A program made the position numbers and the translations under genes. This document shows, one piece after another, positions 1 to 64,000 of a stretch of 64,000 nucleotides of DNA. Within the stretch, counting starts at the first letter, position 1; each line of letters begins with the position of its first letter. Under the pieces are notes generated by a model. It had not been told where the DNA came from. It saw only the letters and a list, made by a program, of their open reading frames with translations, and did not search any database. The stretch is taken from assembly GCF_904848165.1 (NCBI RefSeq), contig NZ_LR884459.1, forward strand, positions 124,001-188,000, read 5' to 3'. The stretch is from Psychrobacter arenosus (GTDB lineage: Bacteria; Pseudomonadota; Gammaproteobacteria; Pseudomonadales; Moraxellaceae).

Positions 1-1159
1 GCCGGCACCAGTGGGCTCCTATCATGATGCAGTGGCTCGGGCGTCACAGTCTGTCGTGAATATTTATACTACGCAAGTCGTGAATAACCACCCTTATATG
101 GACGATCCGGTACTGCGCCGCTTTTTTGAGTTTCATGGTGGCATGCCCGAGCAAGAGCATGGCGAGACCAACTTAGGCTCAGGGGTGATTGTCTCGCAGG
201 ATGGCTATATCGTCACCAATGCTCACGTTATCGAGAAAGCGGACGAAATAACCGTGTCTTTTAATGATGGCCGCCGTAGTCGTGCGACGATCATTGGTAC
301 CGACCCTGATAGCGATTTGGCTGTGATTAAGGTCGATATGTCAGGATTGACCCCGCTAGCTTTCCGCTCAAAACCTAGTAAGGTAGGTGATGTGGCGCTC
401 GCTATTGGTAATCCCTTTGGCGTAGGCCAGACAGTCACCCAAGGTATTATCTCAGCGACCGGTCGTACGGGGCTGGGGGTCAATAAGTTTGAGGACTTTA
501 TTCAGACGGATGCTGCTATTAACCCAGGTAACTCGGGCGGGGCATTGGTCGATGCTTATGGTCAGCTAGTGGGTATCAATACCGTGATTTTCTCACGCTC
601 TGGAGGCTCGATGGGGATTGGTTTTGCTATTCCTACCTCGCTGGTTGAGCAAGTGATGAATGCGCTGATTAAAGATGGGCGAGTGCGCCGCGGTTGGTTA
701 GGGATTGAAGTGCAGTCACAATTGCGTGATCCCACCCAGCTTAATACCACTACTGGGGTAGAAGTGCTCAATGTCGTTCCAGAAAGTCCTTCTGCACAAA
801 GCGGTCTTCAGATTGGCGACGTGATTTTAAGCATTGATGGCGTAGAAATGACGGATGCCAATACGTTAATCCAATATGTGGCTCGTAAAGCGCCCGATAC
901 TGTGTTGAATACGCAAGTGCTACGTATGGTAGGCAACAAACAAGTGAATAAACAGATTCAAATTATCTTGGCAGAGCGTCCACCGCAAGAGAATGTCGAG
1001 CCACCACTGATTGACCAGCCTTATTTGGATGAGCCGAGTGCTGGCGGGTTTACGGAAGACAGTGGTAATGGTACACCGATGACCGAAGAAGAGCGGTTGC
1101 GGTTACGCGAAGAATTGATTGAACTGTTTGAAAAAGACGCAGCGCGCAATAAGCAGTAA
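1..1159 (+). CDS. HtrA/DegP-family periplasmic serine protease (5' end outside window)
   Basis: The open frame runs in from the window edge, so the signal or anchor region is missing and the first GTG (position 11) is not a real start. The trypsin-like catalytic triad is visible: His codon at 224 (TNAHVI), Asp at 314 (DSDLAVIK) and Ser at 533 (GNSGGAL). A single PDZ domain follows (about 690-970: GWLGIEVQ, SGLQIGDVILSIDG), then an acidic/charged tail. One PDZ fits the DegS/AlgW/HhoB type better than two-PDZ DegP, but the missing N-terminus prevents a firm choice. The family degrades or senses misfolded envelope proteins, and DegS/AlgW cleave anti-sigma factors. A terminator follows at once. 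Confidence 0.9.
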   Translation, partial: PAPVGSYHDAVARASQSVVNIYTTQVVNNHPYMDDPVLRRFFEFHGGMPEQEHGETNLGSGVIVSQDGYIVTNAHVIEKADEITVSFNDGRRSRATIIGTDPDSDLAVIKVDMSGLTPLAFRSKPSKVGDVALAIGNPFGVGQTVTQGIISATGRTGLGVNKFEDFIQTDAAINPGNSGGALVDAYGQLVGINTVIFSRSGGSMGIGFAIPTSLVEQVMNALIKDGRVRRGWLGIEVQSQLRDPTQLNTTTGVEVLNVVPESPSAQSGLQIGDVILSIDGVEMTDANTLIQYVARKAPDTVLNTQVLRMVGNKQVNKQIQIILAERPPQENVEPPLIDQPYLDEPSAGGFTEDSGNGTPMTEEERLRLREELIELFEKDAARNKQ

Positions 1160-1200
1160 TTAATGTTAATTTGCTGTTATTGTTAATCTCGTAAAACAGA

Positions 1201-1232
1201 AAAGCAGAGGCTATAAAGTCTCTGCTTTTTTT
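1201..1232 (+). terminator. Rho-independent terminator after the HtrA-type gene
   Basis: A GCAGAG/CTCTGC stem with a 10-base loop is flanked by an A-run and a T-run. It lies about 40 bases after the protease stop. The symmetry means it can also stop minus-strand transcription from the ferredoxin gene. Confidence 0.8.
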
Positions 1233-1281
1233 ATGGGAAATATTTGTGCCAATTATAGAATGATTGGCGGGCTAAAAAAGG

Positions 1282-1548
1282 CTAGTCCTTGATACGTTCA
1301 TGACAGATATGAATGACGCCTTGCACCCGGCAACAGCAGGGTAGGATCTCATCTTCTTCAATCATAGCTAGCGGTATAATGGCATAGTCTATAGGGTGCG
1401 AGCCTGAGACTAAGCGTACGCGGCAACTGCCACAATAGCCTTCCTTACACTGAAACTCGACCTCATGACCGGTACGCAATAGGCCATCTAATAAAGTTTC
1501 GTCTTCATGCAAATAAAACTGTGTCCGACTGGTTTTTACCCAGGTCAT
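1282..1548 (-). CDS. yfaE: 2Fe-2S ferredoxin, YfaE type (NrdB cofactor maintenance)
   Basis: An 88-residue plant-type 2Fe-2S ferredoxin. The cluster cysteines are C34, C39 and C42 (CKEGYCGSC) and one of the C71-C73 triplet (EILPCCCR). Both segments are close to what I remember of E. coli YfaE, which is also encoded next to nrdB. In E. coli YfaE supplies electrons to rebuild the diferric-tyrosyl radical of NrdB. Here it sits 194 bp downstream of nrdB on the same strand, so the same role is inferred. The 194 bp gap holds no gene, and whether both genes share a transcript cannot be told from sequence. Confidence 0.9.
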   Translation of the reverse strand: MTWVKTSRTQFYLHEDETLLDGLLRTGHEVEFQCKEGYCGSCRVRLVSGSHPIDYAIIPLAMIEEDEILPCCCRVQGVIHICHERIKD

Positions 1549-1742
1549 AACTCACCTTTATAGTCTATAGTTAAGCAATCCACTAGCTAGCCAGCACTTT
1601 ACAGCTCCCAATTTAACGCAGGTAAGCTACAAAATGATGACCGTATATCCACTCTAAAACCTATGGTTGCCAGAGCGTAGCTAAAAGCTAGGATGGCAGT
1701 TCATAAGTAAACCTTAGAGCTCGAAGGCTTATAATTTAAAGC

Positions 1743-2876
1743 TTATAATTCAAAGTCGTCAAAGTCACTATTCGATAGGTCTGAATCGATTTGACCAACC
1801 AAGTACGAGCTGATCTCGGTTTCTTGTGGCGCGACCTGTACGTTATCTGATGACAGCCAAGTATTAATCCAAGGGATAGGGTTGGATTTTGCCTCTGAGA
1901 AGATAGCGGGTAGGCCCACAGCTTCCATACGTAAATTGGTGATATATTCTATGTACTGGCAAAGAATGTCTTTATTTAAGCCAATCATGGAGCCGTCTTT
2001 AAATAGGTAACCTGCCCAATCCTTTTCTTGTTCAGCTGCCTTACGGAAAATCTCAATGCTGTCATCAAAGCATTCTTTGGCAATTTCAACCATTTCAGGG
2101 TCGTCTTTACCATTGCGCATTAAGTTGAGCATGTGCTGGGTGCTGGTTAAATGTAGAGCTTCATCACGGGCGATCAATTTAATAATTTTGGCGTTGCCTT
2201 CCATTAGCTTACGTTCAGCAAAGGCGAACGAGCAGGCGAATGAGACATAGAAACGAATGGCTTCAAGTACGTTCACCGCCATGATGCATAAGTAGAGTTT
2301 CTTTTTTAGAATTCTCAAATCTACGGTGATTTCTTTACCATTTATAGTATGCGTGCCTGCGCCAAACAAGCTATAGACTTGCGAGTGCTGATACAGGTCG
2401 TCGTAGTATTTCGCGATATCTGACGCGCGGTCTAGGATGTTTTTGTTTTCCATAATGTCATCAAATACTAAACTTGGGTCATTGACGATGTTACGGATAA
2501 TGTGGGTATAGCTGCGCGAGTGAATGGTCTCAGAAAATGACCAAGTTTCAATCCAAGTCTCTAGCTCAGGGATAGACACCAACGGCAATAACACAACGTT
2601 GGGGCTACGGCCTTGAATCGAGTCGAGCAGGGTCTGATACTTTAAGTTACTTAAGAAGATATGCTGCTCATGCGAAGATAGATTGCCAAAGTCGAGACGG
2701 TCGCGCGACACGTCCACTTCTTCAGGACGCCAAAAGAAAGACAGTTGCTTTTCAATCAGTTGCTCAAAGATAGGGTGCTTTTGTTGGTCGTAACGGGCGA
2801 CGTTGACCGGTTGACCAAAAAACATGGGTTCTTTGAGGGCATTGTTTGGCGTTTGGCAAAAAATTGAGTAGGTCAT
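1743..2876 (-). CDS. nrdB: Ribonucleoside-diphosphate reductase class Ia, beta subunit
   Basis: The radical-bearing small subunit, partner of NrdA, which makes dNDPs from NDPs. Sequence blocks such as [33 protein letters not shown] and ARDEALHLT (di-iron and Tyr-radical region) match E. coli NrdB almost residue for residue. I chose the ATG at 2876 (MTYSIFCQ), which matches the E. coli N-terminus and has AAGG upstream. A longer frame opens at 2939, but its extra 21 residues match nothing. The length from 2876 is 377 residues, normal for the family. The acidic/aromatic C-terminal tail that docks on NrdA is present (DDFEL). Unusually, nrdA is about 3 kb upstream with unrelated genes between. Confidence 0.97.
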
Positions 2877-3010
2877 TGAGCTTACCTTGCGAATTACGTT
2901 TATTGAAGGGGTAGCGTGGGGTAGCAGAGTATATCCCACAGTGCTTTATTAAGTTTGGAAACTTTTTTTAGTGCTTGGGTTTTATTCGTTATTTAGTTAT
3001 AGGAAGAAAA

Positions 3011-3403
3011 CTAAATCCAGTTTTCAACTCTTAGATTGGGTACACGGTCGAACTCTTTAACATTGTTAGTGACTAATGTGGCATCTAGGGCTAATGCGTG
3101 CGCCGCTATTAACATGTCGAGACTGCCGATGACTTGGCCCTTAGCTTGCAGTTCATTACGTAGTCTTGCATAATGCCAAATACAAGCTTGGTCGAATGGT
3201 TCAATCGCAAAAGGCTTAACAAATTTTTCTAGCGCCACTTTATTCTTGATTAAACCACTTTTTTCGACCCCAAAGGCTAACTCACAAATACTAACGGTCG
3301 ATAGCTTAATTTGTTGTGGCTGAAACTGTCTGAACTTTTCAATCACTTGTGGTGGCTGTTCTTTAATAATATAAATACAAATATTAGAATCTAATAAATA
3401 CAT
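3011..3403 (-). CDS. vapC: PIN-domain ribonuclease toxin, VapC family
   Basis: A 130-residue PIN domain. Acidic active-site positions are visible: D5 in LLDSN, the Glu of ICELAFG, and the Asp residues of GSLDMLIAAHAL and the C-terminal NVKEFDRV segment. VapC toxins are Mg-dependent RNases, several of which cut initiator tRNA or rRNA; the target here is unknown. The gene follows vapB with an 8-bp gap on the same strand, the standard order for this family. It has no visible damage and looks functional. Confidence 0.93.
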   Translation of the reverse strand: MYLLDSNICIYIIKEQPPQVIEKFRQFQPQQIKLSTVSICELAFGVEKSGLIKNKVALEKFVKPFAIEPFDQACIWHYARLRNELQAKGQVIGSLDMLIAAHALALDATLVTNNVKEFDRVPNLRVENWI

Positions 3404-3411
3404 ATCGATGC

Positions 3412-3780
3412 CTACTTATCTGGACTATCTAAAAATAGTTGACTTAAAGCGGCATTCTTCTCAACTTCTGCCATATCGGCCAGTCGATTTTCCTTTTCTC
3501 TGTCTTTAAAACAGTCGGCAAAATCTGAATCAAATCCTGCTAAGCCTTGAACAAACTCGTCCCAAACACTTACTTGAGTTTGCTTAGGTGTTAACACGAT
3601 ACTGTCACCCACTTTTTTTATCTCTAAAGTATCTATGTCAGCGTCAAAGCGATAAGCTTTAGGTAGACGCACCGCTTGGCTGTTGCCGGACATAAAGACT
3701 TTAGCGGTGTCTGATTGTGTCTGACTATCAGGTTTGCTCTTAATGTCTACATTATCTTCTAGCCGTTGCACTGTTTCCAT
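3412..3780 (-). CDS. vapB: AbrB/MazE-type antitoxin, VapB
   Basis: A 122-residue antitoxin. A swapped-hairpin AbrB DNA-binding domain covers about residues 27-70 (AKVFMSGNSQAVRLPKAYRF, then DTLEIKKVGDSIVLTP). The acidic C-terminal half (DSDFADCF onward) would wrap the VapC active site. The start at 3780 has a good Shine-Dalgarno (AAGGGG). This leaves about 25 polar residues before the AbrB domain, longer than the usual few residues; an internal start is possible but has no better ribosome site. It probably represses its own operon through the palindrome at 3812-3833. Confidence 0.9.
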   Translation of the reverse strand: METVQRLEDNVDIKSKPDSQTQSDTAKVFMSGNSQAVRLPKAYRFDADIDTLEIKKVGDSIVLTPKQTQVSVWDEFVQGLAGFDSDFADCFKDREKENRLADMAEVEKNAALSQLFLDSPDK

Positions 3781-3811
3781 GAGTATCCCCTTAATCGCTT
3801 ATTTGGATAAT

Positions 3812-3833
3812 GTATATACGATAGCATATATAC
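3812..3833. promoter_or_regulatory. Inverted repeat upstream of vapBC, likely VapB operator
   Basis: GTATATA and TATATAC form perfect 7-base arms separated by 8 bases. The element starts 32 bases upstream of the vapB start, where the vapBC promoter should lie. AbrB-type antitoxins bind such AT-rich palindromes with their toxin to autoregulate. The operator role is inferred from position and symmetry only. Confidence 0.55.
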
Positions 3834-3886
3834 GTTACTCTAATGTGGTGAATCTAGGGTAATCAAGTTTAGGTGGTGGCTTTAAA

Positions 3887-3945
3887 GTAGGGTGGGTTAG
3901 TTTTGCTGAGTTCTCGGAGAGAATGAAGACTAAACGTAACCCACC
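3887..3945. repeat. Copy of a GTAGGGTGGGTTAG...GTAACCCACC hairpin repeat
   Basis: The left end GTAGGGTGGGTTAG and right end GTAACCCACC are near-complementary, so the segment can fold back. The same ends recur at 51044-51151, and a short relative (GGTTAGCGAAGCGTAACCCACG) lies near 5031-5055. It is a dispersed intergenic repeat family in this genome, with no coding capacity. Confidence 0.65.
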
Positions 3946-3975
3946 TAATAATGTAGCGACTTTCTATATATCGTT

Positions 3976-4084
3976 GGTGGGTTATTAACCCACCCTACAA
4001 ATCTCGTAAATTTTGGGCGTAGGCTGTGGCTTTAGTCCAGCACATTTATTAGGTTTATAATACTGGGTAGGATTCCTAGGCTAC
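3976..4084. repeat. Dispersed structured repeat, copy 1
   Basis: About 109 bp. It begins with a perfect palindrome (GGTGGGTTA-T-TAACCCACC). The rest folds as a second arm: GTAGGCTG near the start pairs with CAGCCTAC near the end in copy 2, and is partly decayed here. It aligns with 5191-5300 over its whole length with about 15 mismatches by hand. It lies in the 480-bp gap between vapB and the KTSC gene, which otherwise shows nothing. Confidence 0.75.
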
Positions 4085-4259
4085 TTTTTACCCGATATTT
4101 CATACATAATAAATCTGACTGATTTAGTGAGTTTCTTCAGTACACCTCCAATAAATTTGGAAAGTTAGAAGATTTATTAAGTATAAAATCTATCATAAGG
4201 CGATGATAACAGCTCGTAAGCTATTACCATCAGTAAAAATTAAATTCTAATTCTTTTAG

Positions 4260-4487
4260 TTAGACAGATCTTCTTGCATAACTATGTTTGACGTGTGAAT
4301 TAATATATCCATTAAGACCGTCACCAGACAAAGCCAATCTTTTCATAGTTTCAATACGATTAGCTCCTGCTGATGCATAGGTGTATAAATACATTCCGCC
4401 TCTCTTAAAACGTACAGCTATAGAGTCATAACTAATTTCATATGCTTCTATACCTGAGTCGTTACCGATATCACGATATCTTTCCAT
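4260..4487 (-). CDS. KTSC-domain protein
   Basis: A 75-residue protein matching my recollection of the KTSC fold. It has the pattern of a beta strand with YDSIAVRFKRGG, an aromatic strand (MYLYTYASAG), a helix (IETMKRLALSGDGLNGYIN) and a tyrosine near the end. KTSC domains occur at the C-terminus of some lysyl-tRNA synthetases and as stand-alone small proteins of unknown function. The ATG at 4487 is 5 bp after the stop of the preceding small gene, and its Shine-Dalgarno (GGAG) overlaps that stop codon, indicating translational coupling. It is the last gene of a three-gene mini-operon. Confidence 0.75.
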   Translation of the reverse strand: MERYRDIGNDSGIEAYEISYDSIAVRFKRGGMYLYTYASAGANRIETMKRLALSGDGLNGYINSHVKHSYARRSV

Positions 4488-4492
4488 ACTCT

Positions 4493-4669
4493 TTACTCCA
4501 GAGTTAAGAAATTATTGTGACCATCACTTACGATTCTTTTTGGACAAGAGATATGATTTGCACTAGAATAGTCGGCTCTAATCGAAGCTATTCTATTGGC
4601 ATACCACTTGTGGAAGTCGATAGTCTTAACTTCCTGACATTGAATACGCCAATATTCAACGTCTGCCAT
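4493..4669 (-). CDS. Small hypothetical protein, middle gene of the mini-operon
   Basis: A 58-codon frame starting MADVEYWRIQ and ending NNFLTLE. I do not recognise a family. It has an aromatic- and charge-mixed composition typical of a folded protein, two cysteines (C11, C41) and a FHKWY segment. It lies 30 bp after the stop of the upstream small gene and ends 5 bp before the KTSC start. The end of its coding sequence carries the Shine-Dalgarno of the KTSC gene. Its own ribosome site is weak, so it may be translated by coupling. The spacing is the main evidence that it is real. Confidence 0.55.
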   Translation of the reverse strand: MADVEYWRIQCQEVKTIDFHKWYANRIASIRADYSSANHISCPKRIVSDGHNNFLTLE

Positions 4670-4699
4670 GGCATAGGTAATTTATTATCTATGCCATTT

Positions 4700-4876
4700 T
4701 TATCTTCTTTTATCTACTTCATGTGCAACTCCTTTATAGCTTCCCTTCATACCGCTCATAAATTGACCTGTACTAGCATCTCTCTTTAGAGAATGAGCTG
4801 GATTACTTGGGTGTATCATTTGAGTTCTATTGTTGACTGAACCCTTACGTGTGCTACGACCAGTATTTTTGGCCAT
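4700..4876 (-). CDS. Small basic hypothetical protein (MAKNTGRSTR type)
   Basis: A 58-residue, strongly basic protein. It starts MAKNTGRSTRKGSVNNRTQ, contains a KRDASTGQFMSG motif and ends near YKGVAHEVDKRR. From memory this matches a widespread family of about 60-residue uncharacterised proteins with an N-terminal NTGR.TR.G.V..R.Q pattern and a central KRD..TG.FM motif; I could not check this. A textbook Shine-Dalgarno (AAGGAG) lies 8 bases before the ATG. It is the first gene of the unit that continues with the two small genes downstream. Confidence 0.7.
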   Translation of the reverse strand: MAKNTGRSTRKGSVNNRTQMIHPSNPAHSLKRDASTGQFMSGMKGSYKGVAHEVDKRR

Positions 4877-5190
4877 CAATAATGCTCCTTAGGTTTATAT
4901 TGAACTATCTCTTTGGTTTAATAACACTTCTAGCTTCTATTTCACCTCCTCAATTATTATTTAAAATAAAGTCAAACTATGGTTCTGATGCTCAGTAGTG
5001 CTAGTAAATCCTGCAAATGTCGTAGCGTGTGGTTAGCGAAGCGTAACCCACGGAATCAGAACACAAATCTAATCATTGAAATACGGTGATAAATGATTAA
5101 ATCTTAGTCTTAATTAAACTCAACGCTTTATCCTCTACCCAAACCGTAGGTTGCACCCACGCTACGGTTCTTGCAGAAAAATTCAAAAGT

Positions 5191-5300
5191 GGTGGGTTAT
5201 TAACCCACCCTACAAATCATGTAAATGTTGACCGTAGGCTGTGGCTTTAGCCCAGCGGATTTATGAGGTTTATAATGCTGGGCAAGATGCCCAGCCTACG
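5191..5300. repeat. Dispersed structured repeat, copy 2
   Basis: The better-preserved copy of the element at 3976-4084. It begins with GGTGGGTTA-T-TAACCCACC. GTAGGCTG then pairs with CAGCCTAC at the far end and CCCAGC with GCTGGG inside, giving a long stem-loop. Half-elements with the GTAGGCTG...TTTAGCCCAGC core recur near 50190 and 50866, and inverted at 51535-51557. The family is non-coding and intergenic. Confidence 0.75.
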
Positions 5301-5345
5301 CGAACCTTATTACCGTCGCTAATCAATTGAAAGCCTTTTCTCTTT

Positions 5346-5518
5346 GTCGAGGGACGAGGCGCGGCCATAGTCATTAAAGATAGACTGCCCATGCCTCGCA
5401 TATCAGAAAATTCTATTTAAAGAATTTTCACTTGCGAACCTAACAAAGCAGTACTTTGTTTTAACGGTTCTCATCCCTGTCTAAAATGCTCCGATGTTAA
5501 GGCTAGAAAATCCCTCTC
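5346..5518. repeat. Dispersed repeat beginning GTCGAGGGACGAG, copy 1
   Basis: GTCGAGGGACGAG, CGGC-ATAG, TCTGCC-like and CGCAT blocks appear in the same order here and at 20731-20828, and both copies end with a CCGATG(T/C)TAA(A/G)GCTA block. This copy carries an extra stretch of about 60 bp in the middle. It is non-coding in both places. Confidence 0.55.
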
Positions 5519-5740
5519 CTGCGAAGCAGTGTTTTTCACTCATTTAGAAAAGGGAGACTTTAAAGCCTGCAAAATCCCTCTCTTGTGAAGCAGTGCTTCT
5601 TACCCATTTACAAAAGGAGGCTTAGAAGCATAAAAAATCCCTCTAAATCTCCCTTTAAAAAAGGGAGACTTCAAAGCCTGCAAAATACCTCTTTTGCGAA
5701 ATAGTGCTGCTACTCATTTAAAAGGGAGACTTCAAAGCTT
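5507..5740. repeat. Four degenerate tandem units (AAAATCCCTCT...GGGAGACTT.AAAGC)
   Basis: Units begin near 5507, 5571, 5633 and 5682 and run about 50-64 bp each. Each starts AAAATCCCTC or a close variant and most end in GGGAGACTT(T/C)AAAGC. CCCTC near the start can pair with GAGGG-like sequence near the end of a unit. The units differ in length and in the middle, so this is not a CRISPR. Together with the flanking repeats it explains most of the 985-bp gap between the small-gene operon and nrdA. Confidence 0.65.
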
Positions 5741-5800
5741 AAAGAATCCATCCCCAACCCTGAAAGCCGTATAAAAATTGCATATCAATTTTAGGCTTGC

Positions 5801-5830
5801 AAGGGAATTTCTTTAAATAGAAATTCCCTT
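5801..5830. repeat. Perfect hairpin downstream of nrdA
   Basis: AAGGGAATTTC and GAAATTCCCTT are perfect 11-base arms around an 8-base loop, 33 bp beyond the nrdA stop. There is no T-run on the 3' side in the nrdA direction, so it is not a standard terminator. It could protect the nrdA mRNA 3' end or belong to the neighbouring repeats. Confidence 0.6.
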
Positions 5831-5862
5831 AAAAAAGGAAGGGGGCTTCCTACAGCGATTTC

Positions 5863-8142
5863 TTAAAGCTTACAAGCGCCACCAGCACAGCCATCATCTT
5901 CCATGTCCGCTTGCGCATCATTAGCACCATCACGAGTGTTGTGATAATACAGAGTCTTCACGCCCAGTTTATAAGCAGTCAATAAGTCTTTTAACAAGAC
6001 TTTCATTGGCACACGTGAGCCTTCAAAGCGGCTTGGGTCATAGTTTGTGTTGGCCGAGATGCTCTGATCGATAAACTTCTGCATGATAGCGACCAGCTTC
6101 AAGTAGCCATCGTTATTCGGCATTTGCCACAATAGCTCGTATTGACCTTTTAATTTTTCAATATCGGGCACAACTTGTTTTAGGATGCCGTCTTTAGAGG
6201 CTTTGATAGACACTAGGCCGCGTGGTGGCTCAATGCCATTAGTCGCGTTAGCAATCTGGCTAGAAGTTTCAGAAGGCATCAAGGCAGACAAGGTAGAGTT
6301 GCGTAGACCATGAGTGGTGATTTCGCTGCGTAGCGTTTCCCAATCTAAATGTAATGGCTCTGCACAGATTTTATCCAAGTCGGCTTTATAAGTATCAATC
6401 GGTAAGATACCTTGCGAGTAGGTCGTATCGCCGAAAGCTGGGCATGCGCCTTTCTCTTTCGCCAATTTGTTCGACGCCTTTAAGAGATAAAACTGTAAGG
6501 CTTCAAAGGTTTTATGCGTTAGACCAAGAGCGGCTTCTTCAGAATACTTCGTACCGTTTTTGGCTAGGTAATAAGCATAGTTGATGACCCCAACGCCTAA
6601 CGTACGGCGTTTCATACTACCATTTTCAGCGGCTTTGACCGGATAGTCTTGGTAGTCGAGTAGGGCATCTAGCGCACGCACGATTAGCTCGGCAGGCTCT
6701 TCGATATCGCTTACGTCTTCGACTTTACCCAAGTTAACGGCAGATAGCGTACATAGGGCAATTTCGCCTTTTTCGTCATTGATATTATCAAGAGGACTGG
6801 TTGGTAGGGCTATTTCCATACATAGGTTGGACTGACGAATCGGCGCAACCTTAGAGTCGAATGGGCTGTGCGTGTTGCAATGGTCGACGTTTTGGATGTA
6901 GATACGACCGGTACTGGCGCGCTCTTGCATCATCATGCTGAATAATTCGGTCGCTGGGATATGACGCTTGCGAATGTTGCTGTCCTTTTCATACAGCTCA
7001 TACAGACGCTCAAACTCGTCTTGATCTTCAAAGAACGCGTCGTATAAACCCGGTACGTCAGATGGTGAGAATAGGCAAATATCTTGGCCTTTAATCAGAC
7101 GGGTATATAGCAGTTTGTTCAGCTGCACGCCGTAGTCCATTTGGCGCACACGGTTGTCTTCAACGCCGCGGTTGTTTTTAAGGACCAATAATGACTCAAC
7201 TTCGAGATGCCATAGTGGATAGAACAACGTTGCAGCACCGCCACGGACGCCACCTTGTGAACAGCATTTAACCGCAGTTTGGAACAGCTTATAGAAAGGG
7301 ATACAACCGGTATGCTGGGCTTCGCCGCCACGGATAGGGCTGCCTAGGGCACGGATACGACCAGCGTTGATACCAATGCCAGCACGTTGAGACACGTAAC
7401 GCACGATGGCGCTAGTGGTCGCGTTGATGGAGTCTAGGTTATCGCCACATTCGATTAGGACGCATGAGCTAAACTGACGCGATGGCGTACGTACCCCTGC
7501 CATGATAGGCGTGGGTAGCGAGATTTTGAACTGTGAGGTCGCATCGTAGAAACGCTTGACGTAGTCGAGACGCTCAGACTTATCATAGCCAGCAAACAAG
7601 CACATACCGACTAGGATATAAAGGAACTGCGGGCTTTCGTAAACGGTCTTGGTGACGCGGTCTTGCACTAAGTATTTACCGGCCATTTGCTCGACGGCAG
7701 CGTAGGCTAGGTTCATATCGCGCCAGTGGTCGATGTACTCGTCTAGCTCAGCAAACTCGGCTTGGCTATAGTCGGCTAGGATATGCTCATCATATTTACC
7801 GGCGGCAGTCAGCTTGGTGACGTGGTCAAATAGGGCCGGAGGAGTGAATTGGTTGTAAGCAATCTTACGCAAATGGAAAATAGCTAAGCGCGCAGCTAAA
7901 TATTGATAGTCTGGCGTGTCTTCAGAGATAAGATCGGCAGCAGCTTTGATGATGGTCTCGTGGATGTCACGCGTGCGAATGCCTTCATAAAACTGAATGT
8001 GTGACTTAAGCTCGACTTGCGATACTGAGACATTGTCTAACCCATCGGCCGCCCAAGCGATAACTTTGTGAATTTTATCTAAATCGATTGGCTCTAGGCG
8101 GCCATCACGTTTGGTAACTTGGATTTTATCAATATGGGTCAT
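5863..8142 (-). CDS. nrdA: Ribonucleoside-diphosphate reductase class Ia, alpha subunit
   Basis: The 759-residue catalytic large subunit (E. coli 761). It has an N-terminal ATP-cone for dATP control (about residues 1-95, from IQVTKRDGR), the reductase cysteines in FSSCVLIECG and ALCTLSAVNLG, and the thiyl-radical region SNLCMEIALPT. The C-terminal redox pair that receives electrons from thioredoxin/glutaredoxin is present in GCAGGACKL. Tyrosines of the radical path are expected near LYYHNTRD. NrdR-like boxes lie about 385 bp upstream. On this strand nrdB would normally follow directly, but here about 3 kb of accessory DNA intervenes. Confidence 0.98.
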   Translation of the reverse strand: MTHIDKIQVTKRDGRLEPIDLDKIHKVIAWAADGLDNVSVSQVELKSHIQFYEGIRTRDIHETIIKAAADLISEDTPDYQYLAARLAIFHLRKIAYNQFTPPALFDHVTKLTAAGKYDEHILADYSQAEFAELDEYIDHWRDMNLAYAAVEQMAGKYLVQDRVTKTVYESPQFLYILVGMCLFAGYDKSERLDYVKRFYDATSQFKISLPTPIMAGVRTPSRQFSSCVLIECGDNLDSINATTSAIVRYVSQRAGIGINAGRIRALGSPIRGGEAQHTGCIPFYKLFQTAVKCCSQGGVRGGAATLFYPLWHLEVESLLVLKNNRGVEDNRVRQMDYGVQLNKLLYTRLIKGQDICLFSPSDVPGLYDAFFEDQDEFERLYELYEKDSNIRKRHIPATELFSMMMQERASTGRIYIQNVDHCNTHSPFDSKVAPIRQSNLCMEIALPTSPLDNINDEKGEIALCTLSAVNLGKVEDVSDIEEPAELIVRALDALLDYQDYPVKAAENGSMKRRTLGVGVINYAYYLAKNGTKYSEEAALGLTHKTFEALQFYLLKASNKLAKEKGACPAFGDTTYSQGILPIDTYKADLDKICAEPLHLDWETLRSEITTHGLRNSTLSALMPSETSSQIANATNGIEPPRGLVSIKASKDGILKQVVPDIEKLKGQYELLWQMPNNDGYLKLVAIMQKFIDQSISANTNYDPSRFEGSRVPMKVLLKDLLTAYKLGVKTLYYHNTRDGANDAQADMEDDGCAGGACKL

Positions 8143-8525
8143 GGGAGTCCTCAGTAACTGTCAAAAATAGTGAGCAACCTTGCTAATCCAGTGTCAATCG
8201 ACCCCAATTAAGGCAGATTTACGCACACATCGTTAGTCAAACAAGCTTGCTAAGCTACTCTTAGCAGATAGTAGCGTAGTGGTAGTGGGGGTTTTAACGT
8301 TAATTCTAAAAAGCCAAACAAAGGTCAAAACGTAAAATTAGTTATATGACAAATCTTTGTCTCTATAGCTGCGCCGGCACTCTGGTTTTTATGGCTATTG
8401 GGCCTATTTATTAGCTGAGCGACTGGTCACCAAAAGGAGCACAGTGCGCCAATAAAGGGCAAATTTTAAAGCACAAAATTTACGCAATAGTAAGCCTAAA
8501 GCCAATAGCATGCTTTTTGCCTTGG

Positions 8526-8573
8526 ACACAAGATATAGGGGGCAGTTGATTTGTTAGACACAATATAGCGGTA
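8526..8573 (-). promoter_or_regulatory. Tandem NrdR-like boxes upstream of nrdA
   Basis: Two sites start with ACACAA(G)ATATAG-like sequence at 8526 and 8558, exactly 32 bp apart. Against the NrdR consensus as I remember it (ACACWATATATWGTGT), the first matches 13 of 16 and the second 11 of 16. Paired boxes about three helical turns apart are the usual arrangement at nrd promoters, where NrdR represses according to ATP/dATP. They lie about 385-430 bp upstream of nrdA, implying a long leader. The rest of the 690-bp gap between the DUF493 gene and nrdA shows no gene. Confidence 0.6.
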
Positions 8574-8832
8574 AAATATTTGAAAAGCTAGATTGATTTT
8601 CAATTCTATTTATGTTTGCTAGGGTCTGATTGCGAGGGGAGAAGTGGGTAGCTCAAGACTGATGGGGACTAGGTAAAAGTCAATAGGGGACAAAATTTTT
8701 TTTAAATTAATAACTGAGCAGCATTTTAACAGCTTAGGCCTAAAAAGCATAAAAGAACTGCCCAAAATGACAGAGCAGTTCTCCTAATTGCCAAGCAGCA
8801 GAAAAAGATAGTAGGGGTATTATTTAAGAAAT

Positions 8833-9189
8833 TTAGACCACCATACGCACCGTTTTGGCAGCATCAAGCGCGGCATACAACTCGTTGACTTGCTCAGCTG
8901 CCGTTAGATGAACATTGACGCGGGCAGAGTGAAAACGGCCGGTCTTAGAAGGCACCAATTGAATAGAGGCTAAATCAAATTCTGGAAACTGACTGCCTAA
9001 GATTAGCTTTAATTCATTTAGCAAGGTCTCTTGTTGGCCTTCGTGACCGATGATGCTCATAGGATAGTCCATAGGAAACTCCCACAGCTCAGGGTTTTGA
9101 ATGTCGGTCTTTTTGCCTTTGATCGGTTGGTCTTCATTGGTCAAAGTACCAAAATTTGCTTTTTTGTCAGTATGGTCTTTATTACTCAT
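8833..9189 (-). CDS. ybeD: DUF493 / YbeD-family protein
   Basis: A 118-residue protein. Residues 30-118 match the YbeD (DUF493) fold, a small ferredoxin-like domain seen in FPMDYPMSIIGHEG, the helical stretch after it, and a final VNVHL ... LYAALDAAKTVRMVV strand and helix. YbeD in E. coli lies next to lipB and is of uncertain function, with a suggested regulatory (ACT-like) role. Here it is not next to lip genes. The N-terminal 30 residues are polar and probably disordered. It is followed by no other gene for 690 bp. Confidence 0.85.
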   Translation of the reverse strand: MSNKDHTDKKANFGTLTNEDQPIKGKKTDIQNPELWEFPMDYPMSIIGHEGQQETLLNELKLILGSQFPEFDLASIQLVPSKTGRFHSARVNVHLTAAEQVNELYAALDAAKTVRMVV

Positions 9190-9280
9190 AATTATCCTTG
9201 GTAGGTGTTGGGTTGTGGTTCTTTATTAGCCATATAGTCTTTATTAGTTTAGCTATTAAGTCAGCTATTAGTTCAGCCAC

Positions 9281-9309
9281 AAAAAAGCTGAGACTAGCTC
9301 AGCTTTTTT
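9281..9309. terminator. Perfect bidirectional terminator after rpoD
   Basis: AAAAAAGCTGAG and CTCAGCTTTTTT are perfect 12-base arms around a 5-base loop. It sits 33 bp beyond the rpoD stop and separates rpoD from the DUF493 gene. Confidence 0.9.
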
Positions 9310-9341
9310 GGTTTAGCCTTTATATTACTATAAGGTCGCGA

Positions 9342-11222
9342 TTAGTCATTTTCAAGGAATGAGCGTAGGTGCTCAGAGCGTGAAGGATGACGCAGTTTAC
9401 GCAGAGCTTTCGCTTCAATTTGACGAATACGCTCACGGGTCACGTCGAATTGCTTACCTACTTCTTCCAAAGTATGGTCCGTCGGCATGTCGATACCGAA
9501 ACGCATTTTCAGGACGCGGGCTTCACGCTCGGTTAGGTTGCCCAAGACATCTTTGGTCGCTTCACGCAGACCGGCAGCCGTCGCATCTTCAACCGGACTA
9601 GAAATCGTCTGGTCTTCAATGAAATCGCCCAAGTGTGAATCTTCATCATCACCGATTGGCGTCTCCATAGAGATAGGCTCTTTAGCGATTTTAAGCACTT
9701 TACGGACTTTCACTTCGTCCATCTCTAAACGTTCGCCTAACTCCTCAGGCGTAGGCTCACGACCCATCTCTTGGAGTAACTGACGCGAGACACGGTTTAT
9801 TTTGTTAATCGTCTCAATCATATGCACAGGGATACGAATGGTACGCGCCTGATCCGCGATAGAGCGGGTAATCGCCTGACGAATCCACCAAGTCGCATAA
9901 GTTGAGAACTTATAACCACGACGGTATTCAAACTTGTCCACCGCTTTCATCAAGCCGATGTTACCTTCTTGAATCAAATCGAGGAACTGCAAGCCACGGT
10001 TAGTATATTTTTTCGCAATAGAGATAACCAGACGTAAGTTAGCTTCTACCATTTCTTTTTTCGCACGGCGGGCTTTCGCTTCACCAATCGCCATACGACG
10101 AGCCACGTCTTTCATGTCGTGGATTTCCATGTCGAGCTGCTGCTCGTAATCACGGATTTTACGCTGCAATAGAATCACGTCATCGACGACTTTTTCGAGA
10201 TGGTCAGCAAAACCAGGCTTACCTTTTAGACGCTCGGTCAACCAATCTACATTGGTCTCATTACTTGGGAAAGTCTTACGGAATTCAGTACGCGGCATAC
10301 GGCCACGGCGAATCACTAACTTCATGATTTGGCGCTCTTGCTTACGCACATCATCATAGACGTCGTGCATAATCGCCATAACTTGATCAGACAGACGGTT
10401 ATTGAGCTTGAGCATCATAAAACGTTCAGCCAATTGCGCATAGGCTTCATCTGCTTGTGGGCTACCACGACCAAAGTCTAGTAAGGCTTGCTTAGCCGTT
10501 TGGAATAACCCTTCAATCTCCTCCAAACGCGCCCGCACTTCTTCAGGGTCTATCCCAGTAGTCTCTTCGGCCTCTTCTTCTTCACCCTCGACTTCGTCTT
10601 CATCGTCTTCATCATCATCTTTTTCGGGAGTGTTTTTGGCTTTAGTCTTAATGACTGGGGCTTCTTCTTTTTCTTCAACGACGACAGGTTGTGTCATGTC
10701 TTCAGGGTCTAAAAAGCCGGTAATGACGTCAGAGAGCTTTTTATCACCATCCAAAACTTTTTGATATTCGTCTAAGACAAACTGAACGGTACCAGGCCAA
10801 TAAGACATAGCATGCTGGACATCGCGGATACCTTCTTCGATACGTTTAGCGATAGCAATCTCGCCTTCACGCGTCAACAGATCCACCGTACCCATTTCAC
10901 GCATATACATACGTACAGGGTCGGTCGTGCGGCCGGGCTCAGTCTCAACCGCTGCTAATACCGCTGCCGCTTCATCGGCTGCCATATCGTCATCGCTTGA
11001 GTCATCATTCATCAAGATATCATCAGCATCTGGCGCTGATTCAAATATTTTGATGCCTACGTCGGTGAGCATCTGGACGATATCTTCGATCTGATCACTT
11101 TCGGTGATAGAGTCCGGTAGCTGATCATTGACCTCAGCATAGGTCAGGTAGCCTTGTTCTTTACCCATCTGGATGAGGGTCGCTAGCTGAGAGGTAGACT
11201 GAGAAACTGACTTATCGCTCAT
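9342..11222 (-). CDS. rpoD: RNA polymerase primary sigma factor RpoD (sigma-70)
   Basis: A 626-residue primary sigma factor. Region 1.1 lies at the N-terminus. [11 protein letters not shown] marks region 1.2, and [34 protein letters not shown] sequence and [12 protein letters not shown] mark regions 2.1-2.4. Region 4.2 ends the protein with a helix-turn-helix ([20 protein letters not shown]). The non-conserved region between 1.2 and 2.1 contains a very acidic run (about residues 195-225, mainly E and D). It is followed by its own terminator and preceded by 560 bp of DNA without a gene. No rpsU gene is nearby, unlike the classical rpsU-dnaG-rpoD operon. Confidence 0.98.
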
Positions 11223-11784
11223 AAATACTCGCTTTGGTGAAGTCGAACATCATGTAATACGGCGGTAAGCTACCAGCTAAAGGGGTATGGACACAGCAAT
11301 AACTGCGGTCAAGTCTTTGAGCTTAATAGACTAAGGCATTACATCATGTGAGATTATGGGTTTATAAATTTGCTATGAATGGCACCACTGTTCTGGGCCG
11401 CGATCATGCGTCAGAGAGTTGGGATTGCTTTATGTTGGCTGCAAACTAAATAACATCAAGGTTACTAGGCTAGCCTAACAGGGAAATAGCAATAGGGGGT
11501 CGGCTCTGACCGCTGGCTCAAATAGAAAAAATCAAACAAAAACGCAAAAATTATCCAACTGATTATTTTAACATATTCTTTAGGCTTGAGCGCTTATAAA
11601 ATCTAAATAGCTCTCGATTAATGATTAAGAAAATAACTTTTTAGCGGCAATGGCCATTCATAGACAAATTCGCTTACTTGCCGTTAGTCTATCTATGGGG
11701 GCTGACGGATAATTTTTAAAGTCGCCTAAACAACAATCTTAAAATTCCTCTGCGGTAAGACCCTTTGTTAAAACTACTATGTTA
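11223..11784. other. Intergenic region between dnaG terminator and rpoD
   Basis: About 560 bp without an open frame worth reporting. It must hold the rpoD promoter (minus strand), but I could not single out a convincing -35/-10 pair. No repeats seen. Confidence 0.5.
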
Positions 11785-11817
11785 ATAAAACAGTAGCGTT
11801 ATATAACTGCGCTACTG
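11785..11817 (-). terminator. Terminator downstream of dnaG
   Basis: Read on the minus strand, a CAGTAGCG/CGCTACTG stem is followed by TTTTATT. It lies about 30 bp beyond the dnaG stop. It indicates that dnaG and rpoD are mostly separate transcription units here. Confidence 0.7.
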
Positions 11818-11848
11818 CACTAATGGCAGAATATTAATTGGCCAATTG

Positions 11849-14164
11849 TTAACTCGGTCGCTCTGGCGCTGCGGGAATAGGGGCGTTTAATAAGGCGGCT
11901 TGTTCGGCCTCGCGGCGCTTGTTCCATTCTAGTAAGGTGTTCCAACGACGTTTTAGAATCTCTTGGATGAGATAGTTTTTTGACTGGCGATGTTGCTGCT
12001 TTAAAGTGAGGTAGAGCAACTGAATAATCAACTCTTCGAATAGAAACTCAAGGTCCAATACCCCGCGAGCGACCATATTGCGATAAAACTGTTGCCACTG
12101 CGCCGCTAATAAACCTTGTAACTCCGCCGGTAGGTTGGCCAAGATAAAATGACTGGCAGCATTGGTATCGTTAGGTAAATAAGGCAGGAGCTTTTCGATC
12201 GTCGCTACTAAAGTTGCTAAGTGCTCATCGTGAATAGCTTCCCAACTGGGTAATGGCGGCACTTCCAGCCCGCTTTTTTCGATACGGTCAACCAATTTAT
12301 CTGGTATTTGTAGCTCAGCCACGCCAGACTTTTGCCACAGACGCTGCAAAGGGCGATTGTCCAAAATGGTAGGCTGATAGAGCAGACACAGATACAGGTT
12401 AAAGTTCAGCGTAAGCGTGCTGTCAAAATTTAATAACGCATCATGGGCCGCTTTATTCTGCTCACGGCGGCCCCCTAATTTTTGGTAGATGTCATTATTT
12501 AATAACGAGCGAAAGCTACTGCCTTTGGGCAATTGATTGGTCAGCGCCCGCACTTGCGACATGAGTTTCGCCTTGCCTTCAGCCAAGCTCAAGTCATAGC
12601 GCTCACTGAGATAAGCAAAGACGTATTGCGATAGCGGCATAGCGTCTTTAATTTGCTGCCGCATAGCATCGGCACTATTGGCTTTTATATAGGTATCGGG
12701 ATCATGCCCGCCTGGCAAAGTCAAAAAGCGCAACTCTTTATCGTCGCTGAGTACGGTCATGCTGAGCTCAAGGGTACGCCATGCCGCCTTTTGACCAGCA
12801 CTATCCCCGTCAAAACACAACGTCAATATCGGATTCATCGTCAGTAGCCGCGAGATTTGCGCCTCATTAATGGCCGTTCCCATAGTGGCCACCGCGCCAT
12901 AAATACCGGCTTGGTACAGCGCGATGACATCCATATAGCCTTCAACAACCAACCAATCGTTGGCGCGCTGCTGGCGAGCTTCATAATAGCCATATAGGAC
13001 ATGTTGTTTATGGAAGACGGGAGAGTCTGAAGAGTTAATGTATTTGGGTTTGACCGCGTCATCTAAAGCACGCCCACCAAAACCAATGGTACGGCCTTGA
13101 TTGTCACGAATAGGGAAGATGACGCGATCGCGCAGCAAGTTATAATCACGGCCTGAATCAGAGCGGCGCACCAGTCCTAAGGCCTTAAGCCCTGCAACAT
13201 CTCGCGGAAACTGCTCTTCTAAATGCTGCCAACCGGAAGGAGCATAGCCTAAACCAAAAGTTTCTAAAGTCTGTTGGGTCAGTCCACGCGACAAAAAGTA
13301 ATTTTTAGCGGCATTATTATGACTAAGGCAGCGTTGGTAGTATTGCTGGATCTGCTCAAGCAGCTCATATAAATCGCCTTCTTGCTTAGCGGCGGGCTGA
13401 TTATAGCTTGCTGTAGCCTCGCCATTAAAACCGGATGGCGCAAAGCTCTGGTCATCAAAACCTTGCCCGTCAAAACTTGGCCCACCAAAGCCCTCCCAAT
13501 CATCATAACGCGGGTTATCGTCGTCGGGAATATAGTAGTCGGTAGGATAATCGTCATAGCCACCCGTCATAGGAGTATTGGTAGCCCCTATGGCATTGTT
13601 AGCCCCATTAATAGTACCGTTATGGCTGTTTTGTGCCGGTGAGTTGGCTGGTTGTGCGCTATGGTTCGATGAGTTATGGTTCGATGAAACATTGACAGAG
13701 TTATTAGGGGCTGGCGGGTTAGAGGGCGCATTAGCGGGGTTATTGCTCTGCGAGCCTGAATGATTAGCGGTGGGTTTAGCCTGCTGAGTGGCAGACGGCT
13801 GACGATTTTGACCGTGCTGCGGGGCAGGAGCAGGTGCAGAAGATCGCTGGTATTTGACCGCTCGTTTTTCTTCTTGCGGTACCTCAATACCGGTCTGTTG
13901 GGACAGCTCTTTGACCGCTTCTAAAAAAGTTAAGTTTTCATAATCGCGCAAAAACTTGATGGCATTACCACCCACACTGCAACCAAAGCAATGGTAGATA
14001 TTCTTTTGGGGATTGACATAAAAGGAAGGGGACTTCTCGCCATGAAACGGGCAGCAGCCTTTGTACTCTCTACCGGCACGCTTAAGGGTAGTATGACGAC
14101 CAATAATAGCGACCAAATCGGCTTGAGAGTTAAGTTGGTCGAGAATATGACTAGGAATGCTCAT
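11849..14164 (-). CDS. dnaG: DNA primase DnaG
   Basis: A 771-residue primase, longer than the usual about 580-600. The N-terminal zinc-binding domain has the CCPFHGEKSPSF ... YHCFGC ligands (about residues 37-65). The RNA polymerase core has the TOPRIM signatures VVEGYMDVIALYQAG and LCFDGDSAGQKAA. The C-terminal helicase-binding domain follows. The extra length comes from a linker between the zinc and polymerase domains (about residues 105-255). It is rich in N, Q, P, S and later D/G/F (DDYPTDYY, DDNPRYDDW) and is surely disordered. The start MSIPSHILDQL is typical. It synthesises RNA primers at the replication fork with DnaB. Confidence 0.97.
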   Translation of the reverse strand: MSIPSHILDQLNSQADLVAIIGRHTTLKRAGREYKGCCPFHGEKSPSFYVNPQKNIYHCFGCSVGGNAIKFLRDYENLTFLEAVKELSQQTGIEVPQEEKRAVKYQRSSAPAPAPQHGQNRQPSATQQAKPTANHSGSQSNNPANAPSNPPAPNNSVNVSSNHNSSNHSAQPANSPAQNSHNGTINGANNAIGATNTPMTGGYDDYPTDYYIPDDDNPRYDDWEGFGGPSFDGQGFDDQSFAPSGFNGEATASYNQPAAKQEGDLYELLEQIQQYYQRCLSHNNAAKNYFLSRGLTQQTLETFGLGYAPSGWQHLEEQFPRDVAGLKALGLVRRSDSGRDYNLLRDRVIFPIRDNQGRTIGFGGRALDDAVKPKYINSSDSPVFHKQHVLYGYYEARQQRANDWLVVEGYMDVIALYQAGIYGAVATMGTAINEAQISRLLTMNPILTLCFDGDSAGQKAAWRTLELSMTVLSDDKELRFLTLPGGHDPDTYIKANSADAMRQQIKDAMPLSQYVFAYLSERYDLSLAEGKAKLMSQVRALTNQLPKGSSFRSLLNNDIYQKLGGRREQNKAAHDALLNFDSTLTLNFNLYLCLLYQPTILDNRPLQRLWQKSGVAELQIPDKLVDRIEKSGLEVPPLPSWEAIHDEHLATLVATIEKLLPYLPNDTNAASHFILANLPAELQGLLAAQWQQFYRNMVARGVLDLEFLFEELIIQLLYLTLKQQHRQSKNYLIQEILKRRWNTLLEWNKRREAEQAALLNAPIPAAPERPS

Positions 14165-14411
14165 AAATCAACCATTTTTAGAGGCACAAAGAAAAGACTT
14201 TAAGAATAATAGCCGTTAACGACACTAGGTATAAAGTCAAAAAGGTTTGAATTTAATTTTTATTCGCTATAGCGCAACAAACCTACCCTGAGACAGAGTA
14301 GGTTCGTAGGATATTTACCATTATATAGGTTTCTGAGCTAGATTTAAGAGGGTCTATAAAATTTTTATAAAACCCACTCTTCTTTATAAACTCGCTAGCC
14401 TAGTTCTTTTC

Positions 14412-15548
14412 TTATTGAGCTGGCGCCATACGAGGGTCGGCACTGGCTTCTTTAGCGGCTGCACTGGCACTACCTTGACCTGAGGCTTGATTGGTCGCGC
14501 TTGGCGGTAAACCTAGGCCAACATTCACACCACGGTCACCATTATTCATAGAAATATTGGCAGCGCCTGGACCCGCAGCAGTTTGCGTAGTAGGGGGCAA
14601 TTGCAACTGGGCTGCATTACGAATGACCTGAGTTTTGGTCGCACCATTGTACTGAGTTGGGGTGTAGCTCTCAACGTTTTTACCATTACGGCCAAGTTTA
14701 CCAAAAGTAATCTTATTGATTAACGAGCGATCACGTTTGGCGTCTAAGCGCACGCTGCCATTAGCCGTTAGCTTATCCGGGTAGTTAAGCTGTAATAGCG
14801 TCTTGTATTCATTGGCCAAATCCGTCAAGCCTAGCTTATCGTTGCTATACGCTAAAATTGCCAATGCTTCTGGGGTAGACTCACTAAGCGGATAATATTG
14901 GAATACCCATTTAGCGCGGTTGGCAGCGGCGACATAAGCTTCACGCTCGATATACCAATTCGCCGCTTTGATTTCACTTTCAGCAAACTGGTTATAGATA
15001 AACGTCATACGCTGCGCGGCATCTGGAGCATACGGGCTGTTGGGGTACTTAGCGAGTAGCTCTTGGAAATTGGCAAAGGCTAAGCGGTAATAAGAAGTAT
15101 CACGCTCTGCTTGGTTGAGCGGAATTAACTTTAAGCCTTCTGAAGAGCCTTCCATATTGGCGACGCCGCGCACATAGTGAGCATAGCTAATCTGCGGGTT
15201 AGAAGGGTATAAGCTAATAAACTGATTGGCACTCGCCGCCGCGTTTTCAAACTCGCCAATATCATACTGCACATACATGAGGTCTAATAAAGCTTGCTCA
15301 GCATAGCGACCAGTAGGGTAAAAAGTGCGCAGATTGGTTAGGTTTTCAATAGCGGGTAAGCTGCGACCCTTTTCAAGTTGGCTAATGGCCGTTTGATAGT
15401 ATTCTTGCTCAGATTTCTCCGCAGTCTCGACTGTATCTTTGTTTTTATTAGTCAAGTTTTTAAAGGTCTGACAACCGGTCAAGCTCAAGCTTGCGGCCAT
15501 CAAAGTAACAGCTGATAAAGATACTAATTTATTGCCAACAGGACGCAT
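14412..15548 (-). CDS. bamD: Outer-membrane assembly lipoprotein BamD
   Basis: I chose the ATG at 15548 (MRPVGNKL), with GGAG 7 bases upstream, over an in-frame ATG 7 codons earlier. A lipoprotein signal ends at the lipobox LSLTGC. TPR-like repeats follow (YYQTAISQLEKG, RYAEQALLDLMYVQYDIGEF, YAHYVRGVANM, YAPDAAQRM), the known BamD scaffold that binds BamA and BamC. The mature protein is about 350 residues, so some 120 residues extend past the usual C-terminus. This tail is rich in Q, N, A, S and G and is probably disordered. bamD is divergent from rluD, as in E. coli. Confidence 0.93.
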   Translation of the reverse strand: MRPVGNKLVSLSAVTLMAASLSLTGCQTFKNLTNKNKDTVETAEKSEQEYYQTAISQLEKGRSLPAIENLTNLRTFYPTGRYAEQALLDLMYVQYDIGEFENAAASANQFISLYPSNPQISYAHYVRGVANMEGSSEGLKLIPLNQAERDTSYYRLAFANFQELLAKYPNSPYAPDAAQRMTFIYNQFAESEIKAANWYIEREAYVAAANRAKWVFQYYPLSESTPEALAILAYSNDKLGLTDLANEYKTLLQLNYPDKLTANGSVRLDAKRDRSLINKITFGKLGRNGKNVESYTPTQYNGATKTQVIRNAAQLQLPPTTQTAAGPGAANISMNNGDRGVNVGLGLPPSATNQASGQGSASAAAKEASADPRMAPAQ

Positions 15549-15947
15549 ACATCTACTCCAACGCAACACAACGAAATCGAATGAATAAGGACAAACAGCT
15601 TAGTGCTGCTTATAAAATAAAGGCAATCAACGCCCATAGCTATTATCTAGAACTATCGTCTAAAACTCTGATCTAAATTATAACCTGACTTAGCGGGCTT
15701 ATGCTCATAAAACCGCAAACTCGCTATAGCAAAACTCGCCACCCTCTAGAAATTTTGCTAAATGCACAAGCTATTTCTGGTCAGAAGTCTTGCTAATAGT
15801 ACTAATAGCGGTAGCTAGTGGCACAGTAATACCAGGTTTAGCCCAAGTGAATAAGCGTATAATAACGCGGATTATCAATAAGCTAATACCTATAATAAGT
15901 CTTAAGTTAATAGCGTAATGCTAACTATAAGGCTAAATTATAACGTC

Positions 15948-16075
15948 GCATAGTGTAGCATGACCGCAACAGAGCAGCGAAAACAATCTGCTAAAAGACA
16001 CAGTAATGATAATAAATTGACACCCATGTGTGAGTTTAGCATAGGGAGGCAGTAGGGGGTCATGCTACACTATGC
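15948..16075. repeat. 128-bp element bounded by a perfect 18-bp inverted repeat
   Basis: The left arm GCATAGTGTAGCATGACC (15948-15965) is exactly complementary to the right arm GGTCATGCTACACTATGC (16058-16075), with 92 bp between. It lies in the 618-bp bamD/rluD intergenic region, which holds no gene. No clear target-site duplication is visible. It could be a miniature mobile element or a two-site operator for the divergent promoters. Confidence 0.7.
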
Positions 16076-16166
16076 CTAATTAAAGTCCTTATTTAATGTT
16101 CTAATTTAACGTTTTTATTTAATAAGCCTATTTTACCGCCAGGTATGACCAATTGAGCAATGATTT

Positions 16167-17393
16167 ATGAGCCCACGTCCGACCAATGATGATGCAAACC
16201 CCACAATGACCGACTCTGCTGCTACCGACTTTGCTGCTAATAGCAAGCCAGCTACTAATCAGCCAGATAGCGAGCTTTTAGCTGATAGCTCTTTAGAGAA
16301 TGAAGGGTTCGATGCTGAGAGCGAGCTTGCTGAGACTGAGTTAGACGAGCATGAGCTAGAAGACGACGGCGATCTTGAAGACGAAGAGCTTGAAGATGAT
16401 GAAGAGCTTGAAGATGCAGACGCACAAACGGGCAGTCGTGAGGTGCATGCTGAGCACGTGGTCACGGTTGAGCAGGCAGGCCTACGTATCGACAAACTAG
16501 CTGCGCAGATTTTTACTGACTTTTCGCGCGCACAATTACAAAGCTGGATCAATGACGGCAAACTGCTGGTCGATGGGGTAGCGCAGAAATCTAAATATCG
16601 AGTGAAGGTTGGGCAAACCTTTACGTTAGCCGCTACTCTTGAGCAACATGGTCAGGATTTACCCGAAGATATCGACCTAGATATCGTCTATGAAGATGAT
16701 GATGTGATTGTCATCAATAAACCAGTAGGGATGGTGGTGCATCCTGGGGCAGGCAACTGGACAGGGACTTTGGTCAATGCACTATTGTTCCATTTTCCAG
16801 AGCAAGAGCATCTGCCCAGAGCAGGCCTAGTGCATCGTATCGATAAAGATACCTCAGGACTATTACTTGTGGCTAAGACCAAAGCCGCGCAATTGGACCT
16901 CACCGACCAATTGAAAGATAAAACGGTTTATCGTCATTACCAATGTATCGTTGCGGGTGGAGAAGAAAACCTCAAACGCTTCCGTCATATCAATGAGCCT
17001 ATCGGGCGTCATCACAGCATGCGTACTAAGATGATGGTGACGGATAAGGGCCGTGAAGCAGTCACCCATCTGATTAAGATTACCCCATTAAATGAGAGCT
17101 ACAGTCTGGTTGATGTGCAGCTAGAGACCGGTCGTACTCACCAAATCCGGGTGCATTTAAGCCACATCGGTCATCCCTTAGTAGGAGATAGAGTCTATGG
17201 GGGGCGTCGCCAATTACGCGCTGGTATCACTGAAAAGCAGCGCCGCGCGGTTATGAATTTTCCTAGACAAGCTTTGCATGCCTATACGCTTGGATTTGTG
17301 CATCCTGTGACTGAAGAAGATATCGAGGTCAGCGCACCCATGCCTGCTGATATGATGCACCTTATGGAGCAGCTTCGTGATCTTGAGGACTAG
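16167..17393 (+). CDS. rluD: 23S rRNA pseudouridine synthase RluD with acidic N-terminal extension
   Basis: A 408-residue enzyme (E. coli RluD 326). An S4 RNA-binding domain is at about residues 95-160 (RIDKLAAQIFTDFSRAQLQSWI). The RluA-family catalytic motif with its aspartate is GLVHRIDKDTSGLLLVAK (about 220). ETGRTHQIRVH and GHPLVGDRVYGG follow. RluD modifies U1911, 1915 and 1917 in helix 69 of 23S rRNA in E. coli. The first about 90 residues are an extra, extremely acidic stretch with repeated E-L-E-D-D-like units. The order rluD then pgeF is the enterobacterial one. Confidence 0.95.
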   Translation: MSPRPTNDDANPTMTDSAATDFAANSKPATNQPDSELLADSSLENEGFDAESELAETELDEHELEDDGDLEDEELEDDEELEDADAQTGSREVHAEHVVTVEQAGLRIDKLAAQIFTDFSRAQLQSWINDGKLLVDGVAQKSKYRVKVGQTFTLAATLEQHGQDLPEDIDLDIVYEDDDVIVINKPVGMVVHPGAGNWTGTLVNALLFHFPEQEHLPRAGLVHRIDKDTSGLLLVAKTKAAQLDLTDQLKDKTVYRHYQCIVAGGEENLKRFRHINEPIGRHHSMRTKMMVTDKGREAVTHLIKITPLNESYSLVDVQLETGRTHQIRVHLSHIGHPLVGDRVYGGRRQLRAGITEKQRRAVMNFPRQALHAYTLGFVHPVTEEDIEVSAPMPADMMHLMEQLRDLED

Positions 17394-17420
17394 GCTGAGG
17401 GCTATGAGCACTATTACATC

Positions 17421-17490
17421 AGTCACTTAATTAACATGAGTCAGTTAGTTAGTATCGGTCAGTTAATTAGTATCGGTCATTTAGCATTGG
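17421..17490. repeat. Short tandem repeat in the rluD-pgeF gap
   Basis: Three to four units of about 18-20 bp, each resembling GTCAGTTAATTAGTATCG, with the two middle units nearly identical. It sits in the 204-bp space before pgeF and is non-coding. Confidence 0.65.
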
Positions 17491-17597
17491 TTATAGAAAC
17501 CGTAGTAGGCGCTATAAGTGCCTACTTAGCTAGGTATGGTCAATTATTGGTGGGTCTAGGTTAATATTTTGCCATAGTTGATATGGGGTGAGTCATT

Positions 17598-18563
17598 ATG
17601 AACAGTCTTGTTAAAGATAGCATTATCCCTAATTTGCCTGCTATTGCTCGTATCTTAGTGCAGGATGAGCAAGTATTGGTATTACAAACCCAGACAGCTT
17701 TAGCGCAAAGAGAAGAGCCAGTCGCTGCTCAGTCGCAGTCTGTAATACCAAGCTATGGCAGCTTTAACCTGGGTCTGCATGTGGGGGATGAGCCGCAACA
17801 AGTGCATCGAAACCGCAGTCAGTTATTAGCCGCTATCAACCAGCATCTCATTGAGCAGGGCAGGGCGCCTTTGCGAGCGCTACATTGGCTAAACCAGGTG
17901 CATGGCAATACGGTGATTGATGTCGACGTTGAAACGCCGCAGATGCGGGCGAGAGACGCGGATGCTATGGTCAGTAAAGCGGCGCATTGTGGGCTCGCGA
18001 TTATGACGGCAGACTGTGTGCCCATCGTGCTATATCAGCCGAGCTCAGGTCAGATAGCCGCTATTCATGCGGGCTGGCAAGGGCTAGCCAACGGCGTAAT
18101 CACTGAGACGGTCAAGACTTTTGCTAATAGCCCTACTAAGCTTAGCCCCACTGATGCCGATACTGCTATTTATACTGATATTAATACTGGCAATGCAATA
18201 CGGGCTTGGATAGGGGCTTGTATTAGTGCTGCCAATTACGAAGTGGGCGGGGAAGTTGTCGATAAGTTACTGGCGGGTTGTGCCCAGCGCCAAGGACTGA
18301 CAGCGGCAGAGACTTCACGCTTAAGAGCGTCTATTTGCCAAGCGGTCACTAAGGCAGAAACTACAGATGAATTGGCCGATAAATATTTGCTAGACTTGCC
18401 TAAGCTGGCGCGCCTGCAACTTGAGGCACAAGGGATTCAATTAGCGGATGATAGTGACATTCCTTGTAGCTATGCTGAGCCGAATTATTATTCTTATCGG
18501 CAGCAGACCCATGAGCGTCGTCCTGCGACCGGACGCATGGCCCTTGTGATTGTACGTCTATAA
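17598..18563 (+). CDS. pgeF: Purine nucleoside phosphorylase / peptidoglycan editing factor (YfiH, laccase-domain)
   Basis: A 321-residue Cu-oxidase_4 / DUF152 protein. The metal-binding histidines and cysteine are in LNQVHGN, MTADCVPIV and AIHAGWQGLANG, with IGACISAANYEVG downstream. Members are described as YfiH/PgeF, which prevents misincorporation of L-Ser in peptidoglycan stems, and as purine nucleoside phosphorylase/adenosine deaminase enzymes. It is somewhat longer than E. coli YfiH (243) because of an N-terminal extension and an insert of about 25 residues near residue 180 (DADTAIYTDIN). A good ribosome site (GGGGTGAG) precedes the ATG. It is likely cotranscribed with rluD. Confidence 0.9.
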   Translation: MNSLVKDSIIPNLPAIARILVQDEQVLVLQTQTALAQREEPVAAQSQSVIPSYGSFNLGLHVGDEPQQVHRNRSQLLAAINQHLIEQGRAPLRALHWLNQVHGNTVIDVDVETPQMRARDADAMVSKAAHCGLAIMTADCVPIVLYQPSSGQIAAIHAGWQGLANGVITETVKTFANSPTKLSPTDADTAIYTDINTGNAIRAWIGACISAANYEVGGEVVDKLLAGCAQRQGLTAAETSRLRASICQAVTKAETTDELADKYLLDLPKLARLQLEAQGIQLADDSDIPCSYAEPNYYSYRQQTHERRPATGRMALVIVRL

Positions 18564-18650
18564 CCCCATAACTGGCTTATATTTTTACAGTGGTGCGCTA
18601 GTCGCACCACTGCTGCCCCGATTTAAATCTTTTTTAGAGACCAAAACCGT

Positions 18651-19214
18651 ATGACTGATCTGCAAAAATCCACCTCTATCGCCATTGTTTATCATAGTAA
18701 TTATGGGCATACCAGACGGGTTGCCCATGCTATTGCTGAAGGTGCGCAAGCGGTACTAGGCGTGCAGCAGGCTCGTGCGATTGATATTCATGAGGTGGAT
18801 TGGGATTTTGTGGATGCAGCCGACATGATTGTCTTCGGTAGCGCAGTCTATATGGGCAGCGCGCCCGCTGAATTTAAAGCGTTTATGGATGAGACTTCCA
18901 AACGTTGGTATCACCGTAAATGGGAAGGTAAATGGGCGGCAGGGTTTGCCAATTCAGGCGGCCTAAGCGGTGATAAGCTATTGGTACTCCAGCAAATCTG
19001 TCTGTTTGCTATGCAGCACGGTATGCACTGGACGGGCATGCCATTGATGCCTACCGGTCATACTGAAAGCGATCTTAACCGCTTGTCTAGTTTTTTGGGG
19101 CTTATGACCCAATCGTTGGATGCTCCACCAGAAGAAACGCCATGTCAGGGCGATATCGGTAGTGCCATATGGTTTGGCAAGCATCTGGCCAATACGATGT
19201 TGCAATATAGCTAG
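18651..19214 (+). CDS. Flavodoxin-fold NAD(P)H:quinone oxidoreductase-like protein (WrbA-like)
   Basis: A 187-residue flavodoxin fold. The FMN phosphate loop is at residues 14-20 (YHSNYGHTRR). The region around FGSAVYMGSAPAEFKAFMDET matches the second FMN-contact loop of the WrbA/flavodoxin family. FANSGGLSGDK and GMHWTGMPLMPTGHTE are typical of NADPH-dependent FMN reductases. The natural electron acceptor is unknown. It is 87 bp after pgeF and ends with its own terminator. Confidence 0.8.
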   Translation: MTDLQKSTSIAIVYHSNYGHTRRVAHAIAEGAQAVLGVQQARAIDIHEVDWDFVDAADMIVFGSAVYMGSAPAEFKAFMDETSKRWYHRKWEGKWAAGFANSGGLSGDKLLVLQQICLFAMQHGMHWTGMPLMPTGHTESDLNRLSSFLGLMTQSLDAPPEETPCQGDIGSAIWFGKHLANTMLQYS

Positions 19215-19234
19215 TAGTGAAAACCAGTATCTAC

Positions 19235-19266
19235 TAAAAAGCCACGCTGTTATAAGCGTGGCTTTT
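19235..19266 (+). terminator. Terminator after the flavodoxin gene
   Basis: AAAAAGCCACGC pairs with GCGTGGCTTTT around an 8-9 base loop, 20 bp beyond the stop codon. Confidence 0.85.
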
Positions 19267-19332
19267 CGCTGTCCGGATGTTTAATAGCCGGCTTTTCACT
19301 TTCTAATTTCTTATTTGCTAGCTGCTACACAG

Positions 19333-19488
19333 TTATCTAGAAGAGTCTGGTGGCGCTGTTTCCACATAATTAATGGTGACAGGAATAGGGTGATCCACCA
19401 GTTGTATAGCTTGGCAGCCAGTTAAAAGCGCCATACCCAGTATTAGCGACACCCTCACAAACAATAAGCCAACCCATCGATTTATCAC
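19333..19488 (-). CDS. Small lipoprotein, 51 residues, GTG start
   Basis: A frame of 51 codons opening with GTG at 19488, with AAAAAAGG 9 bases upstream. The N-terminus MINRWVG is followed by a hydrophobic stretch and the lipobox LLTGC, giving a lipidated Cys25. The mature part is only 27 residues (ending ETAPPDSSR). No family is recognised. The signal peptide plus lipobox on the coding strand, together with the ribosome site, make it more than a chance frame. It lies between the flavodoxin terminator and the M28 peptidase. Confidence 0.6.
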   Translation of the reverse strand: MINRWVGLLFVRVSLILGMALLTGCQAIQLVDHPIPVTINYVETAPPDSSR

Positions 19489-19614
19489 AGCATATAACCT
19501 TTTTTAAGCCTAGAGAAGAGCAGTAGAGAAGAACAGTAGATAAGCCGTCATTTAAGCATAGCTTGGCAGGCGCGCCAATCTTTACTTGGTATTGATAAGT
19601 TAACGATAGCCTCT

Positions 19615-20616
19615 CTACTGCTTAGCAATCCTAGTTGGGGTGCTGTCACCATTGACGATACTGGTAGCACTCAAGGCAATAGCTTTGATAATAGCGTTCA
19701 TATTGGCAATATCCAAGGTTGCTATCTCATCATCAACCGTATGATAGTACGGCTCATTGTCCATCTTTGAGGTAGAGATAGTATGCGCAGGGACGCCTTG
19801 AGCCGCTAAAGTGGCGTTATCAGAGCGATAGAATAAGTCTTTATCGAGATAAGGGTCAGGGTGGAACTTAAAGTTGGAGCCTTGTAAGTTTTTTTGCAAT
19901 ATCGCACCGAAATCCGATTTATCATAGCCTGTAATATAGGCAGAGTCATTGCCCCATTTACTGGGCGTGCCTATCATTTCGATATTAAACATAGCCACTA
20001 CTTGATCAGGATCAATGCTGCTAGCAAAAGCTTGCGAGCCAAAACCGCCTGCTTCTTCGCCAGAGAAGGCCACAAAGACGATACTGCGCTCATTATCATT
20101 GCGTTGCTGATAATATTTTGCCAGCTGAATCAGAGCGGTAACCCCTGATGCATCATCGTTTGCGCCATTATATATTTTATTTTTACCTGTATCTTCAGCG
20201 CTATCCTCAACCCCCAAATGGTCATAGTGCGCCGAAAAGACCACTAGCTCGTCTGGGCGACTTTTGCCGGCTATAAAACCAATCACATTACTGGTAGCGA
20301 TAGGGCCTTCAGGACCTTCTATCTCATACGCTTGTTGATAGCTGCTTAACCCTCCCCACTTTGACAGCCCCGCTGCGGCAAACTCACGTTCGATATATTG
20401 CGCCGCTTTTTTTCCCCCTACCGTGCCATCCTGACGGCCTTGCATATCATCTGCAGCGAGCGTAGATAATATCTGCTTTGTTGATGCTATGGCAATTGGA
20501 CTGGTTATGGCAACGGAATCACTAGGGGAGGTGTCTGGCTTTACACTATCGAGACTACAGCTGGATAGCAGTAGCGACAGAGGGAGGGCATAGAGCAGGG
20601 GATGAGACAACGACAT
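19615..20616 (-). CDS. M28-family zinc aminopeptidase, lipoprotein
   Basis: A 333-residue protein with a lipoprotein signal (LLLSSC, Cys about residue 20), so the enzyme is anchored in the envelope. M28 metal ligands and catalytic residues are visible in order: FSAHYDHLG (His, Asp), NGANDDASG (bridging Asp), SGEEAGGFGS (catalytic Glu and ligand Glu), FNIEMIG (Asp replaced by Glu, as in many M28 members) and a final HTVDDEI (His). No PA domain insert is visible. M28 enzymes release N-terminal amino acids from peptides. It stands alone, transcribed away from the cytochrome unit. Confidence 0.9.
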   Translation of the reverse strand: MSLSHPLLYALPLSLLLSSCSLDSVKPDTSPSDSVAITSPIAIASTKQILSTLAADDMQGRQDGTVGGKKAAQYIEREFAAAGLSKWGGLSSYQQAYEIEGPEGPIATSNVIGFIAGKSRPDELVVFSAHYDHLGVEDSAEDTGKNKIYNGANDDASGVTALIQLAKYYQQRNDNERSIVFVAFSGEEAGGFGSQAFASSIDPDQVVAMFNIEMIGTPSKWGNDSAYITGYDKSDFGAILQKNLQGSNFKFHPDPYLDKDLFYRSDNATLAAQGVPAHTISTSKMDNEPYYHTVDDEIATLDIANMNAIIKAIALSATSIVNGDSTPTRIAKQ

Positions 20617-20730
20617 GATAGCGAGACCTTGAAAGATAAAAATAAAAGGATACTGTAAAACAATAAATATAATTATTGAAGTAGCAGTTAACTAATGTTA
20701 CAAACTGAACTTATGCTAGGTTTTGCTGTT

Positions 20731-20828
20731 GTCGAGGGACGAGACACGGCTATAGCTAAACAAGTAAGTCTGCCTGCGTATCGCATAATTCTCCCGTTAT
20801 AAAAACCCCCGATGCTAAAGCTAAAATC
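20731..20828. repeat. Dispersed repeat beginning GTCGAGGGACGAG, copy 2
   Basis: The shorter partner of 5346-5518, with the same block order. It lies in the 795-bp gap between the divergent M28 peptidase and cytochrome genes. The rest of the gap shows no gene. A CGTGG/CCACG hairpin is present near 21335-21354 in the presumed leader of the cytochrome unit. Confidence 0.55.
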
Positions 20829-21411
20829 TTTTAGTGCCGTTTGCTCTTAGCAGCAGTAGCTAGTCTTAGCACTTAGTGAAGAAATAATACCGTGGGTAAT
20901 ATGTAAATAATTAATTTAAATAAGTTACTTTAACCGCTCAAACGGCAAATTATGTTTACAACAAAAATTAATTGCGGTAACGTTTATCAGGTAGTGATTA
21001 AGCTTTATAACAAGCACTCCTACAAGGATGGTCCTCTTTAAAATGGATTTTGAATCGACGTCAGTTTGACGCAATCCGTTCACTATTTTACTTAGAAGAA
21101 CTGAACCAAAAAATTAAACCAATTAGATATGACTGAGCGTAGGCTTGGCTAAATCTATAGCTCTCTTCGTAAGATAGCATTCATTTCCAATGGCTAAAAA
21201 TCATTGCTTCCGTGGTTACTACTCTAATTATCTGTGTTGATTTCACAGTACCTTTTTAACTGCCCTTATTTAATCGGGCGGGGTAGGCTCAGCTTAAATA
21301 AAGTGCACCATCGCCTCTTTTTTATGTTTTATATGCGTGGTTATTTTCGCCACGAGTTTATGCCAGCCAGCCAAGCTCTTAGAGCCTATGCGCCCGCTAG
21401 ATGAGGAAATT

Positions 21412-22941
21412 ATGAAGCCGACTTCCGCAAAACTGTCCTTATTACCTAATATGGCTATAGCGCCCACTCCGCCTCTGCGTAAGGCTCTGCAGGTCCTGGT
21501 GTCCGCGCTGCTATTAGGCGTTGCCTCTGTACCGGCACTGGCTGCGACCCCTACCATTATTGAGAAGGCGGAACCTATTCCTGCGGTTAGCCCAGCCAAT
21601 AGTGACTTGGTCAATCGTGGTGCTTATATCGCTCGTGCAGCAGACTGTATGGCCTGCCATAGGGAGGATTATGCGGGTGGGGTGGGTATTGAGACGCCTA
21701 TGGGCAAGGTGTATGCGACCAATATCACTCCGTCTGTCCGTTATGGTATCGGCAACTATACCGAGCAAGACCTCAAAAATGCCTTAAAAAGAGGCCGCGC
21801 GCCCGATCATCAACTTTATCCGGCTATGCCATATCCTTCCTACAGCGGCATGACGGATGGGGATATTCACGCCTTATTTGCCTATCTACAAACCGTGCCT
21901 GCGGTGGATGAAGCTTCCCCTCATAAAACCGAGTTGCCCTTTCCTTTTAATATTCGTACGCTCATGAAATTCTGGAACGTGATCAACGTCCCTGCTTGGG
22001 AAGCACGCACGGACTTGGATGCAACTCAGCAGCGCGGCGAATATCTGGTTAATAATCTTGAGCACTGCGCTACTTGCCATACCCCGCGCGATAGCACTAT
22101 GGGCTATAACAAAAGCTTGTATATGGCAGGGGCACAGTTGGGCAATTGGCATGCGCCTAATATCACCCCTGATGAGGCGAGTGGTATAGGGTCATGGAGT
22201 GAGACGGATATCGCCACCTATCTGCGTACCGGTCACTTAGAGAATCGTGCCTTTGCGGGCGGTCCTATGGGGGAGGCGGTGGCTCATAGTACCCGCTATC
22301 TCACAACGGAAGACTTAAGGGCGATTGCCTCCTATTTGAAAGTCATTCCCGCTGTGCGAACAGAAGACACGCTACAGCCGCTCAATACTGCCAAGCTTCC
22401 ACAAAAAGCGAATGATGAGATTACCTTTAACCTTATCGATCAGATGAAACATATCGAGCAAGCCAAGCTCAAAGCGGGAGCGGCTGCGGGTGGCACAGTC
22501 GCCGCTACTTCCGAGGCGTTATATTTGGCTAAATGTGCCAGCTGTCATGGCGTCGATGGTTATGGACAGCCCGAAGCCCGTTATGCGCCTATCGTCGGCA
22601 TAAGCACGCTACGCCGCGACCAACCTAACGCCGTGGTGAACGTCATCGCCCATGGGATCGAAGGGGCTACCAATACCAGTCCGCAAATGCCAGGTTTTAA
22701 AGACGAGCTCAGCGCTGAGCAGATTGCAGGCCTCGCTAATTATGTGCGCGTCACTTTTGGCGGTATGAGCGACAGCCAGGTCACAGCAGAGCAAGTCGAT
22801 AATATTATGACGGCCCCTGCGGATGTGCCTTTCCTGATTAAAAATGCCGGCTGGTTAGCATGGTTGGGCATTATAGCTTTGGTACTGCTGCTAGGATTGT
22901 TGATTTGGTGCTTGTTGCGCCGGATGAGTGACGTGAGATAA
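21412..22941 (+). CDS. Membrane-anchored triheme cytochrome c
   Basis: I chose the ATG at 21412, preceded by GAGGAAATT. Upstream in-frame ATGs exist but lack a ribosome site. The 509-residue product has a Sec signal (cleavage after SVPALA) and three CXXCH heme sites: CMACH at 79-83, CATCH at 219-223 and CASCH at 375-379. A C-terminal membrane helix lies at about 480-500 (LAWLGIIALVLLLGLLIW), followed by arginines. The layout matches the triheme cytochrome subunit of membrane alcohol/gluconate dehydrogenases, which passes electrons to ubiquinone or oxidase. No such dehydrogenase gene is adjacent; a flavin amine oxidase follows 130 bp downstream. Confidence 0.9.
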   Translation: MKPTSAKLSLLPNMAIAPTPPLRKALQVLVSALLLGVASVPALAATPTIIEKAEPIPAVSPANSDLVNRGAYIARAADCMACHREDYAGGVGIETPMGKVYATNITPSVRYGIGNYTEQDLKNALKRGRAPDHQLYPAMPYPSYSGMTDGDIHALFAYLQTVPAVDEASPHKTELPFPFNIRTLMKFWNVINVPAWEARTDLDATQQRGEYLVNNLEHCATCHTPRDSTMGYNKSLYMAGAQLGNWHAPNITPDEASGIGSWSETDIATYLRTGHLENRAFAGGPMGEAVAHSTRYLTTEDLRAIASYLKVIPAVRTEDTLQPLNTAKLPQKANDEITFNLIDQMKHIEQAKLKAGAAAGGTVAATSEALYLAKCASCHGVDGYGQPEARYAPIVGISTLRRDQPNAVVNVIAHGIEGATNTSPQMPGFKDELSAEQIAGLANYVRVTFGGMSDSQVTAEQVDNIMTAPADVPFLIKNAGWLAWLGIIALVLLLGLLIWCLLRRMSDVR

Positions 22942-23071
22942 GGCCAGCTGGGCACAAAAAAGATTGTGAAGATTGTTAGTCAGTATGTGAAGACCGTTAT
23001 TAAGTATAAAACACATTATAAAACCAAAAGTAATAACCGGTCGGACAGCCAGCGATAATAAGGATAAGACT

Positions 23072-24673
23072 ATGAGCACTATGTTTCAATCACCGACCCG
23101 CCGCCAACTACTAAGCATGATAGGCAAGACTGCGGGGGCGACCGCTATGTATCAGGCCATGACCACCTTAGGCTTTGCTTCAGAGTCCAGCTTTAAAGAA
23201 GAGATGGCGCTGACGGGGGCACCACCGGGCGCTAGTATCATTATCTTAGGGGCAGGGCTAGCAGGACTGACGGCCGCTTATGAGCTTCGTAAGGCGGGCT
23301 ATCAAGTCAAAGTACTCGAGTTTCAAAATCGGGGTGGTGGGCGCAGTTGGACCTTAAATAGTGGCGATAAGTTCACTGAGCTCAGCGGCGAGGAGGTCTC
23401 ATGCGATTTTGTCGAGGGCAATTATCTAAACCCAGGCCCTTGGCGTCTGCCCAGCCATCACTATGCTGTGCTGCACTATTGCAAGAAGTTTGGCGTCAAG
23501 CTAGAGCCCTTTATCCAGACCAATGACCGCGCCTATTTGCACCGCACTGGGCATTTTAAAGGTGTGCCGCAGCGGTTGGGCGATGTCAAAGTCGATATTC
23601 GCGGCTATGTGTCTGAGCTATTGTCCAAGTCGGTCAACGTAGGTGGCTTAGATCGCTCAGTGACTAAGGAAGATAAAGAGAAGCTGTTAGAGAATCTCAA
23701 GGACTGGGGGGCGCTTAATAAAGACTACCGCTATGTGCAAAGTCAACGCGTCAGTAATTACCGCGGCTATGGCGTCTACGCTGGGGGCGGGCAAATGCCA
23801 GGCGCCGTTTCCTCACAACCCATTCCCTTTAGTGCCTTAGTACAGTCTGGCGTCTGGGCGGATATCTCGGATAATTTTAATGTGGTCAACCATCACCCGA
23901 CCATGTTTCAGCCGGTAGGGGGCATGGGTAAGATTGGCGATGCTTTCACCCGTGAATGCCAAGAGATGATTACGCTCAATGCGCGCGTGACCCGTATCCA
24001 CCAAGATGCTAGCGGAGTCACCGTGGATTACGTCGACAGTAATGGCGCTGATAGCACTCCTAAAACTGCCCGTGCCGACTGGTGTATTTGTACTATTCCT
24101 CTCACTGTATTAAGCCAGATTCCTATCAACGTCTCTACGGCAATGAGTCAGGCTATCGCTGCTGTACCGTATGATACTTCGTTTAAAGTAGGGCTCGAGT
24201 TTAACCGACGCTTTTGGGAAGAGGACGAGTGGATTTATGGCGGCGTATCCTATACTGATATGCCTATTACGCAGATCTCCTATCCGTCGCAAGATATGTT
24301 TAGCGATAAGCCAGGGGTTTTGCTAGGGGGTTATGGCTTTGGGCCCACTTCCTATAAATGGAGCACCATGACCTCTAAAGAGCGTGTGGCTGCAGCTGTG
24401 GCGTATGGTAAGCATATCCATCCCCAGTATAAAAAAGAGTTTCGCACAGGCACCTCGGTCGCTTGGCACCGTATCCCTTGGACGCTAGGGTGTTACGGCA
24501 TTTGGAGTGACTCGAGTCGTGAGCAATACTACGATACGCTATGCAGTATTGATAATCGTATTGCCTTAGCGGGCGAGCATTGCTCCCACATTCCTGCTTG
24601 GCAGGAGGGCGCGATATTGTCGGGCTTAGACACGGCCAATCGGCTACATAAAAGAGCGAAGTTGGCGGTATAG
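23072..24673 (+). CDS. Tat-exported flavin monoamine oxidase/dehydrogenase
   Basis: A 533-residue FAD amine oxidase. A twin-arginine signal is at residues 8-16 (SPTRRQLLSMIG), so the folded flavoprotein should be exported. The dinucleotide fold GAGLAGLTAAYELRKAG (about 58-75) ends in an Asp/Glu-type contact (VLEFQ), followed by the GGRSWT motif. The C-terminal FAD contact is LAGEHCSHIPAWQEGAILSG. The family oxidises amines or amino acids. Oxidases in the cytoplasm use O2, whereas this one sits between two cytochrome c genes. A dehydrogenase role delivering electrons to cytochrome c, as described for NicA2-type enzymes, is inferred. The substrate is unknown. Confidence 0.88.
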   Translation: MSTMFQSPTRRQLLSMIGKTAGATAMYQAMTTLGFASESSFKEEMALTGAPPGASIIILGAGLAGLTAAYELRKAGYQVKVLEFQNRGGGRSWTLNSGDKFTELSGEEVSCDFVEGNYLNPGPWRLPSHHYAVLHYCKKFGVKLEPFIQTNDRAYLHRTGHFKGVPQRLGDVKVDIRGYVSELLSKSVNVGGLDRSVTKEDKEKLLENLKDWGALNKDYRYVQSQRVSNYRGYGVYAGGGQMPGAVSSQPIPFSALVQSGVWADISDNFNVVNHHPTMFQPVGGMGKIGDAFTRECQEMITLNARVTRIHQDASGVTVDYVDSNGADSTPKTARADWCICTIPLTVLSQIPINVSTAMSQAIAAVPYDTSFKVGLEFNRRFWEEDEWIYGGVSYTDMPITQISYPSQDMFSDKPGVLLGGYGFGPTSYKWSTMTSKERVAAAVAYGKHIHPQYKKEFRTGTSVAWHRIPWTLGCYGIWSDSSREQYYDTLCSIDNRIALAGEHCSHIPAWQEGAILSGLDTANRLHKRAKLAV

Positions 24674-24708
24674 CCAGCAGCCATAGTTTATGAAATAAAG
24701 AGGCTTAT

Positions 24709-25407
24709 ATGACTTATTCTACTTATCGCTTTGGCAGTCGGGCTTTTATTCCTAGCAAGTTGGCGCTCGCTATCCTATGTGCCGCTGCTGTGCTTGTGGG
24801 ACTGCCGGGGTGCTCATCGTCCAACGATGCCGATGCTGTGACCTTAGCAGATGGCGGCAACACTATGGATGGCAATAATACCCCCACAGCCTTTGGCGTC
24901 AATGCAGAAGCGTTTGATGTGCAGGGCAGTCGCAATAGCGGGGCTTGGGGCAGCGTTTATATGAACAAAGCTGAATTGAAGGAGACGCAAAGAGACATCG
25001 TGGATTATGACTCAATCCCTGCTTTCGCTGATGACCCGGAGTTGAAGAAGTGGCAGGTAAAATTTGGTAGTGAAAATGCCTTTGATGGTACCGATGGGGC
25101 TAAGCTTTATCATGACTCTTGTGCAGGCTGTCATATGCATAAAGGGGAGGGCGCTGTTGGCGCTGGGTATTATCCCCCCTTGGCCAATAATACGAAAATG
25201 GAGTCGAAGTATTATATTATCGATATCTTAATTAATGGCTTCCGTGGCATGCCGTCTTTTCATGCGATGATGAATGACGAACAGATGGCAGCTGTTACGC
25301 AGTATGTGGTCACGGAGTTAAATGGCTATAAGGACACAGTAACGGCTGCTGATGTAGCGCAGCTTCGCCATGATGATCCGCCGGGTGGCGACCCTTCTGA
25401 TCATTAA
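24709..25407 (+). CDS. Monoheme cytochrome c lipoprotein
   Basis: A 232-residue protein with a lipoprotein signal ending GLPGC (Cys35) and one CXXCH site (CAGCH, residues 138-142). The likely distal Met is in NGFRGMPSFHAMM. About 90 residues between the lipid anchor and the cytochrome fold are polar. It lies 35 bp after the amine oxidase with a strong terminator behind it, so it closes the unit. It is the natural candidate for the direct electron acceptor of the flavoenzyme, passing electrons to the triheme protein or an oxidase. Confidence 0.88.
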   Translation: MTYSTYRFGSRAFIPSKLALAILCAAAVLVGLPGCSSSNDADAVTLADGGNTMDGNNTPTAFGVNAEAFDVQGSRNSGAWGSVYMNKAELKETQRDIVDYDSIPAFADDPELKKWQVKFGSENAFDGTDGAKLYHDSCAGCHMHKGEGAVGAGYYPPLANNTKMESKYYIIDILINGFRGMPSFHAMMNDEQMAAVTQYVVTELNGYKDTVTAADVAQLRHDDPPGGDPSDH

Positions 25408-25432
25408 AACCTATCGTATTTACCTTGTCTAA

Positions 25433-25465
25433 GAAAGCGCCCCTAATCATAGCGGCGCTTTTTTG
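25433..25465. terminator. Terminator between the cytochrome unit and the methyltransferase
   Basis: AAGCGCC...GGCGCTTTTTT hairpin, 30 bp beyond the cytochrome stop. It lies between convergent genes, with A- and T-rich flanks on both sides, so it may serve both. Confidence 0.8.
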
Positions 25466-25519
25466 TTGCATAACTTTTATTATAAAGGCTGTCTTACCGA
25501 TACTAATAAGGTATTGGCA

Positions 25520-26188
25520 TCACTCAACCAAAGTATTAACAGTACCGGCAGTTGCTTCCCCCCAATAATGATACCCAACGATACTGATGCCTTGCGTAAA
25601 TCCTTGCTCACCCAATACTGTAAAGCCAGCTTGTATTAGCAGCTGCTCAATATCTCTATCCAGATGACAGCCGCCGGCTAGGGGCTTCCAAGCTGGGGTA
25701 ATCATTTGCTGTATTTTACCCACCAACTTGGGCTTTGGGGCTAAGCCATGCTCCGCATAATATAACTTGCCAGCAGGTTTCAGGATCCTTTTAATTTCAC
25801 TTAAGGCTCGGCTAGGATCAGGTATAGAGCATAAGGTAAACGTCATCACGACACTATCCACGCTATTGTCTTCGAGCGGTAGCGTCTCGGCAGACAAGGG
25901 CTGAGAAACCAACTTAATACCTACGGCAGCAAAGCGCTCTTGTGCCAATGGCTGTAGGTGAGGGTCGACTCCTATCACTTGTGTAACCTGCTGTGCATCA
26001 TAAAACCTAGCATTCAGCCCGCTACCCACCCCAATCTCTAGCACTATGCCACTAGCCTTGGGTACTACTCGCTCCCTTTGTTGGCTAATCGACTCTAATG
26101 CACAAGCTTTATCGATTAAGACCGGCAAGACTTTATTATCATAGAGACTTTTTAAAGAGGTCAGATTGAAAGCTGATTTTACAGTCAT
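25520..26188 (-). CDS. Class I SAM-dependent methyltransferase
   Basis: A 222-residue Methyltransf_11-type protein. Motif I is VLEIGVGSGLNARFYD (about residues 49-64), the acidic ribose contact is GVDPHLQ, and motifs II/III cover DSVVMTFTLCSIPDPSRAL and LKPAGKLYYAEHGL. It resembles bacterial enzymes similar to the human METTL7/TMT group in the CSIPDP and PAGKLYYAEH regions. The substrate is unknown. It stands alone between two terminators. Confidence 0.85.
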   Translation of the reverse strand: MTVKSAFNLTSLKSLYDNKVLPVLIDKACALESISQQRERVVPKASGIVLEIGVGSGLNARFYDAQQVTQVIGVDPHLQPLAQERFAAVGIKLVSQPLSAETLPLEDNSVDSVVMTFTLCSIPDPSRALSEIKRILKPAGKLYYAEHGLAPKPKLVGKIQQMITPAWKPLAGGCHLDRDIEQLLIQAGFTVLGEQGFTQGISIVGYHYWGEATAGTVNTLVE

Positions 26189-26276
26189 GATGGTTCCTAA
26201 ATTTTTTATTCAGTAATGGCTATTCAGTAATTTTTCTATTAAGTATAGCCGCTATCATAATAAGCTACTGTTCCAT

Positions 26277-26307
26277 AAAAAAAGCGCCTTATATAAATAA
26301 AGGCGCC
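26277..26307 (-). terminator. Terminator downstream of tolB
   Basis: On the minus strand a GGCGCCTTT/AAGGCGC stem is followed by a run of seven T. It lies about 40 bp past the tolB stop, closing the tol cluster without a pal gene. Confidence 0.85.
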
Positions 26308-26346
26308 ATTTCGTTATAACAATTGCATTAAGGGTATAGATTTAAC

Positions 26347-27672
26347 TTACTTTGGCGTAGCCGACCAAACGGGTGAGCGCACCGTACCGGCAACTGATTT
26401 ATACAGGGTATCGCCACCGCTCAGTGATTTGATGGTCAGCACAGCTTTACCGCCTTGCTTGGTCGAGTACACCACGCGCTTACCATTGGGCGAGAAGCTG
26501 GGCGCTTCATCAATGCCGGTGCTGCCTAGATTGGTCACGATAGCTCCAGACGTGTTCATAATCGCTGCTGAACGGCCACTTAAGAAAGCAATCTGTGTCC
26601 CATCCGCATTGTATTGAGGGCGCATGGCATAACCGCCTTGAGATATCTTAGTCACTTTACCGGTAGCGAAGTCATAACGGTTGATTTGCGGTTTGTTGTT
26701 GCCACCTGGATCCGAGACATAAAGGAAAGACTTGCCATCAGGAGAGTAGTTGGGCGTTACGTCAGCGTAGGGGGAGCCAATGATTTTCTGTGCAGCGCCG
26801 CCTGAAGTGCTAATACGGTAGATGTCCGCCGTACCTTCATGACTGCCGGAGAATAAGATGCTGCCCCCATCTGGAGAGAATGAAGGGCTCATATTACTGC
26901 CTTTTAATCCAGCTGTGAGCACTTGCGGGCGTGAGTTTGCCGTAGTGACATTCTGGATGTAAATCATCGGGTAGCTATTCGGCATGTGCACGGTATAAGC
27001 GATACGGTTGCCATCAGGCGACCACGCCGGCGAGAAGATCGCGCCTTTAATAGGGGGGCTGATTGGCATAACGTTTTCGCCATCCGCATCCATTACCATC
27101 AATTGCGATGTCTTATCTTTGGCACTGCCTGACTCTTGAATATAGGCAATCCGGCCCGAAAAGTCGCCCGGTGTCCCAGTGATTAGCTCGTAAATCTTAT
27201 CCGCGATGACGTGACCCGCATATCGCAGGCTGGCTCGGTCGTTATTGGCAGTCAGCGTTTGCTCACCACCAAGACTGCGGCCCGTCTTGACATCGATCAC
27301 TTCAAAAGTGGTCACCACTTTACCTTTGCTAGACTGGGTGCTGCCCACTGCTAAATAAGGAATACCGGTCTTTTGCCAGACGGGTAGGGTGCCGGTTAGC
27401 TCGCGGCTGCTATGCGGCTGTTGTGGTAAGTTCTGACTGGTGGCGCGCAGCTCAGTTTGGCTTAAGTTGTTTAAGACCACCGGAGAGATAGCATTGTCAC
27501 CAGCAAACGGTACAAATGCGACTTGGCTTTGTTGTTTCGGTGCCACATAAGTGAACTCTAACTCTAGCGGGTCTTCTGCTTGGGCGACCATCGGCATTAA
27601 GGTCATGCTGCCCAAGACGACTAAGCCTAAAGAAGCGATCTCTTTCGCCATATTATGAGAAGTTTTTTTCAT
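26347..27672 (-). CDS. tolB: Tol-Pal system periplasmic beta-propeller protein TolB
   Basis: A 441-residue periplasmic protein. A Sec signal ends near VAQAEDPLE. An N-terminal alpha/beta domain (FVPFAGD ... LRYAGHVIADKIYELITG) is followed by a six-bladed propeller with repeated SPAWSPDGNRIAYT, SPSFSPDGGSILFSG and PNYSPDGKSFLYVS units. TolB binds Pal and TolA to maintain outer-membrane integrity during division. It is last in the order tolQ-tolR-tolA-tolB. The expected pal gene is not downstream. Confidence 0.97.
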   Translation of the reverse strand: MKKTSHNMAKEIASLGLVVLGSMTLMPMVAQAEDPLELEFTYVAPKQQSQVAFVPFAGDNAISPVVLNNLSQTELRATSQNLPQQPHSSRELTGTLPVWQKTGIPYLAVGSTQSSKGKVVTTFEVIDVKTGRSLGGEQTLTANNDRASLRYAGHVIADKIYELITGTPGDFSGRIAYIQESGSAKDKTSQLMVMDADGENVMPISPPIKGAIFSPAWSPDGNRIAYTVHMPNSYPMIYIQNVTTANSRPQVLTAGLKGSNMSPSFSPDGGSILFSGSHEGTADIYRISTSGGAAQKIIGSPYADVTPNYSPDGKSFLYVSDPGGNNKPQINRYDFATGKVTKISQGGYAMRPQYNADGTQIAFLSGRSAAIMNTSGAIVTNLGSTGIDEAPSFSPNGKRVVYSTKQGGKAVLTIKSLSGGDTLYKSVAGTVRSPVWSATPK

Positions 27673-27895
27673 AAAAAATTACCGTTTATTAATATAGTTT
27701 TCTAATAAAAAGGGGGCAGAATTTTGTCCGCTGCATTTTGCTTACTATAGCAGATAAATTATTAGATTTCGTCAAAGGCATGTAGTTGAGCAATAGTATT
27801 ATTGTGCGAAATAAGAGGATAAGTTCGACCGTTATAATAGCCACTGCGGCCATTAGTAAGGAGGCCTGTCCATTAGCACCAACTGGTGGTTAATG

Positions 27896-28915
27896 CTAAC
27901 TGCCTTTAATCTTCACCCGAATAGAAGCAAAGGCTTTTGGATTGCTGGTATCGATAGGTAGGGGACTGGCGGCAAAAGCAGCACTCTCAGCTGCGGCATT
28001 GACCTCAGGGCTAGAGCCACTGGCACTAGCGGACAACACATTACCATTGGCATCCAACCGTAGCGATAAGTTGGCATAGTCGCCCTCACTGCCATAAGGC
28101 GCAGTAAAGTGGCTTTGAATCTTATTCACGATATCGTTTTTATAGGAGCTCATAGAGCGGCCACTACTGCCGGCACTATTACTACTGCTGTTAGCATTGC
28201 TAGACGGGCTGCCTTGACTGCTGACCTTAGCTTGACCATCCGCCAGATCAATAGAGATGCGCTCCGAGTCTTTAGATTTATTGCCTGTGCTTGCATCGGG
28301 GCGTTTTGGGCGTTGCACGGTTGGTTGACTGGCTTCAATGCGTTTTAATTGATTGAGTCTTTCTTGTCTGATTTGTTCGCTTTGGCGAGCTTGTTCTTGG
28401 ATAGCTTGCGCATCATTTTCCCAAGCTTGGTCTATCTGTGCGGCCAATTCCGCCATCTTACGTTCGTATTCTGCATTGGCTTCTTGTACTTGCTGCTGGT
28501 ATTCCCGTGTGACCATAATGCCATCTTCAGTCGGCATATCTGAGGGGCTATCAGAGCGTACAAACACCGGCACGCGTCTAGAGCCACTACTGCTCGCCGA
28601 GGCACTGCTGCTACTTTGACTGCTAAAGCTTTCACTACTCTCCATCGGCGCAAACTCAGAGTCACCCTCACCAGAGGCGCCCATTTCAGCCATCGCCGCT
28701 CGGTTGGCTAGAATTTGCCCTTGCATCTCTGCCAGCTCTTCAGGCGAGACCATCGTGGCTTCGATACCTGGTGGCGTCTCTAGAGTAGGGGTTTGATGCG
28801 TATAGAGAATAAAACCAATCAATAGCCCATGCGCCAACACACTTAATAGCGTCGGCAGCGTGATACCGTCCCCTTCAGGCGGGGTAGGAACAAAGACGGA
28901 GGGGCCTTGGATCAT
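27896..28915 (-). CDS. tolA: TolA, periplasm-spanning energy-transducing protein
   Basis: A 339-residue protein with one N-terminal membrane helix (LPTLLSVLAHGLLIGFILYT) carrying the SHLS-like TolQ-contact position. A long middle part is predicted helical and coiled (MAELAAQIDQAWENDAQAIQEQARQ ... QERLNQLKRIEA), preceded by a serine-rich stretch (SSSSASASSSGS). The C-terminal D3-like domain (KNDIVNKIQSHFTAPYG ... ASIRVKIKGS) contacts TolB/Pal. Assigned on architecture and gene order; the sequence of TolA diverges fast. The gaps of 223 bp to tolB and 191 bp to tolR are wider than in E. coli. Confidence 0.9.
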   Translation of the reverse strand: MIQGPSVFVPTPPEGDGITLPTLLSVLAHGLLIGFILYTHQTPTLETPPGIEATMVSPEELAEMQGQILANRAAMAEMGASGEGDSEFAPMESSESFSSQSSSSASASSSGSRRVPVFVRSDSPSDMPTEDGIMVTREYQQQVQEANAEYERKMAELAAQIDQAWENDAQAIQEQARQSEQIRQERLNQLKRIEASQPTVQRPKRPDASTGNKSKDSERISIDLADGQAKVSSQGSPSSNANSSSNSAGSSGRSMSSYKNDIVNKIQSHFTAPYGSEGDYANLSLRLDANGNVLSASASGSSPEVNAAAESAAFAASPLPIDTSNPKAFASIRVKIKGS

Positions 28916-29106
28916 GGAATACTTACCTTCCCAGTAGTCATTGGTCTATAAGCAAATAGCGCCTGCAATGCTAACAATGCTAATAGGGTTAATGACAGTT
29001 TGTTAACAACGATGCATGAATAATTAATAAGGGTAGCACTTCGCAAATTAGGGTACTGTATGACTCTCGCTAGCTTTTCTTATACTAGCTTTTCTTATAA
29101 AAGAGC

Positions 29107-29562
29107 TTATAGACCTGGTTCTGGTAAAGGCTTACCCGTTAATAACCCAACTTTTTTGATACCGGCTTGCTGCAAGTTTGCCATCAGCTCCATGATAGCG
29201 CCATACTGATTATTTTGATCGGCATTAATCATGACTTGCAGCCCTTCGCTGCCGGAGTCTTGGCTTTGCAGGCTCGCAAGGGTATCGATCAGTTCAGGCT
29301 GGCTGATAGGTTGGTCTATATTGTTTTCATAACTGATAAAAATTTCGCCATTGTCTTTTAAAGACACAATCACCGGCAATTGACTGGTACTACTAATAGT
29401 ATTGGTCTGCTCTTTGGGCAAGTCCACATCCACCCCGGTCGTCAGCATCGGCGTCGTGATCATAAAAATCACCAGCAACACCAACATCACATCGATATAA
29501 GGGACGACGTTCATCTCCGCATTCAGAGCTTTTCTTTCACGGCGATAGGGGCTAGTCTTCAT
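29107..29562 (-). CDS. tolR: TolR, proton-channel component
   Basis: A 151-residue ExbD/TolR-family protein. A short cytoplasmic basic N-terminus (SPYRRERKALNAEMN) precedes one membrane helix (VVPYIDVMLVLLVIFMITTPML) bearing the conserved proton-path Asp in YIDVMLVLLVI. The periplasmic domain has the D-L-P motif (VDVDLPKEQ) and the VMINADQNNQYG region. It overlaps the end of tolQ by 4 bp (ATGA), so the two are translationally coupled. With TolQ it converts proton flow into movement of TolA. Confidence 0.95.
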   Translation of the reverse strand: MKTSPYRRERKALNAEMNVVPYIDVMLVLLVIFMITTPMLTTGVDVDLPKEQTNTISSTSQLPVIVSLKDNGEIFISYENNIDQPISQPELIDTLASLQSQDSGSEGLQVMINADQNNQYGAIMELMANLQQAGIKKVGLLTGKPLPEPGL

Positions 29563-30287
29563 AGCGAGCTTACCTGCGCAGTAGGCTCTTGGGCAGCAGT
29601 TGGGGTGACAGGCGCAGGCGTCGGAGCGGTTTCACGCAGGAGCATTCCTGTCATCTCTTCACAAAATAGCGCGCGTGAGTCGTAGATGCTGTTGGCTTTA
29701 GCAGTAAAGTGGTTATACGCCAATACGGCTGGGATAGCGGCAAATAGACCCATAGCCGTCGCAATCAGTGCTTCTGCAATCCCTGGTGCTACCGCAGCTA
29801 GGCTGGCTTGTTCGGTCTGTGATAAGCCCAAGAAGGCATTCATGATGCCCCAAACCGTACCGAATAGCCCCACATACGGCGCTACTGAGCCGATACTCGC
29901 TAGCATCGCCAAGCCTTTTTCTAATAGCTGCTGCTGACGCCCTAGACCAACGCGTAACTTACGCTCAACCCCATCGATTATGTCCGGTTTAGGCTGACGC
30001 TTCTTATGCATTTTCAGGTATTCTGAAAAGCCCACATAAAATATTTGCTCAAGCCCCTGACGGTCTGGAGAATTCTGTACACCCTGATATAACTTCGCTA
30101 AATCCTCTCCGGACCAGAACCAAGACTCAAACTGCTCATCGAAGTTTTTGGCCGTACCCAGACGGGCGCTTAAACGAAAAATCATCACCCAGCACAGCAG
30201 CGAGGCGAGTAATAACAGCCCCATAACGATCTGTACCAACAAACTAGCTTGGGTAATCAGTTCAATGATATTTAACGATTCTGGCAT
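29559..30287 (-). CDS. tolQ: TolQ, proton-channel component
   Basis: I chose the ATG at 30287 (MPESLNIIELI), giving 242 residues. The longer frame from 30356 begins with a run unlike any TolQ. Three membrane helices are visible: LLVQIVMGLLLLASLLCWVMIF near the start, then LASIGSVAPYVGLFGTVWGIMNAF and GIAEALIATAMGLFAAIPAVLAY, which hold the family's conserved Thr, Pro and Gly residues. It forms the pentameric stator around the TolR helices. First gene of the cluster; ybgC is not upstream. Confidence 0.95.
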   Translation of the reverse strand: MPESLNIIELITQASLLVQIVMGLLLLASLLCWVMIFRLSARLGTAKNFDEQFESWFWSGEDLAKLYQGVQNSPDRQGLEQIFYVGFSEYLKMHKKRQPKPDIIDGVERKLRVGLGRQQQLLEKGLAMLASIGSVAPYVGLFGTVWGIMNAFLGLSQTEQASLAAVAPGIAEALIATAMGLFAAIPAVLAYNHFTAKANSIYDSRALFCEEMTGMLLRETAPTPAPVTPTAAQEPTAQVSSL

Positions 30288-30505
30288 GCAAACGCTCACT
30301 TTTGAGAGGGGGTTGGGTCGGACGATAAATAGGCAAAGCAATAAGACGACTAGCAACCGGCTAGTGTACTGCTAAATAAAGACAGCGTCATCTATAAATA
30401 TGCATAGACTCAGATTATGCCGACTATTATGTCGCGTATTGTACTACCAGTACGAATAAAAGCGGTAGCCGTTAATTGGTATATATTTTGCATTATAAAC
30501 AGTGG

Positions 30506-30583
30506 TAACAATAGCTACTAAAATTAAGGCAGTAATAGGTACTAAAACTAAAGCATCAATAAGTACTAAAACTAAAACAGCAA
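30506..30583. repeat. Three imperfect tandem units upstream of tolQ and the purine permease
   Basis: Units of about 26 bp built on TACTAAAACTAAAGCA(G/T)(C/T)AATA follow each other three times. They lie in the 697-bp divergent region between tolQ and the permease, which contains no gene. Confidence 0.65.
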
Positions 30584-30674
30584 TTTGAATGAGTCATAGA
30601 CTGACTGGAAGCGCTCAGTAAGTAGCGGTGGCTTACAAGTGCGCTTAAAAGATAAAAACTAATCTGCCAGAGTC

Positions 30675-30703
30675 CGTACAAGCTGGCAAAATGTTTGTAT
30701 AAT
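30675..30703 (+). promoter_or_regulatory. Possible sigma-70 promoter for the purine permease
   Basis: A perfect TATAAT (30698-30703) lies 17 bp after CGTACA, a weak -35. It would leave a 5' leader of about 270 bases before the permease. No purine riboswitch could be recognised in that leader. Confidence 0.3.
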
Positions 30704-30984
30704 GGCGCGCTTTTATAGCAGCAAGTCCAAGTAGATTTCAACTAGGTAGATTTAAGCGCCGCTCTAAATTTTAGCGCACTACTACCTATGCAGTACTACT
30801 TATAGCGGCTTGGCTGGCTAGCGACTATACCTATTTTTCATGTGTGTGGCTTGACCGTGCAGATTAATTATCTCAATTATTCCATCGGTATGTTACTATT
30901 TGTTACCCATCCTTAATACACTGGCTACGAAACCTTTGAGGCAGTGGTATTGTTTGACTAATTTAATAAAGCTAGGCGTCGTTT

Positions 30985-32280
30985 ATGAATGCAATTGAAC
31001 GTTATTTTGGGATTAATGGCAGCAATACGACCATTAGAACCGAGGTGATGGCCGGGATTACTACCTTCCTGACCATGGCATATATCATTTTTGTTAATCC
31101 AAATGTCTTGGCGGAAGCGGGCATGGATAAAGGCGCGGTCTTTGTTGCTACTTGTTTAGCTGCAGCAGTGGGCTGTTTTATCATGGGGATATTTGCCAAG
31201 CTGCCCGTGGCGTTAGCACCAGGAATGGGGCTGAACGCCTTTTTTACTTATGGCGTTGTCCTAGGTATGGGCTACACTTGGCAGACGGCTCTTGGCGCGG
31301 TGTTCTTATCAGGGTGTGTCTTCATCCTATTGAGCCTCTTTAAGATTCGCGAATGGATCATCGATGCTATTCCCGGTACTTTGAAAAAGAGTATCGTCGC
31401 AGGTATCGGTGCCTTCCTAGGGTTTATTGCCTTACAAAGTGCTGGCATTATTGTCGCGCGTGAGTCCACCCTAGTCATGCTAGGGGATATGACGTCTTTT
31501 GGCCCAGCTATGGCCGCTTTAGGCTTCTTCATTATTGCGGCTTTAGCGCATAAACGCGTGCCTGGTGCGGTGATTCTCGGTATTTTGATTATTGCCATCA
31601 TCAGCTTAATTTTTGGTCAAACGCAGTTCGGCGGTCTTATGTCGATGCCACCAAGCATTGCGCCAACCATTATGCAATTGGATATCGCTGGTGCCTTTAA
31701 TGTTGGCATGATTGCGGTTATCTTCGCTTTCTTATTCGTGGATTTATTCGATACAACCGGTAGTTTAGTAGGTATCACTACCAAAGCGGGTCTGATAGGT
31801 AAGGATGGCAGAATTCCTAATATGGGCAGAGCTTTGCTAGCGGATTCTACGGCGACGGTTGCGGGCGCTATGTTAGGCACATCTTCAACGACCAGTTATA
31901 TTGAAAGTGTTTCAGGGGTAGCCTCAGGTGGTCGTACAGGTCTGATGGCGGTAACCGTTGGGATAATGTTCTTACTCAGCTTATTCTTTGCGCCATTGGC
32001 TGGCATGATTCCTGCTTATGCCACCGCTGGTGCCATCTTTTATGTTGCCGTCTTGATGATGTTCTCACTAAAAGAAATCGATTGGGAAGACATTACTGAA
32101 GCGGCTCCTGCAGCGGTGGTATTGCTATTCACCCCACTGACATACTCTATTGCCGACGGTATTGCCCTTGGGTTTATTACTTACACGGTCGTTAAAGCGG
32201 CTACAGGTAAGTTTAATGAAATCAGTATCGCTGTCTGGGTATTAAGCGCAGTGTTATTGGCTAAGATTATTTTCTTATAA
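30985..32280 (+). CDS. NCS2/AzgA-family guanine-hypoxanthine-adenine permease
   Basis: A 431-residue inner-membrane protein with about 12-14 hydrophobic segments. The N-terminus (MNAIERYFGI) and blocks TTFLTMAYIIFVNPNVL, LAPGMGLNAFFTYGVV, FVDLFDTTGSLVGI and SSTTSYIESVSGVASGGRTGL are the AzgA-type signatures shared with E. coli AdeP/AdeQ and GhxP/GhxQ. These are proton symporters for adenine or for guanine/hypoxanthine; the sequence alone does not say which. It is single, with its own terminator. Confidence 0.93.
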   Translation: MNAIERYFGINGSNTTIRTEVMAGITTFLTMAYIIFVNPNVLAEAGMDKGAVFVATCLAAAVGCFIMGIFAKLPVALAPGMGLNAFFTYGVVLGMGYTWQTALGAVFLSGCVFILLSLFKIREWIIDAIPGTLKKSIVAGIGAFLGFIALQSAGIIVARESTLVMLGDMTSFGPAMAALGFFIIAALAHKRVPGAVILGILIIAIISLIFGQTQFGGLMSMPPSIAPTIMQLDIAGAFNVGMIAVIFAFLFVDLFDTTGSLVGITTKAGLIGKDGRIPNMGRALLADSTATVAGAMLGTSSTTSYIESVSGVASGGRTGLMAVTVGIMFLLSLFFAPLAGMIPAYATAGAIFYVAVLMMFSLKEIDWEDITEAAPAAVVLLFTPLTYSIADGIALGFITYTVVKAATGKFNEISIAVWVLSAVLLAKIIFL

Positions 32281-32323
32281 GCTTGGTTGCTAATGCGGTT
32301 AGTAGCCTAGCAAGTCCTCTAAG

Positions 32324-32361
32324 AAGCCCTCTGTCACTATAGGTGATAGGGGGCTTTTTTT
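32324..32361 (+). terminator. Terminator after the purine permease
   Basis: AGCCCTCTGTCAC pairs with GGTGATAGGGGGCT (one bulge) around TATA and is followed by seven T. Confidence 0.9.
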
Positions 32362-32743
32362 GGTCTAAAATAGGGTGTAAAGAAGGTGGATTAATATAAA
32401 AATTGTTGAGCTAAGTAGCCTGAGTATTCTGCTTGAGGCTACACGAATCGGCAGTTGTACATAAGGCGGTGGTAATAGCCTAAGCATTTTTTTAGTAGGT
32501 ACGCTTATAACATATAGTTTGCCAAGAATTTTCATGATACTATGCAGTCAGTTAAGCGCATCACCTCAACTGGACGTGGTAGCAATACCGCGTTCTTAGA
32601 GCCGAAGAGGTTTTTCTGACAGTGAAATAATAGCTTAGCGTTAATTCTGCTAAGTACATTACGTGTTAATTTGCTAGAGGCCGTTATTTTTTTGTCCCTA
32701 CTGAGTTAATAGCCGTGATGTCTCCCCCGTACTCACTATCACC

Positions 32744-32872
32744 ATGAAGAAGGCGTTAATGCCGCTTACGTTAATCTGCTGTATGACGGCTATTTTTAGC
32801 CCCTTTGCGCGTGCCATAGGCTCTGTGAGCCGATCGCCTCGTATCTGGCTGACATTGGCACATTCATCTTGA
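32744..32872 (+). CDS. Possible small secreted peptide upstream of putA
   Basis: A 42-codon frame starting MKKALMPLTLICC with a good Sec-type signal (basic start, hydrophobic core, cleavage after FARA) and a short tail. The ribosome site is poor and no family is recognised. It is the only coding candidate in the 793 bp between the permease and putA. It may be a chance frame or the remnant of a larger secreted protein. Confidence 0.25.
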   Translation: MKKALMPLTLICCMTAIFSPFARAIGSVSRSPRIWLTLAHSS

Positions 32873-33073
32873 TTGACTATGTTGTTTAATTGCCTTTTTA
32901 TCTATTGTTATTGCTTAAATCGACAGCGCTCTGTTAATACTCTTATTCCCATTGCTTTTGCAACTACCTGGGTGAGTGTATCTATTATGAAAAACTGTGT
33001 TTGAGTATGACGACTTCTAAAAGGGCAAATAAATAAAACCTTATGTTACTTATTGACTAAGCATGGAGTCGGT

Positions 33074-36000
33074 ATGCCCCCAATCGAGCAATTCACCCCA
33101 AAAAACCCAATTTTATTTTCACCAGTAGAGTTATTAAACCCCGCCTATATTGAGCAGGGTTCTGCGACTTTGCTATCCCGTGTCTCTCCGCTATACAGCG
33201 TGGATGAAGACACTTGGCTCAGCCAATTATTGCCGCTAGCCAAGCCTACAGAGGCTGAAAAACAAGCCATCTCTGAGCAAACGGCTAAGCTCGTCACTCA
33301 TGTCCGCCAAAATGACAAAGCGGTCAAGATGGTCGACTCATTATTATTGGAATATAGCTTGGATACGCAAGAAGGTATCTTGCTGATGAGTCTGGCGGAA
33401 GCGTTAATTCGTGTGCCTGATAATGCGACGGCTGATGCGCTTATCCAAGATAAAATGAGCGTCGCTGATTGGAAAAAACACTTAAAAGACAATAATGGTT
33501 TCATCGTCAATGCTTCAACGTGGGGCCTGATGATGACCGGTCGTGTGGTCAGTATCGATAAGAGCACGACCGCCAGCGGTTTCTTAGACCGTATGACCAA
33601 AAAAATGGGTGAGCCCGTCATCCGTGCGGCCATGCAAAAAGCCATGCGCATTATGGGTCATCAGTTCGTGTTAGGCGAAACTATTGAAGATGCCAACCGC
33701 AACAGCCAACCGTATCGCAAAAAAGGCTATACCTATTCCTTTGATATGCTAGGTGAAGCGGCGATTACCAATAAAGATGCTGAAAAGTACTTTGCGGACT
33801 ATCTGCATGCGATTAAAGCCACGGCCGGTGTCAAAGTTAATGAAGGCATGCCGAAGCCGTCAGTCTCTATCAAGCTGTCTGCTTTGCATCCGCGCTATGA
33901 AGCCACTCAAGAAGCGCAAGTTTTAGGATTGCTGCGTCAGCGTTGCTTGCTACTCATTGAAGCTGCTCGTGAAGTGAATGTGGACCTGAGTATCGATGCG
34001 GAAGAAGCCGATCGCTTAGAAATTTCGCTAAAACTTTTTGAGTCGTTATATCGTGATCCGCTAACTGCTGGTTGGGATGGCTTGGGCTTAGTCGTACAGG
34101 GCTATTCTAAACGTGCTATCGCTATTTTTGCCTGGCTAGCTAGCCTATCTAGAGAAGTGGGCGACCGTATCCCGCTACGTCTAGTAAAAGGCGCTTATTG
34201 GGATACAGAAATCAAACTGGCGCAACAAAAAGGGCTGTCGGGCTATCCGGTATGGACCCGTAAAGAAGGCACCGATTGTGCTTATCTTGCCTGTGCTAGA
34301 TTCTTATTAAGTGAGCATCTCCGCGGTTTGATTTGGCCGCAGTTTGCCACCCATAACGCGCATACCTTAGCTTCGGTCATGACCATGAGCACGCACAGAG
34401 ACTTCGAGTTTCAGCGCTTGCATGGGATGGGTGATGCGTTGTATGACCATATCTTGCAGACCTATCAAATCCCAGTACGTATCTATGCTCCAGTAGGCGC
34501 GCATAAAGACTTGCTCCCATATTTGGTGCGTCGTTTGCTCGAAAATGGTGCCAACAGCTCATTTGTCCATCAGTTATTAGACAAGTCTTATCCTATCGAA
34601 AAGCTAACCATACATCCGTATGACAAGCTAACGGCTAATGCTACCCTGCATAACCCGCAAATCCCATTACCATTAAATGTTTATGGCGATCGTCAGGCGA
34701 GTTTTGGTCCAAACATCTATGTGGAGTCACAATGGCTTCCGTTTAAAGCAGCTATTGATAGCCACTTGACCAGTACTTGGACAGCGGCTTCTGTCATTGA
34801 TGGGGCTACCGATACCACTACGCAAAACCGTCAAGAAGTGCGCGCCCCGTGGAACCATGCAGTGGTAGTTGGGCAAGCCCTTTACGCTGATGCAGAACAA
34901 GCGCGTCAAGCGGTGACTGCGGCCATCGCGGGTCAGGAAAACTGGCAACAAGTACCGGCAACTGAGCGAGCTAGTATTCTGCGCCGTATTGCCGACTTGT
35001 ATGAAGAGAACTATGCAGAATTCATGGCGTTATGCCAGTTAGAAGCTGGCAAGACCATGCAAGACAGCATTGACGAAATACGTGAGGCTGTAGATTTCTG
35101 TCGTTTCTATGCGGATGAAGCTGAGCGTTTAGCGGCTGATGTCAGTACCTTTACTGACCTAAATGGTCAAACGGTCTCTCAGCGTCTCAAAGCGCGCGGT
35201 ACCTTCGTCTGTATTAGCCCATGGAACTTCCCATTAGCGATTTACACCGGTCAGGTGGTCGCCGCATTAGCTGCTGGTAACACGGTCGTGGCCAAGCCTG
35301 CGGAGCAGACCAGTCTGATTGCCCACTTTGCTGCTAAGCTTATGTACCAAGCGGGCGTACCGCACAGTGCCTTGCAATTGGTGATTGGTGGTGGTGAAGT
35401 CGGTGGCGCATTGACGGCAGCAGATAATATCTCTGGCGTTATCTTTACCGGCTCGACCCAAACTGCGCAGCGTATTAACCAAAGCTTAAATGCAGAGCGC
35501 GCTACGGCCAGCACCTCAGGTGAGTTGCCTATTCTCATCGCTGAAACCGGTGGTCAGAATGCCATGATCGTTGACTCAACCGCCTTGCCAGAGCAAGTGG
35601 TTCAAGACGCAGTATTGTCGGCCTTTGGCTCTGCCGGTCAGCGCTGTTCAGCTTGCCGTATCTTATGCGTACAAGACGATATTGCAGATGGCATTATCGA
35701 ATTGTTACAAGGGCATATGGCCGAGTTGGTCGTGGGCAATCCGTTAGCCATCACGACCGATGTGGGTCCGGTCATTGACCAGGATGCCAAAGAGAGCCTA
35801 GACCGTCATATCGCCCGTATGGAAGCAGAACCTACTGCAACTATTATTGCGCAAACAGCACTGGGTGCAGAGGCAGCTAGCGAGCAGGCGTCGGCGACTT
35901 ATGTGCTACCTACCGCTATTGAAGTGAAGAGTATCGATGTGATTGCGGGTGAGCATTTTGGCCCTATCTTGCACGTATTACGCTATCAAGCTGGCGAGAT

Positions 36001-36247
36001 GGACAACTTAATCGATGCCATCAATGCGACGGGCTTTGGCTTAACCTTAGGTATTCATACCCGTATCGAGCGTATGGCCGAGCATATCGAACGCCGTGCG
36101 ATGGTGGGTAATACCTATATTAACCGCAACCAGATTGGTGCAGTAGTCGATGTCCAGCCTTTTGGTGGTTGTGGCCTGTCGGGCACTGGCCCGAAAGCGG
36201 GTGGCCCTCATTATGTGGCGCGCCTAATGCGTTGGGAAGAGGCATAG
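33074..36247 (+). CDS. putA: Bifunctional proline dehydrogenase / P5C dehydrogenase PutA (short form)
   Basis: Start at the ATG 33074 (MPPIEQF) with GGAG 5 bases upstream; the longer frame from 33053 would need TTG. The product has 1057 residues. The FAD proline dehydrogenase barrel includes KPSVSIKLSALHPRYE, RLVKGAYWDTEIK and FATHNAHT. The ALDH half includes CISPWNFPLAIYTGQVVAALAAGN, the catalytic Cys region FGSAGQRCSACRI and the C-terminal PFGGCGLSGTGPKAGG. It oxidises proline to glutamate, feeding quinone and NADH. The N-terminal ribbon-helix-helix DNA-binding domain of E. coli PutA is absent, so it cannot be its own repressor. The C-terminal ALDH-like domain of long PutAs is also missing but is encoded next door. 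Confidence 0.97.
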   Translation: MPPIEQFTPKNPILFSPVELLNPAYIEQGSATLLSRVSPLYSVDEDTWLSQLLPLAKPTEAEKQAISEQTAKLVTHVRQNDKAVKMVDSLLLEYSLDTQEGILLMSLAEALIRVPDNATADALIQDKMSVADWKKHLKDNNGFIVNASTWGLMMTGRVVSIDKSTTASGFLDRMTKKMGEPVIRAAMQKAMRIMGHQFVLGETIEDANRNSQPYRKKGYTYSFDMLGEAAITNKDAEKYFADYLHAIKATAGVKVNEGMPKPSVSIKLSALHPRYEATQEAQVLGLLRQRCLLLIEAAREVNVDLSIDAEEADRLEISLKLFESLYRDPLTAGWDGLGLVVQGYSKRAIAIFAWLASLSREVGDRIPLRLVKGAYWDTEIKLAQQKGLSGYPVWTRKEGTDCAYLACARFLLSEHLRGLIWPQFATHNAHTLASVMTMSTHRDFEFQRLHGMGDALYDHILQTYQIPVRIYAPVGAHKDLLPYLVRRLLENGANSSFVHQLLDKSYPIEKLTIHPYDKLTANATLHNPQIPLPLNVYGDRQASFGPNIYVESQWLPFKAAIDSHLTSTWTAASVIDGATDTTTQNRQEVRAPWNHAVVVGQALYADAEQARQAVTAAIAGQENWQQVPATERASILRRIADLYEENYAEFMALCQLEAGKTMQDSIDEIREAVDFCRFYADEAERLAADVSTFTDLNGQTVSQRLKARGTFVCISPWNFPLAIYTGQVVAALAAGNTVVAKPAEQTSLIAHFAAKLMYQAGVPHSALQLVIGGGEVGGALTAADNISGVIFTGSTQTAQRINQSLNAERATASTSGELPILIAETGGQNAMIVDSTALPEQVVQDAVLSAFGSAGQRCSACRILCVQDDIADGIIELLQGHMAELVVGNPLAITTDVGPVIDQDAKESLDRHIARMEAEPTATIIAQTALGAEAASEQASATYVLPTAIEVKSIDVIAGEHFGPILHVLRYQAGEMDNLIDAINATGFGLTLGIHTRIERMAEHIERRAMVGNTYINRNQIGAVVDVQPFGGCGLSGTGPKAGGPHYVARLMRWEEA

Positions 36248-36295
36248 TCTGCTACCCTTTAACTCTATTATTGCTAATTTAATAGGAGCCTTATT

Positions 36296-36982
36296 ATGGC
36301 GACCGAATTCAAAAAAAATCATGCAAAAATCTGTGAAGAATGGCGTTTACTGAGTAGCACTGATCGTGCGGCGTTTTTGCAAGCAGCTAGCCCACGTTTA
36401 GCACTCCTTACGGGCAATGCTAATAAAGCCAAGCGCTTATTCGCCCATTTGCTTGAACAAGCGCCTAAGCTAGATGCCGTCATGGCTATGAATGGCGCGA
36501 CAGGCGAGTCCAACGACTTGTACCTAGACGCTCGTGGCAAGACTATGGTCATCGGGACAGAAAATGCCAAAACTTTGCCAGTATTAGGGCAGATGGTTGC
36601 CGCGCTGTTGGCTGGTAATGAAGTGATTTTACATTATCCTAGCCAGCCTGAAATCTGCATAGAAGTGGTTGATATCTTGTACAATGCCGGTATTAAAGAA
36701 GACGTGATCAGCATTGCTAATGACTCGCAAACCGTCATTTTGCTGCACATGGATCGCCTAGCTCAAGTCGCGGCTGTGGGCACTCCTGCAGAGATGCAAG
36801 AGCTAGCAACTGAACTGGCTAAGACGGATGGTATCTTGACGCAAATGATTGCGGTCACTGACGTTAGTGGCTGCCGTGAGATGTTGACGCCAGATTACCT
36901 CTATCGTTTTGTTACTGAGCGCGTTAAGACGATTAATACTACCGCTATTGGGGGCAACGCCAGCTTGCTAGAGTTGGTATAA
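36296..36982 (+). CDS. Stand-alone PutA C-terminal (ALDH-superfamily-like) domain protein
   Basis: A 228-residue protein 48 bp after putA. GQMVAALLAGNEVILHYPSQ aligns with GQVVAALAAGNTVVAKPAEQ of the neighbouring PutA ALDH domain, so it carries an ALDH-type Rossmann segment. TGESNDLYL and the terminal INTTAIGGNASLLEL match, from memory, the TGERN...Y and NT.A.GGNASL motifs of the C-terminal domain of E. coli PutA. No catalytic ALDH cysteine is present. In long PutAs this domain is non-catalytic and covers the substrate tunnel. Here it is a separate polypeptide, presumably binding PutA in trans. It is cotranscribed with putA and followed by a terminator. Confidence 0.82.
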   Translation: MATEFKKNHAKICEEWRLLSSTDRAAFLQAASPRLALLTGNANKAKRLFAHLLEQAPKLDAVMAMNGATGESNDLYLDARGKTMVIGTENAKTLPVLGQMVAALLAGNEVILHYPSQPEICIEVVDILYNAGIKEDVISIANDSQTVILLHMDRLAQVAAVGTPAEMQELATELAKTDGILTQMIAVTDVSGCREMLTPDYLYRFVTERVKTINTTAIGGNASLLELV

Positions 36983-37051
36983 GCATATGCTCTTAACTGG
37001 TTAGCAGGCTTTAACGAGCCGCTAGGATAGCAGTTAAAATAGTGTTTAAAT

Positions 37052-37099
37052 AAGGCAATGGCAGTTAGCTGTATTCGCAGCGCTCCCATTGCCTTTTTT
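37052..37099 (+). terminator. Terminator after the putA unit
   Basis: AAGGCAATGG pairs with CCATTGCCTT across a loop of about 24 bases that can form an inner hairpin, followed by seven T. Confidence 0.8.
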
Positions 37100-37178
37100 T
37101 ATGCCCGTTTATTAAGATGATTTTAGCTCGTTATCATAGAGGGCAGTAAAGCGCTATTTTCCATAAGGACCCTCATAA

Positions 37179-38195
37179 ATGCTACGACGGTTTATCTTTA
37201 TCCTATTAGGCCTGTTGTTGGGCATTATCGTGATAGCGGCGCTCGCCTTTGCGGCTTTTCGTGCCCCAGACCGTAGTGTGGCTGAGCTGGCGCAGTGGCA
37301 ATTGCCCAATAGTGAGTTCATAGATATAGCAGGTACCCAAGCGCATGTGGTGCAATCTGGATTATGCCAACAGCTCAACAATAACAAGACTACTAAACAT
37401 GCAGATCAAGTTGGTATTGAGCCGCCTGTCGTAGTGTTATTGCACGGTACCTCCGCCAGTCTTCACACTTGGAATGGGTGGGCGGAGCAACTGGAGAAAG
37501 ACTACTGTGTAATCCGTATGGATTTGCCTGGCTTTGGCTTGACCGGGCCTTTCGCTGATATCACTAAATCCTACCATAGTGATAACTACGCAGACTTTGT
37601 CATACAAGTCTTGGATAAGCTACACGTGGCTAAGGCGAGCTTGGTCGGTAATTCACTAGGCGGCAAAGTGGCTTGGCTCACTGCTGTCCATTATCCCGAG
37701 CGCGTCGATAAGTTGGTTTTAATCGATGCTGCGGGCTATCCGGCAACTCCAAAACACGTACCAATTGGCTTTAAATTGGCACAGTATCCCAAACTTGACC
37801 CACTCATTAAACGAGTATTGCCGCGCTCTGTGGTAGAGAAAAGCCTGCTTAGCGTCTATGCCGATGATACGAAAGTGACGGAAGCGTTGGTCAATCGCTA
37901 TTACCAGCTGACCCTACGCGCAGGTAATCGTGGTGCGCTAGGCCGGCGGATGCGGGAGTTTGATACTCCTAATCAGGCAGCACTCATCCCAACTATTACT
38001 GCACCGACCCTAATACTATGGGGGGAGCAAGATGACCTTATTCCTTTAGAAAACGGTAAGCGGTTTCACCAAGCTATTCAAAACAGTCAATTCGTTACCT
38101 TTCCAGAATTAGGCCATGTACCGCAAGAAGAAGCGGCTGTCGCTACTGTCAACGTTGCCAAAGCATTTTTAGTAGGCGCATCAAAGGGTAATTGA
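37179..38195 (+). CDS. Alpha/beta hydrolase with N-terminal membrane anchor
   Basis: A 338-residue protein. Residues 4-28 form one membrane helix, so the enzyme is inner-membrane anchored and probably faces the periplasm. The oxyanion strand is VVVLLHGTSAS (about 84-94). The nucleophile elbow is GNSLGG with Ser159. The acid is in LWGEQDDLIP (about 283) and the His in ELGHVPQEE (about 311). The RMDLPGFGLTGP loop is typical of epoxide-hydrolase-like or esterase branches. The substrate is unknown. No cotranscribed partner is evident. Confidence 0.88.
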   Translation: MLRRFIFILLGLLLGIIVIAALAFAAFRAPDRSVAELAQWQLPNSEFIDIAGTQAHVVQSGLCQQLNNNKTTKHADQVGIEPPVVVLLHGTSASLHTWNGWAEQLEKDYCVIRMDLPGFGLTGPFADITKSYHSDNYADFVIQVLDKLHVAKASLVGNSLGGKVAWLTAVHYPERVDKLVLIDAAGYPATPKHVPIGFKLAQYPKLDPLIKRVLPRSVVEKSLLSVYADDTKVTEALVNRYYQLTLRAGNRGALGRRMREFDTPNQAALIPTITAPTLILWGEQDDLIPLENGKRFHQAIQNSQFVTFPELGHVPQEEAAVATVNVAKAFLVGASKGN

Positions 38196-38448
38196 TTAAG
38201 GTTAACGATAAATATAGTTTGCCTAGAGTGATGAATATTTTAAAAATTATTCAACATTAATTTAATATTAATTAACCTTAATTAGTAATTATTTAATGTT
38301 ATAGTTAAGCCTAGCTACAAAAAATATAGTAAAAGAGGCTAAGCCTATCTGTACGACACTTAAGGGAACTGAGTGGCAATTCATCAAAGCAATGATCCAA
38401 ATCAGGTTTGTTGGTAGCTAGCATACAACTACAATAAGGAGATTCACT

Positions 38449-39291
38449 ATGTCTGTAGAGTCTACAAGCCCCGCTATAGCGTCTAATCACTCCATCAAGA
38501 TTGCGGCTATCTCTGATATCCACAGTAATGTTTTTGCTTTAGAAGCGGTATTAGCAGATATCGATGATCGGTCCGTGCAGCAAGTGGTTAATCTTGGTGA
38601 TATCCTATATGGTCCTATCGCACCCAGCCAAACCTACGAATTATTAAGGGCCTATCAGGGGTGGAAGTCAAACGATGTCATTACTATTCAGGGCAATCAA
38701 GATCGCTTAATCTATGAGGCGAATGCGGCCGCAATCAAGGATAATCCTACGCTGAGATTTGTCCTTGACGAGTTGCCAGCAGACGCTATCAAGTGGTTGC
38801 GCAGTTTGCCCGTTGATTATCAGCTACAAGAAAACGGCTTTAACGAAGTCATCTATTTGTGTCATGGCGCGCCAAATGAGGATGCGATGTATCTGTTAGA
38901 AGAGGTGAGTAGTGGCTCTCCCGTGATAAGAGAGGATAGCGACATTATCACTCGTTTGGCTGGTCAAGACGCTAGCATTATCCTCTGTGGGCATTCGCAT
39001 ATCTCGCGGACTGTCATGTTATCTAATGGTCAGATTGTGGTGAATACCGGCAGTGTCGGTTATCCCGCTTATGCCGATGAGTCACCGGTCAATCATAAGA
39101 TGGAGAGCTGCTCCCCGCACGCCAGTTATGCCTTACTCGAATGTATAAAAACCCCTACCGGCAGACAATGGCAGGTGGAGCAAGTCAAGATTCCTTATGA
39201 CTTTGAGGCGGCCGCCCAATTAGCGGCAAAGCATGGCCGTGAGGACTTGGCATTTGCTTTACGCACGGGCAGAGTCATGGCGACGGGCTAA
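38449..39291 (+). CDS. Calcineurin-like metallophosphoesterase
   Basis: A 280-residue phosphoesterase of the YfcE/MJ0936-like group. All metal-binding motifs are present in order: ISDIHSN (D23, H25), NLGDILYGP (D51), GNQD (N83), CHGAPNED (about 144) and CGHSHISR (about 178), with NTGSVGYP after. Such enzymes cleave phosphodiesters or nucleotides; the substrate is unknown. The fourth motif GNQD replaces the common GNHD, so the catalytic His is a Gln, which is frequent in this subgroup. A good ribosome site (AAGGAG) precedes the start. Confidence 0.88.
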   Translation: MSVESTSPAIASNHSIKIAAISDIHSNVFALEAVLADIDDRSVQQVVNLGDILYGPIAPSQTYELLRAYQGWKSNDVITIQGNQDRLIYEANAAAIKDNPTLRFVLDELPADAIKWLRSLPVDYQLQENGFNEVIYLCHGAPNEDAMYLLEEVSSGSPVIREDSDIITRLAGQDASIILCGHSHISRTVMLSNGQIVVNTGSVGYPAYADESPVNHKMESCSPHASYALLECIKTPTGRQWQVEQVKIPYDFEAAAQLAAKHGREDLAFALRTGRVMATG

Positions 39292-39328
39292 GCTATTCAG
39301 AGTTGGTAATAGCTTTTAATTCATAAAC

Positions 39329-39358
39329 AAATACGGCCTTAGCGGGTCGTATTTTTTT
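39329..39358 (+). terminator. Terminator after the phosphoesterase
   Basis: ATACGGCC/GGGTCGTAT imperfect stem around TTAGC, followed by seven T. Confidence 0.75.
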
Positions 39359-39488
39359 CACATTACTTTTTATACACTTTGAGCTTAGTAACGTTTTTTG
39401 ACGGACTTCACCCGTTATAACCGTTAGAATTTCTGGATAATATAAATTTTTTATTAATAAAAATTAGTACAGTAGTCATGGAGACAGT

Positions 39489-40091
39489 ATGCCCACACTT
39501 TTTATGGTTCAGCTCGGTGGTCGCCCTAAAGGCCGCTTGATTGAGCAACACGATATTTTCTTTGGCGTAGCGGATGAGTTGGTTGAGCTTATTCCCGCTA
39601 TCAATGAGCATTGGCCAGAAGTGAACAATAAATGGCACGTGGACTCTTATCGTGCTGTGACACGCGTAGGCGGCTATCGTATTGATTGGATAGCTACAGC
39701 CGAGTCGGATAGCGCTAATGAAAACCAAGCAGAGGACGTAACCAATCTAAAGCTATTTTTTATTAATTTGGGCGGCTATCTTCCCAATGATTTTGAAGAA
39801 TATCATCACAAGTTGCTTATCGTCGCGCCAACCCAAGCTGAAGCTATTAAGCAAGCGAAGCAAAGTGATTTCTATAAAAAATACAGCTTTAAAGATAAAG
39901 GCACGCCGTTTAATGCCGCCTCGCATATTGATGATAAACACCAAGTGGATGTGGATGATATTTATAATGTCAGTGAGTTGCTGAGCACAGGCAGCTTACA
40001 GATTACCGAGGATAAAGCGGATACAGCCGCTATAGAAGACAAATCCTATATCGGTTATTTAAGCATTAAAAATCTCAGGAAGTTAAAATAA
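39489..40091 (+). CDS. DUF1543-domain protein
   Basis: A 200-residue protein. The segment MVQLGGRPKGRLIEQHDIFFGVAD ... INEHWPEVNNKWHVDSY matches DUF1543 as I remember it, a domain that can occur twice. The second half (FFINLGGYLPNDFEEYHHKLLIVAP) repeats the same pattern and looks like the second copy, giving two tandem DUF1543 repeats. Function is unknown. The next gene starts one base after its stop, so the two form a pair. Confidence 0.8.
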   Translation: MPTLFMVQLGGRPKGRLIEQHDIFFGVADELVELIPAINEHWPEVNNKWHVDSYRAVTRVGGYRIDWIATAESDSANENQAEDVTNLKLFFINLGGYLPNDFEEYHHKLLIVAPTQAEAIKQAKQSDFYKKYSFKDKGTPFNAASHIDDKHQVDVDDIYNVSELLSTGSLQITEDKADTAAIEDKSYIGYLSIKNLRKLK

Positions 40092-40092
40092 T

Positions 40093-40410
40093 ATGGCTTT
40101 AAATATGTATTATAAAAATGGCATGATTCGCAAAACGCACTGTCAAATCCCAGATGATTTAGTGTCTACCCTCTATCAAGTGCATGATAATGCTAAGTTT
40201 CCGCAACTGACTTGGTTGATTGATAATCTGTATGAGCAGCCACAGATTGAACCTGATATTGCTAAGCTATTAGCCGATGAGATGGTAGCCTTTGAGCGCT
40301 TAATCCTGTCGCTACATTTGCCTTTTCCTATGGTGCAACTGCAAAAGCTACAGACTTTCTTTTTAACGGCGGCTGATAAACAACAAGTTATTATGACCCG
40401 TACTGATTAG
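40093..40410 (+). CDS. Small hypothetical protein paired with the DUF1543 gene
   Basis: A 105-residue protein with no family I recognise. It is mostly helical (PDDLVSTLYQVHDNAKFPQLTWLIDNLYEQ, then IAKLLADEMVAFERLILSLH), with no signal or membrane segment. Its ATG lies one base after the DUF1543 stop, which argues for cotranslation and a shared role. It is probably cytoplasmic. Confidence 0.7.
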   Translation: MALNMYYKNGMIRKTHCQIPDDLVSTLYQVHDNAKFPQLTWLIDNLYEQPQIEPDIAKLLADEMVAFERLILSLHLPFPMVQLQKLQTFFLTAADKQQVIMTRTD

Positions 40411-40566
40411 ATAGGCTAAATTACGCAAGCAGCACTTAGACCGTTTTTGTCCTAGTATTTTTTATAGTAACAATAAAATAATCAGGCAATAACAGACGTA
40501 AGTAATAAAACAAGCAAGTTATAAAAAGTGCAGTTAATTTAATGAATTTAAAGAAGAAAGCCTTTT

Positions 40567-41421
40567 ATGAGTAACTTATTTACCCCAAAAATTATCTTTT
40601 TCGATATAGACGATACCTTAAGCCGCGACGGCATTATCGCTCCCCATAACCAAGCGACTCTGGAAGCGCTAGCAGACACCGACATTAAACTGGTCATAGC
40701 GACAGGTCGCGCTAAGCCGATGCTGCCAGACGATATTTTAGACTTGCTTGACCGAGGGGTACTCGACGCTATCATTTGTATGAATGGTCAATACAGCTTT
40801 TATAATGACGTAGACAGCAGTGATGGGGATAGTAGTGAAAATGGCGAAGAGCTTAACCAGGTAAGCAACGAGGTGGTAATTAAACATTACCCACTAACGC
40901 TACCTCAAGCTGAGCAAATCGTACAAATCTGTAGGCAGGAGGAAGTGGTCTATAAGCTGGACTCGACGGACTATATTGCTTGGTCGGTAGCGCACGAAAG
41001 AATCAAGGCGATGATGGTAGAGCGTAGCTATTTCATTGTTGATCCTGACTTTTATAAAACCAATGAGGTTTATCAGTGTTCTGTCATTTTTAATAGCCTC
41101 ATGGATAAGATGCAACATATCGACTTTGCTCAATACGGTTTAAAGCTAGTGCATTGGCATAACATGGGTGCTGATATTATTCCAGCAGATGCTTCCAAGG
41201 CGCGCGCGGTACAAGATGTTTGTGATTATTACGGGATAGCAGTTGCCGATGCCATGGCGTTTGGCGATGGTATGAACGATTTAGAGATGTTTGATTTGGT
41301 AGGGTGTAGCGTGGCGATGGGCGATGGTCAACCGGCGCTGATTGAACGAGCTGATTTAGTCACTGGCTCTATCGAGGAGTTTGGTATCCAAGCGGTGCTA
41401 GACAAGTTCCTTGTGACGTAG
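40567..41421 (+). CDS. HAD-superfamily Cof-type sugar/nucleotide phosphatase
   Basis: A 284-residue HAD subclass IIB hydrolase. Motif I is FFDIDDTLS (nucleophile D13, acid/base D15), motif II is VIATGRAK, motif III includes the Lys in DASKARAVQDV, and motif IV is AFGDGMNDLEMF. A C2-type cap lies between, with an acidic insert (DVDSSDGDSSENGEE) in its early part. Typical substrates are phosphosugars, pyridoxal phosphate or FMN; here it is unknown. It stands alone and runs towards the antitoxin gene, 1 bp apart. Confidence 0.9.
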   Translation: MSNLFTPKIIFFDIDDTLSRDGIIAPHNQATLEALADTDIKLVIATGRAKPMLPDDILDLLDRGVLDAIICMNGQYSFYNDVDSSDGDSSENGEELNQVSNEVVIKHYPLTLPQAEQIVQICRQEEVVYKLDSTDYIAWSVAHERIKAMMVERSYFIVDPDFYKTNEVYQCSVIFNSLMDKMQHIDFAQYGLKLVHWHNMGADIIPADASKARAVQDVCDYYGIAVADAMAFGDGMNDLEMFDLVGCSVAMGDGQPALIERADLVTGSIEEFGIQAVLDKFLVT

Positions 41422-41422
41422 T

Positions 41423-41716
41423 CTATTGATCCCATAAAGCCAATTCATCCTCATCTAATGGTAGAAAAAATTCTGGACTCAGTTTTTTATCTATATACTT
41501 GCCCGCCTGACGCCTTTTTTTTGGAGTAGTGACCTCTGTTATTGAGTTAGCAGTAATAGAAGGTAAGTCTGGAGCAGCTAATTTAGCTACAGGTTTGCCT
41601 GAGGCGACAAAAACCACGTCCTCACCGGTCTCTATAAGGGCTAACCACTGCTGTATTGTCTGTACAAATACAGGGTTATCTACACTCAGTTCATTAAGAT
41701 TAATAGTAATGCTCAT
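41423..41716 (-). CDS. Orphan Phd/YefM-type antitoxin
   Basis: A 97-residue protein. The central part (ALIETGEDVVFVASGKPVAKLAAP) is the Phd/YefM fold core, with the G-K-P-V-A-x-L signature. The C-terminus (PLDEDELALWDQ) resembles tails of antitoxins paired with PIN toxins. A strong Shine-Dalgarno (GAGG) precedes the ATG. There is no toxin: the stop codon lies 1 bp from the end of the convergent HAD gene, and nothing toxin-like is upstream. Confidence 0.75.
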   Translation of the reverse strand: MSITINLNELSVDNPVFVQTIQQWLALIETGEDVVFVASGKPVAKLAAPDLPSITANSITEVTTPKKRRQAGKYIDKKLSPEFFLPLDEDELALWDQ

Positions 41717-41847
41717 AATGTACCTCGATCGCCAGTAAAGATGACTATACTTTAGTCTATCATAGCCAGATACACGAGTTTCCCTTGATTCTGCCTCTAT
41801 TCACCCTCATATTCTATCCACCTATAAAATTAAAATAGCCTAAGCCA

Positions 41848-44800
41848 ATGCCTGATTCTGCTCCGGAAACCTTACCAAATATGCCAAACGATACCGCCGC
41901 TGAGGCCCCTGCAATCGATCCTATAATTGATGCAACCATTAATTCATCAAGCTCTAATTCTACTGATAAAAACACGACTGCTACTCAAGATATGGGTTTA
42001 GCAGCAGAGGGGTCGTCAGTGGTAGCGTCTATAACTGAAGATGATAATACGGATAATTCAATAGCCAATCTTACCAATGCTATCACTATGCCCAATTACC
42101 AACAGTTGGCTGACTTGCCCGTATTGGCGAAAGACAGACATTTTCTGACTCGCCTAGAGCGTGAGATGCAGCGTGACCTAAAGCGTGAGGCAAACCGCAA
42201 ACCGACTCCTAAGAAAGACGGCCAAGGTAAAGAGCAAGGCAAAGACCAGAATAAACAAAAGACGCTCGCTGACAAACAAGCCCAATACGACAAGGCAAAA
42301 CAACGCTCTCAGCAAGCGGTACAAGAGCGTATTGATAGTATTCCAGAGAATTTGGCGGCGAAGCTCAACCATGACCTGCCGGTGAGTCAGCGTGCCGAAG
42401 ATTTGGTACAGGCTATCTTGGATCATCAGGTTATTATCGTAGCGGGTGAGACCGGGTCGGGTAAGACCACCCAGTTGCCTAAGCTGGCTATGCTGGCGGG
42501 TCGCGGTATTACCGGGCAGATTGGTCATACTCAGCCTAGACGACTGGCTGCGCGTAGTGTTGCCAACCGTATCGCCGAAGAGTTGGGTGAGCCATTAGGG
42601 GAGACGGTCAGCTTTAAGATTCGCTTTAATGAGCAAGGTACCGCAAAGTCTGTGGTCAAGCTGATGACGGATGGTATCTTACTAGCGGAATTGGGTCACG
42701 ATCGCTTCCTGACTAAATACGACACCATCATTATCGATGAAGCGCATGAGCGTAGTCTTAATATTGACTTTATCATGGGCTATCTGAAGAATTTACTGCC
42801 CAAGCGTCCTGACTTAAAAGTAATCATTACTTCGGCGACGCTCGATACTCAGCGTTTTAGCGAATACTTTTCGCATTATGATGCTCGGACCAAGCGGACT
42901 ATTAATGCGCCCGTGATCAATGTCGAAGGGCGCAGCTATCCGGTGGAAGTTCGCTATCGTCCGTTAACCGATGAGCCGGTGACCAGCTCAGATGATGACA
43001 GCTATGATGACTTCGAAGACAATCTACCACGTGCCGTTGTGGCCGCTGTCGAAGAGTGTTTTGAAGATGCCAATAGCAAAGGCCATCCTTCACAAGCCGA
43101 TATCCTTATCTTTGCCGCTACCGAAGCGGAGATTCGCGAGCTCCAAGAAGTACTAGTGAGACATGGTCCGCGTCATACTGAAGTACTGCCACTATTTGCC
43201 CGGCAAACCTATGCCGAACAGCAGCGTATCTTTTCGCCATCCGGTCGAGGTCGCCGTATTGTCATTGCGACCAACGTTGCCGAAACGGCATTGACCGTAC
43301 CGGGTATCCGCTACGTTATCGATTTAGGGTTTGCGCGTATCTCTCGCTACTCGTATCGCTCACGCGTGCAACGCTTACCTATTGAAGCCATCTCGCAAGC
43401 TGCGGCGAACCAGCGTAAAGGCCGTTGTGGTCGTGTGGCGCCCGGGGTTTGTATTCGCTTGTATTCTGAGGAAGACTTTACCAGCCGTCCTGAATTTACC
43501 GAGCCGGAAATTCTGCGTACCAACTTAGCGTCCGTTATCTTACAGATGGCGAGCTTGCGTCTAGGCAGTGTCGATGACTTTGACTTTATTGAGCCGCCAG
43601 ACAGCCGCTTGATTAAAGATGGTCGTAAATTGCTCGATGAATTGGGTGCCATCACTGCGAAGAATAGCGACAGTCAAAAACCGATTAGCAAACAGACTCT
43701 GAATGAGGTCAAGCTGACGCGCACGGGTCAAAAGATGGCGCGGATGCCAATCGACCCAAGGCTGGCACGCATGTTAGTTGCCGGTAGTGACTTTGACTGT
43801 CTGCGCGAAATGCTAATTATCGTAGCAGCTCTTGCAGTACAAGACCCACGGGAACGCCCTGCAGAAAAACGCGCTCAAGCCGATCAAAGACACGCGGTAT
43901 TCCGCCAAGAAGACTCAGATTTCTTATTCTACTTAAGCTTGTGGAAGAGTGTCTTTGAGACCGACAGCGAAGGTAATAAATTATCTAGCAGCCAGCGTAA
44001 GCAATTTGCCAAAAAGAACTATTTGAGCTTTCCGCGACTGCGAGAATGGCAAAAAACCTATCGCCAACTCGAGCAGATGGTCACGGAATTAAAACTGACG
44101 GACACGCCTGCTAAAACCAACGCTAAAAGCAATGCTAAAAACAACAACAGCTCAGCAGCTGAGTTGATACTCATCGATAGTGTGGATGAGGAACAACGCG
44201 CAGTCAGATATGCTAACTTGCATCGTGCGCTACTCACAGGGCTGCTATCTGTTATCGCCCATAAGACGGAAAACCGTGGTGAATATCTGGCCGCCCGTCA
44301 GCAAAAAGCTAAGATATTCCCAGCGAGCACGGTATTTAAGCAAGTACCGCCTTGGGTCATGGCTTTTGAAATCGTTGAGACCTCGCAAGTCTTTATGCGT
44401 ACTGTCGCGAAGATTGAGCCAGAATGGATTATCTCGGCGGCAGGCGATTTGGTTAAATACCATTACTTTGAGCCGCACTGGTCGAAGAAGTCGGGCCGCG
44501 TTAAGGCGTATGCACAGATTAGTGTGTTCGGTCTAATCGTCATTGCCAAGCAATTGACCAATTACGAACAAGTAAACCTCGAGGAAGCCCGCGAAATTTT
44601 CATTCGTGATGGTCTGGTCACCGGTAACTTCGGTCGCCAAGCGCCTTTCTTACAGCACAACATGGATAAGATTGCCCAGGTTGAGCGTATCGAAGACAAA
44701 TTACGCCGTCGTGATTTATTGGTCGATGAAGAAGCGCTGTATCAGTTTTATGACCATAAAATTCCTGAGCATATTGCTAGCCGTAAGGCCTTTGAAGACT

Positions 44801-46293
44801 GGCGCGCGGAAGTCGAAAGTAACGACAGTAAGTTTCTGTTCTTTACTGACGAAGACGTCTTAAGAGAGACTGCGCCGACTACTGGTGAGTTTCCAGAAGT
44901 CTGGCAGTTGGGGGATTTAAAATTACCTTTAAAATACGTCTTTGATCCAGCGAGTGAAGACGATGGTGTGACCATTCGCGTACCATTAGCCGCGCTGCCG
45001 CAGCTGGATGCCGTAGAGCTACTTTGGGGCGTACCGGGTTGGCGCTACGAGTTGGTGCTACAACTACTGCGCTCATTGTCAAAAGATATCCGTCGTCAGA
45101 TAGTGCCGATACCGGATACGGCAGACAGTCTATTTGATGAGTTAGAGCAGCAACAGCAAAATGGTCAGCAAGCGGGTCTGCTTAAGCAGTTGTGCCAAGC
45201 CTTGCAGCGCCGCGGTATTGTAGGATTGACGCCAAAAGACTTTAATCCATCGAGTATCGATCGCTATTTGCAACCGCAAATCTGTGTGGTCGATGATAAA
45301 AATAGGCTGATTGAAAAAGGTCGTGACTTAGAGACCTTGCAGATTCGCCATGCTAGCGAGACCAGCCAAGCCTTGATGAGCGAAGCCGATATGCACGGCA
45401 TGCATACGAGCTTCCCTGAGCACTTTAGATTTAGCAAAAACCGTCATAGTGCGGGCGTGGTGATGAAGCAGTTTGCTGCCTTAGTCGCTGATGAGGCCGG
45501 TGAAGCGGTCTCTATTCATCAATTTACCGATGTGAATGCTGCCTTAAAAGCGCATCGAAAAGGGGTGCTGACGCTCATCAAGTTGCAATTGGGTGCCAAG
45601 CAAAAGCAGCTGACCAATCAAGTGGATAATGCCTTTAAGTTAGCCTTTGCACCACTCGGCAATATGGACAAGTTAAAAACTATCCTCGTTGATGCGACCT
45701 TAGATGCCGCGCTTGAGACTCATGCCACGCGCTTTGACCATCAAGATATCTTGCCGGATAATGCCGATAAGCTAACCGAAATATTGGCGGATAAATTGCC
45801 GATGAGTGAGGCCGATTATGCGCAGACCGCCAAGTCGGTATTGGATAACTTCTTATTGGAAGGGCAGACCATTATTAAGTTGCTGAAAAACGTCTATACC
45901 CGTTGGCAACGTATCCGTCAGCGCTTATTGATGTTAGACCGTGAAATATTTGGAGAATCTATTGACGATATTGAAGATCAGTTAGAAGACCTACACTTGT
46001 CTGATTTCGTCTATCGCATGGACTTTGAGCATTGGCAGCAGTATCCCCGCTATTTAGAGGCGCTAGAGATTCGTATTGATCGCCTGGAGCACAATCTAGA
46101 TAACGACTTGGATGCAGTCTACGAATTGGATGTGCATATGGAGCGCCTTGCTGGCCGTGCCGCTGACGAAAAAATCAGTGAGTATCGTTGGTTGGTCGAA
46201 GAGTATCGCATTCAACTGTTTGCGCAACCGATGAAGACCCGCGGTGCGGTCTCGCCAAAACGCTTAAATAAAGTATGGGAAAAATTAACCTAG
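41848..46293 (+). CDS. hrpA: ATP-dependent RNA helicase HrpA
   Basis: A 1481-residue DEAH-box helicase (E. coli HrpA 1300). Walker A is GETGSGKTTQLPKL (about residue 200), the DEAH box is DEAHERSLN, motif III is SATLD, and motifs V/VI are ATNVAETALTVPG and QRKGRCGRVAPG. The DUF3418 C-terminal part typical of HrpA is present. About 110 extra residues precede the helicase core: a T/N/S/D-rich stretch, then a very basic segment (KREANRKPTPKKDGQGK). HrpA takes part in rescue of stalled or collided ribosomes in E. coli. Confidence 0.96.
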   Translation: MPDSAPETLPNMPNDTAAEAPAIDPIIDATINSSSSNSTDKNTTATQDMGLAAEGSSVVASITEDDNTDNSIANLTNAITMPNYQQLADLPVLAKDRHFLTRLEREMQRDLKREANRKPTPKKDGQGKEQGKDQNKQKTLADKQAQYDKAKQRSQQAVQERIDSIPENLAAKLNHDLPVSQRAEDLVQAILDHQVIIVAGETGSGKTTQLPKLAMLAGRGITGQIGHTQPRRLAARSVANRIAEELGEPLGETVSFKIRFNEQGTAKSVVKLMTDGILLAELGHDRFLTKYDTIIIDEAHERSLNIDFIMGYLKNLLPKRPDLKVIITSATLDTQRFSEYFSHYDARTKRTINAPVINVEGRSYPVEVRYRPLTDEPVTSSDDDSYDDFEDNLPRAVVAAVEECFEDANSKGHPSQADILIFAATEAEIRELQEVLVRHGPRHTEVLPLFARQTYAEQQRIFSPSGRGRRIVIATNVAETALTVPGIRYVIDLGFARISRYSYRSRVQRLPIEAISQAAANQRKGRCGRVAPGVCIRLYSEEDFTSRPEFTEPEILRTNLASVILQMASLRLGSVDDFDFIEPPDSRLIKDGRKLLDELGAITAKNSDSQKPISKQTLNEVKLTRTGQKMARMPIDPRLARMLVAGSDFDCLREMLIIVAALAVQDPRERPAEKRAQADQRHAVFRQEDSDFLFYLSLWKSVFETDSEGNKLSSSQRKQFAKKNYLSFPRLREWQKTYRQLEQMVTELKLTDTPAKTNAKSNAKNNNSSAAELILIDSVDEEQRAVRYANLHRALLTGLLSVIAHKTENRGEYLAARQQKAKIFPASTVFKQVPPWVMAFEIVETSQVFMRTVAKIEPEWIISAAGDLVKYHYFEPHWSKKSGRVKAYAQISVFGLIVIAKQLTNYEQVNLEEAREIFIRDGLVTGNFGRQAPFLQHNMDKIAQVERIEDKLRRRDLLVDEEALYQFYDHKIPEHIASRKAFEDWRAEVESNDSKFLFFTDEDVLRETAPTTGEFPEVWQLGDLKLPLKYVFDPASEDDGVTIRVPLAALPQLDAVELLWGVPGWRYELVLQLLRSLSKDIRRQIVPIPDTADSLFDELEQQQQNGQQAGLLKQLCQALQRRGIVGLTPKDFNPSSIDRYLQPQICVVDDKNRLIEKGRDLETLQIRHASETSQALMSEADMHGMHTSFPEHFRFSKNRHSAGVVMKQFAALVADEAGEAVSIHQFTDVNAALKAHRKGVLTLIKLQLGAKQKQLTNQVDNAFKLAFAPLGNMDKLKTILVDATLDAALETHATRFDHQDILPDNADKLTEILADKLPMSEADYAQTAKSVLDNFLLEGQTIIKLLKNVYTRWQRIRQRLLMLDREIFGESIDDIEDQLEDLHLSDFVYRMDFEHWQQYPRYLEALEIRIDRLEHNLDNDLDAVYELDVHMERLAGRAADEKISEYRWLVEEYRIQLFAQPMKTRGAVSPKRLNKVWEKLT

Positions 46294-46341
46294 ACTTGAT
46301 GGCTATTTATTAGCCGTTAACTATTAACAGATGAACGGACG

Positions 46342-46377
46342 AATATCGTGCAATTAAAATTGTGCGATATTTTTTTT
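46342..46377 (+). terminator. Terminator after hrpA
   Basis: AATATCG-GCAATT/AATTG-GCGATATT stem followed by eight T. Confidence 0.9.
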
Positions 46378-46570
46378 GCCGTTCGTTTTTATAAATCTAC
46401 CTTCTATCATCAAACTGTCATATTTACCCTTTACCCTGACCGCTAATTATAACGGCTGCGGCTCAGCATCACTGCTAGCACGGTCAGCCTGCTTGACATG
46501 GACTTTGAACAGTGTTGATTGCCTAGCTAGCGATAGGTGACCCAGTAGCTCCTAAATAGGGTCTAAACAC

Positions 46571-48946
46571 ATGAGACAGATCAGCCCCACGAGTATTGTC
46601 AAGCGCTTTGGCAGTATTACCACCCGTATGCTAGTAATCTTAGCATTGGCCTTTATGTTGATTACGTTGATGGTGAATTGGGTCATTGAGACCTATGCCA
46701 AGCCGCGTGTCGTTGCTATGACCTCAGCGTCTATCGAGGGCATTGGTAATGAAGTTATCAACAGTATTATGGCGAATATTAGTCGCGTAGATGGTATAGC
46801 GAAAGCCACCAGTGCTATCAGCGGTGGCCTGCCAAAAGACCAAGCTATTTATCAAGACACCTTAGGGAGCTTGATGCAGCAAACGGACAAGAATATCGTG
46901 GGCGGCGGGGTGTGGTTTGATCCGAATATGTATCAATCTGGTCAAGAGCGGCAGTCGTTTGTCTGGGCACGAGATAACTCAGGGGTGATGCAGCGTACGG
47001 AGCGCTATAACGCCAAAGAGACCGTGTTTAACCCGTATTATCGTGACTCGTGGTATATCCCTGCGCTCTATGCGCGCCATGACCATTGTGTTTGGAGCCG
47101 TGCCTATATTGATCCTGCCACCAAGTCTCCTATGATGACTTGTGCAAAAGCGCTGTATAACAGTCGCAATCAGGCGTTTGATGGGGTCATCTCTTTTAAC
47201 CTTATCCTAGATAATCTCGATGCGGCTATGCAGGTTTGGCGGAAGAAAGTAGGGGGTTATGTCTTTTTAATAGACTTGGACAACCGTTTTTTAACTTTCC
47301 CTGATAAGTCTTTAATCACTTATGAGTCGCGTGCCAATCCACAAGGCGAGATGCTAAATGTTGAGGCGTTCGCCAAAGCACAGCCTGGTTTTGCCCCTAT
47401 CGCTGACCGTTTAACCGCCATCAATGATGAGTTGTTGGATAAAGCCATTGCGACCGATGAGAGTCGCTATAACTTCGCGGCCAATAGCATTGTCAGTACC
47501 ACCAATGCAGGTCAAATTAGCGCAAAAGAATCTAAATTGCTTTCAGCACTATTGCTGCTCAATGGCGAGCAATCGATGAATTTTGTTGAAAGTCATTTGG
47601 TCGATACTGTGGCTGTCCCTAATGACCTAATCTTGCAGGAACCGTCCACCGCCTTTATCTTCCGTATGCCCTTCACTTATTGGAAGATGGTCATTGTTAA
47701 GCCAGACAGCGCGCTGACCACTGTGGCAAATGGCTTGTCTAGCCAGCTACTGCGCTACATGCTCCTCGGCTTTATTCCTATCCTCTTTATGACCGCCTGG
47801 GCGTTCCGTAACTACTTTACGCGGCCGCTGCGCCATATGGCAGAAGCTGTAGCGGATATGGGGGCTTTGATTGAGCGCAAACAATATCAACAATTAGGCG
47901 CGCATAAACTACCGAAATCCAATGTGAGTGAAATTCAAATTATTAGTGAGCAGACCAACCAGCTGATAGACCGGGTGGTGGAAAACGAAGGAGCGCTTGC
48001 CGAGATTAATGTGTTGCTAGAGAAAAAAGTTGTGGAGAGAACGCAAGCCTTGCAACAGGCTATGGATGAACTCAAAGCCTCACAAGTGCAATTGGTCCGC
48101 TCTGAAAAAATGGCGACTTTAGGGCAAATGGTGGCAGGCGTGGCGCATGAGGTTAACACGCCGTTAGGTTATGTCCGCAGTAATATGGAATTGGTTGGAG
48201 AGAATTTATCGCGCTTTGATGAGCTGACTCAGCATATCGAGCACCTATTAACCGTGCTAAAAGATGCCGACGCTAGCCAGGAAGAGCGCGATGTCGCTAT
48301 TAGCGCTACCTTGCAATGCTGTACGGAAATCAAAGAAGACGAGGTCAGCGAAGATTTAGCAGGCTTAGTCCATGATGGTTTATTTGGGGTCGATCAAATC
48401 GCTGAACTGGTGCTTAGCTTGCGTGATTTTTCCCGTATCGATGAGTCGAAGATTAAAGACATTGATATTAATGATTGTATCAATAGCTCGCTGGTCATGG
48501 CACGTAATAATCTAAAGACTTTGGATGTGGTTACAGAATTAGGTGACTTACCGCCGGTGCAATGCAACCCCTCGCAGATTAACCAAGTACTGCTTAACCT
48601 GTTTAACAATGCTGCCCAGGCTATCCCTAGCGATAGAAAAGGTCAGCTCACGATCGTCTCAGCACTCGCAGATGAGGATACTGTGACCATCAGGGTGACC
48701 GACAATGGTAAAGGTATGGCTGAGGAAGTGTTGGCACGTATGTTTGAACCGTTTTTCACGACCAAAAAGGCAGGCGAGGGTACAGGTCTAGGATTAGCAA
48801 TTTCTACAGAAATTATGGAACAACATGGGGGCAAACTAGAAGCCCAGTCTAGCGTTGGTGAAGGCACAAGGTTTGTGATGACCCTACCGGTTGCTCAGGC
48901 ATCTTCTCAGGCACGGCAAGCCCCTAAGGCGCTATTTGAGGCTTAG
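46571..48946 (+). CDS. Membrane sensor histidine kinase with Cache-like periplasmic domain
   Basis: A 791-residue kinase. A first membrane helix is at about residues 18-40. A large periplasmic region at about 41-390 has a dCache look (GGGVWFDPNMYQ, NPYYRDSWYIPA, MTCAKALYN, GVISFNLILDNLDAAM). A second helix is at about 395-415, then a HAMP-like segment and a coiled coil (AEINVLLEKKVVERTQALQQ). The HisKA H-box GVAHEVNTPLG has His526. HATPase motifs are NQVLLNLFNNAAQAI, DNGKGM and GTGLGLAI. The large Cache domain suggests binding of a small molecule. The partner regulator is 93 bp downstream. Confidence 0.93.
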   Translation: MRQISPTSIVKRFGSITTRMLVILALAFMLITLMVNWVIETYAKPRVVAMTSASIEGIGNEVINSIMANISRVDGIAKATSAISGGLPKDQAIYQDTLGSLMQQTDKNIVGGGVWFDPNMYQSGQERQSFVWARDNSGVMQRTERYNAKETVFNPYYRDSWYIPALYARHDHCVWSRAYIDPATKSPMMTCAKALYNSRNQAFDGVISFNLILDNLDAAMQVWRKKVGGYVFLIDLDNRFLTFPDKSLITYESRANPQGEMLNVEAFAKAQPGFAPIADRLTAINDELLDKAIATDESRYNFAANSIVSTTNAGQISAKESKLLSALLLLNGEQSMNFVESHLVDTVAVPNDLILQEPSTAFIFRMPFTYWKMVIVKPDSALTTVANGLSSQLLRYMLLGFIPILFMTAWAFRNYFTRPLRHMAEAVADMGALIERKQYQQLGAHKLPKSNVSEIQIISEQTNQLIDRVVENEGALAEINVLLEKKVVERTQALQQAMDELKASQVQLVRSEKMATLGQMVAGVAHEVNTPLGYVRSNMELVGENLSRFDELTQHIEHLLTVLKDADASQEERDVAISATLQCCTEIKEDEVSEDLAGLVHDGLFGVDQIAELVLSLRDFSRIDESKIKDIDINDCINSSLVMARNNLKTLDVVTELGDLPPVQCNPSQINQVLLNLFNNAAQAIPSDRKGQLTIVSALADEDTVTIRVTDNGKGMAEEVLARMFEPFFTTKKAGEGTGLGLAISTEIMEQHGGKLEAQSSVGEGTRFVMTLPVAQASSQARQAPKALFEA

Positions 48947-49039
48947 CGATAACCAGCTGCGTTATCAATGCTATCTCTAAATTAGCTTTGGTTAACGTGG
49001 CCCTCTCTTTACCCTACTTAAATCAAAAAAGGTCTACTC

Positions 49040-49957
49040 ATGTCAAAACCTAAAATTGTTTTTATTGATGATGAAGAACGTATCTTACGCAGCTTAAAAA
49101 TGCACTTTCGTCAGAGCCATGATGTCTTTATCACGACGGACCCTGCTGTATTAATTGACTATGTCCAAAACAATGACGTACTGGTGGTCATTAGTGATCA
49201 GCGCATGCCTGATAAGCAGGGGACTGAAGTGTTGCGCGAGGTCAGAGAGGTCTCGCCCAATACGATTCGTATTCTGCTAACTGGCTATGCCGATTTGAAT
49301 GCCGTGGTGGACTCGGTGAACGAAGGCGAGATTTATCGCTATATCACTAAGCCTTGGCAAAATGATGAGCTTAAAAAAGTGGTCAATAAAGCCACGGAAA
49401 TCGCGCTACAAACCAAAGACATCGATTATGAAATAGACGCAGCGGTCAGTATGAGCCGCAATCGACATATTTTGATATTAGACGATGATAAAGAGGTCTT
49501 TAAGCAAATGAAGGAGCACTTCGCCCCGGGCTATAAGGTAAGTTGGGCGAGTAATTTAGAGCAAGCGGCTGAGCTGCTACAGCGTGAAAAATTTGGCGTT
49601 GCTATTGCCGATGTGAGCTTAGGGGGTGAGGATATCGCTCCGGTCGTGTATGCCCTAAAAAACATCCAACCTGATTTGATGATGCTGATGCTGACCGAAT
49701 TTAAAGACGCGCATTTGATTATTGATTTGATTAATAAGGGACAGATTTATCGCTGTCTGCCACGCCCGACCAACCTCGCTATTATGAGCATTAGCCTAGA
49801 GCGTGCTTATCGGGAGCATGAGAAGATGGTACAGCAGCCGATATTGGCGGCCAGACATCATGTCGAGGAGGCGCCGGAGGTTGCAGGTTTAGACTTCTCG
49901 AGCAAACTCAAAAGCTTCTTTGCTAAGTTAAGATTTGGCCGGTGGAGTAGGGCTTAG
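49040..49957 (+). CDS. Response regulator with two receiver domains and no output domain
   Basis: A 305-residue protein. REC1 (residues 4-125) has the full set: D10/D11, phospho-acceptor D53 (VVISDQRMPD), T81 (LLTGYAD) and K104 (YITKPW), and resembles the receivers of RpfG-like regulators. REC2 (about 143-260) has D148-D150, acceptor D191 (VAIADVSLGG) and LMLTE, but the invariant Lys-Pro is Arg-Pro (R242). A basic tail ends the protein (KLKSFFAKLRFGRWSRA). No DNA-binding, HD-GYP or GGDEF domain is present. It probably acts by protein contact, and its partner is the preceding kinase. Confidence 0.88.
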   Translation: MSKPKIVFIDDEERILRSLKMHFRQSHDVFITTDPAVLIDYVQNNDVLVVISDQRMPDKQGTEVLREVREVSPNTIRILLTGYADLNAVVDSVNEGEIYRYITKPWQNDELKKVVNKATEIALQTKDIDYEIDAAVSMSRNRHILILDDDKEVFKQMKEHFAPGYKVSWASNLEQAAELLQREKFGVAIADVSLGGEDIAPVVYALKNIQPDLMMLMLTEFKDAHLIIDLINKGQIYRCLPRPTNLAIMSISLERAYREHEKMVQQPILAARHHVEEAPEVAGLDFSSKLKSFFAKLRFGRWSRA

Positions 49958-50045
49958 GGTGGTTTTAATTGTTGGGGTGAACTTTTTTTAGATTTGGTAA
50001 TTGATGTAGCGTGGGTGCTAACATACGGACTTCAGAGGTTTTTAT

Positions 50046-50213
50046 TAATAATCAAGATAACCCACTCCTGACCTCCCCCTAAAATCAGGGGGAGGGACAT
50101 TCTTTTTTAAATCTGTATTGTGTTTTCATGGGGCTAGGCGGTGGGGTAGGTCTATATGATGAAAGTCCACAGACTAAAAAAGTGTTATGTAGGCTGGTGC
50201 TTTAGCCCAGCAA
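50046..50213. repeat. Long direct repeat, copy 1 (left of brnA)
   Basis: About 168 bp, beginning AATAATCAAGATAACCC, containing a CTCCCCCTAAAATCAGGGGGAG hairpin core and ending in GTAGGCTGGTGCTTTAGCCCAGCAA. It is copied at 50721-50887 in the same orientation. It fills most of the gap between the response regulator and brnA. Confidence 0.75.
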
Positions 50214-50302
50214 TGGCGGAGGGTGACTTCATTTTTGCTGTAGGTGTTATCCACGTTACGGACTGGGAGATACATAAGGATGGCGCTATGAGGTTTATAA
50301 AC

Positions 50303-50599
50303 CTAATGATCTAAAAGATACTCTTCTAAAGCATCATTTATCATATCTTGGTAGTTGCCACCTGTCTCTTTGGCTTTATCTTGAAATCTAGCAATAATAC
50401 TAGGATTTACAAGGCTTTCATTGGTAGTAGGGTTATTGGACAATATGCTGCCACGAATGGCGCCCGACCATTCTGTCGATTCAGGTATATCAGAAAAATC
50501 AATATCCTTGTCTGGAAGCGTAGCCAGTCTTTGTAAATTTGCTTCTTGCTCAGCGGTCAAAGACGGAAGTTCATTAGCTTTGTATCTAACCATGTTCAT
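50303..50599 (-). CDS. brnA: BrnA-type antitoxin
   Basis: I chose the ATG at 50599 (MNMVRYK), which has a perfect AAAGGAG 6 bases upstream, rather than the longer frame from 50626. The 98-residue product has the BrnA pattern: an LPDKDIDFSDIPE segment near residue 30, then a C-terminal ribbon-helix-helix-like DNA-binding part (NPSIIARFQDKAKETGGNYQDMINDALEEYL). BrnA neutralises the RNase BrnT and represses the operon. Only the last codons of brnT remain upstream, so this antitoxin is now without its toxin. It may regulate other targets or be on its way out. Confidence 0.8.
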   Translation of the reverse strand: MNMVRYKANELPSLTAEQEANLQRLATLPDKDIDFSDIPESTEWSGAIRGSILSNNPTTNESLVNPSIIARFQDKAKETGGNYQDMINDALEEYLLDH

Positions 50600-50678
50600 A
50601 ATATCTCCTTTCAGCTTTCGTGGCACGTCGTGCTGATATGATTCGGATGATTTCTATCTTTTCCGTGATGCTATCCAT
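50586..50678 (-). pseudogene. brnT: Remnant of BrnT toxin (C-terminal end only)
   Basis: The frame upstream of and overlapping brnA reads EIIRIISARRATKAERRYY before its stop at 50586-50588, the typical C-terminal signature of DUF497/BrnT toxins (RIISAR.A...ER..Y). It overlaps the brnA start by 14 bp, the normal brnTA arrangement. Upstream of codon EKIEII the sequence turns into dispersed-repeat DNA (GATGCTATCCATGCTACGGAC, related to 50950-51000), so the catalytic N-terminal two thirds are gone. The 93 bp given start at an in-frame ATG for convenience. Confidence 0.72.
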
Positions 50679-50720
50679 GCTACGGACTCTGCACAATTTA
50701 AAATTAACGGAAGTTCTATC

Positions 50721-50887
50721 AATAATCAAGATAACCCCCTCCTGGCCTCCCCCTAAAACCAGGAGGAGGGAAATTATTTTTTAAAACTGGATTGTATTTT
50801 CGTTGGTTTAGATAATAGTGTAAGTCTATAGGGTGCAAAGCCAAAGACTTAAAAAGTATTGTGTAGGCTGGTGCTTTAGCCCAGCAA
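50721..50887. repeat. Long direct repeat, copy 2 (right of brnA)
   Basis: The partner of 50046-50213 with the same block order: AATAATCAAGATAACC, CCTCCCCCTAAAACCAGGAGGAGGG, GTCTATA and GTAGGCTGGTGCTTTAGCCCAGCA at the end. The two copies bracket brnA and the brnT remnant. Confidence 0.75.
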
Positions 50888-51043
50888 AGAAACAGAGAAA
50901 GCGCTGAAATTTAACTATTTTTCAAATATTCAAATCGGTGTTTCGGTGATGCTTTGCATTTTGCCGTGGGTGTTACCCACGCTACACACTCTACATAATT
51001 TAAAATGTCGATTTTAAACTCTCGTAAAATTTGTGAAAAATAC

Positions 51044-51151
51044 GTAGGGTGGCGTTAGTTCTAAAAACTCTCGTAGAGAAGTTTTTTAAACGTAACCCAC
51101 CGTTGCTGTTATTCAAAATTGGTGGGTTACGCTTCGCTAACCTCACCCTAC
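51044..51151. repeat. 108-bp imperfect palindromic repeat
   Basis: The left end GTAGGGTGGCGTTAG and right end CTAACCTCACCCTAC are complementary at 13 of 15 positions. GTAACCCACC and GGTGGGTTAC inside form a second, inner stem. It belongs to the same family as 3887-3945. A short inverted copy of the GCTGGGCTAAAGC motif lies beyond it at 51535-51557. Confidence 0.7.
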
Positions 51152-51261
51152 CAACAACCCTTCCTTTGTTATCCAACTCCTTATAATTATTAATAACGAC
51201 CATAACCAGACTTTGTTAACATAGTCTATTGATTAACCATACTATTTTATAAGGTTATGTT

Positions 51262-51432
51262 ATGAACCGTTTAATGATGCTAATAGGGAGTGTCGTCTTT
51301 GGCTATGCCGGTAACTTTATCGCCAGCTTATTTGGTGCAAGTGATTGGTCATCAGCAAGCTTAATCATGGGGTTAATTGGCGGCACTGTAGGTATATTCG
51401 TCGGTTGGTATGCTGCAGAGAATTGGATGTGA
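51262..51432 (+). CDS. Small membrane protein, 56 residues
   Basis: A frame starting MNRLMMLIGSVVFGYAGNF and ending GWYAAENWM, with AAGG before the ATG. It has two hydrophobic, glycine-rich segments (about 3-22 and 31-50) separated by a short GASDWSSAS turn. It resembles small two-helix proteins of the GlsB/YeaQ-like or Gly-zipper kind, without a firm family match. It stands alone between repeat DNA and the nadR-like gene. Confidence 0.65.
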   Translation: MNRLMMLIGSVVFGYAGNFIASLFGASDWSSASLIMGLIGGTVGIFVGWYAAENWM

Positions 51433-51597
51433 AGTTATATTTAACTTTTGATGCCGTTGGCTGCACCCAAGCTACCAAGCCAAGCGCACCGTTAATCTTG
51501 TTAAGATAGAATGTCATTAAGTAAGCATGGCTAAGCTGGGCTAAAGCTCTAGCTTACAGTTATATAGAAACAAAATAGCCTAAGCAAATAAAAAAAC

Positions 51598-52173
51598 CTA
51601 CCTCAACTCCACCAACCATTCCGCCACCTGAGCAACCCGCGCCTGCCGAGTACCACCAATCCGGCGAAACGGTTTTTCATGCCGCGTTAATTCCGCAGCA
51701 AATAACTCGGCAATATCTTCCCGGCCATTAGGGCTATCACGTAAGTCATCAGGCTCCCAAGGGATATCTACCTCTGTTAACAGGATTAAATCATAATGGT
51801 GGGCGAGGGCAGCATCAGTTAATGCTTGTGGACAATCGCCATAATATAGATTGGAGTAGACCATCAGCTCAAACAGACTGGTATCGCAAAATAGATATTG
51901 CGGTGCTTGCGCAGCGGCAGCATTCTCAAGGGCAATCTGACCGGTTGCAATGGGCATTAAATCGTCGAAGGTGCAGGTCAATTGCTGCGAGTCCCATTTT
52001 TCTTGTAGATACTCACGCATAAATTCGGGAACCCAAGGGCTCCCGAAATATTCAGCTAAATCTTTACAAAGGGTCGTCTTGCCCGTACTTTCAGCGCCCA
52101 GTATCACGACGCTGATAACAGACTTAGGCGTATGCTGGCTCAGCTTGGAGCTGTATGCGGCGTTTCCATTCAT
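51598..52173 (-). CDS. NadR-like ribosylnicotinamide kinase (AAA_28 ATPase)
   Basis: A 191-residue P-loop kinase. Walker A is VVILGAESTGKTTL (about residues 22-35). VPEFMREYLQ, a CDTSLFELMVYSNLYYG segment and LLTEVDIPWEPDDLRDS match the kinase half of E. coli NadR. The NMN adenylyltransferase and the HTH parts of NadR are absent. It probably phosphorylates nicotinamide riboside to NMN after import. It overlaps the end of pnuC by about 50 bp, which also explains its weak ribosome site and points to coupling. Confidence 0.85.
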   Translation of the reverse strand: MNGNAAYSSKLSQHTPKSVISVVILGAESTGKTTLCKDLAEYFGSPWVPEFMREYLQEKWDSQQLTCTFDDLMPIATGQIALENAAAAQAPQYLFCDTSLFELMVYSNLYYGDCPQALTDAALAHHYDLILLTEVDIPWEPDDLRDSPNGREDIAELFAAELTRHEKPFRRIGGTRQARVAQVAEWLVELR

Positions 52174-52831
52174 AGTAAGCCCAGATTGCGATTAAGGTAA
52201 AGATCACATATTGCAGCGAGGTAAAGGTGTAGCCTTTATAGAAATATAGCGGTACTGAGATAGCGTCAGCCACGATCCAGACCAGCCAGTTTTCAATTTT
52301 ACGCAGCGCCATCAGATACATCGCGATTAAAAACAACGCGGTAGTCAGCATGTCAGTGTAGTCGACCCAAGTAAATAAGTGTAGCCCAAGCACAGCACCG
52401 TCAAAGCTAAAGCCGTTATTAATAACTGGACGCAGATAATAGACCAGAGCCACGAAGGCGGCTGAAGCTACTGCTAAAGTCAGCATAATAGAGATATCGC
52501 GCGCTTGGATACGTTCGACCGTTACACCGCTAGTGTCTGTATGCTTATCTGTATCTGCCGCATGCTTATTCTTTGACCAGTTATACCAACCATATAAGCT
52601 CATCGCCGTGTAGTAGGCATTAATCAGCATATCGCCAAACAGTTGCCATTCCCATAACAGGTAAACGAACAAGCCAGTGCTCACTAAGCCCACGGGGAAG
52701 ACCAAAATATTAGTTTTGCGCGCCAGCAATACACTGGCTACGCCAAAGACCACGGCGATTAATTCTAAGCCGATAAATAAGGGAGAATAGGTTGCGTATT
52801 GGCCAAATAGCCAGTCAAAAAGTCCTGCCAT
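52124..52831 (-). CDS. pnuC: Nicotinamide riboside transporter PnuC
   Basis: Start at the ATG 52831 (MAGLFDWLF) with GAGAGG upstream; the longer frame would need TTG. The 235-residue protein has about seven membrane helices. Signature parts are ELIAVVFGVASVLLARKTNILVFPVGLVST, INAYYTAMSLYGWYNW and NWLVWIVADAISVPLYFYKGYTFTSLQYVIFT, the PnuC substrate region. A loop of about 25 polar residues (KNKHAADTDKHTDT) separates the two halves. It moves nicotinamide riboside by facilitated diffusion, driven by the downstream kinase. Confidence 0.93.
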   Translation of the reverse strand: MAGLFDWLFGQYATYSPLFIGLELIAVVFGVASVLLARKTNILVFPVGLVSTGLFVYLLWEWQLFGDMLINAYYTAMSLYGWYNWSKNKHAADTDKHTDTSGVTVERIQARDISIMLTLAVASAAFVALVYYLRPVINNGFSFDGAVLGLHLFTWVDYTDMLTTALFLIAMYLMALRKIENWLVWIVADAISVPLYFYKGYTFTSLQYVIFTLIAIWAYYEWKRRIQLQAEPAYA

Positions 52832-53567
52832 GATGCCTCTCAATGCATAAATTTTATTAAAATGAGGTTTAAATCGTATTGTTTTTTATAGAGCGGGTAA
52901 TAGTGGCCAATGTTGAACTCATTACTAACACAAGCATAAAATGAGTAATGTCCCGCCCTGACGCTGGGTCGCGGATTAGTATACTATTAATGACGATACG
53001 AGAGGCGCTCTATAAGGGTTGTTGGGGTCATCGCTGCTGGCTTAGCTAATACGCTAACGGATTATATTTTAGCCAATTATCATTTTAAAGAATAAGCTTT
53101 AGTTACTCTGAACTCTATTGATGTTATTACAAGTTTATTTTGAATAAAAATATGGTGTTAACCCACCGTATGAACAGCGTAACCACAGTTGTAATAGTCA
53201 CCTTAGCTGCTATGATTAAGCTAAATAGACGTTATGAGGGCCGTTTAGCCTGAACATTTTGGCCTATTCTCAGTAGATTACAGTTATTTGTAACAAAGTA
53301 TTAGCAGAATCCAATTAATAAGGCATAATAAAGCGATATTTTTTAAGTATACAACCATTCACTGACAGCTCGTTATTCAGAATAATTGATAATCACACCT
53401 AGGTTTTGATTGTCGCTGACGTTATGAGCCGTTATTTATTAGTTATCTTTTTATTAGTCATCTTTGCCTTCATTATGCCTGTCACAGCTTGTAATGAAGG
53501 TGATCAGTAGCATACATCGTTTTGCTATCGATTGAGACTTAAGCCAAATAATACCAAGGAAGCTCCT
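52832..53567. other. Intergenic region between pnuC and the KAS III gene
   Basis: About 736 bp between divergent genes. A CATTACT/AGTAATG inverted repeat lies near 52930-52960. The only coding candidate is a 28-codon frame at 53424-53510, listed separately. Otherwise I see nothing definite. Confidence 0.4.
53424..53510 (+). CDS. Possible micro-lipoprotein, 28 residues
   Basis: The frame MSRYLLVIFLLVIFAFIMP followed by VTAC gives a hydrophobic signal with a lipobox-like end and a mature tail of only six residues (CNEGDQ). The ribosome site is weak. It lies 58 bp before the KAS III gene on the same strand. It may be real or chance. Confidence 0.22.
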   Translation: MSRYLLVIFLLVIFAFIMPVTACNEGDQ

Positions 53568-54713
53568 ATGAAAAACTATATTACCGGCACTGGCCTATAT
53601 ATTCCGCCTTATAGCATCAGCAACGAAGAGTTGGTGGCGACGTTTAACCAGTATGTCGACAATTATAATGCTGAGCATGCTGAAGCGATTGCAGCGGGCA
53701 GTGTGACGGCACTTGAGCACTCATCTGCCGAATTTATCGAAAAGGTTTCTGGTATTAAAGCGCGCTATGTCATGGAAAAATCAGGTATTTTGGATCCTGA
53801 AATCATGGCACCCGTCATTCCAGCGCGTAAGCTTGGCGAAGAGCTATCGGTCATGGCTGAGATGGGCGTGGCGGCATTAAAGGACGCGCTAGCCGATGCT
53901 GGTCTAGAAGCCAATGATTTAGATGGTATTATCCTAGCTTGCTCAAACTTCCAACGCACTTATCCCGCCCTAGCTATCGAGATTCAAGATGCTATTGGTA
54001 TGGTCGGCGGTTTTGCTTACGATATGAACGTAGCTTGTAGTGCAGCAACCTTTGGTCTAGCCCAAGCAGCCGGTTGTATCTCTGCGGGTCTGGGCAAACG
54101 TATTGCTGTGGTCAACGTCGAGATTACCTCTGCGCATCTAAACTGGCGCAACCGTGACAGCCATTTCATCTTTGGTGATGTCGCTACCGCTTCGATTTTA
54201 GAGTCGTTAGAAACGCCAAAAGGCTATGAAGTCATTAACAGTAAGCTGTTCTCCCAGTTTTCTACCAACATTAAAAACGAATACGGCTTTATGGACCGCG
54301 CTGAGTACCTAGCGGCTGAATCGGTCATGTATCCTGATATTAAAGAGCCTGTCACCGATAAATTATTCCTACAAAATGGCCGTAAAGTATTTCGCGAAGT
54401 CTGCCCGAAAGTCTCTGAGATTATCCTAGAGCATTTACAAGAGAATGAGCTGGCGGCTAGTGATGTGAAAATGATGTGGTTGCATCAAGCCAATGCGAAT
54501 ATGTTAGACCTTATTTTACGCACTGTAGTAGGTCGTGATGCGGACAAATCTATTGCGCCAAGCGTCATCGATGAGTTTGCCAATACCAGTTCCGCCAGTC
54601 CTATTATCGTCTTCCATCGTTATAAAGATGAGTTAGCATCAGGTGATTTGGGCGTTATCTGCTCCTTTGGTGCCGGTTATTCTATTGGCTCAGTGCTAGT
54701 CCGTAAGGTATAA
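53568..54713 (+). CDS. Beta-ketoacyl-ACP synthase III, long form (FabH-like)
   Basis: Start at the ATG 53568 ([14 protein letters not shown]) with AAGGAAG upstream. The product has 381 residues, longer than canonical FabH (about 317). The Cys-His-Asn triad of thiolase-fold condensing enzymes is present: Cys in [11 protein letters not shown], His in [10 protein letters not shown] and Asn in [10 protein letters not shown]. The N-terminal insert ([16 protein letters not shown]) resembles, from memory, Pseudomonas PA3286, an enzyme that condenses octanoyl-CoA with malonyl-ACP and feeds beta-oxidation products into synthesis. The same role is possible here. It stands alone and is followed by a terminator. 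Confidence 0.88.
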
Positions 54714-54834
54714 GCTATAAGTTTTGAAGGGATTGATCAGGATTTAGGAGGATGTAGAGTGAGTAAGGCATTAATTCTCTAACTGCTCTATAGCGTTCTT
54801 TACTTATTACCCCGACTTTTACCATGTATTGCAG

Positions 54835-54866
54835 CAAGCCAAGTCAGCAAATTGACTTGGCTTTTT
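54835..54866 (+). terminator. Terminator after the KAS III gene
   Basis: AAGCCAAGTCA/TGACTTGGCTT perfect stem around GCAAAT, followed by TTT. Confidence 0.8.
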
Positions 54867-55001
54867 ACGTTTAGCATCAGGCATAGGGCTACTAATTTTT
54901 AAACCACCTTGTTTTAGTGAGTCATTTAATAGCAATCACCAGTAATCTCACCACTATGACCACACTTTACTAAAAGGGATTTCAGCAACCTGCGCAAAGT
55001 T

Positions 55002-55010
55002 TGTTATAAT
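55002..55010 (+). promoter_or_regulatory. Extended -10 promoter element for prfA
   Basis: TGTTATAAT fits the extended -10 motif TGnTATAAT exactly, 40 bp before the prfA start. No good -35 hexamer lies 16-18 bp upstream, which is usual for extended -10 promoters. Confidence 0.5.
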
Positions 55011-55049
55011 CGCTGTCTTATTTTTATATTCAGAATAAAAGCACCCCTT

Positions 55050-56141
55050 ATGAAAGAATCCTTACGCTTACGCTTAGATCAGATGGTCGATCGTCATGAA
55101 GAGGTCACTGCGCTATTATCCGACCCTGAAATCATTAGTGACAATGACAAATTCCGTGAACTCTCAATGGAGTATAGTGACCTAGGCGATATTACCGCCT
55201 TGTGGTCGCGCTATGTCCAGGCCGAGACGGATCAGGCCGATGCCGAAGAGATGCTAAACGATGCCAGCGATCCTGAAATGAAAGAGATGATGCAAGAGGA
55301 GATCGATACCGCTCGCCAAGCTATCTTAGACATGGAAGAAGAGCTCAATGTCATGATGTTGCCAAAAGATCCGAATGATAAAGTGCCGGCATTCTTGGAA
55401 ATTCGTGCGGGTACAGGTGGCGATGAAGCCTCTATCTTCTCTGGCGATTTGTTCCGTATGTACCAAAAATATGCGGCGACCCAAGGCTGGACCTTAGAGA
55501 TTTTGTCCGCCAATGAAGGGGAGCATGGTGGTTATAAAGAAATCATCAGCCGCGTCTCCGGGACTGGCGTGTATGGTCGCTTGAAGTTTGAGTCCGGCGC
55601 CCACCGAGTACAGCGCGTACCAGAGACCGAAAGCCAAGGTCGCGTGCATACTTCAGCTTGTACCGTGGCGGTGATGCCGGTCGTTGAGATTGATGATACG
55701 GTCGATATCAACCCTGCCGACATTCGCTTTGATACTTACCGCTCTAGCGGCGCCGGTGGTCAGCATGTTAACACCACGGACTCTGCGGTACGTTTAACCC
55801 ACATTCCTACTGGGATTGTGGCGGAATGTCAGCAAGAGCGTAGCCAGCATAAAAACCGTGCCAAAGCTATGCAAATGCTAATTTCGCGTATTCAGCAAGC
55901 TAAAGTAAAAGCGCAGGTCGATACGGCGGATGAGATGCGTCGAGATTTGGTCGGTAGTGGTGACCGCTCGGAGCGTATCCGCACTTATAATTTCCCACAG
56001 GGGCGTATGACGGACCATCGTATCAACTTGACCCTTTATAAGCTTGACTCTATTATGGAAGGCGACTTAGACGAAGTGTTAGATGCGTTACTTCGCGAGC
56101 ATCAGGCGGACCTAATGGCCACTATTGGCGGTAATGATTAA
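55050..56141 (+). CDS. prfA: Peptide chain release factor 1
   Basis: A 363-residue release factor. The GGQ peptidyl-hydrolysis loop is in [17 protein letters not shown]. The anticodon-like region has [23 protein letters not shown], placing it with RF1 (UAA/UAG) rather than RF2, and there is no in-frame UGA frameshift site. It is usually grouped with hemA and prmC, neither of which is here. Confidence 0.97.
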
Positions 56142-56312
56142 AAGCAATTTAGCTTAAGTATTTTGACTTAAATCTTTTAACTTAAGCCTTTTAAATTAAT
56201 TGCTTTTAACTCATCTGTATTGCGTTAGTCATTTATTGAACAGCTACTGGCAGCACAAACACTAGCTTTGTGCTGCTATTCTATTTATTTACTTAACCAT
56301 TTTGAGATTCTT

Positions 56313-57845
56313 ATGTCCAAGCAAAATAATCAAGACCAAGCCCCAGCTATGGAAGATACTAATGAGCTGATTGCCCAACGCCAAGCTAAGCTGGATGACA
56401 TTGCTGCCGCAGGAAAACAGCCGTACCCGAATAAATTCAAACGCACCGATTATGCGCAGGATTTACAAGAGGCTTTTGACGGAATCTCAAAAGAAGACAT
56501 TGAAGAAAAAGTCGCAAATGGCGACAAGACGCAAGTTAAGGTAGCGGGTCGCGTCATGCTCAACCGTGGCGCCTTTATCGTAATTCAAGATATGACCGGT
56601 CGTATCCAGCTATACGTCGCGCGTAAAGAATTAGATGAAGACACGTTAGCGGATATTAAGTCGTTGGATTTAGGCGATATCGTAGGTGTCTCAGGCTATA
56701 TCGGTCGTTCAGGTAAAGGCGACTTATATGTGCATATTGAAGAGTTTACGCTACTGACTAAATCTTTACGTCCTATGCCGAATAAATTTCACGGTTTAGC
56801 AGACGTTGAAGCGCGTTATCGCAACCGTCATTTAGATTTGATGACCAATGAAGACAGCCGCAATACCTTTATGATTCGCAGCCAAGTCATTAGCGGTATT
56901 CGCCAGTTTATGCTCAATGAAAAGTTCATGGAAGTCGAAACTCCGATGATGCACCCGATCCCAGGTGGCGCAGTCGCTCGACCTTTCATTACTCATCATA
57001 ATGCCCTAGATATGCCGTTATACCTACGTATCGCGCCAGAGCTTTACCTAAAGCGCTTGGTCGTGGGCGGTTTTGATCGCGTGTTTGAGATTAACCGCAG
57101 CTTCCGTAACGAAGGCGTATCTACTCGTCATAACCCTGAATTCACTATGATTGAATTCTATCAAGCCTATGCCGACTATCATGATTTGATGGACTTAACT
57201 GAGCGTTTGTTTAATCAATTGGCGACGGATATCTTAGGCTCTACTGAAATCACTTATCAAGGTGAAGCAATTAGCCTAAAAGCGCCCTTTATTCGTCTAT
57301 CGATGAAAGATGCAATCGCTGAGCACGCAGAAGGCTTTGATATGAGCCGTATCGATGACCGCGACTATCTTGCGGATTACGCACAGAATACTTTGAAGCA
57401 GCAAGTGAAAGAAGGCTTTGGTATCGGTAAATTGCATACGATTATCTTTGAAGAGACTGCTGAGCATAAATTACGCCAGCCGACCTTTATCACTGAGTAT
57501 CCAGCAGAGACTTCGCCATTAGCTCGTCGTAGCGATGACAATCCTGAGATCACTGATCGTTTTGAGCTGTTCATTGGTGGCCGCGAGTTGGCTAACGGCT
57601 TTAGCGAGTTGAATGACCCAGCCGATCAAGCTGAGCGTTTCCGTGGTCAGGTGGCAGAAAAAGATGCTGGTGATGATGAAGCGATGCACTTTGACGCCGA
57701 TTATATCGAAGCCTTATCGTATGGCTTGCCACCGACAGCGGGTGAGGGGATTGGTATTGACCGTGTGGTGATGCTATTTACTGATGCAGCCAGTATCCGT
57801 GATGTGATTCTTTTCCCACATATGCGTCCAAAAACCGACGCTTAA
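56313..57845 (+). CDS. lysS: Lysyl-tRNA synthetase, class II
   Basis: I chose the ATG at 56313 (MSKQNNQD), because the first 15 residues of the longer frame do not resemble the family. The product has 510 residues. An N-terminal OB fold binds the anticodon ([22 protein letters not shown]). Class II motif 1 is [17 protein letters not shown], motif 2 is [18 protein letters not shown] and motif 3 is [13 protein letters not shown]. It charges tRNA-Lys. The upstream neighbour is prfA, whereas prfB is the common partner of lysS in gammaproteobacteria. A terminator follows. Confidence 0.98.
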
Positions 57846-57875
57846 AGCACGTTTAAATGACATTTAGATAGCCTA

Positions 57876-57910
57876 TAAAAGCTCCGCATATCGTGGGGCT
57901 TTTATTTTAG
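57876..57910 (+). terminator. Terminator after lysS
   Basis: AAAAGCTCCGC/GTGGGGCTTTT stem with one G-T pair around ATATC, then a T-rich stretch. Confidence 0.7.
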
Positions 57911-58072
57911 GATAAAGCTATGCCTGTTAGTTCGGCGTAAGATTTGATAACAATAGACTATAGTTGTGATATAGTTAAATGGCTAAATTGGCAAGCTTGA
58001 TTATAGGTTTGCCAGTTTTTCTTTGTTTAATTTTCATGCGTTTATGAATGGGTCAAAGTAGAAAAGGATATT

Positions 58073-59311
58073 ATGACAGCCACTAACGGACAGCCTACCC
58101 CTTGGCAATTGATGATTCAGCGTAGTTTTTTATCTTTATATTTACTACCCAACGTCGAAATAAAAAAAGCGGATAAATTTCAAGGCTATGATTACGTCTT
58201 TGAATTTGCCGATGCCACCTTGTATCTATTGATTGAGGCGAATGTCCTGCAAACTAGCCGGCCGCAAGTACAGAACAGCCAAGTGCATGAGTTAAGAAAA
58301 CAGACGGTCAATCAACAGATTAAACGGCATGCTCAGCTCTACCAAAAAAATACTAAAGGCAGGGACTCGACAGCTAGTGAAAAACCAGTGTTTTTTGTGG
58401 GTCTAACCTCGCTGTCTATTCAGCAAGCTCAGGAAATGTATACGATTACTCACCAGTATGGCAGTACTTTCTTTGCTGAAGAGTGTGTGCTAGATTTGGA
58501 CAATGAAGACCAGGTTTTACAGATATTTAGCCTACAAAGTTTCGTCGATATTATTACTAGACTACAGACGCCTAGCGACCTCAATAGCTTCTTACAGTAC
58601 CATCGTACCAGCTTGGTCCAGCAACGTAATTTCAATAGCGAGTCTGAGCTACTGGAGCATTTTTTACGCTCACCAGTCTTCTATCAACGCGCCATTAACG
58701 TGCAAAAGCAACTGATTGAGATTGGTTTGTTGGATGAAGTCGAGCCGCGTTTACTACAAACCCTACAGCTTAATCAAACCGCACATATGCAAGCCTTAAG
58801 CGAGCAGCTGCAGAAAAATACGGCGATGTGGTATAAGTTGATCAATGGCCTTACCAAGCGCTTGTATCAAGTTGGGGCACCACTACCTGCTGACTTGGTC
58901 AAAAAGCTCATTGCTGAGTCGATGTATACGCGCACTTGTCTAATGGAAGAGATTCTAGCGTATACCGATGTCAGTTCGGAGGAGCGTCAGCAAGGCTATG
59001 TGCGCCATCAGCATTCCTATAATGCTTTTGGTCGCCACTACATGCTGGTGTTTTATGGGCAAGACCCGAACAGCGCTTTGAGTGCTACCACGGTACGCGC
59101 CCAGTATCATGACATGCTATTTGAAGTGAACTCGCAGCTACAAGACCCAGTGATGGAGGACTTTTTCCTAATCGGGGTAAACTTCAGTGCCCACGAAGAA
59201 ACGGGCAATACGGAAGTTCAGATTGAGATTTATCATCAAGAAGGCTCCAAATTAACCGCTGATGTGCAACGTCTGTATGCGCAGCTTGCCCAATTAAAAA
59301 CGCAGTCGTAA
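58073..59311 (+). CDS. Hypothetical protein, 412 residues, no recognised family
   Basis: I do not recognise this protein. It lacks a signal or membrane segment. The N-terminal 90 residues contain GYDYVFEFADATLYLLIEANVLQ, whose Y-x-F-x-F ... L-L-I-E-A pattern could be a nuclease-like or NERD-like core, but key residues are not clear enough to claim it. The middle is helical (SELLEHFLRSPVFYQRAINVQKQ, LNQTAHMQALSEQLQKN). The C-terminal third is mixed alpha/beta (HYMLVFYGQDPNSA ... FFLIGVNFSAHEE, TEVQIEIYHQ). It stands alone between lysS and dnaX, with no sign of horizontal transfer. Confidence 0.8.
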   Translation: MTATNGQPTPWQLMIQRSFLSLYLLPNVEIKKADKFQGYDYVFEFADATLYLLIEANVLQTSRPQVQNSQVHELRKQTVNQQIKRHAQLYQKNTKGRDSTASEKPVFFVGLTSLSIQQAQEMYTITHQYGSTFFAEECVLDLDNEDQVLQIFSLQSFVDIITRLQTPSDLNSFLQYHRTSLVQQRNFNSESELLEHFLRSPVFYQRAINVQKQLIEIGLLDEVEPRLLQTLQLNQTAHMQALSEQLQKNTAMWYKLINGLTKRLYQVGAPLPADLVKKLIAESMYTRTCLMEEILAYTDVSSEERQQGYVRHQHSYNAFGRHYMLVFYGQDPNSALSATTVRAQYHDMLFEVNSQLQDPVMEDFFLIGVNFSAHEETGNTEVQIEIYHQEGSKLTADVQRLYAQLAQLKTQS

Positions 59312-59742
59312 TTTAGCATTAGCTAAAGTTAGTGGGTGTTTTAACTGCTAGCCTGAAGAGATAATGAGGCTAGCAACAGTCTTGTTATCAATATTAATAC
59401 CAATTTTCTACATGCGCCCTTATGCAAATATTGGCGCATTTTTAGTTTAAACGGGTCAAGTTTGTTATAAGAGTAGCCCTGTTAATACCCCGTTTTAGCT
59501 CTAAATCAAGTATAATATAGCGGTCTATTTCTTATAAAAAACACTTTAGGTAACATAGAAAGTTATTATAAAAAATACCTTATTTATCATAAAAACTACC
59601 CTAGAAAACGCCCCATTCTTTATTCCATACTTATCTTATAGCGTTAAGAGTGGTATGGTAGCTTAGGTCTAGCGCCGCTTATTTTCTACCACTCTATTGC
59701 AAGCTTAGGTCACTTTTCACCTTCACTCAATCGGCACTCTTT
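59312..59742. other. Intergenic region upstream of dnaX
   Basis: About 430 bp. A GCTAGCCT/AGGCTAGC hairpin near 59349-59374 follows the hypothetical gene but lacks a T-run. A TATAAT at 59511-59516 could be the -10 of a dnaX promoter, with no clear -35. Otherwise nothing is seen. Confidence 0.4.
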
Positions 59743-62184
59743 ATGTCTCAGCAATACCAAGTCCTTGCCCGTAAATACCGCCCAAAGAACTTTCATGAGT
59801 TGATTGGGCAAGACCATGTGTCGCATGCCCTTATTAATGCCATCGATTATGAGCGGCTACACCATGCGTACCTATTTACGGGGACGCGCGGTGTGGGTAA
59901 GACCACGATTGCCCGTATTTTATCTAAATGCTTAAACTGTGACACTGGGGTGACCAGTAAGCCGTGTGGCGTCTGCGATAATTGCGTAGCAATTGACGAA
60001 GGGCGTTTTATCGACCTGATTGAAATTGATGCGGCGTCACGGACCAAGGTCGAGGACACCCGTGAGCTATTAGACAATGTCCCGTATGCGCCGACTCAAG
60101 GTCGCTATAAAGTTTATCTGATTGATGAAGTGCATATGCTGTCCACGCACAGTTTTAATGCGCTGCTCAAGACTTTGGAAGAGCCCCCTGCTCACGTCAA
60201 ATTTCTATTAGCGACCACGGATCCGCAGAAACTACCGATTACGATTATTTCGCGCTGTCTGCAGTTTGTCTTGCGTCCTTTACCGCAAGCGCTACTGTCT
60301 GAGCATCTGGCCAATATCTTAACGCAAGAGCACGTTACTTATTCAGACCCGGCATTATGGCAGTTGGCGAATGCAGCGAAAGGCTCGGTACGTGATGCCC
60401 TGTCTTTGACCGATCAAGCGATTGCCTTCGGACAAGGCAGTCTGACGGACGATACGGTTAATAACATGCTAGGGCTTATTAACAGTGCGGATTTGCTTAG
60501 CCTGTTAGCGGATATCTATAGCAATAATCGTAGCGCTGTAGCGGCACAGATTCAGCAGATGCGCCTACAGATGGTAGATGCGTCTGGTATGTTTGATGGT
60601 CTAGCAGAATTGCTGCATCAAATGGCCTTAGTCCAGCTATTGCCAGAGATAGCGCTAGGGCTGGATGAGCGCCAAGAGCAAGCCATTATTGAGCTGGCAA
60701 ACCGTATTAGCCCTGAAGTTTTACAATTGTACTATGAGATTGTGGTGCAGGCGCGCGAAGGCATACGTCTCGCCAATACCCCAATGCAGTCGCTTGAGAT
60801 GTGTTTATTACGCCTGCTAGCCTTCCGTCCTTTGAGCGATAATGAAGTAGCCGTTACGCCGGTAGTGCCGCCTTCTGCAACGCCGCAAATCACCCATACC
60901 GCTAATGAACCCGTTGCTTATGACAGCAGCATTGTTGCAGAAAATGATGGCGATAATGAGCTAAATAATAATCAACACAGTCAAACTGATGGCTTGTTAA
61001 CCAGCAGTGAAGAGCCGAATGCCCCTGTTACAGAATCTGCATTAGCAAACGAACCTCTTTCTGATAACAACGCTAGCGCAGAACTAACGCCACAAGCTGA
61101 GTCATTAGCATTAACACCTGTGGTCAGTGAAGCCGCAAATAATACGGTTGATGATGCACAGACTTTAACTAATAGTTTTTCTGATAATGAAGGCTTTCAA
61201 GCAGTAGAGGCTAGCAGCATTGAAGAGGCTGAGCCGCTTTCTGACTCGGAGCCAGATGGTAGTGCAGATAATTTTAACAACCAATTTACTGACTCTTTTA
61301 ACAACCAAGATACTGACTCTTTTAACAACCAAGCTACTGACAACAAACAAGTTGCTGACCTTGTAGATAATCAGCCAGTGACCGACTATGGTGCCATAAG
61401 CGATGTCACAACCAGTCAATACGGAGAAGCGATAGCAGAGGGGAGTGATGCGCAACTCATGGAGAGTCCGGTTGCAGAGTCTAATGCGCCGGAACTTGCG
61501 TTATCTGCACTAGAGGTAGCACCAGCTGCAGTTATAGAGCCTACAGTAGTAGATACGCTAAGCAACTCTATCAGCCAAGCTGAGCCTGAGTTACTTTTAC
61601 AACCTGAGTCTGTCGCTGAGACTGAATTATTAGCACAGCCTGAGCCAGTAGCACAGCCGCAACCGACAGTTGACCCTATTCAGCCAGTCGAGCCCACGCA
61701 GGCATTGGCGGTATTGCCTGACGATCCCCGCAGCCTATTAAAATGTCCACCACAAACCTTGGCAGGCGAGTGGACCGTAGAAAAGTGGGATTACTGGTTG
61801 CAGTCCGCGCGAGAAAACAAGCAACTGGCAGAAGATGAATTGGCGCTAGCCCGCCAAGGGGTTATGACCGGCTTATGTAACGGTGAGGCCACTTTTTTAA
61901 CCGGCGTAAACAGCCCGCATTTGCACGCGACCTTTGCTCAGTTAATAACCAAATTACAGGATCAGTTTCCTAATACCCAGATTACCTTGCAAGTGGACGC
62001 CAGTATAGGTCAACAAGCCTTGAGCGAAACCGGCAATGGCCGTACCCCAGAGATGCGTCAAAAGCAGCGTCTCAAGCAAGCAGAAACGGTTGCTACCCAG
62101 AAATTACAGCAATCTCCCGTTATGCAATATCTAACCAACCTCGGTCAGGGGCAGATGGGTAAAGTTAAAATTATGGGGATTTAA
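59743..62184 (+). CDS. dnaX: DNA polymerase III subunit tau/gamma
   Basis: An 813-residue clamp-loader subunit. The AAA+ core has Walker A GTRGVGKTTIAR (about 46), four zinc cysteines (CLNCDTG ... CGVCDNC), Walker B VYLIDEVHML and sensor 1 LLATTDPQKLP. A long acidic linker (about residues 380-660) rich in E, N, S, P and A includes three 8-residue repeats FNNQxTDS. The C-terminal tau part that binds DnaE and DnaB follows (DPRSLLKCPPQTLAGEWTVEKWDYWL onward). I see no A-AAA-AAG slippery site, so a programmed gamma product is not evident. Confidence 0.96.
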   Translation: MSQQYQVLARKYRPKNFHELIGQDHVSHALINAIDYERLHHAYLFTGTRGVGKTTIARILSKCLNCDTGVTSKPCGVCDNCVAIDEGRFIDLIEIDAASRTKVEDTRELLDNVPYAPTQGRYKVYLIDEVHMLSTHSFNALLKTLEEPPAHVKFLLATTDPQKLPITIISRCLQFVLRPLPQALLSEHLANILTQEHVTYSDPALWQLANAAKGSVRDALSLTDQAIAFGQGSLTDDTVNNMLGLINSADLLSLLADIYSNNRSAVAAQIQQMRLQMVDASGMFDGLAELLHQMALVQLLPEIALGLDERQEQAIIELANRISPEVLQLYYEIVVQAREGIRLANTPMQSLEMCLLRLLAFRPLSDNEVAVTPVVPPSATPQITHTANEPVAYDSSIVAENDGDNELNNNQHSQTDGLLTSSEEPNAPVTESALANEPLSDNNASAELTPQAESLALTPVVSEAANNTVDDAQTLTNSFSDNEGFQAVEASSIEEAEPLSDSEPDGSADNFNNQFTDSFNNQDTDSFNNQATDNKQVADLVDNQPVTDYGAISDVTTSQYGEAIAEGSDAQLMESPVAESNAPELALSALEVAPAAVIEPTVVDTLSNSISQAEPELLLQPESVAETELLAQPEPVAQPQPTVDPIQPVEPTQALAVLPDDPRSLLKCPPQTLAGEWTVEKWDYWLQSARENKQLAEDELALARQGVMTGLCNGEATFLTGVNSPHLHATFAQLITKLQDQFPNTQITLQVDASIGQQALSETGNGRTPEMRQKQRLKQAETVATQKLQQSPVMQYLTNLGQGQMGKVKIMGI
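61272..61343 (+). repeat. Three 24-bp tandem repeats inside dnaX
   Basis: Three successive in-frame 24-bp units start TTTTAACAACCAA and differ at only a few positions. They encode FNNQ(F/D/A)TD(S/N) within the linker of DnaX. Such arrays change copy number by slippage without shifting the frame. Confidence 0.85.
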
Positions 62185-62423
62185 ACGCTAACTTATTGTT
62201 GCGCTAGCACAATTTAAAGGTGGTGTAAAATAACTCATAACAATTAATATACAACTTGATTAGTCCGGTTAATCTATGCTATGAGAGAACCTTAATAAGT
62301 TTGAGAATTATTTTCGGGTAACTTTGTACGTAAACTAACATTTTCTGGTGGAAATGTAAGATACGCTAATAGGTAATCAATTATAATACTTTAGATTTAT
62401 TACAAACTGACAGAGTAGCAATT

Positions 62424-63323
62424 ATGTTAGATAATTTACGTGGTATGGCAGTGTTCGCCAGTGTGGTTGGACACGGCTCATTTAGTGGGTCAGCAAGAGA
62501 GCTTGGAATAACGACTAGTGCGGTGAGTCAACAGATCCGTTCTTTAGAAAATGACTTGGGGGTGGTTTTATTACACCGCTCCACTCGTAAGCTAAGTTTA
62601 ACAGAGGCAGGTGCAAGTTTTTACGAAGCTGCTAAAGATGTGGTGAGTGCAGCAGAGCAAGGCCGTATCCGCGTAAATCAGTTGCGTGATGAGTTGGCGG
62701 GGGTGTTACGTATTGCGACGACTCCAGAGTTGGGCGTTAATCGTATCTTGCCGGCGCTATCGACTTGGATGGCCGCTCATGATGATTTAAACATCCATTT
62801 CTTAGCGGACAACTCATATGTAGACATGATCGATGAGCGTATCGATATTGCTATCCGTATGAGCCCTAGCATCAATGACTCCAATCTAAGCAGCCATCCT
62901 TTGGCCGATGTTCGCCAAATCTTGGTTGCGTCGCCAGATTATTTGCGTCAGCGTGACAAGATTGAAAAACCAAAGGATTTGACCTCCCATCAACTGATCT
63001 GTATCGACTTGATGAAAGATGGTCATCAATTGGACTTCACCCAGACGGAAACCGGTAAAAAGACCCGTATTAAAATGAACTCTCGTATTCATACGAATAA
63101 CGTCTTTGTGGCCACTACCTTAGCTAAAGAAGGTCATGGTTTAGTGCGTTTGATGGAAATGGATACTAAGAAAGAGTTGGAATCTGGTGAGTTGGTTGAA
63201 GTATTGCCAAACTATCAATTGCCAAGTTTTGTCCTGTACGCTGTGACCTTAAACCGTGAGCAACAGCCTGCGAAGATTACTCGTTGTTTAGAAGTCTTAA
63301 AAAAGTACTTCCATTCAGCCTAG
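62424..63323 (+). CDS. LysR-family transcriptional regulator
   Basis: A 299-residue regulator. The winged helix-turn-helix is at residues 1-62 (FASVVGHGSFSGSARELGITTSAVSQQIRSLE ... LLHRSTRKLSLTEAG). A linker helix and a periplasmic-binding-like effector domain follow. The effector core has IATTPELGVNRILPAL and IRMSPSINDSNLSSHPLADV, typical of the group that includes DsdC/AaeR-like proteins. The target is unknown. It faces the argD-type gene tail-to-tail, so it is not an obvious regulator of that gene. Confidence 0.9.
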   Translation: MLDNLRGMAVFASVVGHGSFSGSARELGITTSAVSQQIRSLENDLGVVLLHRSTRKLSLTEAGASFYEAAKDVVSAAEQGRIRVNQLRDELAGVLRIATTPELGVNRILPALSTWMAAHDDLNIHFLADNSYVDMIDERIDIAIRMSPSINDSNLSSHPLADVRQILVASPDYLRQRDKIEKPKDLTSHQLICIDLMKDGHQLDFTQTETGKKTRIKMNSRIHTNNVFVATTLAKEGHGLVRLMEMDTKKELESGELVEVLPNYQLPSFVLYAVTLNREQQPAKITRCLEVLKKYFHSA

Positions 63324-63393
63324 TCTCTGTAGCGTAGTTTTTGCAGTCTAAAGAGTATCTGTAGTTTAATGTTTAAAAGCTAGCGTATAGAAT

Positions 63394-63433
63394 AAAAAAG
63401 CCGCTTAACTGGCAAAGTTAGGCGGCTTTTTTT
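63394..63433. terminator. Bidirectional terminator between lysR and argD-type genes
   Basis: AAAAAAGCCGC/GCGGCTTTTTT outer stem with an inner AACT/AGTT pairing. It lies between convergent genes, with A- and T-runs on both sides. Confidence 0.9.
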
Positions 63434-63454
63434 AGCTTAAATATAAAGTAAGAA

Positions 63455-64000
63455 TTACAAGATATTAGCGCTTCTAATAGTATTGATCAGACGCTCAGCG
63501 ATTTGCTCGCTCTCATTACGCTGGATATTCAAGGTTGGTAATAAGCGCACGACGTGGTTGCCGGTAATATTGATAATGAGTTTTTGCTCATCACGAGCGA
63601 TATCTACTAGCGCACTACAATCTGCGGTTTCTGGTAAGACAATCCCAATCATCATGCCAGCGCCGCGGCTGCTCACACCTTGTGCCCCCAACTCGTCAGT
63701 AAGTGCCTGGCGAATAAAGTCACCTTCTCGTACCGCATTAGCCATTACGTCGCCTGTTAATAGCTCGTATACGGTATGCACGACCCGGCTCGCTAGCGGC
63801 GTGCCCCCATAAGTCGAGCCATGGCTGCCCGCACTAAATAGGCTAGCGGCACGACCACGCACCATGCAAGCGCCTACTGGGAAACCGTTACCCAGTCCCT
63901 TAGCAGTGGTTAAAACGTCCGGTTTGCTCTGGCTATATTGGTAAGCAAAAGGCTTGCCCGTACGACCATTACCGGTTTGCACCTCGTCCAACATATAGAG
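63455..64000 (-). CDS. argD: Acetylornithine aminotransferase-type PLP enzyme (N-terminal part outside window)
   Basis: The frame continues past position 64000, so only the C-terminal about 180 residues are visible. The class III aminotransferase PLP-binding Asp is in MLDEVQTGNGRTG and the Schiff-base Lys in LTTAKGLGNGFPVGAC. GSHGSTYGGTPLA and the final RLLPTLNI match ArgD/AstC enzymes. ArgD makes N-acetylornithine in arginine synthesis, while AstC degrades arginine. Without the N-terminus and neighbours I cannot separate these, so the symbol is provisional. Confidence 0.85.
   Translation of the reverse strand, partial: LYMLDEVQTGNGRTGKPFAYQYSQSKPDVLTTAKGLGNGFPVGACMVRGRAASLFSAGSHGSTYGGTPLASRVVHTVYELLTGDVMANAVREGDFIRQALTDELGAQGVSSRGAGMMIGIVLPETADCSALVDIARDEQKLIINITGNHVVRLLPTLNIQRNESEQIAERLINTIRSANIL

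Follow-up and report, generated by a model that had tools for sequence, protein, structure and literature searches.

Organization of the locus

The window, a stretch of 64,000 nucleotides from Psychrobacter arenosus, carries at 21412-25407 a block of three genes, CYT3-FLAV-CYT1, whose presence in this Psychrobacter genome is confirmed as real. The open reading frames lie in the order originally predicted, namely, a triheme cytochrome c, a flavoenzyme with a twin-arginine (Tat) signal and a monoheme cytochrome c lipoprotein, and have the following features.

21412..22941, + strand: CYT3, triheme cytochrome c, 509 aa, with a Sec-type signal and a C-terminal hydrophobic helix
21646..21660, + strand: CYT3 heme site 1, CMACH (aa 79)
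22066..22080, + strand: CYT3 heme site 2, CATCH (aa 219)
22534..22548, + strand: CYT3 heme site 3, CASCH (aa 375)
22852..22917, + strand: CYT3 C-terminal hydrophobic helix, possible anchor
23072..24673, + strand: FLAV, Tat flavoenzyme of the R. opacus L-amino acid oxidase (LAAO) type, 533 aa
23099..23185, + strand: FLAV Tat segment, aa 10-38, possible uncleaved anchor
23249..23266, + strand: GAGLAG of the FAD-binding fold in FLAV
23435..23455, + strand: GPWRLPS of FLAV, with the carboxylate-binding Arg125 and the Trp characteristic of most cytochrome-linked rows
24709..25407, + strand: CYT1, monoheme class I cytochrome c lipoprotein, 232 aa
24811..24813, + strand: CYT1 lipobox Cys35 (coordinate computed from the residue number)
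25120..25134, + strand: CYT1 heme site CAGCH, single
25249-25251, + strand: likely Met181 ligand of CYT1
25430..25465, + strand: intrinsic terminator, hairpin and T run (scored over 25425-25470: -18.4 kcal/mol, z -4.63, equalled by 0/200 shuffles)

The genes share a strand, as predicted, and FLAV and CYT1 are 35 bp apart. The predicted tight spacing fails at the first junction, however, since the CYT3-FLAV gap is 130 bp. No promoter-like site was seen on the + strand of that gap, and the count of such sites in the region is no higher than in shuffled DNA. The single terminator expected at the end of the block is present. The block itself has no peroxidase gene. Upstream, RluD, YfiH and flavodoxin are markers of the orthologous Psychrobacter site, the remaining copies of the triad being sited elsewhere. 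The adjoining M28 peptidase gene (19615-20616) was discarded as a clue to the substrate, because none of the 84 tabulated loci has it (tblastn, E 1e-15).

Conservation of the gene block

The three-gene block is no chance neighbourhood. When its conservation across genomes was checked, as the original prediction had proposed, every Psychrobacter FLAV gene examined (69/69, in 68 loci) was found with CYT3 upstream and a monoheme cytochrome gene downstream. Ten further cases outside Psychrobacter, nine of them distinct, bring the CYT3-FLAV-CYT1 order to 79 of the 127 FLAV genes tabulated overall, a tally that includes both L071 and L149, which are one contig. In the phylum-wide sample, all 18 FLAV relatives of 41-56% identity adjoin a cytochrome c gene, located within 0.23 kb downstream in 17 cases and 0.09 kb upstream in one; below 40% identity, 3 of 11 relatives have such a neighbour. 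The neighbour table omits L001-L005, L085-L118 and L150-L167, which have short flanks and often repeat wider-flanked loci; a Psychrobacter match of the phylum sample (G008) is among these rows and outside the 18. L082-L084, three relatives with 51-52% identity, had no cytochrome neighbour by HMM. Candidate cytochromes at L139 as well as L084 came up in a more permissive motif screen, but were unconfirmed by HMM.

A Tat signal and an adjacent cytochrome c gene are described as signposts of cytochrome-using flavin amine dehydrogenases (excerpts of PMC12224317), and FLAV has both. Its motif (TRRQLL, called by the twin-arginine motif) and the conserved CYT3 and CYT1 neighbours bear out the prediction of an exported FAD enzyme with dedicated cytochromes.

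The CYT3 loci differ from other cytochrome-linked loci with respect to RidA: of the 34 cytochrome-linked genes that lack CYT3, 26 have RidA nearby. An HMM built from eight exported RidA found none within 4 kb on either strand at the 79 CYT3 genes; the full 4 kb is available on both sides in 70 cases. Four RidA-family genes are present elsewhere in the window's genome. The lack of RidA near all CYT3 genes suggests that the substrate of the CYT3 branch could differ.

Fold and active site of the flavoenzyme

FLAV belongs to the PF01593 superfamily (E 1.2e-53, 183.4 bits against a cut-off of 19.8, profile positions 1-442 of 443). Its best PDB sequence match is the R. opacus LAAO (2jae, E 1.6e-84), and no NicA2 entry was recognised among the best 60 of the 103 PDB sequence matches. 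Foldseek with the structure model (pLDDT 91.3) returned R. opacus LAAO at ranks 1-3 (TM 0.95, rmsd 1.8); ranks 1-44 of the best 50 listed are L-amino acid, L-glutamate or L-lysine oxidases, and the first monoamine oxidase appears at rank 48. FLAV is thus of the R. opacus LAAO type by closest sequence and fold among solved structures, and the NicA2-type kinship originally proposed is not upheld. A match to the DAO family (PF01266) is limited to the FAD-binding fold (aa 56-93, E 1.2e-6).

Arg125, Lys372, Trp465 and Trp510 are kept in all 71 aligned FLAV rows and Tyr421 in 68 of them; the roles of the carboxylate-binding Arg and Tyr and of the active-site Lys and Trp are presumably those in the 2JAE/2JB structures. 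Only A363, T489 and C504 passed the filter as marker residues of the CYT3 branch. The Lys linked with O2 reactivity (Lys372) also occurs in known dehydrogenases (excerpts of PMC12224317). The LAAO-type sequence and fold, together with the invariant Arg, argue for an L-amino acid dehydrogenase over a NicA2-like amine dehydrogenase, and we infer that the substrates would be L-amino acids and that O2 would be used poorly.

The two cytochromes

CYT3 matches the cytochrome subunit of fructose dehydrogenase (7w2j, E 9.3e-88), and 8hdd is a further relative from an FAD-dehydrogenase complex. Plasmid relatives of CYT3 outside the triad were found in operons of a small ORF, a flavoprotein and a cytochrome in all nine cases fetched, in agreement with the prediction of a triheme subunit of the alcohol dehydrogenase kind, whose homologues accompany sugar and alcohol dehydrogenases. 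In membrane alcohol dehydrogenase, the triheme subunit reduces ubiquinone (excerpts of PMC9171043). A literature search turned up no pairing of such a subunit with this kind of flavoenzyme, consistent with the novelty claimed for the combination. The helix behind the C-terminal anchor also claimed for CYT3, a possible anchor in the window's copy, is found in only some Psychrobacter copies.

The lipoprotein character of CYT1 is similarly restricted. The window's CYT1 has a lipobox in which Ser follows the Cys, and 68 of 69 Psychrobacter CYT1 sequences overall have one too (the exception is L029); no lipobox was seen in Moraxella atlantae, rhodobacterial or G283-family loci. In E. coli, Ser after the lipobox Cys directs sorting to the outer membrane, and by this rule CYT1 would end up in the outer membrane and so apart from CYT3.

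Origin of the CYT3 association

The computed trees give the CYT3 association a single origin. The enzyme tree has 71 rows, with 12 Psychrobacter loci kept (L008 as two rows) and most left out, and without L077 and L081, which have broken frames, and L149, which is on the same contig as L071. It has a single gain of CYT3 (22 rows, support 99/95, 100% of 200 bootstrap trees). The CYT3 tree, built from 16 LAAO-linked and nine GMC-linked sequences and one beside a TsdA-like gene, places the LAAO-linked sequences in one clade (16 rows, support 96/92, 94% of bootstrap trees). The R. opacus enzyme has a weakly supported placement in the enzyme tree (73/38). A distant diheme-linked trio (L137, L138, L143) falls outside the main cytochrome-linked branch.

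Conservation of the Tat segment

Among the 69 Psychrobacter FLAV sequences, the Tat segment is 97.9% identical versus 84.3% for the mature part, and ranks first of 99 windows along the sequence. The two controls, one positive and one negative, came from Psychrobacter genomes other than those of most FLAV rows: the Tat anchor of Rieske is 96.8% identical versus 87.2% for the mature protein (30 loci, from 39 genomes with a full-length match), and the Tat segment of exported CopA 83.0% versus 89.8% (24 loci). Synonymous sites in the FLAV segment are free, and because 61% of its identical degenerate residues differ in codon, a DNA-level cause such as an overlapping gene or RNA is ruled out. Identity to the window had suggested that the over-conservation extends to the whole cytochrome-linked branch. 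Compared all-against-all, however, relatives without CYT3 are average in this respect (53.9% versus 56.0%), and the suggestion is unsupported outside the CYT3 branch. Since the segment is conserved like the Rieske anchor and unlike that of CopA, the Tat helix is probably retained as a membrane anchor in the CYT3 branch.

Electron route and alternative interpretations

The cassette, whose gene content, conservation, fold and active-site residues are established by computation, is likely to be a periplasmic cytochrome c-linked L-amino acid dehydrogenase that feeds respiration and does not make H2O2. FLAV would fold with FAD in the cytoplasm and be exported by Tat, with its Tat helix kept as a membrane anchor in the CYT3 branch. 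Arg125 would hold an L-amino acid while hydride passes from it to the FAD, and the resulting imino acid would be hydrolysed to a 2-oxo acid and ammonia. The reduced FAD would then give up single electrons to CYT1, its ancestral partner; being the older partner on the tree, CYT1 is the likelier direct acceptor, which would be the order originally proposed (FAD, lipoprotein cytochrome, triheme protein). CYT3 would deliver electrons to the respiratory chain at a cytochrome c oxidase (cbb3 in the window's genome) or, alternatively, to ubiquinone, as its relatives do in membrane dehydrogenases. The window's genome has ccoN/ccoO, CyoB and Rieske-cytochrome b-cytochrome c1 genes, and one strand of a Roseinatronobacter plasmid reads COX2 (CuA-type motif CAEFC)-COX1-short ORF-CYT3-FLAV-cytochrome c.

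In a variant that overlaps this reading, CYT3 is both the direct acceptor from FAD and the membrane base, as in GMC enzymes, and CYT1 is the exit to an oxidase or the outer membrane. The relatives of CYT3 in FAD dehydrogenase complexes (7w2j, 8hdd), the ubiquinone reduction by a triheme subunit (excerpts of PMC9171043), the confinement of Tat over-conservation to the CYT3 branch and the Ser at +2 of the CYT1 lipobox fit such a route. However, CYT1 is older and retained at all 79 tabulated CYT3 genes, and a GMC or small subunit on which CYT3 could dock is absent, which leaves the variant somewhat doubtful.

It is improbable that FLAV is an ordinary exported L-amino acid oxidase that forms H2O2, with the cytochromes as side partners in peroxide disposal or another pathway. 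The R. opacus LAAO and other near structures do carry oxidase names, and the O2-linked Lys372 is retained, but the block lacks a peroxidase gene, all 18 relatives above 40% identity in the phylum sample adjoin cytochrome genes, and the signpost test ties this layout to poor O2 use (excerpts of PMC12224317). The amine substrate of the original prediction fares worst. A periplasmic dehydrogenase of the NicA2/Pnao kind, in which an amine without a carboxylate is oxidised by FAD and the electrons go on to cytochromes, would account for the shared superfamily (PF01593), Tat signal and neighbouring cytochrome c, and the cytochrome-using mechanism has been demonstrated for NicA2 and Pnao (excerpts of PMC9396064). 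Such an enzyme is very unlikely here in view of the Arg in 71/71 rows, the amino acid oxidases that fill the upper Foldseek ranks and the missing NicA2 among the best 60 sequence matches.

Relation to known systems

NicA2 and Pnao resemble FLAV in superfamily, export signal peptide and cytochrome c operon (excerpts of PMC12224317, PMC9396064). They differ in that FLAV is nearest to L-amino acid oxidase structures, that its carboxylate Arg implies an amino acid substrate, and that the triad has an extra triheme cytochrome. The R. opacus LAAO (2jae, 2jb1) shares the fold and active-site residues of FLAV, but is 34-36% identical and is described as an oxidase. The GMC flavocytochrome dehydrogenases for fructose and glucose (7w2j, 8hdd) have a homologous triheme subunit, but in the triad the GMC large and small subunits are missing and their place is taken by a monoheme cytochrome and an enzyme of the LAAO type.

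The membrane L-amino acid deaminase of Proteus is of the DAO family (PF01266), to which FLAV does not belong, and we know of no dedicated cytochrome c genes for it. It is similar in oxidizing L-amino acids at the outer face with presumed respiratory electron transfer, and in using a non-cleaved Tat peptide as an anchor (PMC5651824). Azide lowered its activity only slightly (PMC5651824), suggesting that coupling to the chain is just part of the picture there.

The lao-cccA-ridA cluster of G. diazotrophicus also encodes a Tat LAAO of 533 aa, related to that of R. opacus, beside a cytochrome c. Unlike the triad it has RidA, and a triheme cytochrome is unmentioned in excerpts of the published description from which the comparison is made (PMC5053998). 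Tn5 insertions in lao reduced indolic products by 95%, with loss of their formation from tryptophan, and cytochrome c maturation mutants of the same species, in a result cited there, made 5% of wild-type auxin (excerpts of PMC5053998). Since cccA and ridA transcripts were also reduced in the lao mutants, the loss of product is not from lao alone. GDI2456 was not located by the published primer among the 264 fetched loci, so the kinship rests on the paper's description.

Significance

We tentatively propose, as a possible reading, that the cassette encodes a respiratory oxidoreductase, anchored in the membrane, that transfers electrons from L-amino acids to cytochrome c (or quinone), in which a cytochrome-linked LAAO was joined once to a triheme module of the sugar dehydrogenase kind and the Tat helix replaces the missing small subunit in anchoring and docking. 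Psychrobacter phenylpyruvicus is named for its phenylalanine deaminase phenotype, to which, to our knowledge, no gene has been assigned; the complex could be that deaminase. A literature search found no dedicated study of phenylalanine deaminase in Psychrobacter, the passages retrieved concerning Oligella.

Relatives of FLAV are commonly annotated as flavin monoamine oxidase, a label that suggests an H2O2-making amine oxidase, contrary to the L-amino acid dehydrogenase reading. If that reading is true, a large LAAO-like branch in Pseudomonadota would conserve energy by oxidizing amino acids on the far side of the inner membrane, and the use of cytochromes, found for amine dehydrogenases in 2025, would extend to the L-amino acid oxidase branch. 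The CYT3 sub-branch would be a new flavocytochrome complex assembled from two known kinds of parts, and the triad would offer a clean test case for the change of a Tat signal peptide into a functional anchor.

Gene block and enzyme family

The genome around the window is 3.70 Mb, in one contig (the window being G000:C1:124001-188000), and the triad is laid out as follows.

21412-25407, + strand: CYT3-FLAV-CYT1 block, three genes filling the span
within 21412-25407, + strand: CYT3, triheme cytochrome c, 509 aa, three CxxCH
within 21412-25407, + strand: FLAV, flavoenzyme, 533 aa, PF01593, Tat motif
within 21412-25407, + strand: CYT1, monoheme cytochrome c lipoprotein, 232 aa, lipobox, one CxxCH

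The intergenic gaps are 130 bp (CYT3/FLAV) and 35 bp (FLAV/CYT1), and a terminator hairpin follows 3' of CYT1 (-18.4 kcal/mol, z -4.63). Promoter-like sites are not in excess across the triad region (4 vs a mean of 6.4 in shuffled DNA). The open reading frames, motifs, terminator and conservation of the block bear out the three genes of the original prediction.

That prediction also made FLAV a NicA2-like amine dehydrogenase. Neither the amine substrate nor the kinship is supported, L-amino acid oxidase (LAAO) being the best match by both sequence and fold. Among solved structures, the LAAO of Rhodococcus opacus is the nearest in sequence (PDB 2jae; E 1.6e-84), followed by a reconstructed tetrapod LAAO (E 3.2e-41). 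An AlphaFold2 model of FLAV (33 sequences, mean pLDDT 91.3, pTM 0.85) matches the R. opacus enzyme with a TM score of 0.95 (target length) and an rmsd of 1.8 A. Among the best 50 structure matches listed, the top one is the R. opacus complex with L-alanine; oxidases of L-amino acids, L-glutamate or L-lysine take up ranks 1-44, and no monoamine oxidase appears before rank 48. Arg125, Lys372, Trp465 and Trp510 (window numbering) are identical in 71/71 aligned rows, the window and the R. opacus enzyme included, and Tyr421 in 68/71. We take Arg125 to be the carboxylate-binding arginine, a role known from published LAAO complexes. The residue before it is Trp in all CYT3 rows (22/22) and cytochrome-only rows (8/8), in 23/26 cytochrome+RidA rows (Ala in the other three) and in 3/6 rows with neither neighbour; RidA-only rows have Ala there (8/8), and the R. 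opacus oxidase has Thr. Cys504 of FLAV (window 24581-24583), beside a conserved AGEH, is Cys throughout the CYT3 branch (22/22 rows), but among the 34 other cytochrome-linked rows no more than a fifth have it.

Conservation of the triad

Neighbour tables were made with HMM and phmmer searches over loci from genomes and plasmids; they hold 127 FLAV genes with wide flanks, neighbour classes being scored within 4 kb of FLAV. The three-gene block is conserved across genomes: in Psychrobacter, 69/69 FLAV genes (68 loci) are preceded by CYT3 and followed by a monoheme cytochrome c, and the same triad is found at 10 other FLAV genes on nine distinct contigs (Moraxella atlantae, Rappaport israeli, three rhodobacteria, Roseinatronobacter and three genomes of the family of sampled genome G283). 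The remaining FLAV genes in the table have a cytochrome and RidA (26), a cytochrome without same-strand RidA (8), RidA alone (10) or neither (4). No RidA gene was found near CYT3 genes on either strand (0/79, the sequence reaching 4 kb in each direction at 70 of them). One genome, G712, holds both a CYT3 triad (L169) and the cytochrome+RidA version (L170).

In the family sample, FLAV is present in 32 Psychrobacter genomes, with two copies in 11, and at least nine Psychrobacter genomes are without it. One locus (L008) has two triads in tandem. A common site, with RluD-YfiH-flavodoxin upstream and TolB-TolA downstream of the triad, accounts for 25/84 loci. Frames are split, possibly by sequencing errors, in FLAV and CYT1 of Rappaport israeli (L077) and in FLAV and CYT3 of Psychrobacter sp. 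JCM 18901 (L081).

Cytochrome link of the enzyme relatives

A phylum sample of 398 genomes, picked without regard to cytochromes, has 27 genomes with a FLAV match at E 1e-60; minus two Psychrobacter hits, it gives 29 FLAV genes. Relatives at 41-56% identity adjoin a cytochrome c gene in 18/18 cases. In 17 of these it lies downstream, at a distance of up to 0.23 kb; in the other (the second copy in genome G300) it lies 0.09 kb upstream. Below 40% identity, 3/11 have such a neighbour. Among NicA2 relatives, a Tat signal and an adjacent cytochrome c gene predict cytochrome-using dehydrogenases (Akram et al., 2025; PMC12224317, in excerpt); the term 'L-amino acid' is absent from the main text of that paper in the portion available.

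For a dependence of this type of LAAO on cytochrome c, the closest genetic evidence comes from the lao-cccA-ridA cluster of G. diazotrophicus (Rodrigues et al., 2016; PMC5053998, in excerpt). There, lao insertions cause a loss of about 95% of indolic compounds and also lower cccA and ridA transcripts, and cytochrome c maturation mutants, cited in the same paper, make 5% of wild-type auxin. Unlike that cluster, CYT3 triads are without a nearby RidA at 79/79. RidA neighbours of the relatives often have a hydrophobic leader (24/37 rows, by a rough test), which fits imine products arising in the periplasm.

TonB-dependent receptor genes flank six LAAO-RidA loci (L133, L134, L136, L138, L143, L148; PF00593 and PF07715 matches in 6/6 tested), a hint that a larger substrate may be taken up. 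In three distant relatives (L137, L138, L143), a two-CxxCH cytochrome replaces the monoheme one, with RidA also present. A plasmid of Sulfitobacter indolifex, whose species name alludes to indole, carries the LAAO-cytochrome-RidA trio (L179). The window's genome has two DAO-family genes (PF01266; L186 and L187, G000:C1 near 3344586 and 2496031), each adjoining a small gene of the RidA family that has no evident leader; one of the two DAO-family genes scored as D-amino acid dehydrogenase-like too.

The triheme partner

Fructose, glucose and alcohol dehydrogenases have cytochrome subunits that CYT3 matches, so the original assignment to a kind of subunit tied to alcohol dehydrogenases holds. It is rare in its class: at E 1e-60, 1/185 sampled gammaproteobacterial genomes has it, the window's own. 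CYT3 relatives occur in 194 plasmid records, and nine outside the triad were fetched. All nine lie in the order small ORF-flavoprotein-cytochrome, the flavoprotein being annotated as GMC (seven), choline dehydrogenase (one) or dehydrogenase large subunit (one); the small ORF has no name in two. No description of the LAAO-triheme combination was found in the open-licence literature searched.

In the enzyme tree, rows with CYT3 group together (22 rows, 99/95, one change, 100% of 200 bootstrap trees). This group nests in the main cytochrome-linked branch (56 rows, 99/96), where three rows lack a neighbouring cytochrome gene. Outside that branch fall the R. opacus enzyme, weakly placed (73/38), and a diheme-linked trio. 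In the CYT3 tree, LAAO-linked rows form a single cluster (16 rows, 96/92, 94% of bootstrap trees), separate from GMC rows. The pairs L119/L178 and L168/L169 recur in both trees, as would be expected if the three genes moved together.

Elsewhere in the genome lies the gene of another triheme cytochrome of this kind, 37% identical to CYT3 (L193 6907-9229; G000:C1:879906-882228); the gene after it encodes a lipoprotein-like cytochrome that has a SoxA/TsdA domain (PF21342). The triheme module may thus serve thiosulfate oxidation as well.

Possible electron exit

The window's genome has ccoN and ccoO (cbb3 cytochrome c oxidase) and CyoB, as well as consecutive genes for Rieske protein, cytochrome b and cytochrome c1. 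On a Roseinatronobacter plasmid (L178 793-8035, NZ_CP121115.1), COX2, COX1 and a short ORF precede the triad on the same strand, COX2 having the CuA-type motif CAEFC. This placement makes a cytochrome c oxidase the likelier exit in Roseinatronobacter. A review gives ubiquinone as the acceptor of three-heme membrane dehydrogenases, with some entries asterisked (PMC9171043, in excerpt); it may be the exit in other triad organisms.

The Tat segment

The FLAV Tat segment was scored as 30 residues from the twin arginines, by identity against the mature part. In Psychrobacter (69 sequences), it is 97.9% identical vs 84.3% for the mature part, rank 1 of 99 windows. The Rieske protein of the genus, which matches PF10399, the Pfam model for its Tat signal, and whose signal stays uncleaved, gives 96.8 vs 87.2 (30 sequences, rank 4 of 31). 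In the exported copper protein CopA, whose signal is cleaved, the pattern is reversed (24 sequences, 83.0 vs 89.8, rank 91 of 106). Within Psychrobacter, the CYT1 signal peptide diverges (31 and 46% identity in its two halves), as do CYT3 residues 26-50 (46%); the first 25 residues of CYT3 are 75% identical, but just a sixth of pairs align there. Synonymous sites of the FLAV Tat segment are without constraint.

The excess extends to the wider CYT3 branch (window and eight non-Psychrobacter rows), at 73.5% vs 61.9%, rank 11 of 70. The segment is average in cytochrome-linked relatives without CYT3 (53.9 vs 56.0%) and below average in the branch without a cytochrome (39.1 vs 47.3%). These comparisons make it likely that the segment is kept as a membrane anchor in the CYT3 branch; alternatively, a dedicated export chaperone could bind it. 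A precedent for an uncleaved Tat peptide on an L-amino acid-oxidising enzyme is provided by Proteus L-amino acid deaminases, which keep theirs and are inhibited only slightly by azide (PMC5651824, in excerpt).

From the sequence comparisons and the structural model, the cassette is best read as encoding an exported cytochrome-linked L-amino acid dehydrogenase, whose triheme module was gained once.
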